Source: Paracoccaceae bacterium (lineage in GTDB: Bacteria; Pseudomonadota; Alphaproteobacteria; Rhodobacterales; Rhodobacteraceae). Taken from it: DNA of 64,000 nucleotides. Positions 1 to 64,000 of the stretch are shown piece by piece (position 1 is the first letter of the stretch; each line of letters opens with the position of its first letter). A model generated the notes under the pieces. That model did no database searches, was not told the origin of the DNA, and saw nothing but the letters and a program-made list of their open reading frames with translations. The stretch covers positions 1 through 64,000 of the forward strand of contig CACOXV010000001.1 in assembly GCA_902631295.1 (NCBI GenBank), in the 5' to 3' direction. The position numbers and the translations under genes are program-made.

Positions 1-298
1 CATCATAGTTACTCCAAATTTCAGGCTTGGCTTCTGCATGAGGATCGACTGCTTCAACTTCAAAAAGCGCAGGTGTTTTAGCGGCCAAATCTTCAATATT
101 CTGTATTGCCGATTGCGCACTAACTAAGTTAAAGTCTACTTTACCCTTCAACATAAGACCTAAAACGCGCATATTATCTGAAATGTCGCTCATCGCTTTC
201 GTCCGCGCCGTCACAGCCTCACTTTCAATACTTGCAATAGAGTGCATTGCCGTGCCACAAATAATAAAGCCAGCTATGGTCAAATACTTTAATTGCAT
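1..298 (-). CDS. Cytochrome c' family protein (C-terminus outside window)
   Basis: Not in the ORF track because it runs off the left edge. Reading the minus strand from an ATG gives a signal peptide (MQLKYLTIAGFIICGTAMHS) and then a helical segment with AVTARTKAMSDISDNMRVLG, followed by a second helix and a PEIWSN stretch. This is the N-terminal layout of the four-helix periplasmic cytochrome c' family, in which a CxxCH haem site sits near the C-terminus; that part is not in the window. Cytochromes c' bind NO or other small ligands in the periplasm. The family call is by resemblance, and the haem motif cannot be checked here. Confidence 0.75.
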   Translation of the reverse strand, partial: MQLKYLTIAGFIICGTAMHSIASIESEAVTARTKAMSDISDNMRVLGLMLKGKVDFNLVSAQSAIQNIEDLAAKTPALFEVEAVDPHAEAKPEIWSNYD

Positions 299-416
299 AA
301 TTTACCTCGCAATTTTATAAATTATTTAGTCGATCTTAAGCCAGTTGATTTCATTCAAGATGTTAATAGTAGGCGAAGTCTCCCCTTAGGCAACAATTTA
401 TAGTATTTGGAAAGGT

Positions 417-776
417 ATGATCAAAGTGGAAGCGAAGTGCATTCAAAAACAAATCAATAAGTTATGCGAAAACTACTCAAAACATACTGGAACAGAATTT
501 ACTAACTACTATGATCCAGATTTTTTAACATGGCTCGAAAAAATTAACCCTACTGAATTAAGCAAGAATAAGAAAGTTTATACATATATTGAAACAAGTA
601 AATTTGCTCAGGCTATTATGGATGCATACATGGCTTCTATGAATGACGTTTCAAAAAAACTGAATGATCAAGTATCAAAAAATTCTTATACTAAAGAGGA
701 AGTAATTGAAATTGTTTTTGAAGCGTTTAATGCGGCAAAAATGATTGGAGAGGGTCAAATCAAAAGTATTAAGTAG
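417..776 (+). CDS. Hypothetical protein, 119 aa
   Basis: I do not recognise this protein. It is soluble and largely helical in appearance, Lys/Asn/Glu-rich, with no signal peptide, membrane segment or cysteine cluster (one Cys-containing stretch near the N-terminus). A GGAAAGG sequence lies almost against the ATG, which is too close for an ideal ribosome site, so initiation is uncertain; no better in-frame start exists. It stands alone, divergent from the cytochrome c' gene, with a 10-bp inverted repeat just downstream. Confidence 0.55.
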   Translation: MIKVEAKCIQKQINKLCENYSKHTGTEFTNYYDPDFLTWLEKINPTELSKNKKVYTYIETSKFAQAIMDAYMASMNDVSKKLNDQVSKNSYTKEEVIEIVFEAFNAAKMIGEGQIKSIK

Positions 777-804
777 AGCCTTTCTCAGCTTGATGATTGT
801 ACTA

Positions 805-872
805 TTAACAGTAAATTTTATAAATTAGTTGATTTGTAGTCGAGGAAGATAAGCAACACAAATTACTGTTAA
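805..872. repeat. 10-bp inverted repeat, possible bidirectional terminator or operator
   Basis: TTAACAGTAA and its exact complement TTACTGTTAA are separated by 48 bases between the hypothetical gene and the PreA-like gene; the right arm is followed by a run of A. It could form a long hairpin ending transcription of the upstream gene, or be paired binding half-sites. Only the sequence symmetry is seen. Confidence 0.35.
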
Positions 873-977
873 AAAAATATCTCTTGAAAAAATGACAGCG
901 TTTTGGTTCACTATTCTAGTTAGGTTTACCCTAACTTGGGCTATTTTAACGAGAAACCGATAGATGGGATTGTTCCT

Positions 978-2072
978 ATGGATAGACTTGCTACAACTTT
1001 TACCGGGCTTAATTTTGTTAATCCGTTTATTTTGGCATCAGCCCCACCAACAGAAAGTAAACGTAAAATCCTCAAAGCATTTGAGGCTGGTTGGGGTGGA
1101 GTTGTCACCAAAACGATCGGCTTGCACCCAGTAGAAAACGTTGCAGGCCCGAAGACAATATACCAACGCACAAGTGATATAAAACCATATGTATCAAGAA
1201 TGAAACGTGCCGATACAGTTTCTCATTCCTCATGGAATTGGGAACTGATTTCAGATCAGGCACTAGAAATATGGCTTCCTGATTTGGAAGAGATAAAGAA
1301 GACCTATCCAGATCGAATTGTTATTGCATCAATCATGGCTGGTGCTGGAAATGATGAGGAAATGAAAAACTGGCAAAAACTAGCAAGTGCCTGTGTAAGT
1401 GTTGGATGCGATGCTATTGAATTAAATATGTCATGCCCTCACATGGATCGTAAAGACATGGGAGCAAACATTGCAAATGATGAAGATATAATAAAAGATA
1501 TATTGAAAGCAGTCACAAGTGCCGTGGATGTACCAATATGGGTTAAACTCACACCATCGACCTCAAAACTCGTTGATGCAGCAAAGGTAGCGTATAATGC
1601 AGGTGGAGCTTCCATATCTTTATGCAATACCTTTCCATCTCTGCCACTAATGGATCCAGAAACAATGAAGTTCGAAGTTGAGGTTGATGGATTAGTAACT
1701 TCTGGAGGTCTCGGCGGCTTAGCCATATTGCACCAGGCATTACAACGTGTTTCTGACATTTCTAAAGCCTGCCCGGATGGCGCTATTTCCGGGATAGGGG
1801 GAATACGGGGATTTCGCGAGGCCTTTAATTTTATTGTGCACGGCGCCGGCAACTTGCAAGTTTGTACGGCTGCAATGGAAGAAAAAGGGAGTGGAGGGGT
1901 CGGCATTAAGCTGATTCAAGAACTGAAAGATGATCTAGCGGAGTACTTGGAGCGCAAAGGGCACTCATCAATTGAAGAGCTCCGTGGTATAGCTAGTGAC
2001 AGAATTGTTGAACATGCTCAAGTAAGAAGAAAGAGCGGTGCTTACAATGGCGGTTATGCAAAAGCATCTTAG
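978..2072 (+). CDS. preA: PreA-like dihydropyrimidine/dihydroorotate dehydrogenase family protein
   Basis: FMN-binding TIM-barrel protein of the DHOD/PreA type. The N-terminus (NPFILASAPPT, then FEAGWGGVVTKT) and the active-site loop ELNMSCPHMDRKDMGA with its catalytic cysteine match the catalytic PreA subunit of NAD-dependent dihydropyrimidine dehydrogenase (uracil/thymine reduction); ISGIGGIRGFREA is the phosphate-binding end. PreA proteins normally end with a two-cluster 4Fe-4S ferredoxin domain. This one stops soon after the barrel with no cysteine cluster, and no PreT partner is nearby. The ORF track starts at a TTG 42 bases upstream; I prefer the ATG here because it gives the family-like N-terminus. 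The substrate could be another pyrimidine-like ring. Confidence 0.8.
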   Translation: MDRLATTFTGLNFVNPFILASAPPTESKRKILKAFEAGWGGVVTKTIGLHPVENVAGPKTIYQRTSDIKPYVSRMKRADTVSHSSWNWELISDQALEIWLPDLEEIKKTYPDRIVIASIMAGAGNDEEMKNWQKLASACVSVGCDAIELNMSCPHMDRKDMGANIANDEDIIKDILKAVTSAVDVPIWVKLTPSTSKLVDAAKVAYNAGGASISLCNTFPSLPLMDPETMKFEVEVDGLVTSGGLGGLAILHQALQRVSDISKACPDGAISGIGGIRGFREAFNFIVHGAGNLQVCTAAMEEKGSGGVGIKLIQELKDDLAEYLERKGHSSIEELRGIASDRIVEHAQVRRKSGAYNGGYAKAS

Positions 2073-2134
2073 ACTATACAAGGTTTAAACTTGCAGACAC
2101 TTCTTTAGTCAGAACCTACCAGAGCCCAAGTAAT

Positions 2135-2161
2135 GGTATCTTTTAAGTTGATTAAGATACC
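2135..2161. terminator. Hairpin downstream of preA-like gene
   Basis: GGTATCTT pairs perfectly with AAGATACC across an 11-base loop, 60 bases after the stop codon. There is no clear U-run, so a terminator role is only likely from position. Confidence 0.35.
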
Positions 2162-2289
2162 TATGTGTTGTGAAAGCCTTGCAAGACTTTATTTTGCGGA
2201 CATAACTTATTCGGCAACTAATACATTATTTGTACTTTAAAAATTAAAAATCTAATTGCTTAGATAATTGATAAAGATTGGAGATTACG

Positions 2290-2577
2290 ATGGGAAAAAA
2301 ACTAAGTGTAATTCGTTTCAAGCCAAAGCCTGAACATTACGAGACATTTTTGAATGATGTAATTGAAAACGGGAAGGATCGTGATCCGCAATACCCACAC
2401 TTTTGTGTAAGGGCGGGAGATGAAGTAATTGCAGTAGTTATAAGAGATGCGGATAATTTTGAGCAAAGTGCTCAAGAAGGTGTTGTTAATTGGTTAGACG
2501 AGAGAAGGTCAATGCTGCAGGAATATGATCCAGTAAACCGTCATACAATTCCTTTATCTGGCGATCTCGTTGAGTAA
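2290..2577 (+). CDS. Small conserved-type protein, putative dimeric alpha/beta barrel, 95 aa
   Basis: No named family is recognised. The start is the internal ATG, since GGAG sits six bases before it; the track's TTG lies inside this ribosome-binding region. The protein has a short beta-strand opening with IRFKPKPE, an amphipathic helix, then two strand-like segments (VIAVVIRD) and a second helix with NWLDE. This is the rhythm of ferredoxin-fold dimeric alpha/beta-barrel proteins, but that fold is an inference. A clear paralogue lies at 12.4 kb (IRFKPKPE and NWLD shared). Confidence 0.65.
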   Translation: MGKKLSVIRFKPKPEHYETFLNDVIENGKDRDPQYPHFCVRAGDEVIAVVIRDADNFEQSAQEGVVNWLDERRSMLQEYDPVNRHTIPLSGDLVE

Positions 2578-2723
2578 CTTACAAAATTTGTGGCACAACA
2601 TTAATCTCAACTCAGCGAAGTCTCTTAAGGAAAGACTGTGCAATATTGCTGCGGCTGAAACTAAATTTACCAATAGACGAGCTAGGGCCAAGACCCGTTT
2701 GGCAAGTCTAATTTAAGCTTAAT

Positions 2724-3905
2724 TTAGCTCGTAATGTCATAAGCGCGCTCACCATGGGCACTCAGGTCTAATCCTGTAGTCTCAGATTCCTCGTTAACTC
2801 GGAACTGCGTGAGCGCCCCAACAACTTTGATCAATACAGTAGTAACAGCTACTGTAAATATACCCACAATTACCAAAGCACCTAACTGGGCCATCCAAGA
2901 GCCAGCACCAAAAACTGCAATCATAACTGTTCCAAAGATACCACCCACACCATGCACAGCAAAAACATCGAGTGTATCGTCTATATTTAATATATTGCGT
3001 ACTAAGTTGACACTTTCCTGGCAAAGCACCCCAGCAACTGCACCAATAATAAGCGCCTCGATAGGCCCAACAAATCCTGATGCAGGAGTAATTGACGCTA
3101 GCCCCGCTATAGTGCCTGTTACAAGCCCAACTAAAGAAGCTTTTCCATATTTAATACGCTCCCAAGCAGCCCAACTCAATGAGGCTGTTGCAGCGGAAAT
3201 GTGCGTGACAGTTAACGCCATTGCTGCACCTCCATCTGCTGCTAGTTGTGAACCTCCGTTGAAACCGAACCAGCCAACCCATAGCATTGCTGCTCCTATC
3301 ATAACGTATCCGGGGTTGTGGGGAGGTTTTGTCTTGTTTTTGCGAGACCCAAGAAAAAACGCTAGTACCAGAGCTGCAAGTCCTGCTGTTTCGTGTACAA
3401 CTATGCCACCTGCGAAGTCTTTCACACCTATTCCACCCAAAATACCGCCATCACTAAGCATCCCACCGCCCCAAATCCAATGGACGACGGGCGCGTAACA
3501 TATCAACATCCACAAACCAGAGAAAGTCAAAACAAATGCAAATCCTACACGTTCAACATATGCCCCAACAATAAGTGCTGGGGTTATAATTGCAAAAGTC
3601 ATTTGAAAAGCAAAAAATAGAATTTCTGGTAACGTTCCACTGAGGCTATCTATCTTGACACCCGACAAGAAAATTTTGTCCAAGCCACCCCAATAACCAC
3701 CTTCGCTACTTCCAAAGGCAATTGAATAGCCAAACGCGAACCATAAAACACTCATCAAACAGGCTATCGCATAACAATGCATGAATACGCTCAGCACGTT
3801 TCGTGCGCGGACGAGACCACCGTAAAAAAGAGCCAGGCCTGGCAATGTCATAAAAAGTACAAGCGCCGTTGCAACAATAATCCACGCTGTATCTGCTCCA
3901 TTCAT
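2724..3905 (-). CDS. amt: Ammonium transporter Amt/AmtB family
   Basis: Inner-membrane ammonium channel of about 11 membrane helices, 393 aa, normal for the family. The extracellular start NGADTAWIIVATALVLFMT, the pore segment with PALIVGAYVER, and the paired pore histidines in IVVHETAG and FAVHGVGGIFGT are visible, as is the conserved Asp before the first (VKDFAGG). No cleavable signal peptide precedes helix 1. The usual glnK partner is not adjacent in this window, so regulation by PII would be in trans. Its roughly 360-bp upstream spacer contains short AT-rich inverted repeats but no convincing sigma-54 promoter that I could pick out. Confidence 0.95.
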   Translation of the reverse strand: MNGADTAWIIVATALVLFMTLPGLALFYGGLVRARNVLSVFMHCYAIACLMSVLWFAFGYSIAFGSSEGGYWGGLDKIFLSGVKIDSLSGTLPEILFFAFQMTFAIITPALIVGAYVERVGFAFVLTFSGLWMLICYAPVVHWIWGGGMLSDGGILGGIGVKDFAGGIVVHETAGLAALVLAFFLGSRKNKTKPPHNPGYVMIGAAMLWVGWFGFNGGSQLAADGGAAMALTVTHISAATASLSWAAWERIKYGKASLVGLVTGTIAGLASITPASGFVGPIEALIIGAVAGVLCQESVNLVRNILNIDDTLDVFAVHGVGGIFGTVMIAVFGAGSWMAQLGALVIVGIFTVAVTTVLIKVVGALTQFRVNEESETTGLDLSAHGERAYDITS

Positions 3906-4264
3906 TTGCCTAATTCCTTTTCAATTGATTGCACGCCGCCTGAGATCTCAGAAATGATCAAAAAAAAAGCAGATGACGTTAAAATTAATACAAATATATG
4001 CATTTGTTCACAAAATGCCTAAATTTTATGCGTAAAATTGGAAAAAGTTTGAAATTTATGCAAATTTAAAACTACGTTTGCACCTTATTTATTAAGAGGA
4101 GCAAACACCCGCTATTTGCTATTGGAAACTTAATTGGCTTTGAAAGTCTATTACCCAAGTTGACTCAATTAAAGCATGAAGCTGATAAAATTAAGGGCAA
4201 ATATTTGCGGTGCTTCAGATAATTTTTATTATGACTTTTAACGTTAGATTTTTACCTTAGTAAA
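3906..4264. other. Intergenic region upstream of amt
   Basis: 359 bases without a gene. It holds two small symmetries: ACAAAT/ATTTGT arms six bases apart near 3990-4007 and the 12-bp palindrome GCAAATATTTGC at 4197-4208. Either could be a binding site for an amt regulator, but I cannot assign one. Confidence 0.4.
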
Positions 4265-4504
4265 TTAACTTTCTTTGGTTAGTTTATTCCAATCTGCTTC
4301 AGATATTATTTCTGTTTTGCCTGTTTCAACCGACTTTAATGCACCCATCAACTGCTTCAGGGTGCCAGCTTTTTCCCACCTACCCTTAATTGAACCATCC
4401 GTATCTAGATTATAAGAGATTGTTTTTAATCGGCCCGACATGTCCTTATCTTCAAAAAAATTAAAGACATTATTACTACCAATTGGTCGAAAAAATACAG
4501 ACAT
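4265..4504 (-). CDS. Hypothetical protein, 79 aa
   Basis: Unrecognised small soluble protein; the N-terminus SVFFRPIGSNNVFNFF and the C-terminal EADWNKLTKES give no family. Its ATG begins two bases after the stop of the upstream minus-strand gene, so the two probably form a small operon read by translational coupling; no strong ribosome site is seen. Residues WNKLTK echo WTKLTK in the upstream protein, which may be chance. Confidence 0.5.
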   Translation of the reverse strand: MSVFFRPIGSNNVFNFFEDKDMSGRLKTISYNLDTDGSIKGRWEKAGTLKQLMGALKSVETGKTEIISEADWNKLTKES

Positions 4505-4506
4505 AA

Positions 4507-4716
4507 TTAAAGTAGATCAGGTCCAGATGAGTTAAGTTCTGCCATAATATTAGCCTTTAATATTAATGCCTTTACCATCTTCTCCGTCTTTGTGAGTTTA
4601 GTCCAGTCCACATTTAACGAACTGCAATATTCACAATTACATTGTTTTTGATGTCTAGGAAAAAAATTATTAAATCCATAATCTGGTATCATAAGATGTC
4701 TTCCGTAAGTAACCAT
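4507..4716 (-). CDS. Hypothetical protein with a CxCxxC cluster, about 69 aa
   Basis: Unrecognised. Contains QCNCEYCSS, a compact cysteine cluster that could hold zinc or another metal, followed by a helical tail. The track uses a GTG two codons earlier; I prefer the ATG. The start lies nine bases from copy A of the three-copy intergenic element, so that element occupies the promoter/5' region of this gene. Pair with the gene directly downstream (two-base gap). Confidence 0.5.
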   Translation of the reverse strand: MVTYGRHLMIPDYGFNNFFPRHQKQCNCEYCSSLNVDWTKLTKTEKMVKALILKANIMAELNSSGPDLL

Positions 4717-4724
4717 GCTCACTG

Positions 4725-4785
4725 CGCACTATTTATGTCGTGACACAATCTATGTACGTATCCCCTCGATGATTGGATCAAACTG
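4725..4785 (+). repeat. Copy A of a three-copy intergenic element
   Basis: Shares with copies B and C the blocks CGCACTATTT, TGTC-N-TGACACA, TACG (30 bases from the first block) and TTGGATCA (48 bases from the first block). Spacing is identical in all three while linkers differ. Lies between divergent genes. Read on the plus strand, the GTG in GTCGTGACACA opens a 10-codon frame. Copy A lacks the GTTAAC-rich left flank of B and C. Confidence 0.7.
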
Positions 4786-4836
4786 ATATAAAATACTAAA
4801 TAATGGCTGAGCGGTGAATTTGAGAAAGGACGTTAA

Positions 4837-5430
4837 ATGGATTGGGATGAACGTTATTCAATTGATGAATACCTATTTGGTAAAGAACCCGCACAGGCTC
4901 TTTTAAGGAATGAAGAACACTTGGTGTCAGGTGGCACTACATTAGTAATAGCTGATGGAGAAGGCAGAAACTCAGTATATTTAGCTAAGAAAGGCTTTAA
5001 GGTTACCGCCACAGACAATTCAATTGTTGCAAATCAGAAAGCAAAATCTTTGGCGTTGAGTGAAAATGTCGAAGTGGATTATAAATTGGAAGACTTCTTT
5101 GAGATAAAATGGACCGAAAAAAGCTATGATAATGTTGTAGGGATCTGCTTTCAATTTGTACCCAAAAACTTAATAGAGCCGGTTCTGTTGGGTTTACGTT
5201 CAGCAACAAAAAAAGGCGGCACATTGTTGATCCATGGGTATACACCTAAACAAATAGAATATGGAACCGGCGGACCAAAAGATAAATCACTCATGTATAC
5301 TAAAAATACGTTCACTAATTTATTTCATGAGTCAGAGATTTTTAAGCTCGAAGAATATGAAGCAACAATAAACGAGGGTATAGGCCATAGTGGGCGCTCA
5401 GCAATGATTGATTTCATCGGTAAGTTCTAA
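4837..5430 (+). CDS. Class I SAM-dependent methyltransferase
   Basis: 197-aa Rossmann-fold methyltransferase. Motif I is VIADGEGRNSVYLAKKG, followed by the acidic end of strand 2 in VTATDNS and by the post-motif block LLIHGYTPKQ. The opening WDERYSIDEYLFGKEP resembles TehB/thiol-methyltransferase-like small methyltransferases, which often act on small molecules, but the substrate is not readable. The start is supported by GAAAGGA eight bases ahead. It is convergent with the desaturase-type gene that follows. Confidence 0.85.
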   Translation: MDWDERYSIDEYLFGKEPAQALLRNEEHLVSGGTTLVIADGEGRNSVYLAKKGFKVTATDNSIVANQKAKSLALSENVEVDYKLEDFFEIKWTEKSYDNVVGICFQFVPKNLIEPVLLGLRSATKKGGTLLIHGYTPKQIEYGTGGPKDKSLMYTKNTFTNLFHESEIFKLEEYEATINEGIGHSGRSAMIDFIGKF

Positions 5431-5513
5431 ACAAACTATCAGAAATACAGTAATCATCTCTTTTTATATTCCACCTCGTATTTATTTGATTTATTCTGAT
5501 TTAACGTTTTCAG

Positions 5514-6506
5514 CTAAGAATACATTTTCTTTTTTCGTTCGCGCGTTTTTTCTGATCCTTGTTGGGATCCGTCATGAAAAGAACCAAACCACCTATCCCA
5601 TGGCATTTCAACTGTTCCATAATTACACTCAAAATATCTGTGGTGAAGTTGATGAAAAAAGTCACCCATATTGGCCCGCTCTTTATTCGCAATGTATAAC
5701 TTTTCAAAACCTGAGTGAGAAAAAATGGGATGAATTGATTGCATGTAGCCGTGAAACATTACATGCAATGGATGGGTTGGTACGATGAAGTGGATTAGAA
5801 AGTTACTGTAGAAAATAAAATGCTCGATCGGATGCATAGAAATGCCTGACCACGGCCCAACGTTAATATTCCTGTGGTGCACAGCATGGGCAATTCGATA
5901 TAATGGTGGCCAGTGAAGTGCTCTATGAACCCAGTAAAAATGAAAACTCGCCCACAATATAAGAAAAGGAAACATTAAGAAAAACCAAATGATGTTATCT
6001 GGGAAGAGAAATGCTGGTGCGTAACCATTTGCCATAGCCCAAAAGAGACAACATTGCATCATTGACCACTGCGAAACACCGCTTACTAAGGTCCAAAACA
6101 TATTATCATGAACTTGGTTACGGAAACTAAAAATACCATTATTGGTTGCAGGTTGACGTGGATCAAACTTAAAATCGTTTTCTTGTCCTTTGAATTTATA
6201 GAGCCATAAATGCAGCATTCCTGCGCAAATTGTATGAGGGATAAGATTAGCAAACCATACTCTTATAATCCAATCCAATTGAAGCTTTTGCATAGCTTCT
6301 AAAGATGGTAGAATTGTGAAATACGCAGTAATGGCCAAAACTAACGCAAGGGTTGTCGTTGAAGCTGCTAACCAATATGAAGAGTACCACCGCAAAACTG
6401 CCATAAATTTTAAAGGTCGCTCAAATAAAGGATTTAAGGCAACTGGTCCGTCTGGACGGTGGTTCCAACGCTTAGCCTCACTATCTTTTTGATATTCGTT
6501 TTTCAT
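5514..6506 (-). CDS. Sterol desaturase / fatty acid hydroxylase superfamily membrane protein
   Basis: 330-aa membrane di-iron enzyme. The histidine boxes are visible in order: HRALHWPPLYRIAHAVHH in the middle, HPIEH soon after, and HQLHHRYFECNYG near the C-terminus, with about four hydrophobic segments before and between. The superfamily inserts OH groups or double bonds into lipids, using O2. Which lipid is modified (sterol, carotenoid, ornithine lipid or fatty acid) cannot be told. A single-gene unit; the C-terminal tail is very basic. Confidence 0.9.
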   Translation of the reverse strand: MKNEYQKDSEAKRWNHRPDGPVALNPLFERPLKFMAVLRWYSSYWLAASTTTLALVLAITAYFTILPSLEAMQKLQLDWIIRVWFANLIPHTICAGMLHLWLYKFKGQENDFKFDPRQPATNNGIFSFRNQVHDNMFWTLVSGVSQWSMMQCCLFWAMANGYAPAFLFPDNIIWFFLMFPFLILWASFHFYWVHRALHWPPLYRIAHAVHHRNINVGPWSGISMHPIEHFIFYSNFLIHFIVPTHPLHVMFHGYMQSIHPIFSHSGFEKLYIANKERANMGDFFHQLHHRYFECNYGTVEMPWDRWFGSFHDGSQQGSEKTRERKKKMYS

Positions 6507-6710
6507 GCAATATAAACCCAGCTAAGGCTGTTTGATAAAATAATTAGTTAAAGAAATTTATATCATATCTGCCTTATCCCGCCAAATATTTGTTTTGCAA
6601 CGGGCCTAACCATAAAATTTTATATTCTACATATAATTTTAATCCATTTTTCATTAGTCAACGTACTTAGGGTATAAAATTGTAGCCAACAATGATTAGG
6701 GACTTGTTTT

Positions 6711-6890
6711 ATGAAGACACGTTTGGATACGCTGCTATACGATGCTGTTCTAGCATATTGCATCGATAAAACTCTTCGGGGTTATGATCAGGCAATAGAG
6801 TATGGCCGAATAAGCGGTTTTTTTACAGTAGATAACCAACTTACCCCCCGTGGCAGAGACTTTGCTCAAACCCTAACTGATAGTAACTGA
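6711..6890 (+). CDS. Small protein, 59 aa, paralogue of the gene at 11.0 kb
   Basis: Just too short for the ORF track. The frame starts at ATG with AGGGA eight bases upstream. It shares a dense pattern with the 72-aa protein at 11043: L-YC-DKT--YD-A--YG---GFF ... LTP-GR. Two independent copies with conserved residues and good initiation signals make this a real gene. The family is unknown to me; the length, charge and helix-like N-terminal part would suit a small DNA- or protein-binding regulator, which is speculation. Confidence 0.8.
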   Translation: MKTRLDTLLYDAVLAYCIDKTLRGYDQAIEYGRISGFFTVDNQLTPRGRDFAQTLTDSN

Positions 6891-7200
6891 CAATAGTTAT
6901 TATTGCTCGAAGCTTTTAACCGAGCCACGTAAAAAATCTGTAATTAATGGAAGCTAAATTGTTAATTTGCCCTTTGATTTATTAAGGTAAATTTTCATCT
7001 ACTAACCTTAATTAGAGCTATAAATGACCAGCGGGTTTAATCCTGTTTGATTGGTCTACAATTATTTTTTAATTCAAATGTATCCATAATGCGATTTATC
7101 ACTGCCATTCGAAGCAACATCGGATTAAAACATGCATAAGCAGCCAGTTTCCCAGAAAACTTGAGCTAAGGATCTCGGCTATAAAAGGATAATTTTTTTC
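6891..7200. other. Intergenic region, 310 bases
   Basis: No gene seen on either strand. A weak stem GCTCG/CGAGC at 6905-6925 follows the small gene and could aid termination. AAGGA lies about 11 bases ahead of the next start. Confidence 0.4.
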
Positions 7201-8190
7201 ATGAATTACTATAGCTCACCAAATTTTAACTTTTCAAAACGACGTTTCGAACACCCAAACGGTGAAAATAACAATAGAAAATTTTTACAAATTACTAAGG
7301 TAGCCTCTGAATATTTTTGCCGCGATTATGACGAACGGGAATACAAAGGGTTTCCAACAATAAATTCGTCTAAGGCTGAGCTAGCTCATTTTTCTGAAAA
7401 TGTAATGTGGGTAGGTCACTCAACAGTAATGATAAACCATAAAGGTATTACTGTTTTAACTGATCCACATTTTACGGGACGAGCTGGGCCATTTGGATTT
7501 ATGGGACCAAAACGAATTACATCACCTCCCTTTTTAATTGAAGACTTACCGAAGATTGATATCATTTTGATCAGTCATAATCACTATGATCATCTCGATA
7601 AGCAAACTATTATTCACCTTACAAAGCTCCAACCAGAAATAAAGTTTTTCGTACCATTAGGCTTGTCGGATATTTTGAAATCATTAGGGGTTAAGGACAT
7701 TGTCGAACTCGACTGGTGGCAGTCATTTGAGTATAAAAATATTTTTATTCACGCGACACGGGTTCAGCATTGGTCGAGGAGATCATTTTTTGACCGAAAT
7801 AAAACTTTGTGGTCAGGCTGGATGATAACTTGGGATAATTTCTCTTTCTACTTTGCAGGTGACTCCGGATATTCGAATGATTTTGTCAAAACTGCAAAAC
7901 TTTGTGGTAGTCCAACATTAGCTGCGATACCAATCGGGGCATATGAGCCTCGGGAATTTATGAAGGCGGCTCATATGAACCCCGAAGAAGCGGTAAAAGC
8001 CTTTCAAGATTTAAATACGAAATATGCTTTCGGTATTCACTGGGGCACATTTAAACTTACACTGGAGCTAATGGATGAGCCACCAATTCGCCTTAGAGAG
8101 TGTCTTAGCGATGCGGGAGTGCCTCAGAGAAAATTTAAATGTCTAGTGCATGGGGAGCAATGGGGAGACCCATTTGGAACTTGCAATTAA
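7201..8190 (+). CDS. Metallo-beta-lactamase-fold hydrolase, NAPE-PLD/UlaG-like
   Basis: 329 aa. The zinc-binding signature SHNHYDHLD follows a strand that ends in LTDPHFTGRAGP, and the later ligands appear as YFAGDSGYS and FGIHWGTF. The opening WVGHSTVMINHKG is typical of the N-acyl-phosphatidylethanolamine phospholipase D branch of the superfamily. Such enzymes cleave phosphodiester bonds in lipids in animals; bacterial members may have other phosphoester or lactone substrates. No signal peptide, so it probably acts in the cytoplasm. Stands alone. Confidence 0.88.
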   Translation: MNYYSSPNFNFSKRRFEHPNGENNNRKFLQITKVASEYFCRDYDEREYKGFPTINSSKAELAHFSENVMWVGHSTVMINHKGITVLTDPHFTGRAGPFGFMGPKRITSPPFLIEDLPKIDIILISHNHYDHLDKQTIIHLTKLQPEIKFFVPLGLSDILKSLGVKDIVELDWWQSFEYKNIFIHATRVQHWSRRSFFDRNKTLWSGWMITWDNFSFYFAGDSGYSNDFVKTAKLCGSPTLAAIPIGAYEPREFMKAAHMNPEEAVKAFQDLNTKYAFGIHWGTFKLTLELMDEPPIRLRECLSDAGVPQRKFKCLVHGEQWGDPFGTCN

Positions 8191-8329
8191 ATGTGTCTTC
8201 AAAATACTTCAACATTACCATCACTAATCAATAGTATAGTTACCACGACTTAGCCAATAACTATAATTCGTATTATTATCCCTTTATAATCCAAAACACA
8301 CGAACCAGCGTAGTAAGAGTATAAGATTA

Positions 8330-8770
8330 ATGATCTTCATACTCGCCTTTATCCCATCCGTCTGCTTTTCGAATACAGACATAAGGGAAATGTACATTAG
8401 TGCCGTGGAAGACTTTTCAACCTGTGGGGTCGCACTGATGCCTTGGGGAAGTAGCGAATGGAGGCCTGATGAGGCTGAAAAACTATATGTTGAGAAAGCT
8501 AGAGTAAATCAAGACAGGATGAGATCTGAGATCGATAAAAATTTTTACACTGAGGCAAACTTACAAAAGTTGTTTGTTGAATTAACAGATGAGTTTTATC
8601 AAGAAACTTCCGACCTCACAAAACAGATCCAAGCTCTAGCTACGGATGATCATGATTTGATTTGGAGAAGACTTTTTGATTTAGAAAAGGATGCTCGTTT
8701 AATTCGAGATAAACTTGCTTCTGACTTCCGGCTTCATGCAGAAATAATAAAGATGTGCTCAAACAAATAG
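8330..8770 (+). CDS. Hypothetical secreted protein, 146 aa
   Basis: N-terminal hydrophobic stretch MIFILAFIPSVCFSN looks like a short signal peptide. The mature part is highly charged and helical with two or three cysteines (STCGVAL, IKMCSNK), so it is likely periplasmic. No family recognised. The stop lies only four bases from the stop of a convergent minus-strand lipoprotein gene. Confidence 0.6.
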   Translation: MIFILAFIPSVCFSNTDIREMYISAVEDFSTCGVALMPWGSSEWRPDEAEKLYVEKARVNQDRMRSEIDKNFYTEANLQKLFVELTDEFYQETSDLTKQIQALATDDHDLIWRRLFDLEKDARLIRDKLASDFRLHAEIIKMCSNK

Positions 8771-8774
8771 ACTT

Positions 8775-8930
8775 CTACTTTTTTATTTTCACCCCTTGGG
8801 TAACAGTCATATTAAATTTTACAACCGGGTTACCAGGTTTTATGACCTGCTCACCTTTAATTAGTTGTTCGGCATAAAAATTACACCCGCTCAAAATTGA
8901 GAAGATTAGTAATGCAAAAAAACTCTTCAA
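8775..8930 (-). CDS. Small lipoprotein, 51 aa (TTG start)
   Basis: Missed by the track. From a TTG preceded at six bases by AAGGGG, the frame gives a Lys start, a hydrophobic run and the lipobox LSGC, i.e. a bacterial lipoprotein signal; lipidated Cys would be about residue 16. The mature chain is only about 36 aa and ends in GVKIKK. The ribosome site overlaps the stop region of the 42-aa gene upstream, so translation is probably coupled. Last gene of the acyltransferase operon. Function unknown; tiny lipoproteins of this type often tether or modulate envelope complexes. Confidence 0.65.
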   Translation of the reverse strand: MKSFFALLIFSILSGCNFYAEQLIKGEQVIKPGNPVVKFNMTVTQGVKIKK

Positions 8931-8944
8931 GTATTACCCCTTGG

Positions 8945-9073
8945 TCACAATCCCAAATTCCACATCCAAAGCGGTATTATGGCAAAGTGGAATAAAACAA
9001 TAATAAATAGCATTAAATACACTGTTCGTTTTTGAGGATTCATTTTCTTCACAAAAGATAGTTTTCTAATCAT
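8945..9073 (-). CDS. Single-pass membrane mini-protein, 42 aa
   Basis: Too short for the track. Its ATG directly abuts the TAG of the upstream membrane-protein gene. Basic N-terminus (RKLSFVKK), then one hydrophobic helix rich in Leu/Ile/Phe and an end in PLWMWNLGL. Exact abutment with the gene before and a 14-base gap to the lipoprotein gene after argue that it is translated. Topology predicted N-in from the positive residues. Confidence 0.5.
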   Translation of the reverse strand: MIRKLSFVKKMNPQKRTVYLMLFIIVLFHFAIIPLWMWNLGL

Positions 9074-9481
9074 CTACTTATCCATAAATTTTTCATTTAT
9101 ACTTGAAAAGTAAATCATTCCAACAATAAGACCCTGAGCAACAAAGAACAGGGGCGAAACAATATAAAAAATAAAAAGAAAAAATAGATCCTTCTCAACC
9201 TGCATGGGGTTCATTAACTCATTAACAAAACCCAAGATAATAAATATTAAGACTAATGGAGCCAATAGTTTTTTACCAAGTGTTTTAAACTTATAAAGCT
9301 GATAACAGGTGACTAAATACAGAGCAGAGAACATAGTAAAAAACACTCCACCTAGGTCTGTTAAATTATTGCTTAAGGCATTACCTGACTTACTTAATTG
9401 AACGGCTCCACCCCAAATAATTATCAGGATTAGAAAGGCCAATTTTAGCAAAATTATATTTTTGAAATAACGTTCAATCAT
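9074..9481 (-). CDS. Hypothetical integral membrane protein, about 135 aa
   Basis: Four hydrophobic helices, little between them, and a short charged C-terminus. No family recognised. The track starts at a TTG; TTG, GTG and ATG lie in consecutive codons and I use the ATG. It begins 13 bases after the acyltransferase stop, so it is in that operon and probably acts with it at the inner membrane. Confidence 0.65.
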   Translation of the reverse strand: MIERYFKNIILLKLAFLILIIIWGGAVQLSKSGNALSNNLTDLGGVFFTMFSALYLVTCYQLYKFKTLGKKLLAPLVLIFIILGFVNELMNPMQVEKDLFFLFIFYIVSPLFFVAQGLIVGMIYFSSINEKFMDK

Positions 9482-9494
9482 CACCAAGTACCAA

Positions 9495-10613
9495 TTAACC
9501 CAAAAATTTAAATTTTAACGGGGATTTGGAGTAGCCATTGATCAACCAATTCAGGGGCGTAAATTTAATAAAAATATAATACAATATTACACAAATAGTA
9601 AAGCCGGTAATGACTGAGAGTGGTAGGATATTAATCTGGCTCAACCCTGCATTGTAAAATACGGCACTCATCATTGTGACCGGGATTATATGTATAATGT
9701 ACACAGGGTAAGAAAGCTCAACAAACCAACTAATAATCGCACTTTCCGATTGTATAAATTTGGAGCCTAATCCAATGAAAAGCAAACAAAATAAAATAGA
9801 GTTAGTTCCAATCATGACTGAGTTAAAAAACACAAGCAATGGATCGAACTGCATTTGTGCAACTTGTTTTAAACTATCCGCTTGTCCAATGGTAAGATGA
9901 TCCGAGTAAATTCGTACAAAGAATGTCAAGAGACAAAGAGTTCCTAATAACAAAATAGTTTTTGAGTTTTGCAATTTGATAAAAATATTTTGATTAGAGT
10001 ACAAAATTACACCTGCCAAAAAATATGAAAAGTAATAGAGCAAATTTCCAGGTTTAAGATCAAAGTAGGTGGTGGATGCCTTTAGTGCTGATGGGTGCCA
10101 CCAATTATTCAAAATATATGCTAAGGGCACTGTCGAAACCATAAATAAGGCAAGAAAATACAAGAGTTTTGGAGGTATATTTACACAGAGTGCATCCTTT
10201 ATGATCTTCAATCTGTATAAAAGAGAGAAGACCAAAACAAAAATCATTAGTTCATAAAGAAACCACAAATGTAGTGTTGTAAAATCGAAGTTTCCGTCTG
10301 AGATATCATATAGCGAGGAGAATAATAAGCATGTTAAAGCTACTCTTATCACGCGGTCCTTTAAGAATTGGGATGTACCTTTTCTTTCTATAACTAGAAT
10401 TGCGAAAAAACCTGATATTGAAAAAAATAAAGGCATCCGCCAACTGCTTATAAAACGGCCCATTATATTAACCCATTCTTCGGCTGGTGCGATAGTATCT
10501 ATTCCATAAACTTTCGCAAAATCGGGCGCCCAAAACAAAAGAGGAGCATGGATGACCAAACCCATCATCATTGCGAAGGCCCTTAAAAAATCTAAGTTAT
10601 GATATCGCTGCAT
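9495..10613 (-). CDS. Acyltransferase 3 family membrane protein (OpgC-like)
   Basis: 372 aa with about ten membrane helices. The opening RYHNLDFLRAFAMMMGLVIHA carries the family's N-terminal Asp-Phe-Leu-Arg and the catalytic-type histidine; SFWRMPLFF-like block ISSWRMPLFFSISGFF follows at about residue 55. Family members transfer acetyl, succinyl or other acyl groups to sugars, glucans or lipids at the membrane. It heads an operon with a four-helix protein, a 42-aa membrane peptide and a 51-aa lipoprotein, which together suggest an envelope acylation unit. GGAAA precedes the ATG. Confidence 0.9.
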   Translation of the reverse strand: MQRYHNLDFLRAFAMMMGLVIHAPLLFWAPDFAKVYGIDTIAPAEEWVNIMGRFISSWRMPLFFSISGFFAILVIERKGTSQFLKDRVIRVALTCLLFSSLYDISDGNFDFTTLHLWFLYELMIFVLVFSLLYRLKIIKDALCVNIPPKLLYFLALFMVSTVPLAYILNNWWHPSALKASTTYFDLKPGNLLYYFSYFLAGVILYSNQNIFIKLQNSKTILLLGTLCLLTFFVRIYSDHLTIGQADSLKQVAQMQFDPLLVFFNSVMIGTNSILFCLLFIGLGSKFIQSESAIISWFVELSYPVYIIHIIPVTMMSAVFYNAGLSQINILPLSVITGFTICVILYYIFIKFTPLNWLINGYSKSPLKFKFLG

Positions 10614-10959
10614 ATTTTTTCCATTTAAATGAGGTCTTAACCATAAGATTTGACCAATTACACAAGACTAACGGGTAGATGATTATCACGAGTCATCTCA
10701 GACATTTTATTTTCAAAAGCAGATGCCATTTAAAATTCATAAATCATAAAATGGTCGATCAATCCGTTTGTAGTCTTGTAATTTTCATCCAATATGTAAA
10801 TCATATTGAAAATAGGTATTAATTTGTAATTTTGGAAGATAGTACAAACATTGTACCGACACGTAAACTCACATAAATATCTAACCTATTTTGTGAAGCT
10901 TTCATACTGCGACACTTTATGCATTGAATAGCATATGCTGAAAGCTAATTCTTAGCCGT
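10614..10959. other. Intergenic region
   Basis: About 350 bases with no gene found. A GTACAA-aca-TTGTAC inverted repeat lies at 10842-10856 and may be an operator for the divergent acyltransferase operon or the downstream small gene. Confidence 0.35.
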
Positions 10960-11015
10960 AGCCAAGAGGAACTGGATCAGTTTTTACCTCCCAGTCCAGC
11001 TGATCCACCTCGGCT
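10960..11015 (+). ncRNA. Strong RNA hairpin in the leader of the 72-aa gene
   Basis: AGCC, GAGG and TGGATCAG on the left pair in order with CTGATCCA, CCTC and GGCT on the right: 16 base pairs with two small bulges and a 19-base loop. An alternative pairing CTGGA/TCCAG uses part of the same arms, so two folds compete. No U-run follows, and the next start codon is 28 bases on. It looks like a 5'-UTR control element or a small RNA, not a plain terminator. Confidence 0.45.
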
Positions 11016-11042
11016 CAAAATTAAACCGCATTCCTGCTTAGC

Positions 11043-11261
11043 ATGAGAGAAAAGGACTATGTTTTGAACGCTCACGAAGACTTTACCGATTACGAGTCTG
11101 TACTTCGTTACTGTATGGATAAAACGATGGGGAGTTACGACAAGGCTCTGGCTTACGGTAAATTACAAGGTTTTTTCGATGGAAATAAATTAACACCAAT
11201 TGGTAGAAAAATTGCTCGCCTAATTGACGCTGGTATCTTTACGCACCATCGCACTTTTTAG
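11043..11261 (+). CDS. Small protein, 72 aa, paralogue of the gene at 6.7 kb
   Basis: Shares VL-YC-DKT--YD-A-AYG---GFF and LTP-GR--A with the 59-aa protein at 6711 but has about ten more residues at each end. Unknown family. The start lacks a Shine-Dalgarno sequence; it follows the long hairpin closely, so that structure may govern translation. Probably cytoplasmic and helical. Confidence 0.75.
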   Translation: MREKDYVLNAHEDFTDYESVLRYCMDKTMGSYDKALAYGKLQGFFDGNKLTPIGRKIARLIDAGIFTHHRTF

Positions 11262-11316
11262 CTCTAGTGTAATTATATATCGTAGTCCCTTAAGTAAGTT
11301 CATCCCATATCAGTTT

Positions 11317-11670
11317 TTAGCGCGTACATTCTTTTACTGTAATATAGCTTTCTGAGATCATTCCTACGCTATTTCCAATCCAGCACATTTTCACTTGCCG
11401 ACCAAATGTAATACTTTTAACGTTAAAAGTTGCTATCTCATTACCTGTGTCAAGATTAATAACAGTAATATCTTGTCCAATGGCAATCGAGTTTGAACTT
11501 AGTTTAATATTTTTGAACGTTTCACTTTCACCTGAACTGCTATATTTAAAATGATCTACAGATCCCCAACTTGCATCTGGTACTTGGGATGGTTGAGCGT
11601 TAATTGTGACCGGCACTAAAATTAAAAAAGATATTGTCAGTATGAAATGTATTTTCTTAATCATAAGCAT
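11317..11670 (-). CDS. Hypothetical secreted protein, about 117 aa
   Basis: The track ORF begins 26 codons earlier, but the later Met gives a clean signal peptide (IKKIHFILTISFLILVPV then TINAQ), with GAGGG upstream. The mature part is beta-rich with two cysteines near the end (KMCWIGN, VKECTR) that could form a disulfide. No family recognised; a periplasmic or surface protein is likely. Divergent from the acetyltransferase gene that follows. Confidence 0.55.
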   Translation of the reverse strand: MLMIKKIHFILTISFLILVPVTINAQPSQVPDASWGSVDHFKYSSSGESETFKNIKLSSNSIAIGQDITVINLDTGNEIATFNVKSITFGRQVKMCWIGNSVGMISESYITVKECTR

Positions 11671-11783
11671 TTTTATTAAAACCCTCACACATTCCATAAT
11701 ACTAGTATAATATATTTTAAGTTTACTAAAAAACTGTTTTGAAAACAAAATAAAAAGCTGTTTTATAATGGTAATGTCAGAAT

Positions 11784-12281
11784 ATGTTGGTACCTGAAAG
11801 TTTTAAAGTTCCAAACCATTTGTTCACAGAACAGTTTAATTTTGAAGTTCTAAGACCGGACTTCAGTGAAATTGATTATGAGGCTGTAATGTCGAGTAAG
11901 GAAAGGCTACGTCTTGTTTTTCCTGGCAATAGCACATGGCCTGAAACTGACATGAGTTTCGAGACAAATAAAAATGACTTAGTCAGACATGAAAAAGAAT
12001 TTAATGCCCGGGAGGCTTTCGCCTACGCAGTATTTAATTCGACTAAATGTAATTATCTAGGATGCATCTATATCAACCCTACTGATCAGGTAGACTATGA
12101 TTGTGAAGTATATCTATGGGTGAGAGACAGCAAAGTTGCATTGGATGAAATACTTTTCGAGACTGTAAAAGATTGGCTAAGTAGGGAGTGGCCGTTTAAA
12201 CGGTGCGCTTATCCTGGGCGTACAATTACCTGGGAAGATTGGGCGAAGCTAACTGCAGTTACTACAAACAAAAAAGAATGA
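11784..12281 (+). CDS. GNAT-family N-acetyltransferase
   Basis: 165 aa. The layout LRPDFSEIDYEAVMSSKE ... HEKEFNAREAFAYAVFN ... YLGCIYINP ... CEVYLWVRDS ... VKDWLSREWPF and the end AYPGRTITWEDW match a family of GNAT proteins known in proteobacteria, with strands beta4/beta5 at YLGCIYI and EVYLWVR. The acetyl-CoA loop is not of the classic QxxGxG/A form, as is usual for this branch. Substrate unknown. Standalone. Confidence 0.75.
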   Translation: MLVPESFKVPNHLFTEQFNFEVLRPDFSEIDYEAVMSSKERLRLVFPGNSTWPETDMSFETNKNDLVRHEKEFNAREAFAYAVFNSTKCNYLGCIYINPTDQVDYDCEVYLWVRDSKVALDEILFETVKDWLSREWPFKRCAYPGRTITWEDWAKLTAVTTNKKE

Positions 12282-12396
12282 AATCTCCCAATATACCATC
12301 GATATTGTTTAATGAAATTGTCATGATAAGATATCAAATATAGCGAGCATTAATCAGCTAAATAATATTTTTTGTCAAAAATTATGAGGCATACTG

Positions 12397-12711
12397 ATGC
12401 GTTTTATGAAAACAATTAGGTTCAAACCAAAACCAGAATTCTTAGATGAGTTCTTAAAAGTGTACCATTCGATTACGGAAAAAGCTCTAAAAGATGGGTC
12501 AATAGACTCCTACTTTACTGCAATTGTCAAAGATGAAATTTTTTACATAGGAACGTTTAATGAAAAAGAACCTTTATCAAATACTATTCAAAGAGGGTTA
12601 AACTGGTTAGATAGTTATACTCATATGCTGCAATTATACGCTAATGAAGGTAGTTATGTACTTGTCGAAAGCGGAGAAATTTATAGTGAGAATAGAACAG
12701 CCACTGATTGA
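12397..12711 (+). CDS. Small putative alpha/beta-barrel protein, 104 aa, paralogue of the 2.3 kb gene
   Basis: MKTIRFKPKPEFLDEF and NWLDSYTHMLQ align with IRFKPKPEHYETF and NWLDERRSMLQ of the protein at 2290, and the strand pattern between matches, so the two are paralogues. GAGG seven bases before the ATG supports the start. The fold is probably a ferredoxin-like dimeric barrel; role unknown. One of several such proteins scattered over 2-23 kb. Confidence 0.65.
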   Translation: MRFMKTIRFKPKPEFLDEFLKVYHSITEKALKDGSIDSYFTAIVKDEIFYIGTFNEKEPLSNTIQRGLNWLDSYTHMLQLYANEGSYVLVESGEIYSENRTATD

Positions 12712-12749
12712 AATTTCGCAGTAAATAGAAATAGTGTTTGGTGAATGAA

Positions 12750-12905
12750 ATGTTCAAAAAGTTTTTAATAAGATTAAGAGGTTTTTTGAATCAGCCCATA
12801 GAGAAACAACTTATGGTTCTGATTTTAATTGTCTTTTTGATATTTTTATTAACGCTTACACAATATGTTTCAGTTCTTACTGAAGCTTTAACAGAACCAC
12901 GATGA
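12750..12905 (+). CDS. Single-pass membrane mini-protein, 51 aa
   Basis: Below the track's size cut. Basic N-terminus (FKKFLIRLRG), a hydrophobic helix LMVLILIVFLIFLLTLT, and a short acidic tail. Follows the paralogue gene by 38 bases and may be co-transcribed. Initiation signal is weak (GGTGA five bases before). No family recognised. Confidence 0.45.
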   Translation: MFKKFLIRLRGFLNQPIEKQLMVLILIVFLIFLLTLTQYVSVLTEALTEPR

Positions 12906-12927
12906 GCCAATTTCTATTTTTTATAGT

Positions 12928-13071
12928 TTAGGCAACTTCGTTTTTTGGTAGGTAGTTTAACGCTATTATTTTATTACGGGTCATCACTACTATTTTGCCC
13001 TTATCATCATAAACCACATACCTACCAACGTGCCGCCCAATAAGGTGCACTAAAGTCATTGGATCTACCAT
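12928..13071 (-). CDS. Possible small protein, 47 aa
   Basis: A minus-strand frame below the track's cut gives a balanced sequence with GRHVGRYVVYDDKGKIVVMT and an ordinary stop. The strand-turn-strand look of that stretch resembles a real small protein, but no ribosome site is visible and I know no family. Treat as tentative. Confidence 0.3.
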   Translation of the reverse strand: MVDPMTLVHLIGRHVGRYVVYDDKGKIVVMTRNKIIALNYLPKNEVA

Positions 13072-13286
13072 TTTTTAAGGAACTTATATTAATTACATGG
13101 GCATTAATGATCTGTATTTCAAGGACTGATTAGTTTATTATCGGGTAACCGTAATATTCGTATTGACAGGCTTAGACATTATTACAAATCTCTTAAGGGT
13201 TGTTTAGCTCCAGATTACCATAAAAAAGTGGGGCATTGCTTTTAAGGCCAGCCCCGTGAACAGGTAAAGATAAGAATTTGGGAGTT

Positions 13287-13370
13287 GTTAACTAACCTTG
13301 GTTAACCCGCACTATTTATGTCATGACACAATTTGAATACGCACCACCATTTGAATTGGATCAAAGTTTG
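13287..13370 (+). repeat. Copy B of a three-copy intergenic element
   Basis: Begins with GTTAACTAACCTTGGTTAAC, shared exactly with copy C, then CGCACTATTT, the 10-bp palindrome TGTCATGACA, TACG and TTGGATCA at the same offsets (0, 11, 30 and 48) as in the other copies. From the ATG inside the palindrome a 26-codon frame runs to TAG; copies A and C have GTG at this place. It could be a regulatory site or a very short gene. Confidence 0.75.
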
Positions 13371-13825
13371 ACGAAATATCCAAATTATGTCGCATTAAAT
13401 TAGTTCCATACCATAAATGAACCACAATGTATGTGATAGCTGACCGGCCCAAATCCCAATCAAAAAATGATATTATTACATCGGAAATTCGCATGAATTT
13501 TAAATGAGCCCGAGCAGCCCCTAAAGAATATACTATTTAAATTGGCTACTTCATGTTTGATCTTATTAAAAATTCATAGCTTAAAGCTGATGTAAGCAAA
13601 TATTAAGAATGAAAGCCCGACGTTTTTGCATTTAAAGTACTTCCAAGTATAATCTCAAAACAAAACTGAACAGGGTAGAACTACATGCCTCAAGCCTGTA
13701 AGAGAAAGTAAGAAACGGCCATAAGAAATATACGCACTTCTAGTTCATCTTATAAAGTTATGTCGAAATCATGCAAAAAATGAAATCTTTTTCAAAATCA
13801 CCTAAGTCTTTCAAAGGGAGTATAT
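13371..13825. other. Intergenic region, about 455 bases
   Basis: No gene, RNA or clear repeat was seen between copy B and the CMD-family gene, apart from the GGGAG ribosome site of the latter. Confidence 0.4.
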
Positions 13826-14434
13826 ATGCCGTGGATTGAGACAGTTGCCTATGACGCCGCCAAAGGAAAATTAAAGGCACTTTACGATCGAGTTAAAGGA
13901 CCTGAAAATAATGTAGATAATATAATGATGATGCATTCTCTACGACCTCATTCGTTGGAAGGTCATATGGCCATATATAAATACGTATTACATCACCATG
14001 ACAATATCGTCGACAAGTGGTTTCTAGAAACTCTTGGTGTATGGGTCTCGGCTCTGAATGAATGTGACTACTGCGTCAAACATCATTTTGCTGGGCTCAA
14101 ACGGCTATTGAATGATGACAAAAAGGCAGCGCAAATCAAGGCTGCCATCGAGAGTAATAATATAAAAGCTGCTCCTTTAGACGAGCGCCAGAAAACTGCT
14201 ATGGAGTATGCCCGCCAACTTACTTGCAGCCCAAGTAGTATGGTTGAAGACATCATCATAAAAATGCGTGCTTATGGATATTCAGATGGTGAGATCCTAG
14301 AAATTAACCAAGTGTCGGCGTATTTCAACTATGCCAATAGAACTGTTCTCGGACTTGGATGTTCTGCTGACGGTGATATTTTAGGCTTATCACCAAACAA
14401 CAGTAATGATCCTAACGACTGGGAACATACCTAA
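13826..14434 (+). CDS. Peroxidase-related enzyme, carboxymuconolactone decarboxylase (AhpD-like) family
   Basis: 202 aa. The redox motif NECDYCVKHH (CxxC with a following His) is the AhpD/CMD active site, and the flanking MMHSLRPHSLEGHMAIYKYVLHH region is typical of the 'uncharacterised peroxidase-related enzyme' subgroup. Such proteins reduce peroxides or act as radical/thiol redox partners. GGGAG lies eight bases ahead of the start. First gene of a probable four-gene plus-strand operon with two flavin-domain proteins and a nucleotide cyclase. Confidence 0.88.
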   Translation: MPWIETVAYDAAKGKLKALYDRVKGPENNVDNIMMMHSLRPHSLEGHMAIYKYVLHHHDNIVDKWFLETLGVWVSALNECDYCVKHHFAGLKRLLNDDKKAAQIKAAIESNNIKAAPLDERQKTAMEYARQLTCSPSSMVEDIIIKMRAYGYSDGEILEINQVSAYFNYANRTVLGLGCSADGDILGLSPNNSNDPNDWEHT

Positions 14435-14531
14435 TTATAGAGAAATGTTTTGTAGACCATAAAATTATCTAATAGCAATTTGGTATTCAGAAGAGTATGA
14501 TTTTATCACTAAATCAATTGAGGAAGTATAG

Positions 14532-14984
14532 ATGATCTCAGATCAAGTTTATGATGTGTTAACGAATGGTGTAGGCCATATTGGATGTACGTCTTCTTTA
14601 TTGAAACCGTTTCATGCCGATGCACTGGGCATTTGCTGCGATCAAGCGACGAACACTATTGTTTGTTGTCTAAACAAAGAGACAAATAAGCTATTTTTGG
14701 AAAACTTAGAGATAGGCTCCCGTGTCAGTCTTTTTGTCGGTGTAATTAGCCATGAAGCTTACAATTTAAAAGGCGCAGTAATAGATCTTCGGGATGTTAA
14801 TAATGCTGAAAGTCAAGTCTGTGATGACCTAAGAAAAAAAATGTACGGTTTTTATGGCGAGCTGGGAATTCCCGAAAATTTAGCAGATAGATATTGGTTA
14901 AAGCCAACAGACCTAGCCGTGGTCTTTTTAGTCGACAAAGTTTTTGTTCAAACACCTGGTCCGGATGCAGGAAAAGAAATTTAA
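14532..14984 (+). CDS. Pyridoxamine 5'-phosphate oxidase-like protein, 150 aa
   Basis: Split-barrel flavin-binding type by pattern: strand segments IGCTSSLLKPFHADALGICCDQ, TIVCCLNKETNKLFLENL (the 'N-pocket' loop) and LKGAVIDLRDV, then LAVVFLVDKVFVQTPGPDAG. These small PNPOx-like proteins bind FMN, F420 or haem and reduce diverse substrates. Unusually Cys-rich. GAGGAAG precedes the ATG. The next gene starts 17 bases downstream, so the two are co-transcribed. Confidence 0.65.
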   Translation: MISDQVYDVLTNGVGHIGCTSSLLKPFHADALGICCDQATNTIVCCLNKETNKLFLENLEIGSRVSLFVGVISHEAYNLKGAVIDLRDVNNAESQVCDDLRKKMYGFYGELGIPENLADRYWLKPTDLAVVFLVDKVFVQTPGPDAGKEI

Positions 14985-15001
14985 TATGTTGGAGAAATTT
15001 C

Positions 15002-15394
15002 ATGATTACTGATGAACACCTTCCCGCACTACAAGGAATGTTTCCAAGTTGGATTACTACTGTGTCAAATGACGGAGAGCCTAACACAACAGTTATATCA
15101 CAAATCTGGCATGTTAACGAGACAGAGGTCGCTCTATCTTTTCAGTTTTTTAACAAGACGAAAAAAAACATAAGTCAAAATCCATTTGCTTTTGCCACTA
15201 TAACCAATCCAGCTACTTTTGACGCCTATACGCTAGAATTAAAATATAACAGAACTGAAAGTGAAGGCGACCTGTTTGATGAAATGGATATGAAACTTGA
15301 AGCAATTGCCTCTATGAGTGGAATGTCAGGTATTTTTGAGCTTAGGGGAGCGGACATTTACACCGTACTATCAATTTCTAAAAATAATTTATAG
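15002..15394 (+). CDS. Pyridoxamine 5'-phosphate oxidase-like protein, 130 aa
   Basis: The track starts 36 codons too early, inside the previous gene; the ATG here has GGAG seven bases before it. FPSWITTVSNDGEPNTTVISQIWHV is the characteristic first hairpin of PNPOx-like FMN proteins, followed by VALSFQFFNKTKKNISQNPFA, the flavin-phosphate loop. No pyridoxine-specific residues are evident. It sits between another PNPOx-like gene and the cyclase, so it may act in redox or flavin sensing for the operon. Confidence 0.75.
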   Translation: MITDEHLPALQGMFPSWITTVSNDGEPNTTVISQIWHVNETEVALSFQFFNKTKKNISQNPFAFATITNPATFDAYTLELKYNRTESEGDLFDEMDMKLEAIASMSGMSGIFELRGADIYTVLSISKNNL

Positions 15395-15452
15395 GGTAAG
15401 AAAATTTTTTGCTTGATAAAGCAATTGCGAGCAAAATATTTAGGTCGGATCA

Positions 15453-16931
15453 ATGATTGAGAGTGATGCCAAAACGCTAGCTGAACAACTAGAACGCCGT
15501 AATAAAGAAATTGAGATCATCGAAAGAGTGGCATCTCAAATAAGTAAAACCTTAAACTTAGATTCTATTGCTAAAACTATGCTTATTAGCATGGAAGAAT
15601 ATTTCGATTTCAAACATTCAATGATACTCCTGCTTAATAGTTCTGAGAGTGCCCTGAAGGTTATAGCAACACATGGTTATAAAGAAGAAGGTATCGGCGC
15701 TGAGGTAAAGATTGGCGTTGGAGTAATAGGAATGGTTGCCAAAAAAAAGAAGTTGATGCGAATGGCAAACCTTGGCGCACAAAAGCAGTATATGCAGGCT
15801 ATCAAACAACAAATCCAACCGTCAGAAGATACAGTAGTAGCAGAGGAAATAAGTCTCCCTGGTCTTAAAAATGCTGAAAGCCAGGTCGCAATACCGATGT
15901 TGATGGAAGACGAATTGATTGGCGTATTTTCAGTAGAAAGTGATCAAGTTAATATTTTTGATAAATCTGATGAATTGATAATCAAAATTCTTGCGAACCA
16001 AACGGCTAACGCTTTACAAAATGCAAAATTGTATCAGCTAGAGCAGCAACGCTTACAAGAATTGGATAAAGCGCATGCGGAACTTGCTGATTTAAATACA
16101 AATTTAGAGAAGAAAGTTGCTGACCGAACCAAGGAATTGGTAGCCCTTTCAGAAAAGTTAGCAAAGTATTTTTCTCCACAAGTGTACGACTCTATTTTTT
16201 CTGGAGAGCTTGATGTAAAAATTCAGACACAGCGTAAGCCACTGACTGTTTTTTTCTGCGACTTGCAAGGTTTCACGCAACTAACCGAACGACTTGAACC
16301 CGAAATATTAACTGAACTTTTAACTCAGTACCTGACCGAAATGTCAAAGATTGCAATCCGCTGGGGAGGAACTATCGACAAATTTATAGGTGATGCAATT
16401 CTCGTATTTTTTGGCGATCCTGAAACAAGAGGAAATAAAGAAGACGCGATGGCTTGTGTTTCAATGGCTCTGGAGATGCTGGAGAAGTTAGAGCTACTTC
16501 GTGAGGCATGGCGTGAAAGAGGATTAGCCAGATCACTTAATGCAAGAATGGGTATTCACTCAGGTGTTTGTACAGTTGGAAATTTCGGATCTGAGGACAG
16601 ATTGGACTACACTGTAATTGGTAATGGAGTAAACTTGGCGGCAAGGCTGGAGGCTAATTCTGAATCAAATAAAATTCTGATTTCGGAAGACACCTATCTC
16701 TTGGTTAAAGAAGAAATAAAATGCATCAAAAAGCAAGAAATCTCAGTCAAGGGAATTTCTTATCCAATCCAAACTTACGAAGTATCAGGATTTACTTCCA
16801 GCAGTAGTTCATATTCGTCAAAACTGGTTAAATCAATTCCAGGTTTATCATTAACCTTTGATCCAAATGAAATAGAAGACAACGAGAGAGCAATGAAATT
16901 AATCTCTGATGTATTGAGCCGACTTGTATAA
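15453..16931 (+). CDS. GAF-domain adenylate/guanylate cyclase (class III)
   Basis: 492 aa. An N-terminal GAF domain (about 20-190: VGVIGMVAKKKK, SQVAIPMLMEDELIGVFSVES) is joined by a coiled coil rich in Glu/Leu/Lys (about 190-235) to a class III cyclase domain (about 255-445). Metal and substrate residues are visible: FFCDLQGFT, the lysine in KFIGDAILVFFGDP, DYTVIG and GNGVNLAARLE. The lysine plus DYT favours ATP over GTP, hence cAMP. The ligand sensed by GAF is unknown. Last gene of the CMD/PNPOx operon; a 20-bp palindrome follows. Confidence 0.92.
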   Translation: MIESDAKTLAEQLERRNKEIEIIERVASQISKTLNLDSIAKTMLISMEEYFDFKHSMILLLNSSESALKVIATHGYKEEGIGAEVKIGVGVIGMVAKKKKLMRMANLGAQKQYMQAIKQQIQPSEDTVVAEEISLPGLKNAESQVAIPMLMEDELIGVFSVESDQVNIFDKSDELIIKILANQTANALQNAKLYQLEQQRLQELDKAHAELADLNTNLEKKVADRTKELVALSEKLAKYFSPQVYDSIFSGELDVKIQTQRKPLTVFFCDLQGFTQLTERLEPEILTELLTQYLTEMSKIAIRWGGTIDKFIGDAILVFFGDPETRGNKEDAMACVSMALEMLEKLELLREAWRERGLARSLNARMGIHSGVCTVGNFGSEDRLDYTVIGNGVNLAARLEANSESNKILISEDTYLLVKEEIKCIKKQEISVKGISYPIQTYEVSGFTSSSSSYSSKLVKSIPGLSLTFDPNEIEDNERAMKLISDVLSRLV

Positions 16932-16942
16932 TTCCATTTACC

Positions 16943-16962
16943 AACCTTCTTTAAAGAAGGTT
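16943..16962 (+). terminator. 20-bp palindrome after the cyclase gene
   Basis: AACCTTCTTTAAAGAAGGTT is a perfect inverted repeat beginning 12 bases after the cyclase stop. No T-run follows, but position suits a transcription stop for this operon or the convergent one. Confidence 0.55.
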
Positions 16963-17024
16963 AAACACGTGTGACACATCATTTCAGTGATCGATGCACT
17001 TTAAAACACAATCTTAAACCAATT

Positions 17025-17420
17025 CTAATTACTAACTAATTTTTTACACTTACCCATCATCAAAACCATATCTTTTGGGTCCACACTTGCCATATAAAAA
17101 TCCAAGTCCTTCATCATAAAAACCCGATGAGTGTCTGTGGCTCTTAAAACTCCATTGTCTTTGCTCTCAATTTTCAAAACTTTATTCCTAAGGTAGCTAC
17201 TGCTATCCTGAACATCCCCAAACTGAATGGATTGCGAATTCATAGCTATATCCTCCACAACTCTAAAAACGGAGATATTGTTGCCCTTTTCTATACCATC
17301 CAGATCTACAAATTTTTCACTTATGCATGAAAAAATATCACCTGTTTCAAAATTAACTTGATCTGAACTGGCTTGGCGAGCAAAAAGGACAACAGATAGA
17401 ATGACCAAGAGTTTTTTCAT
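17025..17420 (-). CDS. Hypothetical secreted protein, 131 aa
   Basis: Signal peptide KKLLVILSVVLFARQASSD; mature part beta-rich with cysteines at IFSCISEKF and MGKCKKLVSN, perhaps bridged. No family recognised. Its ATG overlaps the stop of the DUF2905 gene by four bases (ATGA), so the two are translated in a coupled way. Confidence 0.65.
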   Translation of the reverse strand: MKKLLVILSVVLFARQASSDQVNFETGDIFSCISEKFVDLDGIEKGNNISVFRVVEDIAMNSQSIQFGDVQDSSSYLRNKVLKIESKDNGVLRATDTHRVFMMKDLDFYMASVDPKDMVLMMGKCKKLVSN

Positions 17421-17614
17421 CTTAAAAGCCGCAGCAGTATAGTTAAGACTATGCTCACTAGAATGCAGGATCCTATTGGAAGATATACTTGGATATTTCC
17501 AAGCTTGATACTAATATCCAACGGGAGTTTTCCAAGTGGTAGACGGGATACATACGGCCAGAGTACTCCTGCAAGAATAATGATTACTCCCAAAACCAAA
17601 AGAAGCTTTTGCAT
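17417..17614 (-). CDS. DUF2905 family membrane protein, 65 aa
   Basis: Two membrane helices around a short loop: QKLLLVLGVIIILAGVLWP, then RLPLGKLPLDISIKLGNIQVYLP, then a second helix ending LLRLLR. This is the layout and length of DUF2905. The ORF track begins ten codons upstream at a GTG; the family N-terminus and an AAGGA ahead support this ATG. Function unknown. Confidence 0.85.
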   Translation of the reverse strand: MQKLLLVLGVIIILAGVLWPYVSRLPLGKLPLDISIKLGNIQVYLPIGSCILVSIVLTILLRLLR

Positions 17615-17644
17615 CACCAATGGATCCTTAATATTACTTATCAC

Positions 17645-17908
17645 ATTTCATTAAACATCTATTTCACTGTGCAGTATAATTATATGTCATTTAACAATAA
17701 CAGTACTAAAATATTTGCGACTGACGAGCTACTGGCTGATTGTTGCACACATACTTGATACACATGGCTAATTCATCCAACTTTGTTCATGCGTACCGGC
17801 AAGATAATCTATGAAGAAATATCTATTAAGTAAGTTACTTAATGCACAAACTGCACGACCTTAAGCTAATGCCACTGTGACCTTCCAGGGTTTAGACAAG
17901 AAAGAACT
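17645..17908. other. Intergenic region
   Basis: 264 bases; I see no gene, terminator or repeat in it. Confidence 0.4.
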
Positions 17909-18352
17909 TTATGACTTAAGTATTCTTTCTCCGGTCCCATTCCAATAACCAGTTTTGTAGACATCGGAGTTATTCGGAAAAGAAACGAAATCAAATGACT
18001 CTTGCCACCAGATATTATCTTTTACTGCTATCTCTTTTCTCTGATCTAAGGTACCCAATGCGATATGTCGAGTATCCATACTAGGGACCTTTATACCAAG
18101 CTGCGTTCCGCATCTGGAACAGAATTGATTAATCATTGGTCGACCATGCTCAGTTTTACGGTCTTCATACGATTTAAAAGTATCACCAGAGATCTCTAAA
18201 TCACTCTCATTAAATAAAACAAATGTTCGAAAAGCCGCACCACTGGTAGTTTGGCACCAATTACAATGGCAACTGACTTTCCATTGTACTTCTCCATTCA
18301 CAACATACGTAATATTTCCACATTTGCAGCCCCCAGTATATTTTGACTTCAT
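17909..18352 (-). CDS. GFA/CENP-V family zinc protein
   Basis: 147 aa. Zinc ligands are in CKCGNITY, SCHCNWCQTTSGAAF and FCSRCGTQLGI, the three conserved cysteine sets of the glutathione-dependent formaldehyde-activating enzyme family. Family members are small beta-rich zinc proteins, some of which join glutathione to aldehydes; most have unproven roles. AAGGA precedes the start. A second, divergent member lies at 23.6 kb. Confidence 0.9.
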   Translation of the reverse strand: MKSKYTGGCKCGNITYVVNGEVQWKVSCHCNWCQTTSGAAFRTFVLFNESDLEISGDTFKSYEDRKTEHGRPMINQFCSRCGTQLGIKVPSMDTRHIALGTLDQRKEIAVKDNIWWQESFDFVSFPNNSDVYKTGYWNGTGERILKS

Positions 18353-18450
18353 CTTATATCCTTCATTCGTTTTATCCTATTATACAAACCTTAAAGTACA
18401 AGGATATTTGGTCGCATTGATCTGAGCATACTAAAGGTATAGCGCGAGAT

Positions 18451-18535
18451 TGGGGGTTAGGTTCGATAGCGACAGGAGTTCGCTAGGACTGTTTTTTTGT
18501 TGTAGCCAACAGGGAAAGATAGTGGCCTACCCCCA
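18451..18535. ncRNA. Candidate structured RNA element (85 nt)
   Basis: TGGGGG-t-TAGG at one end pairs with CCTACCCCCA at the other (10 bp, one bulge), enclosing two small hairpins: TAGCGA/TCGCTA and GTTG/CAAC after a T7 run. An ACAG/CTGT pairing competes inside. It lies in a 265-base spacer between two minus-strand genes and is more GC-rich than its surroundings. It does not match tmRNA, 4.5S, 6S or RNase P as I know them. Strand uncertain. Confidence 0.4.
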
Positions 18536-18617
18536 CCATGCGAAAAACAAAAAGAAACAGCACCATCAATGAGCAATGTCGAGTGGGTTTATTTATTACC
18601 GCTGTTAAATAGGTAAC

Positions 18618-18977
18618 TTAACCTTTTTCACCCCATAACCCATGAAATTCATATGCAACTGCAGAAGTATCTCCGTTCACCCACGCATCATGGCCTGGTT
18701 CAATTGAGTACGCACTTCCTGCACTATACGTCATCTCTGAGCCATCATCATGTCTGCAAGTAATTGAACCTTCTACAATAACGCCAACATGCTTTGCCTG
18801 GCAGCTATCTGTGCCGACCAAAGGTTTAATGTCTGTTGACCATTTCCAACCAGGTTTTGCAGAAATTTTCATTACTCTCTGACCACCAACATTCACCATT
18901 TCAACTTTTGCATTGTTAGGTGTCATCACTTCGTCAGCTTGTGTGGAAAAGTCTTTACATTCTAAAGTTCCCATCAT
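18618..18977 (-). CDS. Cupin-domain protein
   Basis: 119 aa. A single small beta-barrel: KHVGVIVEGSITCRHDDG is cupin motif 1 and SAGSAYSIEPGHDAWVNGD is the second, with YEFHGLWG after it. Histidines for a metal are partly present (KHVG, GHDAW). Such short cupins bind metal and small ligands or act as sensors; the substrate is unknown. GGAG precedes two adjacent ATGs, either of which could start it. Confidence 0.82.
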   Translation of the reverse strand: MMGTLECKDFSTQADEVMTPNNAKVEMVNVGGQRVMKISAKPGWKWSTDIKPLVGTDSCQAKHVGVIVEGSITCRHDDGSEMTYSAGSAYSIEPGHDAWVNGDTSAVAYEFHGLWGEKG

Positions 18978-19263
18978 TTGTCTCCATAATTGCCAAATTA
19001 ATGATTATACTTACTGAAGTATTCATCACATTCTTCGATCAATTTGTCATTAATTTTTTATAGTTTCGTAAGGTAACTTATTGATTATAATGTATTTTAA
19101 TATGTTATAACATCTCATTAGCTTTATAGTTATTTACTATTCTTGTGATGACTCGGTGCCTCTGTCACTATCTTAAGGCGCTGCAATCAACAAACTTGTC
19201 GTTGCTTTGCTAGAAAAGCTTATACGGATATTTTGTACATACGTGCTTATAAAGATAAGGTGT
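18978..19263. other. Intergenic region
   Basis: 286 AT-rich bases between two minus-strand genes. I see no gene; the promoter of the cupin gene is presumably at its left end. Confidence 0.35.
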
Positions 19264-19539
19264 TTAATCCTTCCATGGTGGATAAGACCTCATTTGACCT
19301 GTTAGAGCATTGGTATCAACGTGCGTGTGAATTCGATAACAAGCAGTAACGCACAATTGGTCTAAACCATTTAGTTCTAAGGCATCATGAATATCTTGCT
19401 CTTCTTCAGCTTCCCAGTGGCAAAAGAAAAAATCATCATTTCCCAACCACGCTGCTACGCATTTGCAAGTTTCAAATGTCCAGCGCTTTTCAAATTCAAC
19501 ATCTGTTTCTTTATCTTCTTCATAAGGAGTTGTTAACAT
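19264..19539 (-). CDS. Small protein, DUF4242-like, 91 aa
   Basis: Acidic. The core TFETCKCVAAWLGNDDFFFCHWEAEEEQDIHDALELNGLD has the strand-helix pattern with CHWEAEEEQDIHDAL that recalls DUF4242-type ferredoxin-fold proteins; the match is loose. Six cysteines or histidines suggest metal binding. No family certain. One of the scattered ~90-aa barrel-like proteins of this region. Confidence 0.55.
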   Translation of the reverse strand: MLTTPYEEDKETDVEFEKRWTFETCKCVAAWLGNDDFFFCHWEAEEEQDIHDALELNGLDQLCVTACYRIHTHVDTNALTGQMRSYPPWKD

Positions 19540-19706
19540 TTACTTTTCTGCATCATCGGAGATGTATGTATGAATTGCTATATATGTTTTACGAGCCAAC
19601 TAATCCTACATTCAACGAATTAAAATGTATAGAAAACTATCCGTCTAGCAAGAAAAACGCATAATTTAGCTAGTATTTTTTTCATTTATATTTCTTTTTT
19701 TTTGGG

Positions 19707-19970
19707 TTATCTCTCCATTAAAGTCATAGAGTAAAACTTTAATTTTACACCCATTACAGTATATGCCTCTTGAACTTCTGGTTTATGAATAAACGCGACA
19801 AATGATTGAAAGTTACTCAAATCGCAAAGCATGATAAAGCTACTTTGTGTTTCTCGTACAAGTGAATAATCTGATATAAAATCAGCGGCCTCCCCTGCGA
19901 GGTCAGCCCTAATACTTGCCTCTATTTCCTCCCAGTTGCACTCAAATGTGCCACGGATACAAGTGTTCAA
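19707..19970 (-). CDS. Small putative alpha/beta-barrel protein, 87 aa (TTG start)
   Basis: Initiated at TTG with a strong GGAGGTG five bases upstream. It shares GT-E, I---L--D-AG, I--Y, M---L and the closing Y-M---ME pattern with the 87-aa protein at 22395, so the two are paralogues. Probably a homodimer of ferredoxin folds. Function unknown. Confidence 0.65.
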   Translation of the reverse strand: MNTCIRGTFECNWEEIEASIRADLAGEAADFISDYSLVRETQSSFIMLCDLSNFQSFVAFIHKPEVQEAYTVMGVKLKFYSMTLMER

Positions 19971-20251
19971 AATTTCACCTCCTTTATCTCATAAAAATAG
20001 GTCATATCTGTCCGTCTGAACAGCTTCATACTTCCACTTATCCAGTTTAGCCAAAGCTTCCGATGGGTTGCGAGTACTAAGACTGATTGAAAACTTGTTG
20101 AAATTAATGCTTTTGATAATTTATTCTAACTTTACTCTATATTTCAACAGCCAAGCAATTCAAAACTTGCTGGATTAGTATCTATCTTAGCGTAATAATT
20201 GACACGCACCAGCAATGAAGATTAGCTACACATTTTATGAGAAGATAAAAG
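19971..20251. other. Intergenic region
   Basis: 281 bases. The minus strand has a 43-codon open frame with protein-like composition but no usable start; I do not call it a gene. Confidence 0.3.
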
Positions 20252-20536
20252 ATGTCATATTACACAATTTCACACTGGGAAGCTGATGAGTGGACAGATG
20301 AAATGGAAGCCATAGCTAAAGATAAATTCGGACCCATGATCATGGCTGTAGGCGCAAGTTCAGTCGATTTCATCCGAACTGGAGACAAAACTATGTGTGT
20401 TGTAACTAAGTATAAAGATGAGGCTACTGGAGCAGCTGCTCTATCAAAAATCGCTGAGATTCGAGGTCAAGCTGCATCAACCCTTCCTGTCAGGATGGTT
20501 TCTGACGTTAAAGGTTCTGCATTCGTGAGTATGTAA
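20252..20536 (+). CDS. Small putative alpha/beta-barrel protein, 94 aa
   Basis: Begins YYTISHWEADEWTDEMEAIAKDKFG, a strand and helix, then a strand with MCVVTKYKDEATG and a helix LSKIAEIRGQA. This is the two-fold beta-alpha-beta rhythm of dimeric barrel (ABM/EthD-like) proteins, and the KYKDEATGAAAL segment is typical of them. It resembles the protein at 22866 in outline. No ligand evident. Confidence 0.65.
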   Translation: MSYYTISHWEADEWTDEMEAIAKDKFGPMIMAVGASSVDFIRTGDKTMCVVTKYKDEATGAAALSKIAEIRGQAASTLPVRMVSDVKGSAFVSM

Positions 20537-20659
20537 TTAATAAAAGGGCCTCAGTACTCAGCCCATCTTATCCACTAAACCTTAGCAGTTTCGATTAATA
20601 TTACGTAAATTTCTTTGCTTTATTAAAATAATTAAAGCCGAGCATGAGAAAATGTGGAG

Positions 20660-20968
20660 TTATGCTGCTAAGTCGTCCATTGCCTTGCCGTAACATTCTT
20701 TGAGTTTGGCTCTTATCTCTTGGTCAGTAGCAAGATTGCCTAAGTCACCTTGAACCTTTCGGATGACATCTTCATCACCAGCTTCTTCCATATCTGACTT
20801 GATAACTTCTTTGGCGTAATTTTCTGCGTCACTACCAGACTTGCCTAAAAGCTCAGCTGCCCAAAGTCCCACAAATTTGTTACGTTTTGCCATCACTTTA
20901 AACTGCATCTCTGCGTCATTTGCGTACTTTGATTCAAAAGCTTTTTTTCTGTCATCGAAGGTGTTCAT
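20660..20968 (-). CDS. ATPase inhibitor subunit zeta (DUF1476)
   Basis: 102 aa. FDDRKKAFESKYANDAEMQFKVMAKRNKFVGLWAAELLG matches the conserved helical N-terminal part of alphaproteobacterial F1-ATPase zeta inhibitors, and the remaining three helices follow with GDEDVIRKVQGDL. It blocks ATP hydrolysis by the F1 motor. It is not next to atp genes here, as is usual. It is the clearest alphaproteobacterial marker in the window. Confidence 0.92.
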   Translation of the reverse strand: MNTFDDRKKAFESKYANDAEMQFKVMAKRNKFVGLWAAELLGKSGSDAENYAKEVIKSDMEEAGDEDVIRKVQGDLGNLATDQEIRAKLKECYGKAMDDLAA

Positions 20969-21209
20969 TCCAGCCCCATGGTTGTTATTTATTTATTTAT
21001 TTACATATGCGGTATTGCTTTGGTTTCAATAGTCTGAATCGTTTTATTTATACTTATCTTCAGCCGCTGTAAGCCACACATCTTGGCTTGACACTTTCAT
21101 ACACTACCAATGAGTTTATCTAAGTCGCAATTAGGTCCCAATACAGTACTTGTTACATGCCATTTTTTGTTTACTATCGGTAGAAAATTGCACCACCTGG
21201 AGAGCTTCA

Positions 21210-21623
21210 ATGTGTAAATTAAAACCAGTAATCAGCGCCCTTGTTTTCTCACTAATTGCCACCGGGCAGGTCCCTGCCGAGGAGGCTGCAGAAACACGCT
21301 TGTTAGAGACTAATAAGTGCGTGGAATGTGATCTCAATAATGCAGAATTGGAAGGGGCAAAGCTTAGAAGGGCAGACTTTAGTGGAGCATATCTTTATCG
21401 GGCGAATTTAGAGTACGCTGATCTTCGCGGAGCTAACTTTACTGGTGCAGATTTGAGTAACGCAAGATTTCGAGGTGCAGACCTTAGAAACGCAATCTTC
21501 AACGGTGCTATCTTAAAATACACAAATTTTGGTAATGCTGATTTAAGTGGAGCAAGCTTTGTCGATGCCAAGTTGAGAGGCGCTAGGTTTGCTAACACAA
21601 AAGTAGATGGCATACAGTTTTAA
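21210..21623 (+). CDS. Secreted pentapeptide-repeat protein
   Basis: The track starts 20 codons early. The ATG used here has GGAGAG five bases before it and yields a signal peptide (CKLKPVISALVFSLIATG). The mature protein begins with a CVECDLNNAELEGAKLR region and continues with about nine A(D/N)LXX-type pentapeptides forming a right-handed beta-helix. Such periplasmic helices are scaffolds; the CVEC pair is a usual cap of this subgroup. Confidence 0.88.
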   Translation: MCKLKPVISALVFSLIATGQVPAEEAAETRLLETNKCVECDLNNAELEGAKLRRADFSGAYLYRANLEYADLRGANFTGADLSNARFRGADLRNAIFNGAILKYTNFGNADLSGASFVDAKLRGARFANTKVDGIQF

Positions 21624-21930
21624 TTGAATTAGTTATTCTTAAAAAGGTGATAGCTTTCATTGGGGAAAGAAAACACTTAGCATATTTTAGTTATTAATTT
21701 CACTGCAGACGCATCGCCTTAGTAATTTGATGCATTGGTCCAGGAAGACGCACCAATATTTACTAAAATCGATGGACGAATGCATTACCATCCATTTACC
21801 TTTTAACCTTTAAATTTTTAACTTTTATAAAAATTTTAATGCTTAAAAGCCATTATTTAAACCTTACCAAGTAAATAAAGAGACGCAGACTTGGGAGATG
21901 CCTGTGCCCCTTTATTTTTAAGATAAGGAT
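21624..21930. other. Intergenic region
   Basis: About 300 AT-rich bases upstream of repeat copy C. No gene seen. Confidence 0.35.
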
Positions 21931-22016
21931 GTTAACTAACCTTGGTTAACACGCACTATTTTTGTCGTGACACATAACATTTACGCACCAAAGTTGAGTT
22001 TGGATCACAGTTTCAC
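21931..22016 (+). repeat. Copy C of a three-copy intergenic element
   Basis: GTTAACTAACCTTGGTTAAC identical to copy B, followed by CGCACTATTT, TGTCGTGACACA, TACG and TTGGATCA at the common offsets. From GTG in the centre a 25-codon frame runs to TAA. It ends close to the stop of a convergent minus-strand gene. Confidence 0.75.
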
Positions 22017-22038
22017 ATTTGCCATTGCAGCGGTGTAT

Positions 22039-22341
22039 TCATAAAGCCGTAAGTTGCATCACAATCGGGCCAACAAATTCTTCGACCATTACATTATTAT
22101 TATCTTGCGAAGATTTGCTTCTTGCCTCCTCAAGCTTTGAACGCTCTGCATTCGCTATTTCTTCCGAAGGATAGATGATTACAGCTTGGTGATGATTCTC
22201 GTCAATTTTCCACCACAGTACTTCTTCAGGAGGGAAATCTTTTCCGTAATTATCCCTGTAAACCCGCATCACTGATTGAAGATGGCTTGGATCTGGAACG
22301 CCATCTGACCATCGCCACTTAGTATAAACGGCATATTTCAT
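22039..22341 (-). CDS. Small putative alpha/beta-barrel protein, 100 aa
   Basis: Excellent AAGGAGAC ribosome site. Strand-helix-strand layout: MKYAVYTKWRW, SVMRVYRDNYG, VLWWKIDENHHQAVIIYPSEEIANAERSKLEEAR. The final part has a Met-rich end. Unknown function; same size class as its neighbours. Probably in one operon with the gene upstream (53-base gap). Confidence 0.65.
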   Translation of the reverse strand: MKYAVYTKWRWSDGVPDPSHLQSVMRVYRDNYGKDFPPEEVLWWKIDENHHQAVIIYPSEEIANAERSKLEEARSKSSQDNNNVMVEEFVGPIVMQLTAL

Positions 22342-22394
22342 AATAGTCTCCTTAGTTCATGCTAAAATAACCTAATATGGATGCAAGATACTGA

Positions 22395-22658
22395 TCATTC
22401 AGTCATCTCTGACATCATATAAGCTTTATAAACTGCGCCATTATCTTTATCCCATTGAATTTCTGCGGGATCAGACATAAACGCACCCAACGCCTCCATG
22501 TCTGTACAATTCATTGCACACATGACCTCATTATTACCAAGATCAGCTATACGATATTCGGTTATCCATTGACCCATTGGCCCAGCCATGTCTTTTTCAA
22601 GTTTGCCCTTTATCGCATTAAAGCCAGCTTCAATGGTCCCGTGAAAAAAAATATTCAT
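22395..22658 (-). CDS. Small putative alpha/beta-barrel protein, 87 aa
   Basis: Strong AGGAGGA site. Paralogue of the 87-aa protein at 19707 (see that entry). Features HGTIEAGFNAIKGKLEKDMAG and AMNCTDMEALGAFMSDPAE, a strand-helix-strand-helix unit. First gene of a pair with 22039. Confidence 0.65.
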   Translation of the reverse strand: MNIFFHGTIEAGFNAIKGKLEKDMAGPMGQWITEYRIADLGNNEVMCAMNCTDMEALGAFMSDPAEIQWDKDNGAVYKAYMMSEMTE

Positions 22659-22748
22659 ATTAGATCCTCCTAGTTATGTTTTGTAGGAGACATACACTCT
22701 CCTTATCCTGTAAATTGTTTTCCTTTTATTGATACGTATCCGATTGAC

Positions 22749-22768
22749 TAGTACAAAATAGTACAAAT
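22749..22768. promoter_or_regulatory. Tandem 10-bp repeat between divergent genes
   Basis: TAGTACAAAA is followed without gap by TAGTACAAAT, giving two copies one helical turn apart in the 207-base space between divergent genes 22395 and 22866. A regulator operator is plausible. The GTACAA core also occurs at 10842. Confidence 0.35.
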
Positions 22769-22865
22769 TCTGTAGTTACCTTCTCACAGTTTTACGATTA
22801 GGTATTGGTAACCTCGATACACGCTCGAAGAATTAAACGTCTAGTCAAACAAAAAGGAGAAGAAA

Positions 22866-23135
22866 ATGTTTGCAACTTTTACAGATTGGTCGATGGACGT
22901 CCCAGAAGAAGGTGTTAAAACCGCAGAAGAAATGTGGCCCGAAATACAAGCAGCGGGTGCGCTCAGCATGCGTATTGTAAAAACAGATGATACAGGGGTA
23001 CGCAGCATGACTATGTGGCCTGATGAGGAAACTGCTCACAAAGCAATACATTCAATGAGAGCAAAAGGTGCGACAAAGTCTGGTGGCGATATTGTCGGCA
23101 GTGCTATGGGAACGGTTCTAGCCGAATTTGGTTAA
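22866..23135 (+). CDS. Small putative alpha/beta-barrel protein, 89 aa
   Basis: AAGGAG lies seven bases before the ATG. ATFTDWSMDVPEEGVKTAEEMWPEIQAAGA and a strand TGVRSMTMWPDEETAHKAIHSMRAKGA fit a single ferredoxin-like unit; MWPDEETA resembles KYKDEATG of the protein at 20252. No family recognised. Confidence 0.65.
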   Translation: MFATFTDWSMDVPEEGVKTAEEMWPEIQAAGALSMRIVKTDDTGVRSMTMWPDEETAHKAIHSMRAKGATKSGGDIVGSAMGTVLAEFG

Positions 23136-23201
23136 TTCTGCAGTATTTCAGTTCTAATATTTAATTGCAATATTCTGGTACTTGAGGAGACCGGGATGGG
23201 G

Positions 23202-23537
23202 TCAGCCTTTTGTAAGTAGCGGAGTTGCTCCGCTTTCTGTTCGCCATATTAATCCATCTTTTAACTGATGTACTAGCATCAGAGCTTCTCTATCACCTGA
23301 TTCATAACTTATTATTTAATGCTCTACATTTATGTCATCATTCTCATAAATACAGCGATGTTTTTCAACGTTTGCGGCAGCCATCCAGTTTATCATTTGA
23401 TCCCAGTCAATGTCATCCATCTTTTTAACTTCGCCATTTGAATGGCTAACCAACTCATAATCATCGTGATGACACTCCAAGAGGGCTTAATTGTCTGATT
23501 CATTCCATGCTTTTGTATATTTTTCGAAAAGGCTCAT
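23202..23537 (-). pseudogene. NTF2/SnoaL-like gene with two in-frame TAA stops
   Basis: One uninterrupted minus-strand frame of 111 codons reads as a small NTF2-like protein: SLFEKYTKAWNESD at the start, DDYELVSHSNGEVKKMDD and RCIYENDD in the middle, LVHQLKDGLIWRTESGA near the end. Two TAA codons break it, at codons 17 and 74, with no frameshift. AAGGG stands upstream. This is recent decay by two substitutions, or sequencing error at two sites. The hairpin AGCGGAG-TTG-CTCCGCT at 23218-23234 lies in its last codons and could also end transcription of the plus-strand gene. Confidence 0.75.
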
Positions 23538-23557
23538 TAGTCCACCCTTCAATCAAG

Positions 23558-23959
23558 TTATTGATAGTTCTCTTTTTCTAATAGTTTGTTAGTTAGATCC
23601 TTTGGATGTTCCCGACCATCAAACCAAGGAGCATCTGCATAGTTTTCAACCTTTATACCATCCAAACACGCTAGGTTTACTACATATTGAGTTGGTGTGT
23701 TACGGGCATGGTGGTGTGTATGTATACCACAAATTGAACAAAACCAATGTTTTGAAGTATGAGTATGAAAAGTATATTCCTTTAGCTTTTTTTTACCTTT
23801 GATTACCTCTAAATTCTTAAGATCAACACAAGCAAAGACAGCATACTTTCTACTACACATCGAACAAGAACATCTCTGCACATGTTCAATTCCATTTGGA
23901 AGCATCAGTTTTATCTCGACAGCGCCACAATGGCAGGTCAATAAAGCAGAGTTTTCCAT
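23558..23959 (-). CDS. GFA/CENP-V family zinc protein
   Basis: About 133 aa from the ATG (the track's TTG is seven codons earlier). Zinc ligands: CHCGAVEI, CSCSMCSRKYA and FCSICGIHTHHHAR. The family is glutathione-dependent formaldehyde-activating-like, function unproven. It is the last gene of a minus-strand unit with a 45-aa membrane protein and a zinc ribbon protein. It starts 11 bases after the 45-aa gene. Confidence 0.88.
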   Translation of the reverse strand: MENSALLTCHCGAVEIKLMLPNGIEHVQRCSCSMCSRKYAVFACVDLKNLEVIKGKKKLKEYTFHTHTSKHWFCSICGIHTHHHARNTPTQYVVNLACLDGIKVENYADAPWFDGREHPKDLTNKLLEKENYQ

Positions 23960-23969
23960 ATCTTTCCCA

Positions 23970-24107
23970 CTATCCAGCAATCAAAAAGTGATAGACTGCC
24001 AGACCGATAACCAAACCCTTCAGGAAAGCAATCCAAGCAACACCATAGTCACTGATACCCAGTTTGGATTTCCAGAACTCCATTTGTCTTTTATGCATTT
24101 CAATCAT
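23970..24107 (-). CDS. Single-pass membrane mini-protein, 45 aa
   Basis: Too short for the track. A charged N-terminus, EFWKSKLGISDYGVAWIAFLKG, then a hydrophobic helix LVIGLAVYHFLIAG. It lies exactly between two genes: two bases after the stop of the zinc-ribbon gene and 10 bases before the GFA start. Such tight packing and a coherent amphipathic-then-hydrophobic pattern support translation. Function unknown. Confidence 0.6.
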   Translation of the reverse strand: MIEMHKRQMEFWKSKLGISDYGVAWIAFLKGLVIGLAVYHFLIAG

Positions 24108-24109
24108 TG

Positions 24110-24385
24110 TTACCAATAAACCTCTACATCTTTATGACTATCTTTGTTTACTGCACTTCCTGTCTGCGCCAAAGAACTTTTCCCAACATAGACTAGACGC
24201 ATTTGGTTGTTCCCTTGAAAGCCACACTTCGTACATCTGGCTCTTCGCAGTACTTCATCACTGGTGATGTCCTCACCATATTCTTTTAACAGAGCTGAAA
24301 CTGGAACCATTGCGTTGTGCCGACAGCTATCATTCTTACATTCAATGTAGAAATGGTGAGACTTATTTCGTTTTAACTGGATCAT
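24110..24385 (-). CDS. Zinc-ribbon protein, 91 aa
   Basis: Paired CxxxxC and CxxC sites: IECKNDSCRHNAMVPVSALL and RARCTKCGFQGNNQMRLVYVG. This could fold around one zinc and bind nucleic acid or protein. Leads an operon with the 45-aa membrane protein and the GFA protein. No family name is certain. Confidence 0.65.
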   Translation of the reverse strand: MIQLKRNKSHHFYIECKNDSCRHNAMVPVSALLKEYGEDITSDEVLRRARCTKCGFQGNNQMRLVYVGKSSLAQTGSAVNKDSHKDVEVYW

Positions 24386-24610
24386 AGCAGTATCTTATTC
24401 AGATTCGTGTTAATCTCCAATACTTCGCCAAACCGCTTAGCTTAACACTTTCATATGCAATAATATCTAACCGCAAGTTATTTCGTTTCACATTCCTAGC
24501 TAATAAAGAAGGGTGCAGTACAAGAAGTTAAATTTGTAAGTAAGGCTAGTTACTGCTTTGTATTCAAGAATTATTCTGTAGATAAAAAATCTGTCCATTT
24601 CACAAACACA

Positions 24611-25120
24611 TTACCAATATTTTGGATACACACGTTCAGATGCTAAATTATGATATATTAATGCAATTAGTGTGACTATAAATGCGCCAAGCAATGTAGG
24701 AGCCCAAAGGAACTCCCATTCTGGAATAATAATAAATATAGCAACAGGGTTTGAACAAGCTGGTGGATGTGAAACTCTTAGAATAAGCATCATACTTGTG
24801 GTAATTGCTAAAGCCAGTGCCATGCTCCACCATATATCTCCAACTAAATATAAACACGATAAACCAATTAACGAGGCTAAAAAATGGCCAACGATAACAT
24901 TTCTTGGTTGTGCAAAAGGGGAGTCTGGAGCCGCCATGACTAAAAATATAGAAGCACCAAATGATCCCATTATGACTGAATATTCTAGAGAGAAAGCTAA
25001 AAAACCTAAGGTTGATCCAGCAAGAAAAGCACCAAAAAATGAAACAATTACAATCTTAAGTTTTGGGAATGGTGGTAAATCCTCAGCTTGACCTCTAAAT
25101 TTGGTCAAAATGTTCTGCAT
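24611..25120 (-). CDS. HPP family membrane protein
   Basis: 169 aa with four or more helices. The family mark RVSHPPACSNPVA is present, along with the first-helix block SFFGAFLAGSTLGFLAF and LVMAAPDSPFAQPRNVIVGH. HPP proteins occur near nitrite or anion metabolism genes in some bacteria and have unclear substrate. Standalone here. Confidence 0.88.
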   Translation of the reverse strand: MQNILTKFRGQAEDLPPFPKLKIVIVSFFGAFLAGSTLGFLAFSLEYSVIMGSFGASIFLVMAAPDSPFAQPRNVIVGHFLASLIGLSCLYLVGDIWWSMALALAITTSMMLILRVSHPPACSNPVAIFIIIPEWEFLWAPTLLGAFIVTLIALIYHNLASERVYPKYW

Positions 25121-25282
25121 AATAATTTCTTAAAGTGTTAATAATAAAATGGAATAGTCCAAAACTTTAAGTTGGACACGAACTTAATCCATACTTAAAT
25201 CAAGACAGTTGCTAACGTACGTTTCGTATTTTCTTTGCTTGCTGGCATTCACGACTGTACTGAAATAGTGGTCAGTGTCCAG
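25121..25282. other. Intergenic region
   Basis: Divergent spacer between the HPP and LysR genes; no gene seen on either strand. Continues into a direct-repeat region. Confidence 0.3.
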
Positions 25283-25444
25283 AAAAATTAAGCTTAATTA
25301 AAATTGGCATGCACTTGTTAGACTTGACTACAAAAGCAGCTGTGCGTACGATTTGCTTGGTAGATGTGAAAAAACACGCAACCTGCTCGCGCAGCAGTAT
25401 CTGATAGCCAGCCCCCAAAAAAATTAAACTTAAATCAACATTGG
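25283..25444 (+). repeat. Imperfect direct repeat pair upstream of lysR
   Basis: AAAAATTAAGCTTAATTAAAA followed by TTGG at 25283-25307 is partly repeated as AAAAATTAAACTTAAATCAAC plus TTGG at 25419-25444, about 136 bases on. Both contain near-palindromic AT arms. They may be binding sites for the LysR protein encoded next door, or a fixed duplication. Confidence 0.35.
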
Positions 25445-25454
25445 AGGAGTTCTG

Positions 25455-25538
25455 ATGGATAAAAGTATGTATTATGCGCATCGAGTAGCGATAAAAAACT
25501 CATATAAATTATACACCAATTTAAGGGATGCAGAATGA
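25455..25538 (+). CDS. Leader peptide ORF upstream of lysR, 27 aa
   Basis: A strong GGAGGAG stands six bases before an ATG that opens a 27-codon frame (MDKSMYYAHRVAIKNSYKLY...). Its TGA overlaps the ATG of the LysR gene by four bases (ATGA). Because LysR has no ribosome site of its own, its translation probably depends on translating this peptide. Peptide rich in Tyr and Lys. Whether it senses something is inference. Confidence 0.6.
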   Translation: MDKSMYYAHRVAIKNSYKLYTNLRDAE

Positions 25539-26416
25539 TGTTATCTCACAAAGACCTTGAGTTAATGGTGGCCCTGTCGCAACATAAGAACTTTGGGAAA
25601 GCTGCGTCACATTGCAAACTATCACAGCCCGCATTTTCGCTAAGATTGAAGAAAATGGAAAAAATTACCCAAGCACCACTAGTAATGCGCGGTAATAGTT
25701 TTAAGGGTTTTACCCGCGAGGGTGACCTAATCCTTAACTGGGCTAACAAATTACTAGCGGACTCAGAAAGCATGCGACAGGAGATCCAAGCTTTAAAAAA
25801 CATAATAGATGGAAGGTTAGTGCTAGGCATAGTCCCCACTGCGATGTCATTTGCGACTAAAATATCAGCTAAACTAAGAAGAAAAAATCCAAACCTCTCA
25901 ATTGAAATACATTCCCTTACGAGTGATGAAATTTTAAAAAAAATAGAAAAATGTACGCTGGACGCTGGTGTGATACCTATTAAGAATTCAGATGATCATT
26001 TTGCTGATTTTTTATACGAAGAGCATTATGTACTTATTGCTCCTCGAACTCTTGCTAAATCGGGTAATAGTAATCTTACTTGGGAAGATGCCGCGCGCCT
26101 ACCACTATGTTTGCTAACAAATGATAGATATATAAAACAGCATATATATGATACTTTTGAACAAGTAAAAATAAACCCAAAAGTCGTTGTCGAAGCAAAC
26201 GATTTATCAGCGGTTATGGCACAAGTAACTACTGGTAACGCAGCAACAATCTTACCATTTAGTTCGGTAAATTACCTTACTAAAGTCAATTCTTTGCTAA
26301 TATTTGATTTGGTCGAACCCGTAGTCGTTGAAAAAATTGGATTAGTTTTTAATGATCAATCCGCCTTGAGACCAATTGCTTTGGAGCTCAGGGAACTCAC
26401 AAATAAACCGCTATAA
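25535..26416 (+). CDS. LysR-family transcriptional regulator
   Basis: 293 aa. The winged-helix domain is at residues 5-65 (LELMVALSQHKNFGKAASHCKLSQPAFSLRLKKME), followed by a linker helix and a periplasmic-binding-like effector domain opening with GRLVLGIVPTAMSFATKI. It sits immediately before and in the same direction as the formate dehydrogenase gene (137-base gap), so regulation of that gene is likely but unproven. Its start is coupled to a leader ORF. Confidence 0.9.
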   Translation: MMLSHKDLELMVALSQHKNFGKAASHCKLSQPAFSLRLKKMEKITQAPLVMRGNSFKGFTREGDLILNWANKLLADSESMRQEIQALKNIIDGRLVLGIVPTAMSFATKISAKLRRKNPNLSIEIHSLTSDEILKKIEKCTLDAGVIPIKNSDDHFADFLYEEHYVLIAPRTLAKSGNSNLTWEDAARLPLCLLTNDRYIKQHIYDTFEQVKINPKVVVEANDLSAVMAQVTTGNAATILPFSSVNYLTKVNSLLIFDLVEPVVVEKIGLVFNDQSALRPIALELRELTNKPL

Positions 26417-26553
26417 TCATATCGAATAACTACTTAAGAAAATACAATTAGATTGAATAGCAAATCTTTGCAATGCTGTTTTTAGCGAGCTATCCGATTC
26501 TGACCGCGAGCGGGTTTTATTAACCTATTAGCATTCAGAAAGGATAAACTTGA

Positions 26554-27750
26554 ATGAAAATTTTATGCGTATTATACGACGACCCTACCGACGGTATGCC
26601 AAATTCATATGCTCTTGATAGTCTACCAAAAATTGAAAAATATGCAGATGGTATGTCTCTTCCGACCCCCAATGATATTGATTTTACTCCCGGCGAACTT
26701 TTAGGGTGTGTGTCTGGTGAGCTAGGGCTTCGTAAGTTTCTTGAGGAAGCTGGACATACTTTGGTGGTAACCTCCAATAAAGATGGTGATAATTCGGAGG
26801 CCGACAAAGAACTTGTGGATGCCGACGTTGTAATTTCCCAACCATTTTGGCCCTACTATTTGACCCGTGAAAAAATGCAGAAGGCAAAAAATCTTAAAAT
26901 TGCTATTACTGCTGGAATAGGTTCTGATCACGTGGATCTACAGGCGGCTATGGATCACAATATTGATGTCGTTGAAGTAACATTTTGTAATTCGATCTCC
27001 GTTTCTGAACATATCGTTATGATGATCCTATCAATGGTGCGTGACTATCATACTCAGCACGCTATCGCCAAATCAGGTGGTTGGAATATAGCTGACGCCG
27101 TGAAGCGGTCTTATGACGTAGAAGGCATGCATATCGGCACTGTGGCGGCTGGTCGAATTGGTTTGGCGGCATTAAGAAGAATGAAACCATTCGAGGTAAA
27201 TTTACACTACTTTGATCGTCATAGACTTTCTGCAGAAGTTGAAAAAGAACTGAATTTAACTTTCCACGAAACTGTTGAGTCAATGGTTGCGGTTTGTGAT
27301 GTTGTTACAATAAACTGTCCATTGCATCCTGAAACAGAAAACTTATTTGATGCCCAAATGATCTCTAAAATGAAAAAAGGCGCTTACATCATAAATACTG
27401 CACGCGGAAAAATTTGTAATAGGGAAGCAATTGCGGAGGCATTAGAAAGCGGACAACTGAGTGGATACGCAGGAGACGTTTGGTTCCCTCAACCGGCACC
27501 AAACGATCATATCTGGAGAACAATGCCAAATCACGGAATGACGCCCCACACCTCCGGAACATCTCTATCAGCGCAAGCAAGGTATGCGGCAGGTACTCGT
27601 GAAATTTTAGAATGTTTCTTTGATAAGAAGCCTATCCGCTCTGAATATTTAATAGTACAGGGCGGTGAGTTAGCCGGAACAGGTGCTCACTCGTATAGCA
27701 AAGGTAGTGCTACCAGCGGTTCAGAGGAGGCCAGCAAATACAAAAAATAA
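26554..27750 (+). CDS. fdh: NAD-dependent formate dehydrogenase
   Basis: 398 aa; D-2-hydroxyacid dehydrogenase superfamily, FDH branch. The N-terminal DPTDGMPNSYALDSLP and FTPGELLGCVSGELGLR, the catalytic-region VEVTFCNSISVSEHIVM, the coenzyme loop AAGRIGLAALRRM, and the SGxxL end PHTSGTSLSAQARYA are all present. Oxidises formate to CO2 and yields NADH; in marine bacteria this salvages one-carbon units. AAAGGA is 9 bases ahead of ATG. A 12-bp terminator follows. Confidence 0.94.
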   Translation: MKILCVLYDDPTDGMPNSYALDSLPKIEKYADGMSLPTPNDIDFTPGELLGCVSGELGLRKFLEEAGHTLVVTSNKDGDNSEADKELVDADVVISQPFWPYYLTREKMQKAKNLKIAITAGIGSDHVDLQAAMDHNIDVVEVTFCNSISVSEHIVMMILSMVRDYHTQHAIAKSGGWNIADAVKRSYDVEGMHIGTVAAGRIGLAALRRMKPFEVNLHYFDRHRLSAEVEKELNLTFHETVESMVAVCDVVTINCPLHPETENLFDAQMISKMKKGAYIINTARGKICNREAIAEALESGQLSGYAGDVWFPQPAPNDHIWRTMPNHGMTPHTSGTSLSAQARYAAGTREILECFFDKKPIRSEYLIVQGGELAGTGAHSYSKGSATSGSEEASKYKK

Positions 27751-27766
27751 ACACTTTCCGGCAGTT

Positions 27767-27796
27767 AGCAAGGTTTCAAATTTCTGAAACCTTGCT
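27767..27796 (+). terminator. Rho-independent terminator after fdh
   Basis: A 12-bp perfect stem: AGCAAGGTTTCA, loop aatttc, TGAAACCTTGCT, then TTAT. It lies 17 bases after the stop codon. Confidence 0.85.
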
Positions 27797-27910
27797 TTAT
27801 CAACAGTTTAACCCCACCCAAACTTACAATACCCCCTGATCACTCTCAAAGACGTTTATTCAGATTAGGTCATTTGCTACGTATGTAGTAATTTTAATAA
27901 TGCGGACTAG

Positions 27911-28084
27911 AACCTATTTTATCGTCATGGTGACGAAAGCTTTAAAATCGCTGTAGCTATGGGAGTTCGTTCACATCATTAGAAGTTTGGAAATATGCCT
28001 GCAATCGAAAATTTACCTGGATCTGACGTAACAGCCATTGTTGTATATGTAAGAGAACTACAAAGGGCCAATGTAATATTTTAG
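27911..28084 (+). pseudogene. C-terminal remnant of a c-type cytochrome
   Basis: A frame broken by at least two stops reads HGDESFKIAVAMGVRSHH, stop, KFGNMPAIENLPGSD, VTAIVVYVRELQRA, and TAG. This is the second half of a class I cytochrome c domain: the distal methionine of the haem in FGNMPA and the final helix YVRELQRA. The CxxCH end is missing. The BNR-repeat gene follows 85 bases on; the two families often neighbour each other, so the operon has probably lost its cytochrome. Confidence 0.65.
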
Positions 28085-28168
28085 TTCCAAGATGACAAAT
28101 CTAATACCAAGTGATAGCACTTCCCTCTCTTCAAGAAATAACCAATATTAAAGTGACGCGTTAAAAAG

Positions 28169-29416
28169 ATGTATAGAGCTAAAAAGTCATTATTAGGTTT
28201 AATCTTTTCTATAATACTTCTTACGTGGGCATCCAGTTTTTCTAATGCGGATAACAGCTTATTTACGGCAATTGAAAAAGTCCCATTGCCAACTGAAGTT
28301 AGTGCACAAGAAGCCTCTCTTACAAGTAAAGATGGCATTTTGTATATGACTTGGATGGAAAATGTTAATACTCAAACTAAAGTTATGTTCTCAATGAAGA
28401 CTGCTAATGGGTGGTCCGAACCTACACCTGTTCATATTGGTCACGACCTTTTTGTGAATTGGGCCGATTTTCCTAGTATTGCAATACTTAGTGATAAAAC
28501 AATTGCTGTTCACTGGTTACAGAAAATTGGCAAGTCGGCTTTTGATTATCAAATTAACATAGCTTTATCGTCAAATAATGGAAAAACTTGGAGCAACCCA
28601 AAAATTTTGCATGAGGATCTTTCTCCAGTGCAGCATGGCTTTGTGTCAATGACACCTAGCAAAGAAAAATTACTTACAATTATCTGGCTCGATGGACGTA
28701 CTTACGGTGTTAAGTTGGGAGAAACAAAAAACGAAACCGAGGCTATGCAGTTACGCGCCACAACTATCACAAGTGACGGTATTATAGGTAAGGAAGTAGC
28801 AATTGATAAGCGCACATGTTCGTGTTGCCAGACTAGTATTACGGTGACAGATAAGGGAACAGTAATCGCAGCTTACAGAGATAGATCAGAAGGTGAAATA
28901 CGTGATATTTCGATTGCACGATTAGAGCAGAATATTTGGCAAGAGCCCTTTAATCTATACGACGATGGGTGGAAACTATCAGGATGCCCAGTTAACGGAC
29001 CAGCAATCTCGTCAATTGATAAGTTAGTAGCAGTTGCTTGGTTCACAGGCGCAAAGGGAATTTCAGCGGTGAAGATTGCGTTTTCTGATGACGACGGCAA
29101 AAGCTTTGCGACACCATTTATTATAGAAAACAAAGATCCCATTGGCAGAGTAGACTTAGAAATGCTACCAGATGGTGATGCACTGGTTAGCTGGGTAGAA
29201 TGGGTAGATGGTAACGAGATAATTAACATCTGCAGAGCAAGTCAAGAACATGGGTGTAAAGCTCAGGAACAGCTCGTTTTCAATGCATCTAATGCTTCTT
29301 TAAATTTCCCTCAATTAGAACGCGTCAATGAAGACATTTATCTTGTTTGGACCCAACCAGATGAAAATGGAGATAACTTATCAATGCTTCGTTTGTCACC
29401 TAAGCTAATCGATTAA
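28169..29416 (+). CDS. Secreted BNR/sialidase-like beta-propeller protein
   Basis: 415 aa. Signal peptide LLGLIFSIILLTWASSFSNA. Asp-box-type turns occur at SSNNGKTWSNP and SDDDGKSFATP, and CSCCQTSI and LSGCPVNGPAIS give paired cysteines. Exo-alpha-sialidase is the name usually given, but no catalytic arginine triad is obvious, and a role in cytochrome or metal handling is possible given the cytochrome remnant before it. Confidence 0.72.
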   Translation: MYRAKKSLLGLIFSIILLTWASSFSNADNSLFTAIEKVPLPTEVSAQEASLTSKDGILYMTWMENVNTQTKVMFSMKTANGWSEPTPVHIGHDLFVNWADFPSIAILSDKTIAVHWLQKIGKSAFDYQINIALSSNNGKTWSNPKILHEDLSPVQHGFVSMTPSKEKLLTIIWLDGRTYGVKLGETKNETEAMQLRATTITSDGIIGKEVAIDKRTCSCCQTSITVTDKGTVIAAYRDRSEGEIRDISIARLEQNIWQEPFNLYDDGWKLSGCPVNGPAISSIDKLVAVAWFTGAKGISAVKIAFSDDDGKSFATPFIIENKDPIGRVDLEMLPDGDALVSWVEWVDGNEIINICRASQEHGCKAQEQLVFNASNASLNFPQLERVNEDIYLVWTQPDENGDNLSMLRLSPKLID

Positions 29417-29594
29417 ATTATTATCATATGTAGCTTTTTCAGTAAAAATGTGAGCGCAGAATAACTAGCAAGTAAAGCGGTCAAGGTTATGACCCCCACC
29501 CCATTGATCACAAAGTTATCAGTAAAATGTTTCCCCTGTGTTTCTCCACAAAAGTTTGAATTCTACCCTCGTATATCTAAGTCATTGAAAGTAT
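29417..29594. other. Intergenic region
   Basis: Short spacer between the BNR gene and the tRNA; no additional feature seen. Confidence 0.3.
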
Positions 29595-29671
29595 TGGCGC
29601 ACCGGGTAGGATTCGAACCCACGGCCCCTTGATTCGAAGTCAAGTGCTCTATCCAGCTGAGCTACCGGTGC
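29595..29671 (-). tRNA. tRNA-Arg (anticodon TCG)
   Basis: The minus strand gives a 7-bp acceptor stem (GCACCGG with CCGGTGC), D-arm AGCTCAGCTGGATAGAGC, anticodon arm CTTGACTTCGAATCAAG with anticodon TCG, T-arm GTGGGTTCGAATCCTAC and an encoded CCA. TCG reads CGA and its family. All arms pair. Confidence 0.97.
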
Positions 29672-29804
29672 CAATTTTGAAATCAAACAAATCTCAAGCC
29701 TCAAAATCACACGGTTAATTACAAGTGTCAACAGGATGAATATAACTATGCGCTAAACGGATATTCTGTAAAATGAAGCAAACCATTAATAGCGAGATAA
29801 AGTA

Positions 29805-31019
29805 TTAATTATCAAAACCACCAAAATTCTTAAATAAATTTGGATCACCAAAAATATCATTATATTCATTGGTGCTTCCGGTTCCCCCATCACCACCTTC
29901 CGTTTCAAGTGCATCCGCATTATTTTGTAGAAGCTTTAGCTGATCGGCAAAATTGGATTTTTTGGCATCTTCTGCCTTCGCAATGCACTCGGCACCGTAA
30001 AGATTATTTTTAATAATCTGTTGCCAACCAATGATAGCCACTAAAAATAAAAATAGAATTACAAAAATTGACTTGGGCAGAACAAATACTTTTTTGCTGT
30101 TTTCTTTCAATCGATCACTACTAATTTCCTTACTCATTTTTTCAGCGCTCTCCAGAGCCTTTTTTCTTTCCTGCCGGCGGCGAAAAATTTCGTATAAAAT
30201 TGCAGCTATTAGGGTCAAACATATGATTACAAAAGCCAGCGCGCTTATGGCTGGGCTAATTCCTAACCGCACTTTGGTTGCAATAACGGTTGTTAGCGTC
30301 TGCTCCGATAATATACTAAAGACGGTTGTATTATAATTTTCAAAAGAGGCTAAAAACGCGATGACTGCGGAAGAACCTATAGCTGGCATAAGGTATGGGA
30401 TTAATATTTTCATGAATACTTGCGTTTGGCTAGCACCCAGGTCTAACGCTGCCTCTTCTTGCGTCGTATCAAAACGTTGAAGCCGCGCTACAAAAATTAA
30501 AAAACAGTAAGTAGATATAAAACAAGTTTGACCCAAGATGGTTAGAAATATACCGTTTCTTCCCAACTCTGAAATAATTCCCTCGCCACCCAGGGTCGCA
30601 ATTCGATCCCACAAAACAACCGTTGATATCCCAATAACAACTCCCGGAAACAGAACAGGCATTATGGACATAGAGTAAAAAAGTGTTCGGAGCTTACTGT
30701 GAACCTGTGTCAATACTATTGCCGCTGACATACCAATTGGAACTGATAATGTGACGACTCCAAGTGCAATAAATAAGCTCGTTATAAAGCCAACATGTAA
30801 ATCCCTGTCTGCAGCCAAACCAGCCAATCGCTGACCATCGTACGCAATTTTTCCCTCATTAAACCATCTAAAACTAAAACATTCCCACGGGGTTATTGAC
30901 GGGAACTCAGCAGAATTAAATGCTGTAACGCTCATTATGATTAGAGGACCAAATAAGTATAGAAAAAATATAGAAATATAGATACCAAGTAAAATTTGGA
31001 ACGCACGGTTTGAGGTCAT
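29805..31019 (-). CDS. Polyamine-type ABC transporter permease (PotC-like) with long C-terminal tail
   Basis: 404 aa, against about 270-290 usual. Residues 1-280 are a normal PotC-type permease with six helices and the EAA loop EEAALDLGASQTQVFMKILIP. Then comes a charged stretch, a seventh hydrophobic helix (SIFVILFLFLVAIIGWQQII) and a soluble tail rich in Asn, Gly and Asp. The tail is out of the usual family and has a possible extra function. Overlaps the upstream permease gene by four bases. Confidence 0.88.
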   Translation of the reverse strand: MTSNRAFQILLGIYISIFFLYLFGPLIIMSVTAFNSAEFPSITPWECFSFRWFNEGKIAYDGQRLAGLAADRDLHVGFITSLFIALGVVTLSVPIGMSAAIVLTQVHSKLRTLFYSMSIMPVLFPGVVIGISTVVLWDRIATLGGEGIISELGRNGIFLTILGQTCFISTYCFLIFVARLQRFDTTQEEAALDLGASQTQVFMKILIPYLMPAIGSSAVIAFLASFENYNTTVFSILSEQTLTTVIATKVRLGISPAISALAFVIICLTLIAAILYEIFRRRQERKKALESAEKMSKEISSDRLKENSKKVFVLPKSIFVILFLFLVAIIGWQQIIKNNLYGAECIAKAEDAKKSNFADQLKLLQNNADALETEGGDGGTGSTNEYNDIFGDPNLFKNFGGFDN

Positions 31020-31927
31020 CTAACAACCTCGCCAATTGTAACTTTAAACAAGCGCATCATCAAAAGCACAAAGGCTACGGAGACAACTAACAAAATAATT
31101 GAATAGGCTGATCCACGTGACCAATTATCATTCATATTAAACCACTGATAAATAAGTTGTGTGAACCAAAAAGTATTTGGGCTACTGAGCACGACTGGTG
31201 TAGCCAAGGCGCCTGCAGTGAGCATGAAAACCATAGTAGACCCAGAAGCTATGCCAGCTTTAGCATGTGGAATTACGATACGCCAATGTGTCCTTATTGT
31301 AGAGGACCCCAAATCTTTAGCTGCTTCAAGCTGATTAGTATCAAGCGTATCCAAAGCGTTGTATAATGGGAAAATCATTAAAAGTATGTAGGCGTATGTC
31401 AGGCCAGTATATAACGCGACGTCCAAGGCAATAAAATTTACCGCAACATCAAGCAAACCCAGTTCTATTAACAAATTATTTATTACGCCTTCGCCAGCAA
31501 ATAAAATCCGAATTGCAAAAGAACGAAGGAGTTCGTTTATCCAGAAGGGTATAATAAGAGCAAGTATCAACAAGCGCGTTGCGTTTGGTGTTGCTAGTTT
31601 GGCGATATAAAAGGCAATTGGATAACAAAAACATAAGTTTATAATTGTCACTAATACAGCGGTTCCGATAGTGTCAACAAATACCCCTATATCCACATAG
31701 TTGTATGTGTCTTTACTTGTCTCAGATCCAAAAAGAAAATGATTGTAATGTGTCAATGTATAGACATCATCCGGACCCCCTCTCAATAAGGGCGGTAGGT
31801 TGGGTCGAAATGATAAATCCAGCATATAGAGCTGTGGAATTAAAATCAAAAAAACTAACCAAAACGTTATGGCAATGAGAAAAAACGTTGAGATTAATGA
31901 TCCATTTTTTTTATAAAAACTATCCAT
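31016..31927 (-). CDS. Polyamine-type ABC transporter permease (PotB-like)
   Basis: 303 aa, six helices. The coupling EAA loop is LEAAKDLGSSTIRTHWRIVIPH. PotB-family features such as WINELLRSFA and FPLYNALDTLD are present. AAGG sits nine bases before the ATG. Follows the ATPase gene by 12 bases. Confidence 0.9.
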   Translation of the reverse strand: MDSFYKKNGSLISTFFLIAITFWLVFLILIPQLYMLDLSFRPNLPPLLRGGPDDVYTLTHYNHFLFGSETSKDTYNYVDIGVFVDTIGTAVLVTIINLCFCYPIAFYIAKLATPNATRLLILALIIPFWINELLRSFAIRILFAGEGVINNLLIELGLLDVAVNFIALDVALYTGLTYAYILLMIFPLYNALDTLDTNQLEAAKDLGSSTIRTHWRIVIPHAKAGIASGSTMVFMLTAGALATPVVLSSPNTFWFTQLIYQWFNMNDNWSRGSAYSIILLVVSVAFVLLMMRLFKVTIGEVVR

Positions 31928-31939
31928 GACGCTTAACCT

Positions 31940-33052
31940 TTAATCAAGCGCCAGTGGGCCGCTAGGTAAAACGATTGCGCTTTGAGCTGAAAAGGCAAGC
32001 TCAATTTTAGAGCCAGGAGTAAGATGAGAAGTATCAAAGACACTGGGAACACTGAATCTAATACTTTTTTTTGTGCTCGATTTTAAATAAATATTTTTTA
32101 AGTTACCCTCAAACTCGATAGTTTTGATATCAGCAGAAAACTTGTTTTTAGGAGCTTTAGTATCTTTTGCTAAATTTAGAGACTCTGGCCTAACAAAAAC
32201 AATTGCCTCGTCTCCAACCCCTATATTGTGTAGATTACCAGCAGTTGTTTTCCCAATAGCTCCACTAAAAGACTTACCATCAACATTAACCTGCGCTGTC
32301 CCTTTTGAAACTTTTTCTACTTTTCCCGCAAAAGCATTATTTTCGCCAACAAAAGTAGCAACAAAGGGCGTACTTGGAGCTTGATATACTTCATAGCAAG
32401 AGCCCACTTGCTCAAGTTGACCGTCATTCATAACCCCAACTCTATCGGACATAGTGAGAGCTTCACCTTGGTCGTGCGTTATATAAATGAAAGTTATACC
32501 AACTCTTTGTTGGATGGCTCTGAGCTCAGTTCGCATTTTTTGACGTAATTTAAGGTCGAGCGCTGATAGTGGCTCATCAAGTAAAAGAACCTCGGGCTCT
32601 ACCGCCAGAGCTCTTGCAATTGCCACTCTTTGCTTCTGACCTCCAGATAATTCATGCACTTTCTTGTCACCTTGGCCATTCAAAGCAACCAAATCAAGTA
32701 ATTCACCAGCTCTTTTACGCCTTGCCTGTTTACCCACACCTCTGACCTCGAGAGAGAAAGCAATATTATCTGCGACTGACATTAGTGGGAATAACGCTAA
32801 ATTTTGGAAGATTAAAGAGGTTGGACGCTTATTCGGCCCAATGCCCGACATATTTTGTCCCCCAATAAGAACTTTACCTTCAGAAGGTTCAAGAAAACCT
32901 GATACGGCTCTTAAAAGTGTGGTCTTCCCACAACCAGAGGGCCCTAGGAAGCTAAAAAACTCACCAGCTTCTATTTTAACATTTACGTTTTTTGCGGCAT
33001 AAAAGTCGCCAAATGCGATTGATACACTTTGGAGTTCAACGTCAGCACTCAT
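31940..33052 (-). CDS. Polyamine-type ABC transporter ATPase (PotA-like)
   Basis: 370 aa. Walker A GPSGCGKTT, Q-loop at IFQNLALFP, signature LSGGQKQRVAIARALA, Walker B VLLLDEPLSALD and the switch His in IYITHDQGEAL are all present; a TOBE domain follows from residue 240. Powers uptake by the two permeases. An intact hairpin separates it from the binding-protein gene upstream, as is typical where the binding protein is made in excess. Confidence 0.93.
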   Translation of the reverse strand: MSADVELQSVSIAFGDFYAAKNVNVKIEAGEFFSFLGPSGCGKTTLLRAVSGFLEPSEGKVLIGGQNMSGIGPNKRPTSLIFQNLALFPLMSVADNIAFSLEVRGVGKQARRKRAGELLDLVALNGQGDKKVHELSGGQKQRVAIARALAVEPEVLLLDEPLSALDLKLRQKMRTELRAIQQRVGITFIYITHDQGEALTMSDRVGVMNDGQLEQVGSCYEVYQAPSTPFVATFVGENNAFAGKVEKVSKGTAQVNVDGKSFSGAIGKTTAGNLHNIGVGDEAIVFVRPESLNLAKDTKAPKNKFSADIKTIEFEGNLKNIYLKSSTKKSIRFSVPSVFDTSHLTPGSKIELAFSAQSAIVLPSGPLALD

Positions 33053-33096
33053 TTATTTTATCCTCAGTATATTTCGGATACCGACAAACTAAACGA

Positions 33097-33118
33097 GCGC
33101 CAAGTGTAAACTTGGCGC
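33097..33118 (-). terminator. Intra-operon hairpin after the binding-protein gene
   Basis: GCGCCAAG and CTTGGCGC form an 8-bp GC-rich stem with a six-base loop between the stop of the binding protein and the start of the ATPase; a T-containing stretch follows on the minus strand. Probably a partial terminator or mRNA stabiliser, giving more binding protein than transporter. Confidence 0.6.
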
Positions 33119-33142
33119 CCACTTTATTTTTATGTTTACAAA

Positions 33143-34312
33143 TTATGCAGTTTCAAATTTGTTAGCATACTCAGCGCGCGCATCTGCAAACCAAGGTGGC
33201 TCAGGTGGCCAAGCGTTTAATTTAGATGCAGTATCACCAGGATATACTGCCTGAGAAATTGCTTTAGTTTCATCAGAATAGAAATCGGAAGCTCCAATTA
33301 CAGCTGAATTATAGCCTATTTCATTAATGGTTTGCCCACCAACTTCTGGAGTAAAGCTATAATTGATGAGCTCATAAGCCTCATCGATATTTTCCGCTTT
33401 AGCTGACAGCGTAATACCATCAACCCATGCCAAAGCACCCTCTTCAGTCGTCTGATAAGCGACAGGCTCACCAGCTTTCATCATTGAAACAATTGGCCCA
33501 TCCCATGTTTGACCAACAACTACGCCATCAGATGTAAAGCCTTGTTTCTGAGGATCAGCACCTGACCAGAATTTTACCAAGTTACCTTTCTTAGCGATAC
33601 AGTACTCAGTAATTATCTCCCAGTTCTTACGCATTGTGTCTTCATCTTTATATGAGGACCAGAAATCCATTTTACCCTGGTGATGCATCCAAATACCGCA
33701 TCCTGTCATCATTGAATATGTTCGACCCATCATGAATGCGCCATCAATACCAGGGTTAGGCTCCCAAAGATCTCCAAAACTTGGAAGTCCATCAGGTGTC
33801 CATTTATCAGTACGCCATGAGATAGACTCCGTACCCCATAACTGAGGAACCCAATGTGAACCTTTTCCACCAAAGTTCCAGTCTCTTTCCCCAACAGCGA
33901 CCATTCCTGGGTTAACATTTCCAATATTAGTAATTTTATTCATATCAAATGGAGCGAGAACACCAAGATTTTCCCATTGTAATGCTCTCATATTTGTAGG
34001 ACTTGCTAAATCAAAACCAGCTCCTCCACCTGCTTTCATTTTAGCAATGATCTCACCGTTATCACCAATCTTGGTATGGTTCACTGTAATACCAGTTTTT
34101 GCCTTGAAATCTGCAAGCACTGAGTCAGGTAGATATTCACCCCACATCAAAACATTTAGTTCACCACTAGTGGCGGCAAAAGCATTTTTTACAAACATTG
34201 GAGCAACTGGTGCAAATGCAGCAAGCGCAGCACCTCGCTTTATAAGCGTTCTACGGTTGAACTCCTTGGCAGCCACCCCTGTGGATAGCGAAGAGTTTTT
34301 ATTTTTAGTCAT
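33143..34312 (-). CDS. ABC transporter substrate-binding protein, Tat-exported (PotD/F-like)
   Basis: 389 aa. A twin-arginine signal, FNRRTLIKRGAALAAFAP, is followed by AFAATSG; export is through Tat. Then GELNVLMWGEYLPDSVLADFKAKTG is the PotD/PotF-type start of extracellular solute-binding proteins for polyamines and related cations. Ligand residues cannot be judged by eye. GGAGGT lies just before ATG. First gene of the operon, divergent from the MetE-like gene. Confidence 0.9.
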   Translation of the reverse strand: MTKNKNSSLSTGVAAKEFNRRTLIKRGAALAAFAPVAPMFVKNAFAATSGELNVLMWGEYLPDSVLADFKAKTGITVNHTKIGDNGEIIAKMKAGGGAGFDLASPTNMRALQWENLGVLAPFDMNKITNIGNVNPGMVAVGERDWNFGGKGSHWVPQLWGTESISWRTDKWTPDGLPSFGDLWEPNPGIDGAFMMGRTYSMMTGCGIWMHHQGKMDFWSSYKDEDTMRKNWEIITEYCIAKKGNLVKFWSGADPQKQGFTSDGVVVGQTWDGPIVSMMKAGEPVAYQTTEEGALAWVDGITLSAKAENIDEAYELINYSFTPEVGGQTINEIGYNSAVIGASDFYSDETKAISQAVYPGDTASKLNAWPPEPPWFADARAEYANKFETA

Positions 34313-34463
34313 TAATACCTCCGGGTTTAGTTAGTCTAGTAGTCGCAAAAGCTTGTTACTAATACGGTTAAAAATCAATAAAAATTTTAATAAAAGTATC
34401 AAATTTATGGTAGCTTTAAGTAATAATTACACTAACAGATATGCAAAATAGAGTGGTGCTGAA

Positions 34464-35534
34464 ATGAAAATACCTTTAATTACAACAACAATTGGCTCAT
34501 TTCCTAAACCAGCGTACACACCAATAAGAGACTGGTTTGATAGTGCGCGTGAAAAAGGAGGAATGAATTCTCCAGAAACCACAAGAAATTACCAAGCTGA
34601 TCTCGCTAAAAATATCGAGAAAAATGAAAAATTATTTATAAGAGCTGCAAAAGAGGCAATTGACGCGCAACTTCGAGCGGGCATTGATATTCCAACAGAT
34701 GGAGAAGTCAGACGAGAAAACTACATCCATTACCACTGCAGACATTTAACAGGTTTTGATTTCGAAAACCTTGAGCATCGCATCTTACGAGACGGAGCAT
34801 ATGAAACGGATCTTCCAGCCGTAAGAAGTAATGTCGAACATCAAGGACAAAACTACTCAGTCAATGACTTTCTGGCAGCACAGAAGCTATCTTCTAAACC
34901 CATAAAGTTCACTTTACCGGGTCCACTAACAATTATGGATACTACAGCTGATTGTTTTTACGACGATCGACCACGTCTTAACAAAATTTTAGCAGACACA
35001 ATTAACAAAGAAATTTTGGCCCTTGTGGACGCTGGATGTAAATATATTCAGGTAGACGAACCACTTTTTGCTAGAAAGGTAAGTGATGCTTTATCTTTTG
35101 GTTTCGAAGGGATTGATAGGTGTTTTCATAAGGTTCCAAAGTCTGTGGCGCGCATTGTTCATATGTGTTGTGGATACCCTGATTATTTGGATGATTTAGA
35201 TTATAAAAAAGCGGACCCTCAAAGCTATAGAGATCTCAGTTTTATGATAGAAGAAGCTGAATTTGATCAAATATCAATCGAAGATAAGCACTGCTGCAAC
35301 AACCTTGATCTTCTCGAAAAGTTCACGAAGAAAAGTGTTATTTTTGGCAGTATTGCAATTGCGTCCAGTAAGATGGAGACTTTAGACGAGGTGGTTGACC
35401 GTCTAAAACTAGCGCTTAACCACATAGATAGAGAAAGATTGATAGTTGCACCAGATTGTGGGTTGGGCTTGCTACCCCCAAACTTAGCCGAGGAAAAACT
35501 CAAAATAATGTGTCAAGCGGCGGCAATGGCGTAA
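34464..35534 (+). CDS. Cobalamin-independent methionine synthase (MetE C-terminal)-like protein
   Basis: 356 aa, a single MetE-type barrel, half the length of MetE. The zinc ligands align as VHMCCGYP (His and Cys), the Glu in ISIEDKH and the Cys in APDCGLGLL. DIPTDGEVRREN is a folate-type region. Such short MetE paralogues transfer methyl groups between small molecules. It is divergent from the transporter and convergent with the Gfo/Idh gene, suggesting methyl removal from the imported compound. Confidence 0.85.
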   Translation: MKIPLITTTIGSFPKPAYTPIRDWFDSAREKGGMNSPETTRNYQADLAKNIEKNEKLFIRAAKEAIDAQLRAGIDIPTDGEVRRENYIHYHCRHLTGFDFENLEHRILRDGAYETDLPAVRSNVEHQGQNYSVNDFLAAQKLSSKPIKFTLPGPLTIMDTTADCFYDDRPRLNKILADTINKEILALVDAGCKYIQVDEPLFARKVSDALSFGFEGIDRCFHKVPKSVARIVHMCCGYPDYLDDLDYKKADPQSYRDLSFMIEEAEFDQISIEDKHCCNNLDLLEKFTKKSVIFGSIAIASSKMETLDEVVDRLKLALNHIDRERLIVAPDCGLGLLPPNLAEEKLKIMCQAAAMA

Positions 35535-35549
35535 GCCAGAGCTAGTTAT

Positions 35550-36638
35550 TTAATCAAATTCAACAGCACGGCCCTCTTTTGCACTTTCTTGAGCGGCTAT
35601 GCCCATAATTACAGATTTATAGCCATCCTCAAGGGTAACATCTGGATTTTGAATTTTTCCACGAACTAACTCAAGAAATCTTTTGTGCTGATAATAAGTG
35701 GATCCATGGTGATCCCCAGCCTCAAGCAGAACTGGATCCACTTTAACCTCAGTAACTTGGGGACCCATCGGGTGACGAGGGCTTTTGATTAATAATGGTA
35801 CAGGAGGATCTCCCAACTTTTGAGGCCAGAATCTTATCGGGCCAGGTATTTTCGTTTCCAGCTTGCCCTTATGACCCAAAGCGATTATTTCCTCTTGGTA
35901 TTTAGATCCTTCTGCAAACATGCAAAGTTCCAACATAGCTCTGACACCATTCTCAAAATCGACTATGACATATCCATTATCAAGGATATCTGATTTTTTG
36001 CCATTATAAACTTCATCTATATGATTAACATTCTGCCCAGCACTTGCCATGATCCGCTTTGGTTCTGACTTAGTAATTAGACGCATAAGATCAAAGAAGT
36101 GACAACATTTCTCAACAAATGTCCCACCAGAATTAATATTAAATCTGTTCCAATCTCCGACTTTACGTAGAAATGGAAAACGATGTTCACGAATAGTTAA
36201 CATATTTATGCCACCGGTCACTGTTTCAACGTTATTTATGAAAGACGAAATTGGAGGCATGTACCTATATTCCATCGCTACCCATACCGGGGCTTGGTAA
36301 TCTCGAATAAACTTCAAGATCAGTTCTTTATCCTCAACAGCAGTAAATAAAGGTTTTTCAACCAAAATAGGAAGTTTTTGGATTTCTGAAATTTTAAATA
36401 ATTGTTGAAGATGACAGTGGTTTGGGCTTGCAATAACGAGGCAATCAAGATTTGGGAATTCTAGTAATTTTTCCAAATTATCAACTAAAGCGGCTTCAGG
36501 TGCTAATTTTAAAGCTGACTGTGCCATCCCATTATTTGGCTCAAATATAGCTAAAATATTTGTACCATCTAGCAGCTTGATGTTTTTTAGATGCTCATGC
36601 CCCATCATGCCACATCCTATAATTCCATAATTTACCAT
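35550..36638 (-). CDS. Gfo/Idh/MocA family oxidoreductase
   Basis: About 362 aa; the track starts 17 codons earlier within the GntR tail. The Rossmann start MVNYGIIGCGMMGHEHLKNI, the EKP catalytic block VEKPLF, and the second domain with HFFDLMRLIT are clear. Oxidises sugars, inositols or related alcohols with NAD(P). Its start is 11 bases after the GntR stop, so it is regulated by it. Confidence 0.9.
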   Translation of the reverse strand: MVNYGIIGCGMMGHEHLKNIKLLDGTNILAIFEPNNGMAQSALKLAPEAALVDNLEKLLEFPNLDCLVIASPNHCHLQQLFKISEIQKLPILVEKPLFTAVEDKELILKFIRDYQAPVWVAMEYRYMPPISSFINNVETVTGGINMLTIREHRFPFLRKVGDWNRFNINSGGTFVEKCCHFFDLMRLITKSEPKRIMASAGQNVNHIDEVYNGKKSDILDNGYVIVDFENGVRAMLELCMFAEGSKYQEEIIALGHKGKLETKIPGPIRFWPQKLGDPPVPLLIKSPRHPMGPQVTEVKVDPVLLEAGDHHGSTYYQHKRFLELVRGKIQNPDVTLEDGYKSVIMGIAAQESAKEGRAVEFD

Positions 36639-36648
36639 GTTGATTCTT

Positions 36649-37365
36649 TCACTGTAACCGTTGCACATACCTGGACCTGGAGGTATCAAACCATGTCCTA
36701 GAATATTCCACTGGATATTTAAACTGGCCCCAACTCAGCCTTTCAACAAACCCTGTTAAAGTTCCTTTATCTAATGAAAAAGCTTTCGGTGCCCATTTTG
36801 GAACTTTTTCTATAGATACAGAATCTTCAGCTTTTGAAATCCACAAACCTAGATGTTCAGCATAATATTTATACAGTGACTCTGAGATGTTAGTTAAACT
36901 TACATCACCCACACTCTTGTCTATCCAAATTTCTTCAAGTGCAATAACCAGATCATTTAAGTATCTCAGACGCCTTATGCGGGTAGCTTGATTAGATAGT
37001 CCGAATGGAATTAAATCTTTAGGTTTTTCTTTTACTTTTACATCTAAAATATTTGCTCTAGGCAATCCTCCTCCCCCAATAAGCTCGAGTCGAAACATGG
37101 CGTAAACGCTTCCATTAACGTTATTTTGTTTAACGTAGTTACCCGATCCATGAATACGCCGCAAAAGCCCAAAATCGTCTAGACGTTTCAGAGCTTTTCT
37201 CAATGTAATAACAGATGTCTTGAAATCTTTAGCCATTTCCCGTTCAGGAGCTAAACGAGTACCAGATATAAGCCTTCCAGCCGCGATTTCACGAGCTAGA
37301 AACTCAGATATTTGTATATACTTCGGTAAAGAGCTTGAACCGATATTAAAATTACGCCCAGTCAA
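36649..37365 (-). CDS. GntR-family regulator (HutC/UTRA type)
   Basis: 238 aa. Winged helix at 15-80 (SEFLAREIAAGRLISGTRLAPEREMAKDF, LRKALKRLDDFGLLRRIHGSGNYV), then a UTRA effector domain. Starts at TTG with GAAAGA before it. Divergent from the LLM monooxygenase gene; a tandem 10-bp repeat lies between. Probably controls both directions in response to a pathway intermediate. Confidence 0.92.
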   Translation of the reverse strand: MTGRNFNIGSSSLPKYIQISEFLAREIAAGRLISGTRLAPEREMAKDFKTSVITLRKALKRLDDFGLLRRIHGSGNYVKQNNVNGSVYAMFRLELIGGGGLPRANILDVKVKEKPKDLIPFGLSNQATRIRRLRYLNDLVIALEEIWIDKSVGDVSLTNISESLYKYYAEHLGLWISKAEDSVSIEKVPKWAPKAFSLDKGTLTGFVERLSWGQFKYPVEYSRTWFDTSRSRYVQRLQ

Positions 37366-37397
37366 TTTTATTATCTTTCAAATTTCGTTAACATAAG

Positions 37398-37418
37398 ATT
37401 GATATACTATTGATATAC
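37398..37418. promoter_or_regulatory. Tandem ATTGATATAC operator candidate
   Basis: ATTGATATAC occurs twice, 11 bases apart (37398-37407 and 37409-37418), in the 104-base spacer between the GntR gene and the divergent monooxygenase gene. Repeats one helical turn apart suit a GntR-type dimer, and also overlap a possible promoter. Confidence 0.5.
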
Positions 37419-37469
37419 CTTTTTTCTAATGCTAGCAAATAGAAAGCCAAATAATAATTAGGGGTATTT

Positions 37470-38624
37470 ATGAGCGTTGTTCCGATTACTTCAGACGATC
37501 TAAAGTCAAGTGAAGTTGCATGGTTTTCAGCTTTGTGCTCTGATGACTATCAGTTTTTAGGTATTCCGGACGGAAGTTTGAGGTCAAGCTGGGCTCACTG
37601 TTCAAAGATCGTCAAGACAGCCGAAGCTCAAGGATTCAGAAATATTTTATGCCCATCCTCGTATCAAGTTGGTCAAGATACGCTCTCATTCGTGGCAGGC
37701 TGCGCACCAATAACAAAAAATATCAATCTACTTGCTGCTGTAAGATGTGGGGAAATGCAGCCAATTATGCTTGGTAGAACGCTCTCTACGCTTGATCATA
37801 TGCTTGAGGGAAGACTAACTGTAAACATTATAAGTTCCGACTTTCCAGGACAAACAGAGCCCAGCCCCTATCGTTATAAAAGGTCGCGTGAAGTAGTAGA
37901 AATACTAAAACAAGCATGGACCCAAGACGAAATAAATTTTGAGGGCGATATATATAATTTTCAAGGATTAAGCACAGACCCAGTAAGACCATATCAAGAG
38001 GGCGGCCCTCTTTTATATTTCGGTGGCTACTCTCAAGATGCTTTAGAATTATGTGGCCAACATTGCGATGTTTATCTTATGTGGCCAGAAAAAATTGAAG
38101 ACCTAAAAAACCGAATGAAAGCTGTTCACGCCGTTGCAGAGAAATACAACCGAACATTGGACTATGGATTGAGGGTACACATGGTAGTGCGTGAAACTGA
38201 AAAAGAAGCCAGAGAGTATGCAGACTTTATTGTCTCAAAATTGGATGATGGATATGGAAAAATCATCCGTGATAGAGCTCTTGACTCAACCTCGCTTGGG
38301 GTCGCTCATCAAACAAAAAATAGAGAACTTGCAGACAAATATGGTTACGTAGAAGACAATCTTTGGACTGGAGTAGGACGTGCAAGATCGGGATGTGGTG
38401 CAGCAATAGTGGGTTCAGCCGATCAAGTTCTTTCGAAACTTGAGAGCTATAAAAAAATGGGAATTAAAGCATTTATACTTTCGGGCTACCCACATCTGGA
38501 TGAGGCAGAATATTTTGGAAAACTCGTTATGCCTCATATGGACACTTGCTCGTTACCACACGTATATGGGCGAGTACCAAGTGAACTGCCCAAAACACCT
38601 CTAGGAACAGGAGTACGAGTCTAA
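37470..38624 (+). CDS. LLM-class flavin-dependent monooxygenase (SsuD-like)
   Basis: 384 aa. The start resembles alkanesulfonate monooxygenase SsuD and related proteins (RTLSTLDHMLEGRLTVNIISSDFPGQ; YKRSREVVEILKQAW; GPLLYFGGYSQDALELCGQHCD). FMNH2-dependent oxygenases of this group cleave C-S or other C-heteroatom bonds. No flavin reductase or ssu transporter is near. GGGG precedes the ATG; one base overlaps the next gene. Confidence 0.88.
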   Translation: MSVVPITSDDLKSSEVAWFSALCSDDYQFLGIPDGSLRSSWAHCSKIVKTAEAQGFRNILCPSSYQVGQDTLSFVAGCAPITKNINLLAAVRCGEMQPIMLGRTLSTLDHMLEGRLTVNIISSDFPGQTEPSPYRYKRSREVVEILKQAWTQDEINFEGDIYNFQGLSTDPVRPYQEGGPLLYFGGYSQDALELCGQHCDVYLMWPEKIEDLKNRMKAVHAVAEKYNRTLDYGLRVHMVVRETEKEAREYADFIVSKLDDGYGKIIRDRALDSTSLGVAHQTKNRELADKYGYVEDNLWTGVGRARSGCGAAIVGSADQVLSKLESYKKMGIKAFILSGYPHLDEAEYFGKLVMPHMDTCSLPHVYGRVPSELPKTPLGTGVRV

Positions 38625-39514
38625 TGGAAAGAATAAATCTATCAGAAAAGCTTGAAGTTAGTCGTATAGTTTACGGCATGTGGAGACTGGTAGATGACCC
38701 TAATACATCGGCATCTCATGTTGAAAATAAAATAAACAAATGCCTAGAAAATGGGATAACAACTATTGATCAGGCAGATATTTATGGAGGCTATACTGCG
38801 GAAGCAGTTCTCGGACAGGCTTTGAAGCAAAATCCAAACCTGCGCGATCAAATAGAAATTGTTACAAAATGTGACATCGTTATTGATGCTGGAAGACACT
38901 CTGGTGCTAGAGTTAAACACTATAATACTTCCAGAGAGCATATTCATTCAAGTGTCGACGCATCTTTAGTGGAAATGGGTATAGACTATATTGATCTACT
39001 CTTAATTCACAGACCAGACCCCTTTATGAACCACCATTTGACTGGTGCGGCGCTTGATGAACTGGTGGCCGTCGGCAAAGTGGGCGCAATTGGGGTATCC
39101 AATTTCAGACCATGGGATTGGGAGTTATTACAATCTGCAATGAATAATAAACTGATCACAAACCAGATAGAGATAAGTTTAAATGAACCCAGAGCATTCA
39201 CTAACGGTGATGTAGCATTTCATCAGAGGCATGGTCATAATCTTATGGCTTGGTCACCACTCGGAGGTGGTGATTTAATTACAAGTAATGGAAAAATTCA
39301 GGTTGTCCTTGATGAGCTTGCAAAGAAAAATGAGGTTGACCGTGCTGCAATTGCAGTAGCTTTTTTACTGGCGCATCCCGCAAAGATTTTACCCATTTTG
39401 GGAACAAATAGCCTCGACAGGATTTCTTCAATTTCAGATGCTACTAAAGTGACCTTAGATCGCCAGGATTGGTTCAGTTTATATGAGGCTAGCCTAGGAC
39501 AAGAAGTTGCCTAG
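38624..39514 (+). CDS. Aldo/keto reductase
   Basis: 296 aa TIM barrel. Catalytic tetrad visible: Asp in DQADIYGGYT with Tyr, Lys in VTKCDIV and His in LLLIHRPDP. Reduces aldehydes or ketones with NADPH. The start codon overlaps the stop of the monooxygenase gene (TAATG), so the two act in series: the oxygenase produces a carbonyl that this enzyme reduces. Confidence 0.92.
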   Translation: MERINLSEKLEVSRIVYGMWRLVDDPNTSASHVENKINKCLENGITTIDQADIYGGYTAEAVLGQALKQNPNLRDQIEIVTKCDIVIDAGRHSGARVKHYNTSREHIHSSVDASLVEMGIDYIDLLLIHRPDPFMNHHLTGAALDELVAVGKVGAIGVSNFRPWDWELLQSAMNNKLITNQIEISLNEPRAFTNGDVAFHQRHGHNLMAWSPLGGGDLITSNGKIQVVLDELAKKNEVDRAAIAVAFLLAHPAKILPILGTNSLDRISSISDATKVTLDRQDWFSLYEASLGQEVA

Positions 39515-39617
39515 AATATATTAATATAATTTGAGCAGTCAGCTTTGTATATACTAGCATTCGATAGCTTGATTAAACAGCTTTTTTAGTCAAAATAAAT
39601 TGAAATTAGGAAACACT

Positions 39618-40628
39618 TTGAAAATAGTTCGTACCGACAGAGCCCTACAAACACCTGTAATTGACGCCAATCTTAAAAAGGCCGGTCATGAATTAGTTTT
39701 ACTGCCAGATGGGATTTCAGAAGATGAACTGATTGAACACATTAGTGACGCTGATCTTATTCTTATGTGTTACACTCCAATTACACGAAGAGTAATTGAA
39801 GCTGCAAAAAAGCTGAAAGGCATTGTGAAATATGGTGTCGGCATTGATGCAATCGATATTGCTGCAGCAATAGATAACGGCTTACCTGTTGTTAATATTC
39901 CAGAGTACGCCGAAGAAACCGTAGCTGAGGGAGCATTTGCGATGCTCATCGCGCTTGCAAAAAAGTTACCAGCTATTCAAAATCAAATGGAAAATAATGG
40001 ATGGGCATGGCCCGAACCTAAATGGCTTGGATCTGATATTGCAGGCAAGACTTTAGGCATAGTCGGTTTTGGGAAAATAGGAAAAAGCATGGCGCGAATA
40101 GCGAGCCATGGTTTCCGTGCCAGAGTCATAGCATTTAGTCCTCATACTGACAGTCAAGAAATGAAAAAGTTTGGAGTTACAAAATATAACTCTCTAAATC
40201 AGCTATTATCAGACAGTGACTTTGTGAGTATTCACAGCGTTTTAAATTCCGAAACCGAAAAACTAATTGGTGAAGAAGAATTACGCCATATGAAATCAAG
40301 CGCTATTCTAATTAACTCTGCACGTGGTGCTATTGTTGATGAGAAAGCTCTGATTAAGGCAATAAAAGAGAATTGGATTTCTGGTTTAGGATTGGATGTC
40401 TTCAGCCAAGAGCCGTTAAATTCAAAAACTCACCCAATGAAAGAATTATATGGCAGACCAAATGTGATTCTTATGCCCCACTTAACCTTCTATACTGTCG
40501 GAGCAATGGATCGCTTAGAAACTGAAACGCTTGATAGATGCTATGAAATATTAGAAGGGAAAAAAGTATTAGTAAAATCTTTAGATCCCCGCCTACTCAA
40601 ACAAAGTAAGTCGTTAATTCTCCATTAA
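39618..40628 (+). CDS. D-2-hydroxyacid dehydrogenase (phosphoglycerate-dehydrogenase-like)
   Basis: Start set to the TTG that has AGGA six bases ahead; the track's earlier TTG lacks one. 336 aa. NAD site GIVGFGKIGKSMA, catalytic Arg in NSARGAIVDE, Glu in DVFSQEPL and His in LMPHLTFYT. Acts on a 2-hydroxy or 2-oxo acid. Belongs to the catabolic cluster (plus-strand run after AKR). Confidence 0.9.
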   Translation: MKIVRTDRALQTPVIDANLKKAGHELVLLPDGISEDELIEHISDADLILMCYTPITRRVIEAAKKLKGIVKYGVGIDAIDIAAAIDNGLPVVNIPEYAEETVAEGAFAMLIALAKKLPAIQNQMENNGWAWPEPKWLGSDIAGKTLGIVGFGKIGKSMARIASHGFRARVIAFSPHTDSQEMKKFGVTKYNSLNQLLSDSDFVSIHSVLNSETEKLIGEEELRHMKSSAILINSARGAIVDEKALIKAIKENWISGLGLDVFSQEPLNSKTHPMKELYGRPNVILMPHLTFYTVGAMDRLETETLDRCYEILEGKKVLVKSLDPRLLKQSKSLILH

Positions 40629-40669
40629 TTAAAGTTACCCAATTATAGTACTTAATCTATACGGATTTC

Positions 40670-41605
40670 CTAAAAGGCTACATTTTCAATGCCCTTTAGT
40701 TTTAACATCTTTCTGACCTCGTTAGGCGTTGCGATATTTAGAGAAAATTCCTCTAAAATATTTCGCATTTTGATAACTTGATCTTTACTGGATTGAGCCA
40801 ACTTACCTGGTTCGATCCATAGAGAGTCTTCAAGACCGACGCGTACATTTGCACCCTGAGCAGCGCCTATTGAAGCTAGTGTCATCTGATTTTTTCCTGC
40901 ACCTAAGATTGACCAAATATACTCATTGCCAAACAAGCGATCGGCTGTTCGTTTCATGTGCATTAAATCTTCAGGATGCGCCCCTATACCCCCCAACAAA
41001 CCAAATACCGACTGAATAAAAAACGGTGGTTCAACTAATTTACGGTCAACAAAATGCTTTAAGTTATAAAGATGCGAAATATCATAACACTCAAATTCAA
41101 ATCGTGTTTTGTTGGTATAACCGATTTTTAATATTGCCTCTATATCTTGGAAAGTGTTTTTGAAAACTAGATCTCTTGACTTCTCAAGGTGATCCTTTTC
41201 CCAGGCACTCTGAAACTCGCTAAATCGATTCAGCATAGGATAGAGCCCAAAGTTCATAGAACCCATATTCAAAGATGCGAGCTCTGGTTTAAAAGTTGAG
41301 GCCGGCATCATCCTCTCTTCGACCGTCATGTGAGGGCTACCACCTGAAGTTATATTTAGTACAGCATCAGTTTCTTGTTTAATTTTTGGCAAAATTTTAG
41401 TAAAGATTTTAGGATCCTGCGTCGGCTTGCCATTGTCTGGGTCCCTTGCATGAAGGTGAAGAATTGAAGCGCCAGCTTTAGCAGCAGAAATTGCTGCATC
41501 TGAAATTTCTTTGGGTGTTACTGGCAAATACTTAGACATACTTGGCGTATGAATGGCTCCCGTAATCGCACAAGTAATAATAACTTTTCGTTTCTCTGTA
41601 ACCAT
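40670..41605 (-). CDS. BKACE (3-keto-5-aminohexanoate cleavage enzyme family, DUF849)
   Basis: About 311 aa from the ATG used here (GGTGAG precedes it). Zinc-binding HLHARDPDNG near residue 50 and NITSGGSPHMTVEERM are the hallmark of BKACE proteins, which transfer an acetyl-type unit between beta-keto acids and acetyl-CoA. The beta-keto acid is unknown; known examples include lysine, carnitine and betaine-derived acids. Convergent with the hydroxyacid dehydrogenase. Confidence 0.9.
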   Translation of the reverse strand: MVTEKRKVIITCAITGAIHTPSMSKYLPVTPKEISDAAISAAKAGASILHLHARDPDNGKPTQDPKIFTKILPKIKQETDAVLNITSGGSPHMTVEERMMPASTFKPELASLNMGSMNFGLYPMLNRFSEFQSAWEKDHLEKSRDLVFKNTFQDIEAILKIGYTNKTRFEFECYDISHLYNLKHFVDRKLVEPPFFIQSVFGLLGGIGAHPEDLMHMKRTADRLFGNEYIWSILGAGKNQMTLASIGAAQGANVRVGLEDSLWIEPGKLAQSSKDQVIKMRNILEEFSLNIATPNEVRKMLKLKGIENVAF

Positions 41606-41821
41606 TTTCTCACCGTTGGTAATCAAAAAATCCTAATTCCCAATAAAGATCTTTTCGGCTTGACCATTCTTTATCAAGTGCAATTTCAGTCGCTAGCTCT
41701 ATAAACATTTGACTTATTTTAAAAGGAAACAAATTTAACCCTCCAAATGTCAAATATTGCATGCATTTCCGAAAGAATAATTTATTATATAATTTAAGTA
41801 TAAATTTTTTGGAAACTTAAA

Positions 41822-42670
41822 ATGATTTCTCCCGATGATGCAAAAAAACGAAAAGAAATACGGCCTGTAATTTGTTATCCGAATGACACACTTCCAGATC
41901 CAGAACTGAGCCAGCTAAAAGAGCATAGAAAAGGCTCATCACTTGTCAATTCGATCATCACACCACCACGCCAAGGAGTATGTTTTCCTGTCAAGTCTGG
42001 CCAATTTTTTCGTATAATATCCTCTGAAGGTCCCCAAGTGGGTGATCTCAACTTATGGGCTGAAAGTAATTTAAATGAAAGTTTTTATTCGGGAAAAACA
42101 CGGGCACTTCACGGTTCTCATGTAAGTACTGGCGATAGGCTTTGGTCAAATTTTCCCTACCTTAGACCGATAGCAACAATTACTGCAGATACTCTAGATT
42201 GGTACGGTATCGATGAATATGGAGGATCTGTTCACGACGTGATTGGGACCAGATGTGATCCATACACGAACAAACTTCTCTCTGGCGATAATTACGATCA
42301 TTGCTGTCATTCAAATTTAACGCGCGCACTTGCAAAATATAAAAATTTAGAAATTTCTGATGCTGAACAATATGTTCATGATGTGTTAAATGTTTTTATG
42401 TGCACTGGATTTACGAAAGACACAGGACAATATTTTATGAAAGCCAGTCCAGTAAGACCAGGTGATTATTTGGAAATTTTTGCTGAAATTGATTTAATTG
42501 CAGGTTTATCTGCTTGTCCAGGCGGTGACTGTTCCAGCGAACATTCTAGCGATGAGGCTAGTTGTTATCCACTGAAAGTTGAAATTTATGAAAATTTCTC
42601 TTCCGACAAGCTTAGACGAGAAGAGCCAGTTTGCAATTCATACTCTGGATGCCATGGGAAACCTGCTTAG
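41822..42670 (+). CDS. DUF1989 family (urea carboxylase-associated) protein
   Basis: 282 aa. GQFFRIISSEGPQVGDLNLW, STGDRLWSNFPYLRPIATITADT, DPYTNKLLSGDNYDHCCHSNLTRAL and VRPGDYLEIFAEIDLIAGLSACPGGD are all classic DUF1989 blocks, with His/Cys metal positions. The domain is found near urea and amine catabolism. GGAAA precedes the start. Confidence 0.9.
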   Translation: MISPDDAKKRKEIRPVICYPNDTLPDPELSQLKEHRKGSSLVNSIITPPRQGVCFPVKSGQFFRIISSEGPQVGDLNLWAESNLNESFYSGKTRALHGSHVSTGDRLWSNFPYLRPIATITADTLDWYGIDEYGGSVHDVIGTRCDPYTNKLLSGDNYDHCCHSNLTRALAKYKNLEISDAEQYVHDVLNVFMCTGFTKDTGQYFMKASPVRPGDYLEIFAEIDLIAGLSACPGGDCSSEHSSDEASCYPLKVEIYENFSSDKLRREEPVCNSYSGCHGKPA

Positions 42671-42987
42671 GTTAGTTTTATTTTCAAATTTTCCAATAAC
42701 TTCCTTGAACACAGAAGCTACATTCCAATTGGAGCTGCTATTAGATAAAAAAAATATCAGAGGATCTCTGTACCAGAGCGACTATCACAACAGAAAATTA
42801 TCTTGCAAATATCTAATAATTTTTTAAAACAAGAAATTTGGTTTGTTTGAAATTTGCGCTAGCTCTACGATACGCCGTTGGTCAAAATACAAACCTGACC
42901 AAAATTCGCAGCTGACAGTAAATACTTTTTAACAAAACTTAAATTAACAACATTAATAAGTCTAAAATTGCTAGGGAAGGATAATAT
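42671..42987. other. Intergenic region, 317 bases
   Basis: No gene seen. It includes the operator-like inverted repeat described separately. Confidence 0.4.
42878..42902. promoter_or_regulatory. Inverted repeat TTGGTCA-N11-TGACCAA
   Basis: Seven-base perfect arms 86 bases upstream of the alpha-hydroxyacid oxidase. The 11-base separation with A/T-rich centre resembles LysR-type or other regulator sites. Confidence 0.45.
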
Positions 42988-44136
42988 ATGAACTTGGGTC
43001 AATGTCACAATTTCTCAGACTTCCGAACACTGGCAAAGAAGAGATTACCAGGTCCTATATTTCATTATATCGACGGAGCAGCGGATGATGAGGTAACCTA
43101 CAAAAGAAACTCCCAATCGTTCAATGATGTCGATTTAGTTCCCAACGTGTTGGCCGGGGTGGAAGAAGTTGACATGAGTACAGAAATTATGGGGCAAGAA
43201 CTTTCTATGCCTTTTTACTGTGCCCCAACAGCTCTGCAGAGGCTATTTCACCATGAGGGGGAGCGAGCAGTGGCTAAAGCTGCCTCAAGCGCCGGAACGA
43301 TGTTTGGAGTATCATCTCTCGCGACGGTTACGGTTGAAGACATAGCCAAAATAAGTACTGGCCCTAAAATGTTTCAGTTCTATTTTCATAAAGATCGTGG
43401 GTTGAACGATGCACTCCTCGAAAGGGCCAAAGCTGCTAAATTTAACGTATTAGCGCTAACTGTTGACACTATCACTGGTGGAAACAGAGAGAGAGACCTT
43501 CGCACTGGTTTTACATCACCTCCAAAGCTTACATTAGACTCCATATTAAGTTTTGCATTTCATCCAATGTGGGCATGGAATTTCTTTACAAAAGAGAAAT
43601 TCGATATGCCCCATCTCTCTGGACATGTAACCGAGGGTACAAATTTGGCAGTCTCGGTAGGGCAGTATTTTTCAACTATGCTGGATCAATCTATGAATTG
43701 GTCGGACGCAGAGAAACTATGTCAGCAGTGGAATGGCCAGTTTGCTCTTAAAGGTATTATGAGCGTTGAAGATGCCAAGAGAGCCGTCGATATTGGGTGT
43801 ACCGGTATAATGGTCTCCAATCATGGCGGAAGGCAATTGGACGGTAGTAGAGCGCCATTTGATCAACTTGCTGAAATATGTGACGCTGTTGGAGATAAAA
43901 TAGACGTGGTGTGCGAAGGCGGTATTCAACGAGGCACACATGTTTTGAAAGCACTATCGGTCGGGGCAAAATGTTGCTCTATAGGAAGATATTATTTGTA
44001 CGCTTTGGCAGCTGCGGGTCAAGCTGGGGTAGAGCGGGCCCTTAACCAATTAGCAGTTGAGGTAGAACGCGATATGAAACTAATGGGCGTAACTAGAGTT
44101 GACCAATTGAGCCGTTCAAATATTCGAACTCGTTGA
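42988..44136 (+). CDS. FMN-dependent alpha-hydroxy-acid oxidase/dehydrogenase (LldD-like)
   Basis: 382 aa. RLPGPIFHYIDGAADDEVTY, MPFYCAPTALQRLFHHEGE, MFGVSSLATVTVEDIA, VSNHGGRQLDGSRAPFDQL and CEGGIQRGTHVLKALSVGAK place it in the FMN alpha-hydroxyacid oxidase family (glycolate oxidase, lactate or mandelate dehydrogenase). It converts 2-hydroxy acids to 2-oxo acids. No membrane-anchor loop typical of LldD is obvious. Confidence 0.92.
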   Translation: MNLGQCHNFSDFRTLAKKRLPGPIFHYIDGAADDEVTYKRNSQSFNDVDLVPNVLAGVEEVDMSTEIMGQELSMPFYCAPTALQRLFHHEGERAVAKAASSAGTMFGVSSLATVTVEDIAKISTGPKMFQFYFHKDRGLNDALLERAKAAKFNVLALTVDTITGGNRERDLRTGFTSPPKLTLDSILSFAFHPMWAWNFFTKEKFDMPHLSGHVTEGTNLAVSVGQYFSTMLDQSMNWSDAEKLCQQWNGQFALKGIMSVEDAKRAVDIGCTGIMVSNHGGRQLDGSRAPFDQLAEICDAVGDKIDVVCEGGIQRGTHVLKALSVGAKCCSIGRYYLYALAAAGQAGVERALNQLAVEVERDMKLMGVTRVDQLSRSNIRTR

Positions 44137-44168
44137 CAATTGATTATATTTTAGTCTGGTTTTCGCAA

Positions 44169-44333
44169 TTATTCTTCTAAATCTTTAATTTTGTTTTTAT
44201 GTCCACAATGAGGACAAAACACATCTCTCTTTGGTTGATAATCATCGGAAGAGGCAAAAGACCACCAGAGGTTGCACTCATCACATATGAAATGCCATAT
44301 AATCTCTTTGCTTATTTTCAAAGCTGACTCCAT
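44169..44333 (-). CDS. Small zinc-ribbon protein, 54 aa
   Basis: Below the track's cut. One zinc ribbon with knuckles CDEC and CPHCG (FICDECNLWW and VFCPHCGHKNK). Its stop is 33 bases from the end of the convergent oxidase gene. Function unknown, but the Cys pairs make it convincing; ribosome site weak. Confidence 0.75.
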   Translation of the reverse strand: MESALKISKEIIWHFICDECNLWWSFASSDDYQPKRDVFCPHCGHKNKIKDLEE

Positions 44334-44384
44334 TGCTCAAAATAATTAATCTTCATGCAGCCGGATACTAATTCGTTGCTTGTC

Positions 44385-45029
44385 TCAATCATAGGGCTTT
44401 TTTCTGTTTGGATAGCAAGTTCTACAGATCTCACATTTGATACCTCGGCATCCGCGAGCGGTACAAAATTCACGACCATAAAAAATAATTTGTAAGTGAA
44501 GTTTATTCCAGCGGTCTTCAGGAAATATTAACTTTAAGTCACGTTCAGTTTTTACAACATTATTATTTTTTTTAGTTAAGCCCCATCGCTGAGCAAGCCG
44601 ATGTATATGTGTATCAACTGGAAAAGCTGGATAGCCAAATCCCTGAGACATAACAACTGATGCAGTTTTATGGCCAACTCCAGGCAGTGATTCCAACTCC
44701 GAGTAAGAACTCGGGACCTCTCCGGAATGATCGTTAATCAAAATTGAGGAAAGCGCTTTTATTGCTTTTGACTTTTTCGGTGCGAGGCCACATGTACGAA
44801 TTGCACTAAGTATATCAGCTTCTTTTAAAGCCGCCATATCTTTGGGGTTATCAGCCATTGAAAATAATTTTGGCGTAACCATATTCACTCTCTCATCTGT
44901 ACATTGGGCGCTCAGTAAAACTGCCACTAAAAGTTGAAAATTATCCCCATGGTCCAGAGGGACAGGCGTTTTTGGGTAAATTTCATCTAGACGCGCAGCA
45001 ATGTACTCAGCCCTCTCTCGTTTCCGCAT
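44385..45029 (-). CDS. nth: Endonuclease III
   Basis: 214 aa from the ATG with GGAG ahead (track is 13 codons longer). The catalytic helix-hairpin-helix is LPGVGHKTASVV, followed by the Asp in PVDTHIHRLAQRWGLT. DNA glycosylase/AP lyase for oxidised pyrimidines. The C-terminal cysteines run C-X4-C-X4-C-X2-C-X2-C (CTARGCRGIKCEICRTC), unlike the E. coli C-X6-C-X2-C-X5-C, so the cluster site differs. Confidence 0.93.
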   Translation of the reverse strand: MRKRERAEYIAARLDEIYPKTPVPLDHGDNFQLLVAVLLSAQCTDERVNMVTPKLFSMADNPKDMAALKEADILSAIRTCGLAPKKSKAIKALSSILINDHSGEVPSSYSELESLPGVGHKTASVVMSQGFGYPAFPVDTHIHRLAQRWGLTKKNNNVVKTERDLKLIFPEDRWNKLHLQIIFYGREFCTARGCRGIKCEICRTCYPNRKKPYD

Positions 45030-45191
45030 TATAAATCTCCAGACTTTTATTCTATCCGTAATAGCCATTTGTTCACATCACGGGCAAACTTTTTATAAAA
45101 ACTATATCAATATGAAATATAGAAAACCGTTTACTGAAACCTGCCACGCGCTAGGTATTCAGTGGACAAATTTATCTTAATTTATGATCAG

Positions 45192-45569
45192 ATGAAAACA
45201 TTTTTTGCTGCACCGTTAATTCTTTCGCTGACTATTGTTTCAGTTACTCCAACAAACCTTACAGCAGACTCACATGCATTTGATGTCTCTATGCAGAACT
45301 GTATGCATGCAAAAATGTTTGCATTACACGTAATAGAGAGACGAAATGAGAATAGGCCGATTGAGGACTATGACAAAATAGTCTTTGAAAGCCCTGCTGC
45401 ATTGGAGATAATTGATGATGCATACAAAACCGAAAATCAAACGGCAAAATCAAGTAGGAGAAAAATAGAAATAAACTTCGCTGAAAAATGGATGAATCAG
45501 TGTTTTGAGTTCAGCTGCAGTGGTTACTGGGCAGATTTAGAAATAGCTTTAGCAAAAATTAAAAATTAA
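45192..45569 (+). CDS. Hypothetical secreted protein, about 125 aa
   Basis: Signal-like start FFAAPLILSLTIVSVTPTNLTADSHA. Two Cys-containing segments, MQNCMHAKMF and MNQCFEFSCSG. Unknown family. The track starts at a GTG ten codons earlier (with AGG at -8); both are possible. Confidence 0.6.
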   Translation: MKTFFAAPLILSLTIVSVTPTNLTADSHAFDVSMQNCMHAKMFALHVIERRNENRPIEDYDKIVFESPAALEIIDDAYKTENQTAKSSRRKIEINFAEKWMNQCFEFSCSGYWADLEIALAKIKN

Positions 45570-45594
45570 TATTGAAATGCTTGAATACACAATC

Positions 45595-46470
45595 TTAAAC
45601 ATTTTTATTGAAAAGTTGTTCTCTATATAGCGAATAGATTCCAGCGAACGCTATTATAAATGCCCCCAGTAAGGTTATACCGTCTGGCCACTCACCAAAA
45701 AGTAAAATTCCCAATCCAATTGCTCCAATTAGTGAAGTATATCTAAAGGGAGAAACAAAACCAATATCTCCCGTTCTCATTGCTACAACACTTAATAAAG
45801 TAGCCACGGTCACAGCTGCCGCTGCCGCTATAATCAATGACCACGAAACAAAATTGATTTCAGCCCACTCATCGCCAATAAGCATTAAAGCAGCAAAAGC
45901 TGTAATGCCAAGTGTAGTAGATAAAGCCACAGTCACAGTAGGTATTTTATTATCAAGCTGTCGCGTAGATATTTCTCGAACGGTTAATAATAGCACCGCT
46001 GCTAAAGCTAAAAGTGAATATGAGTTAAAACCAGCAAGCCCTGGTCGAATGATAATTAATACCCCTGTAAAACCGAGGCAAATTGCACTCCATCGACGCC
46101 AACCAACCCGTTCACCTAAAAAAATAGCAGCAGCCATAGTTATGGCTAACGGTAGGGACTGTAATATGGCAGTAACATTAGCCAAGGGCATATGTTTTAG
46201 AGCTGTTAAAAAAGTAACAGTGGTACCAATTTCGGCTAAAATACGAATAATCATAAGAAGTTGGTTCTTTGCAGAGTATTTTTGCAGTAGCGTCCTAGTC
46301 ATTAATGCTAAAACTAATAATGGTGGCAAACTAACGAGACCTCTTAAAAAAATAGCTTGGAAAAAATCAATATCCGCAAACAGCAATTTCATTACGGCAT
46401 CGTTAAGAACATAAGCCAAAACACAGCACGTCATAAGGGCAGCACCAAGCAAGTTGTCATTCAGCCGCAT
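45595..46470 (-). CDS. EamA/DMT-family transporter
   Basis: About 291 aa with ten helices and two EamA repeats (VLAYVLNDAVMKLLF; VVAMRTGDIGFVSPFRYTSLIGAI). Exports metabolites such as amino acids or purines. Start set at the ATG two codons after the track GTG. Convergent with the upstream hypothetical gene. Confidence 0.9.
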   Translation of the reverse strand: MRLNDNLLGAALMTCCVLAYVLNDAVMKLLFADIDFFQAIFLRGLVSLPPLLVLALMTRTLLQKYSAKNQLLMIIRILAEIGTTVTFLTALKHMPLANVTAILQSLPLAITMAAAIFLGERVGWRRWSAICLGFTGVLIIIRPGLAGFNSYSLLALAAVLLLTVREISTRQLDNKIPTVTVALSTTLGITAFAALMLIGDEWAEINFVSWSLIIAAAAAVTVATLLSVVAMRTGDIGFVSPFRYTSLIGAIGLGILLFGEWPDGITLLGAFIIAFAGIYSLYREQLFNKNV

Positions 46471-46546
46471 AACCACACCAAATAAAGTCTAAATAAAATT
46501 TATGATCTAAGTATAATTTACCCAATTTTGTACAATAACATTATTA

Positions 46547-47734
46547 TTAAGCGGCTTTGGAGCGCGATTTCCGTTTGTGTCGCCAGCGGCTTTGTGAATT
46601 AGGTTTTTTGCGAGACATTTTTCTCTGGCCTCTTTTAATCGACGGACTAGGCGTCCTTACTCCCAGTAATTCATCAATTTCTTCCAATTTACCTTTATCT
46701 GCAGTCGTTGCTAGGCTCAAAGCTAATCCGTTTGCGCCATTACGACCAGTTCGACCAATTCGGTGTATGTAATCTTCCGTTTGTCTTGGTAGATCAAAGT
46801 TAATTACTTGATGAATATGGGGAACATCAATACCGCGCGCGGCAACATCTGTCGCGATTAATACTCTAAATTTATTGTTGCGAAGCCCAGAAATAACCCG
46901 CTCTCGTTTATTTTGACGTAGATCACCGTGGATTGCACTTGCGGATATGCCCACTTCTTTCAAACGTTTCGCCAGCTTTTCTGTGGCAAATTTTCTATTC
47001 ATAAAAACAATTGCACTTTCTTCATGCTGACTTAGCGCTTTTACAAGTGCATCAAATTTACCTTCTTTATTAACAAACTGTGTTGTCTGCTTTATATTTT
47101 TGCCGGCGCTGTTGGTTCGTTCAATTTCAATGCGAGTTGGATTATTTAGATATTTTGCCGATGCATTTTGAATGCCCTTAGGTAGTGTTGCTGAAAATAG
47201 TAACGTTTGACGTTCAGTTGCGACATGATCAAAAATTTTCGAGATTGGAGCCGAGAAACCCATATCCAGCATTCTGTCAGTTTCATCCAAAACCACAAAA
47301 TTAAATGCAGATAAATCAACACTATTTCTGTTCAGATGATCGATAATACGGCCAGGTGTACCGACGATAATACGTGGGTTTTTCGACAGCATTTGCATCT
47401 GACGATCCATGGATGCCCCGCCAATAAGTACAACTGATCGGATTTTTGATTTTAAACTCAAAAGCATACGAATTTGTACATCAACCTGCATAGCTAACTC
47501 GCGGGTTGGCGTAACTATCAGCCCGTATACATCGGCATTGTTCATAACCTTTGTAAGTAAAGGGATAGAAAAAGCAGCAGTTTTCCCAGTACCAGTCTGT
47601 GCAGAACCAAGAATGTCTTTACCGCTAAGCGCGACCGGTATTGCCTGCTCCTGGATAGGGGTTGCCGCTTTAAACTCTAATGCTTCTAATTTATGTTGAA
47701 TTGCTTCAGGAAGAGGGAACTCATTGAAATTCAT
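46547..47734 (-). CDS. rhlE: DEAD-box RNA helicase (RhlE type, DETD variant)
   Basis: 395 aa. Q motif ATPIQEQAIPVALSG, Walker A AQTGTGKTAAF, SAT (LLFSATLP), motif VI HRIGRTGRNG. Motif II reads LDETD (DETD), an alternative form. The tail beyond 380 is basic (KRGQRKMSRKKPNSQSRW) and binds RNA. Role in ribosome assembly or RNA decay, especially in the cold. GGAGG lies nine bases before ATG. Confidence 0.92.
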   Translation of the reverse strand: MNFNEFPLPEAIQHKLEALEFKAATPIQEQAIPVALSGKDILGSAQTGTGKTAAFSIPLLTKVMNNADVYGLIVTPTRELAMQVDVQIRMLLSLKSKIRSVVLIGGASMDRQMQMLSKNPRIIVGTPGRIIDHLNRNSVDLSAFNFVVLDETDRMLDMGFSAPISKIFDHVATERQTLLFSATLPKGIQNASAKYLNNPTRIEIERTNSAGKNIKQTTQFVNKEGKFDALVKALSQHEESAIVFMNRKFATEKLAKRLKEVGISASAIHGDLRQNKRERVISGLRNNKFRVLIATDVAARGIDVPHIHQVINFDLPRQTEDYIHRIGRTGRNGANGLALSLATTADKGKLEEIDELLGVRTPSPSIKRGQRKMSRKKPNSQSRWRHKRKSRSKAA

Positions 47735-47956
47735 AATTACGAACCTCCATTGTAAAGCATGATATTTTTATAATACATTAATATACCTCTTAATTTCGTT
47801 CTATAGTCAGCAACATTCGCTTTTGCGGAAACGTATGGCGAAACTCAAAACAAAGACCTGGTAGAATTATCATTCCTGTCATATAGAGTGACATTTGGAT
47901 AGAGTATCGTAATGCTAGCAGCCAACTAGACTGTTAATCAGAATAAGACAAGAACA

Positions 47957-49459
47957 TTATTTCCGTGGGAATCTCTGTCGTTCCTCGACTTCATTGAGAT
48001 CCATGTGATTACGCATAAATCGCTCAGAAGCTTTTTTTAGTGGCTGAAAATCCCAAGGATAGTATTCTCCATTCCGAAGCGATTCATAGACGATGCAGCG
48101 CTGCGCCTGAGACTTTCGCACCTCTTTATCAAAACTGGCTAAGTCCCACTTTGCATCGGAAATTTTTCGAAATTCCGACAACTCTTTTGAAAAGTTTTGC
48201 AAAGTTGCCAGATTATACAATTCTTTAGGATCACTTTCCAAATCAAATAATTGTTCAGGATCAATATCACATCGATTGTATTTAAAAGGACCCAATCGTA
48301 TAGAAATTAGCGGCGCGTAACTTGCCTCTGCAGCGTACTCCATAAGAACAGGATTAGTCCTTATTGAGCCATTGGACAGTGGTAGAAGGCTTTCACCCTC
48401 CGTCCACCTTGCTAACTTGTCCATATCACAGCCTGACAAATCACAAAGCGTCGGACAAACATCGATTGTACTTACAGGCTCTGCAACTAATTTAGGCTCT
48501 AAAACAGTAGAGCTAATCATCAGTGGAACACGCGATGAGTTTTCGAAAAAACTCATCTTAAACCATAAGCCGCGTTCCCCAAGCATATCACCATGGTCAG
48601 AAACAAAAATTATCACTGCTTCCTGATTTGTTTTTTGTAAGGCATCCAGAATTTCGCCGATCTTATCATCAATATATGAAATATTTGCAAAGTAGGCGCG
48701 ACGGGAATTTTTTATATTTTCTTCAGAAATATTAAATTTCTTCCAATCGCTCGCATCTAAAATTCGTTTCGAATGAGGATCATGTTCCATGTAAGACAGT
48801 GCCGAAACTTCAGGTAAAAGATGACCACAATTCTCATAAAGATCCCAATATTTTTTTCTTGCCAAATAAGGATCATGCGGATGTGTAAAACTAACGGTAA
48901 GGCACCAAGGTCTTTCATCATGTCCACGTGAGAGATCGTATATCTTTCGATTAGCCTCGTATGCCACCTCGTCATCATATTCCAACTGATTTGTGATTTC
49001 TGCAGTCCCAGAATTAGTGATTGAACCCATGTTGTGATACCACCAGTCTATGCGTTCTCCGGGTTTACGATAGTCAGGTGTCCATCCAAAATCGGGAGGA
49101 TAAATATCCGTTGTGAGACGCTCCTCAAATCCATGCAATTGGTCGGGTCCAACAAAATGCATTTTACCAGAAAGTGCAGTTTGATAGCCCAACCTTCTTA
49201 GGTGATGCGCATAAGTTGGAAGACTTGAAGGAAATTCTGCCGCATTATCATAAACGCCAGTAAGAGAAGGTAGTTGTCCGGACATAAATGAAGCACGACC
49301 CGGAGCGCATAAGGGTGATGCTGTGTAACAATTCTTGAAGCGAACTGAACGAGCAGCAAGCTTTTTTAAATTTGGGGTGTGCAGCCAGTCGGCAGGACCG
49401 TCTGGAAAAAGGGTTCCAGTCAACTGATCAACCATAAATATCAGAATATTAGGTTTCAA
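47957..49459 (-). CDS. betC: Choline-sulfatase-like sulfatase
   Basis: 500 aa, TTG start with AAGGGG six bases before. LCAPGRASFMSG has the C-x-P/A-x-R formylglycine motif; MVDQL, HFVGPDQLHGFEERLT, SDHGDMLGERGLWFKMSFFE and the C-terminal RFMRNHMDLNEVEERQRFPR are typical of BetC. Releases sulfate and choline from choline-O-sulfate, supporting betaine synthesis or nutrition. No signal peptide. Neighbour of the Gph gene, 30 bases away. Confidence 0.9.
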   Translation of the reverse strand: MKPNILIFMVDQLTGTLFPDGPADWLHTPNLKKLAARSVRFKNCYTASPLCAPGRASFMSGQLPSLTGVYDNAAEFPSSLPTYAHHLRRLGYQTALSGKMHFVGPDQLHGFEERLTTDIYPPDFGWTPDYRKPGERIDWWYHNMGSITNSGTAEITNQLEYDDEVAYEANRKIYDLSRGHDERPWCLTVSFTHPHDPYLARKKYWDLYENCGHLLPEVSALSYMEHDPHSKRILDASDWKKFNISEENIKNSRRAYFANISYIDDKIGEILDALQKTNQEAVIIFVSDHGDMLGERGLWFKMSFFENSSRVPLMISSTVLEPKLVAEPVSTIDVCPTLCDLSGCDMDKLARWTEGESLLPLSNGSIRTNPVLMEYAAEASYAPLISIRLGPFKYNRCDIDPEQLFDLESDPKELYNLATLQNFSKELSEFRKISDAKWDLASFDKEVRKSQAQRCIVYESLRNGEYYPWDFQPLKKASERFMRNHMDLNEVEERQRFPRK

Positions 49460-49489
49460 AAGGTCCCCTTTGCGGCATAATTTTTGTGA

Positions 49490-50167
49490 CTAAACAGAAA
49501 TCAAATATTGATTATCGATAATGTCAAGCAACTCCTCCATACTATCGAGAAGATGCGTAACATTGAGCTCTTCATATGGCTTATGACAATAACCACCGCG
49601 AACAATTACCGAGATAGAACTAGCGGCGATGCCTGTTGCGGCATCAACTTCCGAGTCACCAATCATCATAGTTGTTTCCATAGGGCTATTTATTGCCTCA
49701 GCAGCTATTTGTAACATCGATGGATCAGGTTTTTTTACAAGATTTGGTCGACTTCCCACGATAGCATAAAAATAACTGTTGAGGTCAAGTGCTGAGACTA
49801 CCATCTGCGCTACAGTTTCATCTTTATTAGTGCAAATAGACATTGGAATCCCACGCTTTTTTAAACCCTCCAGACAATCTTTAACCCCATGCATCAGTGA
49901 TGACTTTTCACAATAATACTTACGGGAGTAGGCAAGCATTGAAGTGATCACACCAGCTGCAAGATCCTCCGGTGCTTCGATATGGGCAAGAGCCCTGAGA
50001 ACCAAAACAGGAATTCCATTGCCGATCATTTCTTTTACAGACTCTAAAGGAACCTGCCTTAAACCTGCATCATTAAGTGAGTTATTCAGGGCTATGGCAA
50101 TATCTGGCGCCGTATCTGCCAGTGTTCCATCCAAATCAAAAACACAACCTGTAATTTTGTTTTCCAT
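49490..50167 (-). CDS. gph: Phosphoglycolate phosphatase-like HAD hydrolase
   Basis: 225 aa. HAD motif I FDLDGTLADTAPD, motif II ICTNK, Lys at VKKPDPSML and motif III MIGDSEVDAATG. Dephosphorylates 2-phosphoglycolate or a similar ester. It lies just upstream of the choline-sulfatase gene on the same strand. Confidence 0.9.
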   Translation of the reverse strand: MENKITGCVFDLDGTLADTAPDIAIALNNSLNDAGLRQVPLESVKEMIGNGIPVLVLRALAHIEAPEDLAAGVITSMLAYSRKYYCEKSSLMHGVKDCLEGLKKRGIPMSICTNKDETVAQMVVSALDLNSYFYAIVGSRPNLVKKPDPSMLQIAAEAINSPMETTMMIGDSEVDAATGIAASSISVIVRGGYCHKPYEELNVTHLLDSMEELLDIIDNQYLISV

Positions 50168-50215
50168 GATGCTTTGCTTTAAAACAGTTTTGGTTTGACT
50201 TAGAATTATCTAATT

Positions 50216-51349
50216 TCAGTATAAGCTCAAGATACTGGGTAAACCGTGTTGCAATTTTCCACAGAAATCATTGCATTTACGAAGTTGATTAATATTGATC
50301 CCTTCATCGGGCTGATGGCCGTCACACTCCATTGAACCAGGACCTATGACTACAGTTCTCAAACCAATATTGGCAAAGAAGCCAGCTTCGGTACCAAAAG
50401 CTACTTTGATCGGGCCAGACACATTAGTCAGCGCCTGGACAGATTTCAAAATTGGGTCTGCCTTATTTACAGTTAGCCCAGGATATTGATAGACAAGAGA
50501 AATTTCTATGCTTTCAGAAGTTGTATCGAGTTCGTTCAAAATCTTGGCCGGTTCTTCTGTGGTCAGGTGACGGATTTCAAAACTGATCTCTGCCTTTTCT
50601 GGTACGATATTAAGAGCAACACCACCTCGAACAATCCCCACGTGAATAGTCGAATAGGGTATAGTGTAGGCATCATCCCAAGCACCACTTTTAGCAAGCC
50701 TTAATTGCAAATCTGAGGTCGCTAAAATAAATCTCGCTGCAACGTGAAGTGCATTTTTGAAATTTGGTGCGAGTGCCGAATGTCCCGCCTCTCCGTAACA
50801 AATCGCTTGATAAGACGCCTTTCCTTTATGTCCGAGACAAAGCTGCATATCCGTTGGTTCTCCCACGATCACAAGATCAGGACAGCCAAGAAATGGAACA
50901 ACGTGATCGATCATATGAGGAATACCTCGACATCCAATCTCTTCATCCCAGGATAAGGCAATCATAAAAGGTTTTTCTGGAGGCATATCCCGACAACTTC
51001 TGGCTTGTGCTAAAACACACGCCAGGAACCCCTTCATATCAGTTGTGCCACGCCCAATAACCCTATCACCAATACGCTGAAGTACAAACGGGTCAGAAGT
51101 CCAGTCTTGTCCCTTAGTTGAGACCACATCACTGTGTGCTGAGTACAAAATACCACCATCACCATCACCAAATTTTGCAAGCAGGCCAGCCTTACATCCG
51201 CACGGAGAGGGAATACGTTGAATTTGGAAACCAGATTTAGCTAGAAAATTTTCAACCCAATCAATAAGATCAATGTTCGGTTCGCTCGCAACTGTTTTGA
51301 ATCCGACGAGCTTTGTTAGTATATCGATAGTATCATTAAGATCGTCCAA
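50216..51349 (-). CDS. argE: M20-family deacylase (ArgE/DapE type)
   Basis: The track ORF begins inside the aldehyde dehydrogenase gene; the TTG at 51349 with AAGGGG six bases ahead removes that overlap, leaving 377 aa. Zinc-site markers are ILYSAHSDVVS, VIGRGTTDMKGFLA, SWDEEIGCRGIPHMI and VGEPTDMQLC; the end includes FGTEAGFF. Acetylornithine or acylated-amine deacetylase. Last gene of the polyamine-type operon. Confidence 0.87.
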   Translation of the reverse strand: MDDLNDTIDILTKLVGFKTVASEPNIDLIDWVENFLAKSGFQIQRIPSPCGCKAGLLAKFGDGDGGILYSAHSDVVSTKGQDWTSDPFVLQRIGDRVIGRGTTDMKGFLACVLAQARSCRDMPPEKPFMIALSWDEEIGCRGIPHMIDHVVPFLGCPDLVIVGEPTDMQLCLGHKGKASYQAICYGEAGHSALAPNFKNALHVAARFILATSDLQLRLAKSGAWDDAYTIPYSTIHVGIVRGGVALNIVPEKAEISFEIRHLTTEEPAKILNELDTTSESIEISLVYQYPGLTVNKADPILKSVQALTNVSGPIKVAFGTEAGFFANIGLRTVVIGPGSMECDGHQPDEGININQLRKCNDFCGKLQHGLPSILSLY

Positions 51350-51365
51350 GGCCGGCCCCTTAATG

Positions 51366-52847
51366 TTAGTATTTAACCCAGATAGTCTTAAGCGCAGTGT
51401 ATTTTTCAAAAGAATGAACGGATAAATCGCGACCAAAGCCAGATTGCTTCATACCGCCAAATGGAGTCATTGCAGACAGAGCATCCACTGTATTTACTGA
51501 AACAGTACCAACATGCAACTTATCTGACAAATCCATTGCACGCGCCAAATCAGACGTCCAAACGGATGCCGCTAGACCATACACGCTCTTATTTGCCATT
51601 TCGATAGCTTCATTTTCAGTATCAAATGTTTGGATCGCAAGAACTGGGCCAAAGATCTCATCGCGTGCTATTGTGGCATCTTCTGGAACATCTGAAAAAA
51701 TAGTAGGCTGAATAAAAGCATCACTACCGTTGATAGAAAACCTATCACCACCGATGATAAGCTTAGCCTCTAATTTTCCAACATTTAAGAACCGCTCAAC
51801 TTTTTTGGCATGGTTCACATCGACCATTGCTCCCATGGTAGTTGCTGGGTCAAGTGGATCACCTTGCTTGATCATTTCTGCTCTGTCTCTAAGTTTGCCG
51901 ACCATCTCGTCTTTAATACTTGAATGTACCAAAAGGCGGGAATTGGCTGAGCAGACCTCCCCTTGGTTAAAAAAGATTCCAAATGCCGCCATATCAGCAG
52001 CTTTTTCTAAATCCGCATCAGGGAAAATAATATTTGGGCTTTTTCCACCTGTTTCCAGCCATACTTGTTTCATATTGCTCTCACCAGCGTATTTCTGGAA
52101 GAGTTTGCCTACAGCTGTTGAACCTGTAAATACGAGACAGTCCACATCCATGTGACGACCTAATGCTTGACCAGCATCTTCACCAAATCCGGGCACAACA
52201 TTAAAAACACCATCTGGTAGCCCAGCTTCTTTGGCCAACTCTGCAAGGCGAAGCGCGGAAAGAGGCGATTGTTCTGCAGGCTTAAGTACTACAGAGTTTC
52301 CGGTGACCAAAGCCGGTGCTAATTTCCAGGTAGCCATATCTAGTGGGAAATTCCAAGGCACTACGGCACCTATCACACCCAACGGAACGCGGCGGATCAT
52401 GGCGATGTCCCGGCCACCTGTCGGAGCAATTTCATCATATATTTTATCGGCAGCTTCAGCATGCCACTGAAAAAAGAAAGCAGAACCCGGCGCATCTACG
52501 TTCACAGTTTCAGAAATAGGCTTACCCATATCTAAAGTATCGAGAAGGGCCATTTCTGAAACATTTTCACGAATAAGTCTCGCCAGATTTAGGATAACTT
52601 CTTTTCGCTCACTTGGTGTCTTTTCTGACCAACGACCATCCTCATAAGCAGTGCGAGCAGCATTTACCGCTGCGTCAATGTCATTACTGTTGCCCCTTGC
52701 GACATCACACAGCTTTTTGCCAGTAGACGGATTAATGTTCTCAAAGGTCTCGCCACTTTTAGCCGAAACAAATTGCCCATCTATCCAACATTTGGTTCGA
52801 AAATCCATTGAATTAGCTAGGGATGTGTAATATTCAAAGCTCTGCAT
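51366..52847 (-). CDS. Aldehyde dehydrogenase (PuuC-like)
   Basis: 493 aa. Catalytic Cys in FFNQGEVCSANSRL, general-base Glu in LETGGKSPN, NAD loop FTGSTAVGKLFQ. Subfamily match is to gamma-glutamyl-aminobutyraldehyde / betaine-type dehydrogenases. Converts an aminoaldehyde made by the aminotransferase or by a related step to an acid. AAAGG precedes the ATG used; the track is three codons longer. Confidence 0.92.
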   Translation of the reverse strand: MQSFEYYTSLANSMDFRTKCWIDGQFVSAKSGETFENINPSTGKKLCDVARGNSNDIDAAVNAARTAYEDGRWSEKTPSERKEVILNLARLIRENVSEMALLDTLDMGKPISETVNVDAPGSAFFFQWHAEAADKIYDEIAPTGGRDIAMIRRVPLGVIGAVVPWNFPLDMATWKLAPALVTGNSVVLKPAEQSPLSALRLAELAKEAGLPDGVFNVVPGFGEDAGQALGRHMDVDCLVFTGSTAVGKLFQKYAGESNMKQVWLETGGKSPNIIFPDADLEKAADMAAFGIFFNQGEVCSANSRLLVHSSIKDEMVGKLRDRAEMIKQGDPLDPATTMGAMVDVNHAKKVERFLNVGKLEAKLIIGGDRFSINGSDAFIQPTIFSDVPEDATIARDEIFGPVLAIQTFDTENEAIEMANKSVYGLAASVWTSDLARAMDLSDKLHVGTVSVNTVDALSAMTPFGGMKQSGFGRDLSVHSFEKYTALKTIWVKY

Positions 52848-52869
52848 TTTATACACCTTTCATAACACT

Positions 52870-53544
52870 CTACTCATCACCTGGAACTCCGTAAGATGGC
52901 GCATCAGTTGGGTTAATGGCGCGCATCACATAGTCTTTGGCTTGCGGTTTATAAATCTTCCAAGCGTTTTCAATCATCGTGATTGGACAATCTTCCGTCC
53001 AGTCGCAACGAAGCTCCGCATATGGCCAATCTTGTTTGTCAACGACTAGCAGTCCTGCCGAGTGCAAAGGTCCCGCCTCTCCACCCGCAGCTAAACCACT
53101 CTGTATAGCAGCAATTAAACGGTCACCCAAATTTCCCTTCGTATTTTCAAAGGCTTCAACCATGGTCTGCGGCACGTCTACATTTGCCAAAAGATTTCCG
53201 CCGGCTGCACAATAAAGACCCTGTGTCTCTGTCCAAATGCCAAGAGAATTTTCTCCAGAATGAATACAGGTATTACCATTTCTATCAACAGCCAAGAGCT
53301 GCCGATAACTGGGAAAAGGCTCACTAGAAATCGAAGTTTTAACTGCATCGGCGGCTGAACTTCCTGACTCAAGAAGTTGAAGCACCAAAGGACCTAAAGC
53401 TGGGTTGGTTACATTTTGTGTGGCAACTGCACCCACGCCCGCTTTGGCAAATGCACACCGTGCTGCAACGGCGGGTGAGGAAGAGGAAATTGCCAGTCCA
53501 AACTGCCCAGTATCAACGCATTTCGCGACAATGGAAAAAGTCAT
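52870..53544 (-). CDS. DUF1028 protein (Ntn-hydrolase-like)
   Basis: 224 aa. The N-terminal nucleophile-like start MTFSIVAKCVDTGQFGLAISSSSPAVAARCAFAKAGVGAVATQ and PGDE end are typical of DUF1028, a family occurring in gene clusters with RidA and ring-cleavage or amine genes. It lies 12 bases from the next gene in the operon. Exact reaction unknown. Confidence 0.85.
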   Translation of the reverse strand: MTFSIVAKCVDTGQFGLAISSSSPAVAARCAFAKAGVGAVATQNVTNPALGPLVLQLLESGSSAADAVKTSISSEPFPSYRQLLAVDRNGNTCIHSGENSLGIWTETQGLYCAAGGNLLANVDVPQTMVEAFENTKGNLGDRLIAAIQSGLAAGGEAGPLHSAGLLVVDKQDWPYAELRCDWTEDCPITMIENAWKIYKPQAKDYVMRAINPTDAPSYGVPGDE

Positions 53545-53556
53545 CCGAAGCCCTTT

Positions 53557-53970
53557 TCAGTCTGGAATTACAAAAGTTGCATCTATCTCTACCAACCACT
53601 CCGGGCGTGCCAAAGCTGTCACACAAAGACCTGTGGAAACTGGGTATATACCTTTAAGGTACTCACCCATAGTTCTGTAGACTGCCTCTCGATGACGGGT
53701 GTCCGTAATATATACAACGACTTTGCACATATCTTCCATTTTACCTCCAGCTTCTCCAATTAACTGCTGGATGTTTTGCATTACTTTATGGGTTTGCGTG
53801 ACCGGATCTTTGCTGGAAATATTTTCTGCAGTATCCAGATCTTGGGGGCACTGACCACGAAGAAAAACTGTTGCCCCGCGTGCAATAACCGCTTGGCAGA
53901 GATCATTATCTAGATTTTGCTCTGGATAGGTCTCTGCGGTATTGAATTTACGGACTCTAATATGCGTCAT
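53557..53970 (-). CDS. RidA-family protein
   Basis: 137 aa from the ATG with GGAG nine bases ahead. The family Arg/Glu pair is in CVTALARPEWLVEIDATFV. RidA proteins hydrolyse reactive enamine/imine products of amine oxidation, suited to the flavin monooxygenase and aminotransferase beside it. Confidence 0.88.
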   Translation of the reverse strand: MTHIRVRKFNTAETYPEQNLDNDLCQAVIARGATVFLRGQCPQDLDTAENISSKDPVTQTHKVMQNIQQLIGEAGGKMEDMCKVVVYITDTRHREAVYRTMGEYLKGIYPVSTGLCVTALARPEWLVEIDATFVIPD

Positions 53971-53990
53971 ATAAGCAAGCTCCACTAAAG

Positions 53991-55250
53991 TTAAAGGCAC
54001 TCTGCACTGCCTTGGTAGGCAAGATAGCCTTGTTGTTTCTCAATATGATCAACGATAAATTTGGCATCGTGCCAAACTCCCCAAATAAAGGAAGATCCAC
54101 GGCGTGATTGCCAGGGTAAACCTAAGAAATAAACGCCAGGTTCAGTAGAAATACCACGTTTATGCGAGGGAACATTATCCGCTTCAAATGCATCAAGTTG
54201 AAGCCAACCATAGTCATTGGAAAAGCCAGTCGCCCAGAGAATTGTTTTTATATTCTCATTAAAAAGATTAAGGGAGCGAATTGGCCGAGCGATACATTCT
54301 GGATCTGGGCCAATCTCACGAGCTTCAGGATCAAGTGGTAAATCAAGTCCATTTCGGTCTACATAGGCGTCAGCAAGATCAAGTATTGCAAGATAACTTT
54401 TATCACCTGCATGAATATTATCAGCAAGATTGTTTGCGAATTTGATTACGCCACTGTCATAAGTCTCGGTCAGACCCAAAAGCGTCAACCCTTGAGTTGC
54501 AAGCTTGCGAAAATCAACAGTTGCACCACCATCAGCCCCTGAGACAGCAATCGTCGTATGAGTTGATGATGGATTTGCTTCCGCATCCCAGAGATTTAGG
54601 ACACCTAGCCACCAGCAGAAGTCTCGGTTGCGGTAACGGCGCGGCGGTCGATCGTGAGCCCCTACGGAAAGAAAGGTTTTTCGCTCAGTCTTCATAAGTT
54701 CTGCAGTAATCTGAGCACCAGATGAGCCTGCACCAACCACTAAGACATTACCTTTTGGTAATTCTTCAGGATTTCGATAGGCCGTAGAATGTATTTGTTT
54801 AATCCCTTCAATCTCCGGAATAATTGGGGGCACCAGTGGTCGCTGGAATGCTCCAGTAGCAGAAATTACATAAGAAGTTTCAATCACTCCATCGCTAGTT
54901 TCAACAACAAATCCAGCACCTTTATCTTTACGCTTTACAGATCTCACATTAATGCCCTCACGAATTGGCGCATTAAACATCTTGGCATAATCAACAAGAT
55001 AATCGGCAACTTCTTCCTTTGGAACAAAGGCATCTTGATGCTGGCCCTCGAATTCCATATTCGGAAAACGATCGTGCCATGCAGGACCGTTTGCAACAAG
55101 CGAGTCCCAGCGCATTGTTCGCCAATGTTCCGCAGTTCGTGCTCTTTCCAAAACGATATGTTTGATACCAGCCCTTGTGAGGTGCTCGCTTGCTGCGATA
55201 CCCGCTTGACCGCCACCTACTACGACAACATCTGTTTTTTCCAATGTCAT
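53991..55250 (-). CDS. Flavin-dependent monooxygenase (NAD(P)-binding, FMO/CzcO-like)
   Basis: 419 aa. FAD site VVVGGGQAGIAASEHL, NADPH site VLVVGAGSSGAQITAEL and WATGF. Start set to the ATG with AAGGG ahead. N-hydroxylates or S-oxygenates a small amine; amine substrate suggested by context. The aminotransferase stop lies 20 bases upstream, so it is in the same operon. Confidence 0.87.
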   Translation of the reverse strand: MTLEKTDVVVVGGGQAGIAASEHLTRAGIKHIVLERARTAEHWRTMRWDSLVANGPAWHDRFPNMEFEGQHQDAFVPKEEVADYLVDYAKMFNAPIREGINVRSVKRKDKGAGFVVETSDGVIETSYVISATGAFQRPLVPPIIPEIEGIKQIHSTAYRNPEELPKGNVLVVGAGSSGAQITAELMKTERKTFLSVGAHDRPPRRYRNRDFCWWLGVLNLWDAEANPSSTHTTIAVSGADGGATVDFRKLATQGLTLLGLTETYDSGVIKFANNLADNIHAGDKSYLAILDLADAYVDRNGLDLPLDPEAREIGPDPECIARPIRSLNLFNENIKTILWATGFSNDYGWLQLDAFEADNVPSHKRGISTEPGVYFLGLPWQSRRGSSFIWGVWHDAKFIVDHIEKQQGYLAYQGSAECL

Positions 55251-55270
55251 TAGAAAAGCCCTTTTATCGT

Positions 55271-56635
55271 TCAAAGCTCACTCTGAACTTCTTTGATGCT
55301 GTTACTCATTATATTCACAACGTCATCAATCATATCTTCGTCCATAATTAATGTTGGTGACAAAATGGCAATGTTGCCAAGAGGCCTGACAATTAAGCCA
55401 CGCCGCTGCGCTGCACGAGCGATTTTTAGGCCAATTTTATCTTCCGGTTCAAACGGCGTTTTATTGATTTTTTCTTTGACAAATTCAATTCCCATCATGA
55501 AGTGACTGCCACGGACTTCACCAACCAAGTCCAAATCTGACAACTTATGCAGACTATTTTCAAAATGCTTTCCGGTTTTTTGTACTCGCTGTGGAATACC
55601 CTCTTTCTCCATCAAGGCAATATTTGCTATTGCAGCTGCTGACGCTGCGGGATGACCAGAGTAGGTCATACCATGAAGAAACATAGAACCTTCTCCAGAG
55701 ATCACTTCATGGATTTCGTCACTGATAATAGTAGCAGATAGCGGCTGGTAGCCAGAAGTCAGGCCTTTAGCAGTAGTTATAATATCAGGCTGCACGCCGA
55801 AGACATCTTTGGAAGCAAAAAAATGACCCAAACGACCAAAAGCGGTAACTACCTCATCAGTAATATATTTGATATCATAGTCCTTGCATAGCGCGCCCAT
55901 CCTTACATGGTAGCCGTTTGGTGGGACAATAAGGCCACCAGCACCCTGTATAGGTTCAGCTATAAAGCAAGCGATGTTCTCGCTGCCTAATGTCTCAATC
56001 CGAGATTTGGCATCTTCAAGAAGAAAATCCAAATATTCTCCTTCCGTCATGCCGTTCCCATATCGCCAGAAGTGTGGGCATTTTAAATGATGGACAAGGC
56101 CTTCCGCCTTATCCCACCCGTCAGCATAAGCCGGTGTTGTCATTGCCATCGCAAGATGGGTAGAGCCATGGTAGGCACCCTCACGACTAAGAACGAGCTT
56201 TTTATTATGTTTACCAAGACGATTATAGTAATGATGAAGCATCCGGATTGCACTGTCATTTGCGACAGAACCAGAGTTTCCAAAGTGCACAGTATTTAAA
56301 TGACCTGGAGCAAGAGATGCAACTTTTGCAGCTAGCTTAGCTGCTGTTGGATGCGTAAAATTGTAAAAAGTGGAATAGTAATCAAGAGTATTAAGCTGTT
56401 CGGTAATTGCATTGATTATCTCTTTCCGACGATGCCCTATATTAACACACCAAAGGCCCCCAATTCCATCGATTAATTTATTGCCATCACTGTCAGTGAC
56501 ATAAGCACCTTCAGCACCAACAATTACGGTACGAGCATCGTTTTGCTTGAGCGCATTTAGATCTGCAAAGGATTGGATCAAATGAGTATCAGAAGTGAGG
56601 ACGTCATCAGTGGTTGTCGGAATGTCTAGAGTCAT
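55271..56635 (-). CDS. Class III aminotransferase (putrescine/omega-amine:pyruvate type)
   Basis: 454 aa. The PLP Lys is in TTAKGLTSGYQPLSA; DEVVTAFGRLGHFFAS and GMTYSGHPAASAAAIANI are typical of omega-aminotransferases such as SpuC. Converts a terminal amine to an aldehyde with pyruvate as acceptor, feeding the aldehyde dehydrogenase. It overlaps the amidase gene by four bases. Confidence 0.92.
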   Translation of the reverse strand: MTLDIPTTTDDVLTSDTHLIQSFADLNALKQNDARTVIVGAEGAYVTDSDGNKLIDGIGGLWCVNIGHRRKEIINAITEQLNTLDYYSTFYNFTHPTAAKLAAKVASLAPGHLNTVHFGNSGSVANDSAIRMLHHYYNRLGKHNKKLVLSREGAYHGSTHLAMAMTTPAYADGWDKAEGLVHHLKCPHFWRYGNGMTEGEYLDFLLEDAKSRIETLGSENIACFIAEPIQGAGGLIVPPNGYHVRMGALCKDYDIKYITDEVVTAFGRLGHFFASKDVFGVQPDIITTAKGLTSGYQPLSATIISDEIHEVISGEGSMFLHGMTYSGHPAASAAAIANIALMEKEGIPQRVQKTGKHFENSLHKLSDLDLVGEVRGSHFMMGIEFVKEKINKTPFEPEDKIGLKIARAAQRRGLIVRPLGNIAILSPTLIMDEDMIDDVVNIMSNSIKEVQSEL

Positions 56636-57411
56636 TTGGTAAGAACCTTTCTGAAATCAGTAAGTTGAGTGGATATTAAAGCTGCATCAATTTTATTAAT
56701 TGAACTGAGGTCGGCGATTAGAAGATCTTCATCATCAGGACCAGCAGAAGCGAGAGGCTGGGCAAGGGGCCCCACGATCGTTGATTGACCGCAAAATGAC
56801 AGGCCATTATCACTTCCACAGTAATTTGTATAAACAATAGTCATGGCATTTTCTGATGCCCTAGCAGGTACCAACGTGGTATTTACTATGCTAAAATTCT
56901 CAGGATTAGCAGTAGGCACAAGTACAAGCTGAACGCCCATTTGTGCGAGCGCCTGAACATGTTGAGGAAATTCAACATCATAGCATATAAGAAGCCCTAT
57001 TTTGATCCCTGCTAATTCGAAGGTTACATAGCTGTCCCCAAATTCAAATATTTCTTGCTCTGTTTTACCCCAGAGCTGGATTTTACGAAAATGAGCTAAT
57101 TTTGTGCCTGCTCGGTCGAATGTGGACGCACTATTATAAATACTGTCTCCGTCCCGTTCAGCCCAACCTATTGTTAGACCACAACCATGCTTTTTCGCCA
57201 GCGCGGCAAGCTTAGTTTCCCAACTGCCTCCTTGCTTTTGGGCTACAACAGGATGACTTTTCATTTGATTATAACCAGGAAAATACAACTCTGGAAACAC
57301 GATCATTTCTACATTTTCGTTAGCTGCCTTGGCCAGTGTTTTATCGACTGTGGCCAAGGCACTTTTTATGTTCCCCTCAGGCGAGAAGCCTTGGTATGCT
57401 GCAACAATCAT
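56632..57411 (-). CDS. Carbon-nitrogen hydrolase (nitrilase superfamily)
   Basis: 259 aa. The Glu-Lys-Cys triad: VFPELYFPGY, FRKIQLW and LLICYDVEFP. N-carbamoylputrescine amidase or a related amidase is plausible from neighbours, not proven. AGGAG six bases before ATG. Next to the binding-protein gene (33-base gap). Confidence 0.9.
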   Translation of the reverse strand: MIVAAYQGFSPEGNIKSALATVDKTLAKAANENVEMIVFPELYFPGYNQMKSHPVVAQKQGGSWETKLAALAKKHGCGLTIGWAERDGDSIYNSASTFDRAGTKLAHFRKIQLWGKTEQEIFEFGDSYVTFELAGIKIGLLICYDVEFPQHVQALAQMGVQLVLVPTANPENFSIVNTTLVPARASENAMTIVYTNYCGSDNGLSFCGQSTIVGPLAQPLASAGPDDEDLLIADLSSINKIDAALISTQLTDFRKVLTK

Positions 57412-57444
57412 AGCTCCTCCTTTCTAAGAAGACGTTAGAATTGT

Positions 57445-58479
57445 TTACTTCTTTAAATTAGTCCAAATGGTGTCATAGACCGTTTGAACTTCTTGAGAAC
57501 ACGCTTGTACAAATTCACCTACAGGTGATGCTGGCGGATTTGATTCAGGTGAGTTTGCTACTGCGTCAGACAGGTGAGGTTCCGTGCCTTTGACGCCAGC
57601 AGTATAAGCTGCATAGTTAGTTACAGCTGCAGCATTTTCTGGCTCTAGAAGAAAATTCATGAACTTCAGGGCATTGTCACGATTTGGTGCATCCTTTAGT
57701 AAAACAACATTATCCATCCAAACAACGTATCCTTCTTTCGGAAATGCATATTCAACGTTTGCACCTTCTTCACGGGCTTTTGCGCTAAACCCAGACCAAA
57801 TCATACCAACCGATGCGTCGCCAGATACAAGCACGTCTTTGGCTATATCAGAACCAAAACTGGCCCAGTGTGGTTTAGCATTCTGAAGAAGCTCATTAAG
57901 AGCCTTAAGCTGATCACGATCCGTTGTGCATTGCGGAATACCTAGGTACATTGAGGCAAGAGCAAGAAGTTCGCCTTGACTATCGAGCACATTGATTTTT
58001 CCTTGCAATTCAGCAGGTGGATCAAAAACTATCGCAAGTGTGTTGATATCCCCTTTGTAGTCATCACGATTTACCGAAAAGCTGGTTGATCCCCACTGAT
58101 AAGGGATCGACGATTTGCGCCCCATGTCAAAACCAACGTTTACCCACTGATCCATTATGTTCCCGTGATTTGGCATCTCAGCTTTTGTGAAAGTATCAAG
58201 CATGCCATCACCGGCCATAATTTCCACCATATAGTCACCAGGAACAGCCACATCATAACTTCCCATTTTCCCAGCTTTAAGAGATGCCAGCATCGCTTCA
58301 TTGGAGTCAAAAGTATCCATGGTAACTTCAACACCGTATTGTGCAGAAAATTTGTCCAACAGTTCTTGTGGAATATATTCAAACCAATGATAGATTGATA
58401 GCTTCCCTTCAGCACTAGCGATATTCGCTGCCATTGAAAGGGTTAGCGCCGCAACGCCTAGTTTTATAAGTTTTTTCAT
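57445..58479 (-). CDS. Polyamine-type ABC transporter substrate-binding protein
   Basis: 344 aa. Signal peptide KKLIKLGVAALTLSMAANIASA; start of mature protein EGKLSIYHWFEYIPQELLDKFSAQYGVEV and YDVAVPGDYMVEIMAGDGML are PotD/PotF-type. Aspartate/Trp binding positions likely (QWGSTSF). AAGGAG precedes ATG. It lies last of the four transporter genes. Confidence 0.92.
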   Translation of the reverse strand: MKKLIKLGVAALTLSMAANIASAEGKLSIYHWFEYIPQELLDKFSAQYGVEVTMDTFDSNEAMLASLKAGKMGSYDVAVPGDYMVEIMAGDGMLDTFTKAEMPNHGNIMDQWVNVGFDMGRKSSIPYQWGSTSFSVNRDDYKGDINTLAIVFDPPAELQGKINVLDSQGELLALASMYLGIPQCTTDRDQLKALNELLQNAKPHWASFGSDIAKDVLVSGDASVGMIWSGFSAKAREEGANVEYAFPKEGYVVWMDNVVLLKDAPNRDNALKFMNFLLEPENAAAVTNYAAYTAGVKGTEPHLSDAVANSPESNPPASPVGEFVQACSQEVQTVYDTIWTNLKK

Positions 58480-58480
58480 T

Positions 58481-59317
58481 CTATTCTCCTTTTTTAGTTG
58501 TAGTCGGGTTTGCCTTTTCCCCTATCCGCCCGACGAAATAGGACAGGGCGACAAATCCCACGGATACCACCAACAGTAGTGTGGAAATTGCCATTATATT
58601 TGGTTTAATTCCTTGCTTAACAGCGCCAAAGATTACAGTAGGTAGCGTTTCTACCCCGGCACCTTTTACAAAGTTGGTAATGATGAAGTCATCTAGTGAA
58701 ATAATAAATGCCAGCAGAAATCCTGACATAATTCCTGGAGCCATCAATGGTAAAAGGATAAGGCGAAACGCCTGAAATCTTGTGGCATACAGGTCTTGTG
58801 CTGCCTGCTCATAGACTTCCTCAATACCCTCCATACGAGCAGCAATTGGTAAATAGGCAAAAGGAATACAAAATACAATATGGGCGATTAAGATCGTCAG
58901 GTACCCTGTCGTAAACCCAATTGCTGAAAAAAAGATTAGTGTAGCAACCGCTGTAACGATTTCGGGTACCATCAAAGGTAAATTAATCAATGCAAAACTT
59001 ACAGATTTACCTCGAAACCTTCCAGCACGCATCATTGCGGTCGCTGCCATTGTTGCGATTATAGTTGCAGATATCGCTGCCATAATAGCAATGGATACGG
59101 AGTTTATCGCTGCGGTTTTGAATTTTGGAGCATCTACTCCATAAAATAAATCATAGTACCATCGCAGCGATATCGTATTCCATCGAGTAATAGAATTACT
59201 GTCATTAAAAGAATAAATCATAACAATAATTAAGGGCGCATAAAGCAAAAAAAGGCACAAAAGTGTCAAAGGTTGAAACCCTGTGAAGTGGCGTAGATCA
59301 AGAGACTTTGTGGCCAT
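58481..59317 (-). CDS. Polyamine-type ABC transporter permease (PotI-like)
   Basis: 278 aa, six helices. EAA loop [25 protein letters not shown]. The start ATG overlaps the stop of PotH-like by one base (TGATG); the track adds one TTG codon. Confidence 0.92.
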
Positions 59318-60237
59318 CAAATCTGATCCTTTGTTTGGCTGCGCGCGTAAAATGTAAGAACAATTAACACAAGAGATAACAGTATCATGGATGCAGCGGC
59401 TCCAAACGGCCAGTTTCCTGCAGCGCCTTTAAATTGCTCCTCAATTAATGAACCTATCATAAAATTCTTGGCACCTCCTAATAAGTCAGGCGCCAGAAAG
59501 GCACCTAAGCTTGGAACAAAGACGAGTATACAACCCGCTATTATTCCAGGTTTTACAGTAGGCAAAATAACTTGTGTAAGTGTCACAGTCTGCGACGCAT
59601 AGAGGTCAGCAGCCGCTTCGCTCAGCGCAAAGTTATAACGTTCAACCGCAGCGTAGATGGGAAGCACCATGAAGGGTAGATACGAATAGAAAAGTCCAAG
59701 TTGAACTGCAAAATTTGTATTTATGATGTGAAGGGGTTCCGAGATTAGTCCAAGAGATAAAAAGAATTCATTTAAAGGACCATTGTCTCGGATAAGAAAC
59801 TTCATTGAAATTGTACGGATCAGTAAGTTTACCCAATACGGTATTGTTATCAAGAATAGCCAAATTGTTTTATTTGGTCCTGTTCTAGTGGCAATGAACC
59901 ATGCTGTAGGAAAACCAATTAGAAGGCAGAAAAAAGTAGCTAGCCCCGCTTGCCATATTGAACGCCAAAAAATACCGATATAGGTCCACTCTATTGTTGG
60001 CGGACTATCGCCAAAAAGCCCCCGGTAAAAAAAGAATTGGTCATAGGCGCCAATCGAAAACTCCCAAATGACGCCACCACGAAACTCTTTAGTTAAAAAA
60101 GAATATACCAACATCATAGCGACAGGAATAACTAAGAAGAAACCAATAATGATCCACGCAGGTAAAATTAATGGTATACCGAGGCCATCATAGGTTTTGG
60201 CCGAGCCTTTTGAGGTTGTTTTCGGTAGATTGGCCAT
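59317..60237 (-). CDS. Polyamine-type ABC transporter permease (PotH-like)
   Basis: 306 aa, six helices. EAA loop [39 protein letters not shown] is PotH-like. Overlaps both flanking genes by one base. Confidence 0.92.
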
Positions 60238-61313
60238 CAGTCCACCAGCAATCGCGCAGAGCTTGGATCAAAATCAAGCCCTACTGATTGACCCACGTCA
60301 GGAATTTGAATTTGAGTGGAGTTTTGCATTCTTACTGTTACATTACCGCCCGTATTTAATTTCACCTCTATGTGGAGATCGGTACCAAGATATATGTGGC
60401 GGACAGCAGTACCCTTGAGCAGACTTTTGCTTGATGCGCTGATTTTAATACGCTCAGGGCGCACGGATAGATGCCCAGGCCCAGAACGAGCGCCTCTCGC
60501 GGCAGAGCACGTGATCTTTTCTCCACCGGGTAAAATGCATGAACCTTTTCCAGCTTCAAGGTTTGAAACGTTTACATCGATTAAGTTGGTTTCACCTATA
60601 AAATCAGCCACAAATTTATTTTCAGGCGCCTCATAAATTTCCCTTGCAGATCCAACTTGCTGTACTCGCCCCCCTTCCAGTACTGCAATGCGGTTGGACA
60701 TAGTCAGTGCTTCTTCCTGATCGTGAGTAACGAATATAAATGTTATTCCCGTTTGAACCTGAATTTGTTGAAGTTCAAGCCGCACAGCTTGGCGAAGCTT
60801 TAGATCAAGCGCAGAAAGCGGTTCGTCAAGCAGCAATACCTTTGGGCTTGGTGCAAGCGCGCGTGCTAGTGCTACGCGTTGTTGTTGACCTCCAGACAAT
60901 TGGCTAGGCATCCGGTCTGCAAAATCAGAAAGCCGGACAAGTTCAAGCACCTCATTAACTCGGTTTATAGCCTTTGACTTTTCTTGACCAAGTCGTAGCA
61001 ATCCAAACATGACATTATCAGTAACATTCATATGTGGGAATAATGCATACTGCTGAAACACTGTATTAACCGGGCGTTTGTTTGGTAGTAAGTCAGCAAT
61101 ATTTTGACCGTACAAAAGAATTGCACCATTTGAAATTTCCTCAAACCCTGCAATCAATCGCAGCAAGGTAGTCTTTCCGCATCCAGAAGGGCCTAGTAAG
61201 GTAAAAAATTCATTATCGCGGATATCTAAGCTCACGCCTTTAAGAGCGGTGAAACCACCAAACATTTTTGTTACGTTTTGTATATCAACTGCAATTTCGT
61301 TGTCTTTAGACAT
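60237..61313 (-). CDS. Polyamine-type ABC transporter ATPase (PotG/PotA-like)
   Basis: 358 aa. Walker A GPSGCGKTT, signature LSGGQQQRVALARALA, Walker B VLLLDEPLSALD, His switch VTHDQEEAL, TOBE region after 240. First gene of the long minus-strand operon; its start is 100 bases from the LuxR gene, transcribed oppositely. Confidence 0.94.
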   Translation of the reverse strand: MSKDNEIAVDIQNVTKMFGGFTALKGVSLDIRDNEFFTLLGPSGCGKTTLLRLIAGFEEISNGAILLYGQNIADLLPNKRPVNTVFQQYALFPHMNVTDNVMFGLLRLGQEKSKAINRVNEVLELVRLSDFADRMPSQLSGGQQQRVALARALAPSPKVLLLDEPLSALDLKLRQAVRLELQQIQVQTGITFIFVTHDQEEALTMSNRIAVLEGGRVQQVGSAREIYEAPENKFVADFIGETNLIDVNVSNLEAGKGSCILPGGEKITCSAARGARSGPGHLSVRPERIKISASSKSLLKGTAVRHIYLGTDLHIEVKLNTGGNVTVRMQNSTQIQIPDVGQSVGLDFDPSSARLLVD

Positions 61314-61338
61314 TCTGGTCCCAAAAGTCAGATGCGGC

Positions 61339-61397
61339 TATACCCCTAAAACTTGATATTATATCCTATCTGAGGCAATTTGAGGGGTATATACCCC
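61339..61397. promoter_or_regulatory. GGGGTATATACCCC operator with a half-site
   Basis: A perfect 14-bp palindrome GGGGTATATACCCC lies at 61384-61397, and the half TATACCCC at 61339-61346, in the 100-base spacer of divergent genes. The palindrome is 16 bases before the LuxR start, so it could allow autoregulation as well as control of the ABC operon. Confidence 0.55.
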
Positions 61398-61413
61398 CAA
61401 AGAGGTAAAAAGC

Positions 61414-62199
61414 ATGAATGCCGATAACTCTGAGACACTGTTGGCACAAACGATCAAGTCATTGAAAAAAAATGGCTTTTCTATGTATTTCAATCGATGG
61501 CTTCGTACTTTAGCAAACCACGATAATACAACAATTTTAGCTTATTTCCGGGATGAAACACCTCAAATTTTATTAACAGATTCGGAAACCAGAGCAGTTC
61601 ACCAAAATATGTCACATGTGTATCTTAGTGGCGCTTACTTGCTAGATCCATTTTATGAACTGCACAATTCAGGTGCTGACACTAATCTGTATCGGATGTC
61701 AGATATTGCACCAGATCAATTTAGTCGAAACCAATATTTTTTGGAATACTATCAGAGAACTACCATAATTGATGAAATTGCGTTCATAATCTGGCCATCA
61801 CCTCAAATCAGTGTACATGTCTGTTTAGGTCGCGATATAAAATCTAAGCGTCGCTTTACTATCCGAGAAATATCTTCAACAAAACAGGTACTTCCTATAG
61901 TTGAGACACTTGTCTGTGAACATTGGGGAAATTTACGGTTCAGCAGCGACGAGCATGGAGAAAATGTTCTAGAACGAATGGTCCGTTTAGTTGCTGAAAC
62001 CCACAGTATAAATTTAACCAAACGACAGGCAGAAGTCGCACTTTTGGTTCTCAGGGGGCATTCCTCCGCATCAATCGGGTTACGGTTAGAAATTTCGCCA
62101 CAAACCGTAAAAGTTTTTCGAAAGCAGTTATATCGTAAATGCAACATATCATCTCAAGCAGAGTTGTTTGCTCTAATCACACCACTACTGGTGAATTAG
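61414..62199 (+). CDS. LuxR-family transcriptional regulator
   Basis: 261 aa. C-terminal GerE-type helix-turn-helix: LTKRQAEVALLVLRGHSSASIGLRLEISPQTVKVFRKQLYRKC at about 205-250. The N-terminal half is not a typical autoinducer domain; unknown ligand. Divergent from the polyamine-type ABC operon, so it probably controls it. GAGGT nine bases before ATG. Confidence 0.9.
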   Translation: MNADNSETLLAQTIKSLKKNGFSMYFNRWLRTLANHDNTTILAYFRDETPQILLTDSETRAVHQNMSHVYLSGAYLLDPFYELHNSGADTNLYRMSDIAPDQFSRNQYFLEYYQRTTIIDEIAFIIWPSPQISVHVCLGRDIKSKRRFTIREISSTKQVLPIVETLVCEHWGNLRFSSDEHGENVLERMVRLVAETHSINLTKRQAEVALLVLRGHSSASIGLRLEISPQTVKVFRKQLYRKCNISSQAELFALITPLLVN

Positions 62200-62248
62200 C
62201 AAGTCATATTATCCATCCTATCTCAGATTTATAAACGTAATTAACATC

Positions 62249-62443
62249 TTACCTAACTACTTCCCTTTGTGCTACCTCACAAAATGCCCGAATAAGATGT
62301 GAGTTTTCACGCTCTTTCAAGAAAGCTAAGAAGTACTGCGTACTAATTAGTGCATCCTTGATGGGAATGGCTCTCAAGTTTGGATGGGGTACGAACTCAA
62401 AATTTAAGACATTTTTTAGCGTCTGTGGGCGTGGGTCACAGCT
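62249..62443 (-). pseudogene. C-terminal remnant of a LysR-like regulator
   Basis: A 64-codon minus-strand frame without start reads HPNLRAIPIKD, then FLAFLKERENSHLIRAFCEVAQREV, the C-terminal pattern of LysR effector domains. It is preceded by a stop, and the upstream sequence continues coding-like in another frame, so it is a decayed gene. It lies next to the MmgE/PrpD gene; the family call is by resemblance only. Confidence 0.42.
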
Positions 62444-62776
62444 TCAGTGACCAAGGAGTGTCAGGCACTGATTGCAAAAAATTATTGACGATGCGTTTAT
62501 TGGAGAGCGCGGTAAGAATTTCATTGGCTCCAAAGAGGGCTTTTGGGAGGCAGCCGAACAAATGGGTAGTATAGAGTAAAAAATATCTAACCTAATTCAC
62601 TCCAATTTACTAATTTTATTAGTTTGACGAACACACCACGAAGAGTCGTAAAGAAAATTGCTACTAGCTTTTGGAAAGTTGGCTTTTTCAATATGAAGTA
62701 TTATTAAAAAATTGTGTCGTAAATAGATTAGAAATTCTAAGATGCCAAGTTATTCGATATAACAGAAAGGCAACCC
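62444..62776. other. Intergenic region with degraded sequence
   Basis: Probably includes more of the decayed LysR gene in other frames (62444-62560); the rest is spacer before the MmgE/PrpD start. Confidence 0.3.
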
Positions 62777-64000
62777 ATGCTAGATACTAATGACATCATA
62801 GCCTTCTCAAGAGAGCTAACTTGGGATGATATACCTTTGAAGGTCCGTGATCAAACTAAACTTTGTTTAATGGATTTAATCGGTGTTGCAGCTGGTGGCA
62901 TCAGAACAAAATTATCCAATATCGCTTGCGGTTATGCTGCATTGGACATGAGTGGCACCATTCCGATGATTTTTGACGGACGAAAAGCATCCGTACCTGG
63001 GGTAGCAATGGCAGGCGGAATGACGATTGATGCTCTCGACGGGCATGATGGATTCAATCCTGCCAAGGGTCACGCAGGTTGCGGTCTATTTCCAGCATTG
63101 TACGCAGTGGCCCAAGATAGTAAATCAATTTCAGGTAAACAGTTCCTTTTAGCACTTACAATTGGCTATGAATTGGCGTGTCGTGCCGCATTGGCTCAAC
63201 ATGCCAGCGTATCAGATTATCATACTTCTGGATCTTGGGTTTCGGTAGCCATTGCAGCTGTAGCAGCACGAATCATGAAGCTGTCTTTAGACCAAACTAG
63301 GCATGCGATGGGGATAGCTGAGTACCATGGACCTAGGAGCCAAATGATGCGGTGCATAGATCATCCGACAATGCTAAAAGATGGCTCCGGCTGGGGAGCA
63401 ATGTGTGGGGTATCAGCGGCGCGTATGGCTAAAGCCGGCTTTACTGGCGCCCCAGCTGTAATTTTACAAACTGAACACTGGCACGACCTTGGAGAAAATT
63501 GGCTTATAACTCAACAATATTTCAAACCATATCCAGTTTGTCGCTGGGCTCAGGGTCCAATCGCAGCAGTTTTAGACTTAAAATCACATTATGAATTTAA
63601 GAGTAACGAAATAGCTAGTGTACACATCACTTCGTTTCACGAAGCAGTCCGGCTTGGTCAAAAAGATGTCACCAATACAGAGGAAGCACAGTACTCTACT
63701 TCGTTCCCTTGCGCCGTCGCATTAGTTCACGACAATATTTTGCCAAAGCATATCACAGATGATGCTCTTAAAGATTCTGAAGTACAGCGGTTGTCCTCCA
63801 TTTTAACAATGAGCGAAGATGATCATGCTAATTTAGTTTTTCCGGAGTCAAGACTTGCAAGAGCGGATATAAATTTAAAAAATGGTCGATCTCTCTCCTC
63901 TACTTGGTTTGAACCAAAATGGGATGCCAACGCGCCCCCAACTAAAAAAGAATTAACTAAGAAATTCAAAGATTATGCTACACCAGTTCTGGGGGAAACC
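62777..64000 (+). CDS. MmgE/PrpD family protein (3' end outside window)
   Basis: Not in the track because it is cut at the right edge; 408 codons are present. AGAAAGG is six bases before ATG. LCLMDLIGVAAGG, DALDGHDGFNPAKGHAG, LTIGYELACRAALAQH, MGIAEYHGPRSQMMRCI and YFKPYPVCRWAQGPI are MmgE/PrpD marks. Family includes 2-methylcitrate dehydratase; other members have differing acids, and no prp neighbours are seen. Confidence 0.92.
   Translation, partial: MLDTNDIIAFSRELTWDDIPLKVRDQTKLCLMDLIGVAAGGIRTKLSNIACGYAALDMSGTIPMIFDGRKASVPGVAMAGGMTIDALDGHDGFNPAKGHAGCGLFPALYAVAQDSKSISGKQFLLALTIGYELACRAALAQHASVSDYHTSGSWVSVAIAAVAARIMKLSLDQTRHAMGIAEYHGPRSQMMRCIDHPTMLKDGSGWGAMCGVSAARMAKAGFTGAPAVILQTEHWHDLGENWLITQQYFKPYPVCRWAQGPIAAVLDLKSHYEFKSNEIASVHITSFHEAVRLGQKDVTNTEEAQYSTSFPCAVALVHDNILPKHITDDALKDSEVQRLSSILTMSEDDHANLVFPESRLARADINLKNGRSLSSTWFEPKWDANAPPTKKELTKKFKDYATPVLGET

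Follow-up and report, generated by a model that had tools for sequence, protein, structure and literature searches.

The window, that is, the whole 64,000-nt stretch of DNA from a Paracoccaceae bacterium analyzed here, contains between a luxR gene and the operon that it faces a 25-bp array of three heptamers, which probably serves the adjacent LuxR solo as its dedicated operator; the ligand-bound regulator would activate the divergent operon from it as a class II activator and would limit its own expression. The spacer runs from the start of the potA-type ABC transporter ATPase gene (60237-61313, minus strand), the first gene of the divergent operon, to that of luxR (61414-62199, plus strand), and measures exactly 100 bp, as the original prediction had it. 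A perfect 14-bp palindrome at 61384-61397 and a half-site had also been claimed for this interval, and both were found, the palindrome as GGGGTATATACCCC and the half-site as TATACCCC at 61339-61346, which corresponds to a further heptamer (D).

Judged alone, the palindrome is unremarkable, as nine perfect 14-bp palindromes were observed in the 64-kb window, where a first-order Markov model predicts 5.6 (around 0.009 per 100 bp). The relatives argue for a natural unit larger than the palindrome, formed by positions 61383-61407 plus the heptamer at 61341-61347. The first of these segments contains three heptamers separated by 2-bp gaps, TA and AA respectively. Heptamer A, AGGGGTA (61383-61389, plus strand; reverse complement TACCCCT), constitutes the left arm of the palindrome, and heptamer B, TACCCCC (61392-61398, plus strand), its right arm, so that the palindrome spans A and B without the outermost base of each and has TA at its center. 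Heptamer C, AGAGGTA (61401-61407, minus strand; reverse complement TACCTCT), overlaps the GAGG Shine-Dalgarno sequence of luxR, and forms with B a 7-2-7 inverted repeat, TACCCCC-AA-AGAGGTA (TACCCCCAAAGAGGTA, 61392-61407), the putative primary site of the LuxR dimer. Heptamer D, TACCCCT (61341-61347, plus strand), lies 42 bp, or around four helical turns, upstream of A and close to where the predicted potA transcript would begin.

The conservation of these elements was studied in LuxR relatives gathered by order-wide, class-wide and genome-contig searches. The resulting set, made of the window and 35 luxR relatives with 39-87% protein identity from Rhodobacterales, Stappiaceae and Rhizobiales, showed the A-B-C array in all 36 sequences, with the spacing between the array and D kept and the flanks scrambled. 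The palindrome, whose loss in relatives would have spoken against an operator, is retained, its 14-bp core being perfect in 31 of the 36 sequences and showing one or two mismatches in the other five, and the distance from A to D is 42 bp in 25 of the 36 and 41 or 43 bp in the remainder. When the information content was computed over 38 sequences (these 36 plus L074 and L075), 15 of the 25 array columns were invariant and 20 carried at least 1.2 bits, with flanks mostly below 0.3 bits; B was near-invariant, and A was degenerate in L023-L025. A/T-biased columns at -33/-32 and -4/-3 relative to heptamer A (61383) are also conserved, outside the heptamers and the predicted -10. It is the conservation of the core that exceeds chance. 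That the palindrome arose by chance and has no function would agree with the 5.6 or so expected per 64 kb, but it is maintained in 35 relatives, the most distant with 39% protein identity, which leaves practically no probability for this explanation, and we ruled it out.

The same alignment bears on a role at the RNA level, in which the palindrome would act as a hairpin of the luxR mRNA beside the Shine-Dalgarno sequence and control translation. While a short stem could fold from GGGGUAUAUACCCC immediately before GAGG, the changes in arm A (L023, L024 and L025) and in arm B (L075) are uncompensated, and among the departures in the arms only that of L016 stays paired, through a G-U. Moreover, D and C, which are conserved and at fixed spacing, fall outside the hairpin, and distant paralogues retain B-C without the palindrome. 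A hairpin is thus very improbable, and was rejected for the lack of compensation in its arms.

A search for the motif elsewhere in the genome, which the original prediction had proposed, gave exactly one copy of GGGGTATATACCCC in an assembly that is around 70% complete. When RGGGGTATATACCCCYNNRGRGGTA was searched with up to three mismatches, 36 of the 37 luxR-bearing genomes showed one match each, directly upstream of luxR (in G405 and G170 a second row comes from an overlapping reverse read of that same site). Among 395 genomes of the order, 24 had a match to the array with up to two mismatches, all of them within the 25 genomes that encode a luxR relative (at least 45% identity), and none of the 370 sampled genomes of the order without this luxR had such a match. 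The exception in both searches was G321, the sole operator-less genome of the 37, where the luxR relative (L026) matches only residues 59-260 and is perhaps a decayed copy; it sits between aminotransferase and aldehyde dehydrogenase genes. In 14 genomes the B-C 16-mer alone was likewise single and located at luxR, except for an additional match of TACCAC type in G406. With one array per genome, a global regulon was ruled out.

The gene on the other side of the array is potA in most relatives, and it is replaced by a class III aminotransferase gene in L016, L018, L020 and L075, by a TMADH-like dehydrogenase gene (a name given from visual inspection of the sequence) in L013, L014 and L041, and by an N,N-dimethylformamidase-like gene, of which an annotated Ensifer example exists, in L042 and L043. 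In all of these the array was retained, so the array follows luxR and not the transporter.

Regarding the regulator, the GerE helix-turn-helix (HTH) was the only Pfam domain detected in LuxR at an E value of 0.001 or better, with no match at this level to the autoinducer-binding domain (Autoind_bind), nor any Pfam match to a receiver domain. Its predicted model (mean pLDDT of 90) has the ligand-binding domain of Pseudomonas aeruginosa VqsR as best fold match (TMt 0.85), followed by SdiA, QscR and RhlR, and sequence searches gave VqsR (5XHX, E of 5e-9) and, for the HTH, NarL (1JE8). Among solved structures, VqsR is thus the nearest to the N-terminal domain, although identity is around 23% and, unlike vqsR, the luxR gene described here adjoins a transport and catabolic operon. 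No synthase gene was found among the genes called near luxR. The autoinducer-type ligand fold predicted by the model, the GerE HTH and the lack of an adjacent synthase point to a LuxR solo of the quorum-sensing type; the protein does not belong to the NarL/FixJ response regulators, as it has a LuxR-type ligand fold in place of their N-terminal phospho-receiver domain. The solos of the PipR/OryR group resemble it in the absence of a synthase in adjacent genes, in the ABC transporter operon alongside and in the likely sensing of an exogenous small molecule, and differ from it in that this LuxR shows no Pfam autoinducer-binding domain match and is associated with TACCCC sites of NarL type.

The relationship with NarL is clearest in the recognition helix (TVKVFRKQ in this LuxR), whose TVKVFRK stretch aligns with TVKVHVK of NarL and conserves the equivalents of Lys188-Val189 and Lys192. 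As Maris reportedly described in 2002, NarL residues 188, 189 and 192 contact bases. Residue 191 is Arg in this LuxR and Val in NarL, so recognition need not match that of NarL exactly. Helix alpha-9 is the specificity determinant (PMC3246441), the consensus of the NarL heptamer is TACYYMT (PMC4886647), and a 7-2-7 site engineered for NarL reads 5'-TACCCCTAAAGGGGTA-3' (PMC4549865), to which B-C is almost identical; in L042 and L043 the B-C sequence is TACCCCCAAAGGGGTA. Heptamer C fits the consensus fully and B at six of seven positions, and the relatives with TACCCCT fit it fully. Thus, as in the NarL/NarP 7-2-7 sites (the engineered narG -89/-89 site, napF and yeaR), the heptamers either conform to TACYYMT or depart from it at the final base and form an inward pair with a 2-bp gap, predicted to lie near position -43, facing a GerE/NarL HTH that keeps the key residues, which supports that B-C is a NarL-type site. 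There are also differences from NarL/NarP, such as a LuxR-type ligand domain and no receiver domain in the regulator, a third, outward heptamer (A) that turns the site into a 7-2-7-2-7 array, and a single site per genome in place of a global regulon. A literature search on the motif returned nothing relevant. Since it is B-C that persists in distant paralogues and where A is degenerate, the LuxR dimer probably does not bind the A-B palindrome as such. The proposal that the palindrome marks a LuxR operator is therefore supported for the array, which accompanies luxR in 36 of 37 genomes, and probably not for the palindrome as the bound unit.

The recognition helix and the site vary together. A TACCCC 7-2-7 site, defined by at least 12 of 14 matching positions, was found upstream of the genes for 49 of the 50 proteins with Lys-Val at positions 188-189, vs 1 of the 22 with other residues (Fisher p of 6e-16); only 4 of 2000 random 245-nt stretches reached the threshold. 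The Lys-Val set includes seven proteins at 30-36% identity, mostly without heptamer A. We take this correlation as support and not as proof, as clade membership accounts for part of it. Three Lys-Ile proteins (L076, L078 and L080) carry TATCCC..GGGAT instead. Paralogues with Arg-Ile at these positions (L028-L031, L082, L085, L086, part of L089-L095, and L099), several of them beside potA-type genes, share other upstream elements, of TATATACCACG type or GTAAATATGCAA type. We tentatively consider, at somewhat less than even chances, a subfamily of LuxR solos with quorum-sensing fold and NarL-type heptamer recognition that keeps one regulator and one operator across Alphaproteobacteria, with a site that changes with residues 188-189 (TACCCC for Lys-Val, TATCCC for Lys-Ile and others for Arg-Ile) and a ligand domain that senses histamine or a breakdown product.

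The correlation with the recognition helix also argues against recognition of the palindrome by a different regulator, such as a global one, whose target would then adjoin luxR by coincidence. In favor of such a target are the symmetry of the palindrome and its GTATATACCCC stretch, which ranks with the least variable segments of the array, but the array is single in each genome and present only where this luxR is, so we regard a foreign target as improbable.

The comparison of relatives also revealed a candidate promoter for the divergent operon. A minus-strand TANNNT was found 14 or 15 nt from heptamer A in 32 of 38 sequences, with no more than four at any other offset, and corresponds in the window to TAGGAT (61363-61368, minus strand), the predicted -10; a scan for sigma-70-like promoters gave no match, and no consensus -35 was present. 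Taking the conserved TANNNT as the -10 centers B-C near -43.5 and locates A in the -35 region. In the NarL/NarP-activated napF and yeaR promoters, 7-2-7 sites lie at -40/-49 and -38/-47 (PMC4549865). We infer from these positions a class II, activator-dependent layout for the divergent operon, with A replacing the -35 hexamer.

In the mechanism that we propose, a LuxR dimer would bind the B-C inverted repeat through its GerE/NarL-type HTH, and a further subunit or dimer would contact A and perhaps D. From B-C, and with A in place of the -35 hexamer, the ligand-bound protein would recruit RNA polymerase to the operon of potA-D and the amine-catabolic genes. As C covers the Shine-Dalgarno sequence of luxR, this weakly suggests that the same binding represses luxR itself. 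The overlap of C with the Shine-Dalgarno sequence would also suit a LuxR that, on the same array, mainly represses both divergent promoters until the ligand releases it. Sites near a promoter fit repression too, and D, close to the predicted potA start, could support a repression loop with A-C, from which it is separated by 42 bp or four turns. We consider this repressor role unlikely, as the presence of A and not of a consensus -35 in the -35 region, together with the lack of a sigma-70-like match, is what activator-dependent promoters typically show, and NarL 7-2-7 sites at such a position activate (PMC4549865).

The ligand of an activating LuxR would be a small molecule sensed by the VqsR-like N-terminal domain, and the likeliest candidates are the substrates and intermediates of the operon. 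Behind potA, the rest of the putative operon (50216-60237, minus strand) encodes PotB, PotC, PotD, a carbon-nitrogen hydrolase, a class III aminotransferase, a FAD monooxygenase, RidA, DUF1028, an aldehyde dehydrogenase and an M20 hydrolase. In Pseudomonas, hinFLHG encode a FAD monooxygenase, an enamine deaminase and two amidases, hinC an aminotransferase and hinD an aldehyde dehydrogenase (PMC8231116, PMC6467879). The genes of the window match hinF-L-H-(D)-G by family and order, and include hinC- and hinD-type genes, so the operon resembles the hin pathway; this assignment stems from the families and arrangement of the genes and does not draw on tested HinF or HinG sequences. On a Caballeronia plasmid (L105), a LysR gene faces FAD monooxygenase, RidA, DUF1028 and argE genes in the same order. 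Since families and order match hin, our best guess by analogy is that the operon breaks down histamine or imidazoleacetate; the array is very probably the switch of an operon for the uptake and degradation of an amine, perhaps histamine. Polyamine uptake as the sole role of the operon was set aside, as it carries hin-like catabolic genes. By the same analogy, histamine or imidazole-4-acetate would be the candidate ligand. There are differences from Pseudomonas, where the regulator HinK is a LysR protein activated by imidazole-4-acetate and uptake depends on the permease HinA, in contrast to the LuxR solo and the pot-type ABC transporter found here. A literature search for LuxR and histamine in Rhodobacteraceae gave nothing relevant.

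The whole minus-strand run at 47957-61313, with hin-like catabolic genes behind the pot-type transporter, ends near genes for a HAD hydrolase and a sulfatase with a choline-sulfatase C-terminal domain. On the other side of luxR, the region 62200-62776, up to a MmgE/PrpD-family gene, contains no listed open reading frame of at least 80 aa and may hold gene remnants.

These data make of a hitherto unassigned LuxR solo from marine bacteria a switch that experiments can address, with a defined operator, a predicted promoter position and a candidate class of ligands. Its paralogues constitute a natural series in which, for the GerE/NarL HTH family, operator sequence can be related to two residues of the recognition helix. 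Should the hin assignment prove true, marine Rhodobacterales would use histamine under the control of a regulator unrelated to HinK.
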